A stretch of DNA of 6,363 nucleotides from Promethearchaeota archaeon (lineage in GTDB: Archaea > Asgardarchaeota > Lokiarchaeia > Sigynarchaeales > SOKP01): the NCBI GenBank assembly GCA_016839425.1, contig JAEOUI010000279.1, positions 1-6,363 on the forward strand, read 5' to 3'. The notes under the pieces are model-generated. The model was not told the DNA's origin. It searched no databases and saw only the letters and a program-made list of their open reading frames with translations. Both the position numbers and the translations under genes were made by a program. Below, in pieces: positions 1-6,363 of this stretch; position 1 is the first letter of the stretch; each line of letters begins with the position of its first letter.

Positions 1-273
1 AGGGGTAATATCAATAGAGTTTTTGTTTCTTTCATACTTGCAGATCTCTTCTCGAAGTTCGGGAACACCTAGTGAATCTACATAAAAGTTTTGACCGTCT
101 AAAGCAGCTCGAGCCATTGCGTTACAGATATAAGGTGGTGTTTTGAAATCGTATTTCACGGGATCTCCTATATTTAAGTGAATTACTTCTTTTCCTTGCT
201 TCTTTACTTCGTCAGCAATGACCGCAATGTCTCGAATGGGGTATTCTAACTCGCGTAATCTACGAGAAACCAT
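1..273 (-). CDS. Class I PLP-dependent aminotransferase, probable alanine aminotransferase (N-terminal 91 residues; 3' end outside window)
   Basis: Seen: reading leftward from the ATG at 273, the frame is open for 91 codons to the window edge. The N-terminus has the pattern of archaeal alanine/aspartate aminotransferases of the fold-type I AlaT group: a short lead ending YPIRDI, then a helix, then the strand VIHLNIGDPVKYDF (residues 30-43), then TPP (45-47), and NFYVDSLGVPELREEI (62-77), whose Tyr and 'DS-G--ELRE' are the conserved substrate/cofactor-side loop of the family. It ends in NSIDITP, the usual lead-in to the cofactor domain. Known of the family: transfers an amino group between alanine (or aspartate) and 2-oxoglutarate using pyridoxal phosphate, in the cytoplasm. 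The catalytic lysine lies in the missing part, so specificity cannot be read here. Start choice: a TAA lies in frame five codons upstream; only a TTG directly before the ATG competes. The ribosome site is weak (AAGAGAT). The gene is divergent from the rest of the window. Confidence 0.92.
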   Translation of the reverse strand, partial: MVSRRLRELEYPIRDIAVIADEVKKQGKEVIHLNIGDPVKYDFKTPPYICNAMARAALDGQNFYVDSLGVPELREEICKYERNKNSIDITP

Positions 274-343
274 CAAAATTATCTCTTAATTCGTAAAAAG
301 GAATGTATCATGAAATCCTTGAGTTATTAAAGTGGTGCCTTTC

Positions 344-351
344 TAAATAAA
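344..351 (-). promoter_or_regulatory. Candidate TATA box for the aminotransferase gene
   Basis: On the minus strand this reads TTTATTTA, following an AT-rich stretch. With the usual archaeal spacing of about 25 bases, transcription would begin near 320 and leave a leader of roughly 45 bases before the ATG at 273. The region is AT-rich throughout, so a match of this quality can occur by chance. Inference only. Confidence 0.25.
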
Positions 352-409
352 TTTATGAAAAAGTATGAAATTCGTAGCTATATCAAATCTAAAAACACAA
401 AGAAAATAA

Positions 410-417
410 TTTATATA
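410..417 (+). promoter_or_regulatory. Candidate TATA box (distal) for the longin/TPR gene
   Basis: TTTATATA preceded by the purine-rich stretch AAGAAAATAA, which would suit a TFB recognition element (BRE). It is the best TATA/BRE match in the divergent intergenic region. It would put the start of transcription near 440 and give a leader of about 100 bases before the ATG at 541, long for an archaeal mRNA. A T-tract (422-428) lies just downstream and may be part of the initiation region. Confidence 0.4.
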
Positions 418-490
418 GGAATTTTTTTAAGTCCTAAAATTTAAAAGTTTTCACTTTACCATTTATTGAGAAGGAAACGGTATCTCAAGA

Positions 491-500
491 TATTTATTTA
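491..500 (+). promoter_or_regulatory. Alternative, proximal TATA-like box for the longin/TPR gene
   Basis: TATTTATTTA, preceded by TATCTCAAGA. Expected initiation at about 520-525 would give a short leader that still contains the ribosome binding site at 530-536. That leader length is more usual for archaea than the one implied by the distal box, but the upstream BRE-like sequence is weaker. The two boxes are competing hypotheses; both could be used. Confidence 0.3.
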
Positions 501-529
501 AAAAAAACCGTCTTAACAGTGCGATATCA

Positions 530-536
530 AGGAGAT
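530..536 (+). promoter_or_regulatory. Ribosome binding site fixing the start of the longin/TPR gene
   Basis: AGGAGAT ends four bases before the ATG at 541. It is a good complement to the CCUCC-containing 3' end of archaeal 16S rRNA and is the strongest Shine-Dalgarno-like site in the window. It supports the ATG at 541 over later in-frame ATGs. Confidence 0.75.
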
Positions 537-540
537 TTTA

Positions 541-1920
541 ATGGTTTATTTTGAAATAAAAAATGTGGGGTTTAATTGCGATAAGGACAAGGATGTGTGT
601 CCAGAATATCCCGATTCGTGCGAAAAATGCGTGCTTGATCGATTGAGATCACTAGGATTTAAGTTTGACTCTCATATTAAGATTATGGAAATGGATTCTG
701 AAGAAAAACGTCTTGAGATGTACCAAGAGCAAATTTGGCAAAAATTCTTAAATATCCTTAATATCAAGCATGTGGTAATAATGGACAAGAATTCGGGAGT
801 GCCAATTACAAATTATGCGGTATCTGAGGTAGGAATTGACGCCGGAATGCTTTCAGGATTCATTCAAGCGAATATCACATTTTCTGAAAGAACTGGCATA
901 TCAGAACAACAAGATAGCTTGATAGACTATAATTTTTATCACTTTCAATATAAGAATTTTAATATATTACTCAAAAATGGCGAATTTTCGCGAGTATGCT
1001 TGATACTTGACCACAAACCCTCAAAAACTTTAGAATCTATTACTCGAGAGTTTGTCATAGACCTCGAGAAGAAGTATGCTAGTGAGTTTAACTCGTTTCA
1101 GACCAGAAAAGTATTAAATTTTCCATTCTTGGAAGAATTCATTATAGAGGGTTTTAGCGTGCAATTTTTGTTCCCAATGATTTTAACCCACACGATTCCT
1201 CCCGATATCATGGAATCGATAAACGACAACAAAATTCAAAGCGCCATTTTCAAGCTTGCGAAAGAATTTTTATCGAAAAAGCATTTCTTTTTCATTAACA
1301 CTTTACTCAGCGAAATTAAAAATATTATCGATGTAGAATCAAAAATAATAATTTACGAGATATATCAACTATTAAAAATGAATGTAATGATTCCAACAAC
1401 GATCGAGACCGTGGAGTCAAGCGTAAAAGAATTTGAAGAAAATCGAGCTCGAAAAATCGCAAATAGTCATGTTATTTCTCATATCATATCCACGGAAAAT
1501 TCGATTACAGCCCTTGATGAATTGAAAAAAGCTGCTAAATCAATGGATCAAGACACTGCAAGAAAACAAATGGAGCAATTTATAAAAAAGGGTAAGACAG
1601 CAGAAAAAAGCAAGATCTACAAGGAGGCACAAAAAGAATACGAGAAGGCACTATATCTTGCAACTGGATTTAATTTTCACGACGATATTGGAAAAATATC
1701 TTTTATGATCTTGGAGCTTGACAAGGTTATAGGTAATATTGAACTTGAATACGCAATTAATGCAGGAGAAAGTGCTGAAAGAAAAAAGGAGTATATCGAT
1801 AGTATTAGGCATTATAAGAAAGCGATCGCAATTTTAGAAAAAGATATTGGATCTGGAAGTTCCGAATCTAAGATCAAAAAAATAGAAAAAAAAATTTCAA
1901 AGCTTCAAGATTTAATCTAA
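541..1920 (+). CDS. Longin/roadblock-like domain protein with N-terminal Cys cluster and C-terminal TPR-like repeats
   Basis: Complete 459-residue frame with a strong ribosome binding site. Residues 13-30 hold four cysteines (C13, C20, C27, C30, the last pair as CEKC), a plausible zinc or metal knuckle. After a lead helix (about 61-74), residues 75-185 follow a longin-like order: strand pair IKHVVIMDKNSGVPITNY, helix with MLSGFIQAN, three strands (FYHFQYKN, FNILLKNG, RVCLILD), then a long helix. The 'V-I-D--SG-PI' and 'SGF--A' patterns are typical of longin/roadblock-like proteins I associate with Asgard archaea. Residues 232-290 are helical and end in IYQLLKMNVMIP, resembling a winged helix. 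Residues 344-377 and 402-435 are two TPR-like repeats. Known of the folds: longin and roadblock domains bind small GTPases or trafficking partners; TPRs bind proteins. No signal peptide or membrane segment is visible, so it is probably a cytosolic adaptor. The actual partner is unknown. The same-strand giant coiled-coil gene follows after 155 bases. The longin versus roadblock assignment is unsettled; the TPRs could instead be an MIT-like helical bundle. Confidence 0.85.
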   Translation: MVYFEIKNVGFNCDKDKDVCPEYPDSCEKCVLDRLRSLGFKFDSHIKIMEMDSEEKRLEMYQEQIWQKFLNILNIKHVVIMDKNSGVPITNYAVSEVGIDAGMLSGFIQANITFSERTGISEQQDSLIDYNFYHFQYKNFNILLKNGEFSRVCLILDHKPSKTLESITREFVIDLEKKYASEFNSFQTRKVLNFPFLEEFIIEGFSVQFLFPMILTHTIPPDIMESINDNKIQSAIFKLAKEFLSKKHFFFINTLLSEIKNIIDVESKIIIYEIYQLLKMNVMIPTTIETVESSVKEFEENRARKIANSHVISHIISTENSITALDELKKAAKSMDQDTARKQMEQFIKKGKTAEKSKIYKEAQKEYEKALYLATGFNFHDDIGKISFMILELDKVIGNIELEYAINAGESAERKKEYIDSIRHYKKAIAILEKDIGSGSSESKIKKIEKKISKLQDLI

Positions 1921-1968
1921 AATATACTCTTAGGTCATAGTATAAACTGATATAATCCAATAAGCAAA

Positions 1969-2033
1969 TAATTATCAACAAAAAAGTAAAATAAAAGAGA
2001 TAAAATTAAATGACCAATTTGTTATGATAATTA
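1969..2033. repeat. Imperfect inverted repeat in the spacer between the two plus-strand genes
   Basis: The left arm TAATTATCAACAAA (1969-1982) is the reverse complement of the right arm TTTGTTATGATAATTA (2018-2033), apart from two extra bases (AT) in the right arm. The arms are separated by 35 bases that are mostly A on the plus strand. It could be an operator pair, an RNA stem in the leader of the downstream gene, or a processing site. No T-tract follows, so it does not look like a terminator. In DNA this AT-rich, a chance origin is possible. Confidence 0.4.
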
Positions 2034-2047
2034 CTAAAAGCATAGAG

Positions 2048-2055
2048 TATAAATT
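2048..2055 (+). promoter_or_regulatory. TATA-like box close to the start of the coiled-coil gene
   Basis: TATAAATT matches an archaeal TATA box, but lies only 28 bases from its first base to the TTG at 2076. Used as a promoter it would make a nearly leaderless mRNA lacking the GAGGGG ribosome site at 2058-2063, so box and ribosome site are mutually exclusive explanations. AT-rich alternatives lie further up (about 1988-2010). The gene may also be read from the promoter of the upstream gene. Confidence 0.22.
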
Positions 2056-2057
2056 TT

Positions 2058-2063
2058 GAGGGG
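2058..2063 (+). promoter_or_regulatory. Ribosome binding site supporting a TTG start at 2076
   Basis: GAGGGG stands 12 bases before TTG 2076, somewhat long but workable spacing. The frame is open only from 2046 (TAG at 2043-2045). The other in-frame starts are TTG 2064, which abuts the site, and ATG 2154, which has no purine-rich site upstream. TTG 2076 is therefore the preferred start. Confidence 0.5.
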
Positions 2064-2075
2064 TTGGACAATAGC

Positions 2076-5000
2076 TTGACGGTCGTTGAAAATAAAACTG
2101 CTTACCCATATATCACAACTTTTAAAAAAGAACCTTTTAAATCGTTTGCTTTAATGAAAAAAAAGGACATTGGGCATTTTTATTTCAGCGAATACGAGAG
2201 GGTTGTAAAAGTCTATAAATATTATAACGAAAACCTATTGAAGGACAAATCTCTAAATATTGAGAATGTATATTGGTTCCTTTTACTTCGAAAATATCTT
2301 CGGGAAGATAAACGAGATCATTTTGATGAGATTTACGACTTTATTATTAAATGCGAAGTTACTTTAGGCGATAAAATAGGTTTTAAGTTCTCTCCAACTT
2401 CAAATCAAAAACATCCTGATATATGGTCTACATATTTCGCCTTAGCGAGCTTAAAATTAATAGGTGCCCTTAAAGTTTATCTCAGCCCGAAAGGTAAGTT
2501 AAATATCAAGAAGGCTTTATTAGATTTCATAGCTTCACATAAAATTAATCATGGATATCTTCATTGCTTGGATAAAGATTGTCCTATTGATAAGAAAACC
2601 TCCGTTGTAAGGACATTATATTTTGTTCTTGACGCATTAATACTTTTAGGCGTAGATGTACGAGGAAATCGAGAAGAGTTTGGTGAAATTATTGGAGACT
2701 TAAAAAAGGACCCGACTATTGACTTTAAACTCCTTTGTTCAAAATTTATAGAAACGGATATTAATATTAGGGATAAAGAAGTTCAATATTTATATTCATA
2801 TCAAAAAGAAAATAAGGGATTTAGTTTTAAGAAAGCTGAAGGGCAGATTAATACTACTTTTTGGGTCGTATACGCCCTTAATAATTACTCGTGGATTTTA
2901 GATTATAATCCCATGGGTATCTATTCTTTTATAAATTCTAAGTTTCAAGACATTCTCATTGCCGAACTAAACCCAATAAAGTTAATGGAACTTTCAAAGT
3001 TAACGATCTTACTCTCAATAATTTGGGAGAAATTCATTCAAGAGATCGAACGCGTTTTATTCAAACAATTAGAACAGGACAAATATGTGGACTTAAATCA
3101 AATTAAAAACACATTTGGACTCGTTCACGGAATAGAAGAGGTCATTTCGTTTATTAATCTTAATTATACTTTTAACTTGAGGATTTTAGATAATCGCGTT
3201 GAGTTTAAAAATTACATCCGGAACTTAGGAAAAGGCTTACAAACGATTGCAGGGGAGTTTTATGATAGACTTACAAACAATAGCATTGTTTCGCTTTCAG
3301 ATATATCTAAGAGATACAAGTCAAGTTATTTTCCAGAGAATATAAAACTTAGAGAAGACGTTCTTCCCATGGTTAAAGATTTGGCAAGACGTAATTTCTT
3401 TAAAGGTACTATTCGTTCAAAAAGAAAACCTTTAAAAAAGAAATATTTGTTCTACTTGAATTTTTTCTTGGAGAAGATCATTGTATCCGACACGGAAATT
3501 AATTTGGAGCAATTATTAAGCGAAAAAGAAAAGCTCAAAGACCATAAAAATACCATCTATAATATGATCTTGAAATTAAAGACTGCCACGAATAAGACAA
3601 GAGAAGAAATAGAGAGTTATCTCCTCATTGACGAGATTGACATTGCCAAGGAAAGAATCAAATATTTAATCCATAACACGCTAATGGATGCTGAATTCTT
3701 GAACGAAAACATAGAACTTTCTTTTAGCGAAGATTTATATTATATCAACCTTCAAAAAGCGCTTGAACCAGAAATTAATGCTTGGAAAAAGCAATATTCC
3801 GTTTTAAAAAGCAAGTTAAGAGATTTAGAGCTGAATTTACAAGCACGAATCGAAGAAAAGGAAGAAATTAGGAGTATTACTAAGATACTTAACAGCTTAA
3901 AGGAAAAAATCGCTAATATAGAAATCGATATCCACAATAAAATTGAAAAGTTCAGGTCTTATTTCAGAGAGACCTTAGAAAAAGAATATACAGACGAGAT
4001 ATTTAATCTTCTCACGAGAGAGTTCGAAAAGATTTCGCAAAGAGTACAGAAATACGACAACATCATCTATCGGGTTTCCCAACAGATTCAAACCAGGGAA
4101 GGAAAGTTAAAGCGAAAACATAAAAAAATCATTGACAAGTGGATAAACATCAAGCAAGAATTTGACGAGGTCTTTGCATATTATACTGATGGATTCGAAT
4201 TTTTTCACAAAAGCATTATCGAAATCGAAGAAATTCGTAATACTATTCGCATTGAGTTTTCTGAGATAGGAAATAAAATAAATCAACAAATTTCAGAAAA
4301 CGAATACGAGTTAAAGATCATTTTAGACGCCATCAAAAAGGATACGGATGCAATACTTAATGAAAAGATGAATAAGATTAAGGAATTGCAAAAGTCGTTT
4401 AAAAAAGAAATAAAATCAAAACAAAAGCTTTACTTGCTCTATAGGTATTTACCAGAAAAGTTAGATATTTTAGAGGAAGATATTTTAGAATTAATGGCTC
4501 AACAAGTACAACTTCTCAAAAATAAAGCTTTAGAAGAAAGGAAAAGGGCAATAACAGAGGATTTCGATGTTTTCGTCAACCATGAAATGGCAAGCTTGAA
4601 AAATAAAATCGTTTCTTTTAATAATTATTTAAGCCAACTTAAAAATGTGAGAGTAAAGGATGTTACCAAGGGGACTGAGAAGTTACTAAAGCAACTGGAA
4701 GAATCTAACCATCAATATAAAACAAAACTAAGCGATTGCAATGCAGAAGTTAGCGATTTTCAAGAAAAGTCTAATGTTACTATAATCCAATGGGAGAACT
4801 TCAAGGATTATTTCATTAACGAAATTGAGAACTTAAAAAACGAAAAAATTAATGTCATCATAACTAATAAAATAAAAGCAGTCTCGCTGGAAAAAAAGAC
4901 TAATAATATCGATATTACAGAACTTAAAAAGGAACTTAATCTTAATTGTAAGGTTTTACTTACCAGAATACGGGAAATGATTGAGATCTCACAAATAAGC

Positions 5001-6363
5001 GCTAAACTCTACGAAGATAAGAAATGTTTGCTATTACATACGGATCATTTTTACAAAAACGAAGACCTCAAGAACCATATCGATAATAAGATATTAAAAC
5101 CCAATAGCGAAGCCATTGGTAAAATTTTGGCATTATACGATTCAAGTATAAAAAATATGACTTTAGGCGTTAACACATTGGAACTTAAAAATCGAATTCA
5201 AGATTTAAAAGATTTTGAAAAATTTTCGAAAGAACAATTTATGAAAAAAATTGAAGATTTGGAAATTGACAGGACTAGATCGGATTATAAGAGAACAAAG
5301 AAATATTTCAATGAGACATTAGAAAATCAGAGCAAGGCACTTAGAAACATAAAGGATTCTTTAATATTTTTTGCTGAAATCAAGGATTTCATTTTTAAAG
5401 AATTTAATAAATTAAACATCGATCTAAAGCAAAATTTTGAAAATATCATAGATGATAAAGAAAAGATTGATGAAGACTTTCAAGTCAAGGTAAAGCGTTT
5501 TGAATTAAAGCATAAAGAAGTAATGGACAAAATAGAGCTTGAATTGAAAGAGTCCTTAAGTACAAATTATGAAGTTGGAAAACTAAGTCCGGAAATCAGG
5601 GAATTCTATGTTTTAACTAAAAACGAATTTCAAAGAGAATACGATAACAAGATGGAAACTTTAAAGGAACAAGTTTTTAACATTAAAAACGATTCGTTTA
5701 GAGAGGACTTCCTCAATTATTTAAATGAAAATAAGATACAATTAAGTCAATTACTCGGTAATCTTGAACGGAGCGTTGAAGATGATGTTGAAGTTAAGTT
5801 CTACAAGAGAGCATACCTGAAGATTGATAAGAGAGTTAAACGCATTGAGAACGAAATTAAGGATAAAACTAAAGACCTAAAAAACTACCTTAAAAAAGTA
5901 ACAAAGAAATCAAAGGATTTCGAAACGAGAAACAAGTACTTCATTGATGATTTCGGCCAATTTCTCCAAAAATTCTCAGAAATTTTGGGAGAGAAAGTAA
6001 AACAGTTAGAAAGATTAATAATCAAGTCTTATATTGAAACAACTATAAATGCAGTAGCAAACGGATTTCTTACGACGAGTTTCTTAAACGAAGAACTAAA
6101 GATTAAAAAGAAAAACATTCAAGAAGCCATTATAATTCTCATTAGCAATGGAGAACTTGAAGGAAAATACGACATTCGATTGGGCATTTATTATGAGAAT
6201 CCAGAAATACTTAATAAAATTAACGAAGAGGAGCTCGAAGTAATTAAAAAAATGCCCTTTAAATTTTACATGTTTATTACGCATTTAAAAAGTTTCACGG
6301 GGCAATACGCCTCTATCATTGCGATGTTCGCTTCAGTCTTGACGATTACATACACTTTATTCG
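2076..6363 (+). CDS. Giant coiled-coil protein with N-terminal alpha/alpha-toroid domain, winged-helix-like modules and C-terminal membrane segment (3' end outside window)
   Basis: I translated the frame from TTG 2076 to the edge: 1429 codons and no stop. I do not recognise it as a named family. Domains seen: residues about 50-300 form an alpha/alpha toroid like prenyltransferase-beta/squalene-cyclase repeats, with units near 59-80, 102-132 (GFKFSP then STYFALASLKLIG), 160-195 and 247-275 (KGFSF then WVVYALNNY). Residues about 322-380 and 389-450 resemble two winged helices. Residues about 470-1310 are Lys/Glu/Ile/Leu-rich coiled coil with only four prolines (565, 793, 1009, 1172). Residues 1313-1374 form a third winged-helix/PCI-like module ending in ELEGKYDIRLGIYYE. 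From about 1411 an uncharged hydrophobic stretch begins (ASIIAMFASVLTITYTLF), probably a membrane segment, cut by the window. The toroid lacks the GGLxDKP...YHTCY zinc-site motif of protein prenyltransferases and the DxDD of cyclases, so it is probably a binding scaffold rather than an enzyme. There is no Walker A, so it is not an SMC/Rad50 ATPase. A role as a long membrane-anchored rod or tether is inferred. It could be cotranscribed with the longin/TPR gene upstream. Confidence 0.88.
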   Translation, partial: MTVVENKTAYPYITTFKKEPFKSFALMKKKDIGHFYFSEYERVVKVYKYYNENLLKDKSLNIENVYWFLLLRKYLREDKRDHFDEIYDFIIKCEVTLGDKIGFKFSPTSNQKHPDIWSTYFALASLKLIGALKVYLSPKGKLNIKKALLDFIASHKINHGYLHCLDKDCPIDKKTSVVRTLYFVLDALILLGVDVRGNREEFGEIIGDLKKDPTIDFKLLCSKFIETDINIRDKEVQYLYSYQKENKGFSFKKAEGQINTTFWVVYALNNYSWILDYNPMGIYSFINSKFQDILIAELNPIKLMELSKLTILLSIIWEKFIQEIERVLFKQLEQDKYVDLNQIKNTFGLVHGIEEVISFINLNYTFNLRILDNRVEFKNYIRNLGKGLQTIAGEFYDRLTNNSIVSLSDISKRYKSSYFPENIKLREDVLPMVKDLARRNFFKGTIRSKRKPLKKKYLFYLNFFLEKIIVSDTEINLEQLLSEKEKLKDHKNTIYNMILKLKTATNKTREEIESYLLIDEIDIAKERIKYLIHNTLMDAEFLNENIELSFSEDLYYINLQKALEPEINAWKKQYSVLKSKLRDLELNLQARIEEKEEIRSITKILNSLKEKIANIEIDIHNKIEKFRSYFRETLEKEYTDEIFNLLTREFEKISQRVQKYDNIIYRVSQQIQTREGKLKRKHKKIIDKWINIKQEFDEVFAYYTDGFEFFHKSIIEIEEIRNTIRIEFSEIGNKINQQISENEYELKIILDAIKKDTDAILNEKMNKIKELQKSFKKEIKSKQKLYLLYRYLPEKLDILEEDILELMAQQVQLLKNKALEERKRAITEDFDVFVNHEMASLKNKIVSFNNYLSQLKNVRVKDVTKGTEKLLKQLEESNHQYKTKLSDCNAEVSDFQEKSNVTIIQWENFKDYFINEIENLKNEKINVIITNKIKAVSLEKKTNNIDITELKKELNLNCKVLLTRIREMIEISQISAKLYEDKKCLLLHTDHFYKNEDLKNHIDNKILKPNSEAIGKILALYDSSIKNMTLGVNTLELKNRIQDLKDFEKFSKEQFMKKIEDLEIDRTRSDYKRTKKYFNETLENQSKALRNIKDSLIFFAEIKDFIFKEFNKLNIDLKQNFENIIDDKEKIDEDFQVKVKRFELKHKEVMDKIELELKESLSTNYEVGKLSPEIREFYVLTKNEFQREYDNKMETLKEQVFNIKNDSFREDFLNYLNENKIQLSQLLGNLERSVEDDVEVKFYKRAYLKIDKRVKRIENEIKDKTKDLKNYLKKVTKKSKDFETRNKYFIDDFGQFLQKFSEILGEKVKQLERLIIKSYIETTINAVANGFLTTSFLNEELKIKKKNIQEAIIILISNGELEGKYDIRLGIYYENPEILNKINEEELEVIKKMPFKFYMFITHLKSFTGQYASIIAMFASVLTITYTLF

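Follow-up and report, generated by a model that had tools for sequence, protein, structure and literature searches.

The catalytic zinc ligands of protein prenyltransferase beta subunits are an Asp, a Cys and a His. Archaeal proteins with a geranylgeranyltransferase beta subunit-like fold have already been reported, and passages of PMC4915359 call archaeal homologues of both prenyltransferase subunits common, cite one report of archaeal protein isoprenylation and describe archaeal Rab-like proteins as having no C-terminal cysteines. BLAST searches described in the Thor-Rab section of PMC10933270 turned up no Rab geranylgeranyltransferase subunits; the same paper cites cultures of Lokiarchaea. 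Asgard multidomain longin/TPR/HTH/PCI proteins linked to ESCRT (PMC10936438) resemble the present locus in that PCI, longin and TPR modules occur in related settings, but neither "prenyl" nor "toroid" appears in the paper's main text.

The window (the whole stretch of DNA analysed, 6,363 nucleotides) encodes a large protein that appears to join the folds of eukaryotic Rab prenylation and of PCI scaffolds with a membrane hairpin, and that has been named at most after its toroid. Given the reports in passages of PMC4915359, the toroid likeness as such is therefore not new in archaea. We found no description in the open-licence literature of the whole architecture, its Lokiarchaeia-wide conservation, the lost zinc site or a longin-ended paralogue. 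NCBIfam returned no match for the window protein, its relative P0002 or L101 (weak rows only for L098 and L058), a whole-chain sequence search of the PDB returned none, and Foldseek gave no row with E <0.001 for either model among the matches listed. Source names of homologues read hypothetical protein, membrane protein of unknown function, or "prenyltransferase/squalene oxidase repeat-containing protein". With respect to the open-licence literature, to NCBIfam for the window protein and P0002, and to these names, the original prediction of an apparently undescribed protein stands.

Reading frame and toroid head

The frame is open on the + strand from 2064 to the right edge of the window, giving 1433 codons from a TTG at 2064 or 1429 from a TTG at 2076 (2076..6362), in agreement with the at least 1429 codons first predicted, and runs past the edge. 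Residues of the large protein are numbered from 2064. TTG 2076 is the likely start, because a start codon occupies the TTG 2076 column in 46 of 60 relatives (38 TTG, 7 ATG and 1 GTG; the others have 6 gaps and 8 other codons) and a candidate ribosome-binding site, GAGGGG, can be read at 2058..2063 (+ strand). The nearest relative, P0002 (locus L001), is 91% identical and carries the complete C-terminal end. Two genes fused by a misread frame, the case named at the outset as counting against the prediction, were looked for in homologues and are ruled out: in 54 genomes one match covers 1400 or more of the 1471 profile positions, and among these only G101 has an internal stop. The other 53 include G002 and G089, in both of which the matched contig is approximately the whole assembly.

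The head (residues 40-323; 2181..3032, + strand) is predicted to be an alpha/alpha toroid like that of protein prenyltransferase beta subunits. Residues 50-254 match Pfam PF00432 (Prenyltrans) above the cut-off (6.1e-7), and a toroid of the beta-subunit type is also indicated by the AF2 model and fold comparison, which together bear out the toroid proposed from the sequence; the nearest folds are the FTase/GGTase/RabGGTase beta subunits. The RabGGTase beta profile match is significant for the whole chain only, as single stretches have E >0.1 and partly pair different toroid repeats. A third hydrophobic stretch (L001 314-332) was rejected as a membrane helix and read as a head helix, because in the model it is part of a long helix that follows the toroid.

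Conservation was read from 61 rows, made up of the window, 49 of 63 loci (frames >1380 aa without masked letters; partial loci were dropped), L058 and L095-L104; among them, L034 and L104 are identical in sequence. Q261-I262-N263 (2844..2852, + strand) aligns, in a low-scoring stretch, to Asp238-Val-Cys240 of RabGGTase beta, of which we take Asp238 and Cys240 to be zinc ligands. In this low-scoring stretch the aligned Cys (position 263) is present in 0 of 61 rows and the aligned Asp in 15. In columns 309-311, to which the ligand His was assigned by eye, none of the 61 rows has a His; column 312 holds one. Judged from the alignment, the catalytic zinc site of prenyltransferase beta subunits is not kept in the toroid head. 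A Trp of RabGGTase beta aligns with Trp267, which 60 of the 61 rows retain. A possible structural zinc site, H167-C168-x4-C173-x2-D176 (2562..2591, + strand), takes the form HCx4Cx2C in most relatives: H167 is found in all 61 rows, C168 in 60 and C173 in 60 (one gap), with Cys in 43 and Asp in 12 at position 176. Cys97 (2352..2354, + strand), kept in 54 rows, is another possible zinc ligand.

Winged helices, helical arm and membrane end

Behind the toroid, AF2 secondary structure places the two winged-helix modules originally proposed, the first winged-helix-like (residues 342-385; 3087..3218, + strand) and the second a winged helix (390-475; 3231..3488, + strand). At the place of the second, located by eye, Pfam PCI matches the distant relative P0133 above the cut-off and P0138 below it. 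The first part of the helical rod (481-947; 3504..4904, + strand) is modelled as separate helices in spectrin-like bundles. It is followed by a PCI-like winged helix 3 within the rod (948-991; 4905..5036, + strand), the second rod part (994-1327; 5043..6044, + strand) and winged helix 4 (1335-1377; 6066..6194, + strand), both winged helices being taken from AF2 on L001. VIA rows connect winged helix 3 to CSN2 and UFL1/DDRGK1, and Pfam PCI is found in L096 below the cut-off. Winged helix 4 is of PCI type in relatives: PF01399 (PCI) lies above the cut-off there in the five relatives inspected (P0030, P0107, P0078, P0120 and L058), and of the 31 members scanned, 23 match the family at E<=0.1. In the window's own sequence PCI is not matched at E<=1; even so, the region can be aligned to the relatives with no notable gaps. 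The second rod part with winged helix 4 repeats the preceding bundle with winged helix 3 (hhalign 94.8%, 4.9e-8; reversed control, 41.6%, 2.7e-4).

The rod is long, helical, charged and poor in P and G, with a periodicity of 3.5-3.6 in parts. The model resolves it into separate helices linked by short loops; most span 30-70 residues, and two have 14 and 16. The predicted stretch of about 840 residues of coiled coil therefore holds as helical, but not as a single coiled coil, as it is broken by the winged helix at ~948-991. The models show four winged helices instead of three, the extra one inside the rod, and the unbroken length of 125 nm fails; since AF2 was run on a monomer, there is room for a dimeric rod. 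Toroid and winged helices, whose absence from predicted structures would have spoken against the original prediction, are both present in the models.

The first helix of a predicted C-terminal membrane hairpin (residues 1418-1436; 6315..6362, + strand) is cut by the window edge. The hairpin was called by hydrophobicity: the family profile has two hydrophobic helices, and the C-terminus of P0002 contains the second, then a basic tail (KKKKE). The hydrophobic end seen earlier is thus helix 1 of this hairpin, which is absent from some shorter relatives. Structure prediction and full-length relatives support a layout in which a long helical arm connects the folded head to a membrane hairpin at the C-terminus. 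The original prediction did not include the prenyltransferase-beta likeness with its lost zinc site, the PCI type of the winged helices, the additional one that interrupts the rod, the duplication within the chain or the longin-ended paralogue.

Distribution, constraint and genomic context

A search with residues 1-470 returned 190 homologous proteins; among the matches listed (120 of 190), most are 1460-1490 aa long and P0002 is nearest. A few source names read Hodarchaeota or Thorarchaeota. Scanning genome contigs yielded 63 loci, every one with Lokiarchaeota or Lokiarchaeia in its title. Using a profile of 1471 positions, 75 of 227 genomes of the phylum match the large protein, 74 of them in the block G083-G157 plus G001-G003 (74/78) and one, G179, weakly and outside it; a further search, started from distant members, matched 76 of 227, and the additional genome, G187, is again a weak match outside the block. 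Both searches scored only two candidates per genome. Block genomes G087, G090, G128 and G150 have no match. The block presumably corresponds to one class, judging from handle order, locus titles and Helarchaeota names among the distant proteins. Most of the genomes examined from Lokiarchaeia, close relatives of eukaryotes among the archaea, thus have the protein. In G122 the match is confined to the final 63 positions; loss of the gene was rejected there, since a run of 100 N adjoins the match, which we read as an assembly gap. Relatives can be aligned along the entire chain at identities as low as 17%. Among the distant members, L096-L102 share 17-26% identity with the window and L058 24%, and the alignment of each extends from the toroid through the hairpin.

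Sequence comparison indicates that the large protein is under strong purifying selection. Against L001, the protein as a whole has a dN/dS of ~0.031. The toroid stands at 0.049, the first rod part at 0.036, winged helices 1-2 and winged helix 3 at 0.017 each, and the part with winged helix 4 and the hairpin is lowest, at 0.008. These values are rough because dS is near saturation; the second rod part gave no value. The 190 homologues, the 54 long matches and the low dN/dS mark the frame as more than a chance occurrence. The membrane-near end is therefore the most constrained piece. A viral origin was rejected, as a viral-contig scan confirmed no relative, and so was a known defence gene, with no PADLOC family for three proteins.

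Shorter paralogues (1236-1318 aa; L095 in G083, L124 in G001 and L126 in G100) end in a longin-like domain of ~130 residues that replaces the hairpin; G001 is also the genome of the nearest relative. Other relatives, P0133 and P0138, stop before the last winged helix. Upstream of the large protein, on the same strand and 155 bases before TTG 2076, lies a gene of 459 aa (541..1920, + strand) that encodes a longin-like domain (about 751-1110) and ends in TPR; counting the window, 4 of 64 loci have this gene. Its longin-like domain is of the same type as the L095 end (43.9 bits). Pfam likeness of the domain is weak, to INTU/CCZ1/HPS4 longin (2 of 21 members, best 0.0015) and to FUZ/MON1/HPS1 longin (2 of 21, best 0.038); a PDB search with longin-like profiles gave a designed fibre protein as its best row (0.0029), which we do not believe. 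Longin-like matches number 10 in G002, 21 in G001, 26 in G089 and 39 in G083. Because the domain is common, its adjacency to the window gene in one clade is weak evidence, and the longin-like end of the paralogue is the stronger.

On the opposite strand, 44 of 64 loci have in their flanks a helicase cluster, which Pfam types as DEAD/Helicase_C from the one member scanned. Mostly upstream are an FeS oxidoreductase (44 loci) and a GlcD-like oxidase (39 loci), both named by eye, together with a C13-like peptidase (22 loci) and a small membrane protein (17 loci). The flanking genes have no evident functional link to the large protein.

Proposed role and comparison with known systems

We consider the large protein rather likely to be a core membrane-anchored scaffold or tether of Lokiarchaeia. 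Its toroid head, jointed helical arm and membrane anchor point to a probable membrane-fixed scaffold or tether, and its ~1470 residues, strong purifying selection and presence in 74/78 block genomes to a likely basic role in the cell. The hairpin would anchor the protein to the cell membrane and leave its two termini in the cytosol, in keeping with the basic tail, and the membrane-near PCI module with the hairpin would form an assembly core, by analogy with PCI in the proteasome lid, the COP9 signalosome and eIF3; PCI modules near the membrane suggest complex assembly there. The arm would keep the toroid tens of nanometres off, about 35-40 nm if packed like spectrin, not 125 nm. The toroid might serve as a non-catalytic receptor, binding either a partner or an isoprenoid ligand. 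A longin-like end in place of the hairpin suggests a link to small-GTPase regulation, so that the same head and arm may be recruited by, or recruit, small-GTPase regulators through the paralogue. That the whole of this holds, a near-universal Lokiarchaeia tether with a non-catalytic Rab-type prenyltransferase-beta head as isoprenoid or small-GTPase receptor, PCI assembly at the membrane and a longin-like paralogue, is doubtful. If true, it would be a pre-eukaryotic membrane-scaffold system with the folds of Rab prenylation and PCI complexes in one chain. Partners would make testable what organises the Lokiarchaeia cell membrane, and bear on whether prenyltransferase-type toroids were binding modules before or beside the Rab-modifying enzymes.

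The nearest folds of the toroid and the kept Trp267 would also suit a membrane-bound prenyltransferase or cyclase-like isoprenoid enzyme, with the long C-terminal part as a membrane holder only, as would the archaeal subunit homologues and the isoprenylation report mentioned in PMC4915359. Such an enzyme is nevertheless very unlikely, given the zinc Cys absent from every row and the Asp kept in so few, the Rab-like proteins without C-terminal cysteines in passages of the same paper, and the negative BLAST result in the Thor-Rab section of PMC10933270. A search for PPTA (alpha subunit), whose repeats are difficult to distinguish from TPR, gave 0 of 3 genomes above the cut-off and one sub-threshold match in G001, although the controls also gave 0 of 14. 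The unbroken golgin-like coiled-coil tether of ~125 nm first envisaged draws on the charged, periodic helical stretch and the C-terminal anchor; separate helices, the winged helix in the rod and a predicted monomer matching folded-back bundles make it highly improbable.

Four winged helices might instead bind DNA, held by arm and hairpin in a kleisin/SMC-like chromosome-to-membrane or nucleoid organiser, and the head has Foldseek rows to VanR, PadR and MukBEF chains (E 0.06 and higher). These rows are not significant, however, the winged helices are typed as PCI in relatives, usually a protein-protein module, and Pfam matches of the 31 members contain no SMC/ABC ATPase head and one chance-level row to an ABC membrane region, so we regard this organiser as quite unlikely. 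A poor candidate is a scaffold that serves a ubiquitin-like or proteasome-lid-like pathway at the membrane, in the manner of UFL1/DDRGK1 at the ER or of COP9: many scaffolds contain PCI winged helices, the scanned neighbour proteins include no ubiquitin-system family above its cut-off, and the Foldseek matches listed for the models have no row with E <0.001. To our knowledge, UFL1/DDRGK1 also lack a prenyltransferase-like toroid.

As a membrane-anchored scaffold or tether, the large protein shares its C-terminal anchor with golgin-type tethers, whereas their long, largely uninterrupted coiled coil is absent from the predicted monomer. In contrast to spectrin/plakin rods, its rod has no Pfam spectrin match and is broken by a winged helix, and the comparison falls below the guide value for helical bundles. 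It differs from SMC/kleisin machines in the missing ABC-type head, and from UFL1/DDRGK1 (UFM1 ligase at the ER membrane) in that no sign of a UFM1 system is seen here. PCI scaffold subunits (COP9 CSN, proteasome lid, eIF3) likewise have helices followed by a winged helix. Here such modules share a single membrane-anchored polypeptide with the toroid, and the window's own PCI copy goes undetected. The toroid fold itself is common to this protein and to the prenyltransferase beta subunits (RabGGTase, GGTase-I, FTase); unlike those, the large protein lacks the aligned zinc Cys, has an HCx4Cx2C motif of its own, and carries its toroid fused to winged helices, a helical arm and a predicted membrane hairpin.

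Paralogues with a longin-like end

The shorter paralogues, in which a longin-like end replaces the membrane hairpin, are encoded on the minus strand at locus L124 (2252-5962) and on the plus strand at L126 (883-4635). In both genomes the gene is adjoined by proline-synthesis genes, named by eye as glutamate 5-kinase-like and ProA-like, and the paralogue thus has a conserved location of its own. The toroid of a further paralogue, at L095, contains a zinc-ribbon-like insertion with CxxC pairs (approximately 3250-3425; protein residues approximately 117-173). That of the relative P0132 likewise carries such an insertion with CxxC pairs, for which the Pfam DZR match (0.0023) is under the family cut-off.

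Neighbouring genes

Convergent with the L095 paralogue is a Ras-family GTPase gene (7212-8219, minus strand; 7e-48), the product of which has an additional N-terminal part. At L100, a distant member's locus, a roadblock gene (5088-5540, plus strand; 1.1e-9) is located two genes upstream of that member. Two loci of the window's clade, L001 and L039, encode a small protein (L001:14442-14945, minus strand) directly downstream of the family member; it weakly resembles the first FUZ/MON1/HPS1 longin domain (0.038).

Near upstream in many Lokiarchaeal loci is a predicted C13 (legumain-like) peptidase, predicted to be secreted or membrane-bound; the cluster, which includes L011:7506-8999 (plus strand), spans 22 loci, and the Pfam match (4e-10) is that of the single member scanned. 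Window positions 1-276 (minus strand) hold the start of an aminotransferase gene truncated by the left edge, matching NCBIfam alanine aminotransferase (5e-28) across the portion present.

Other proteins with a toroid or toroid-like region

G085, a genome of the distant group, encodes a giant protein (open frame of 14,439 amino acids) with a short toroid-like match (C5, approximately 1041446-1041760, minus strand; E 1.9e-7). The stand-alone toroid proteins of 365 amino acids at L109 (1048-2145) and L108 (1246-2343) have, by eye, a signal-like N-terminus and a C-terminal membrane segment, and are perhaps extracellular.
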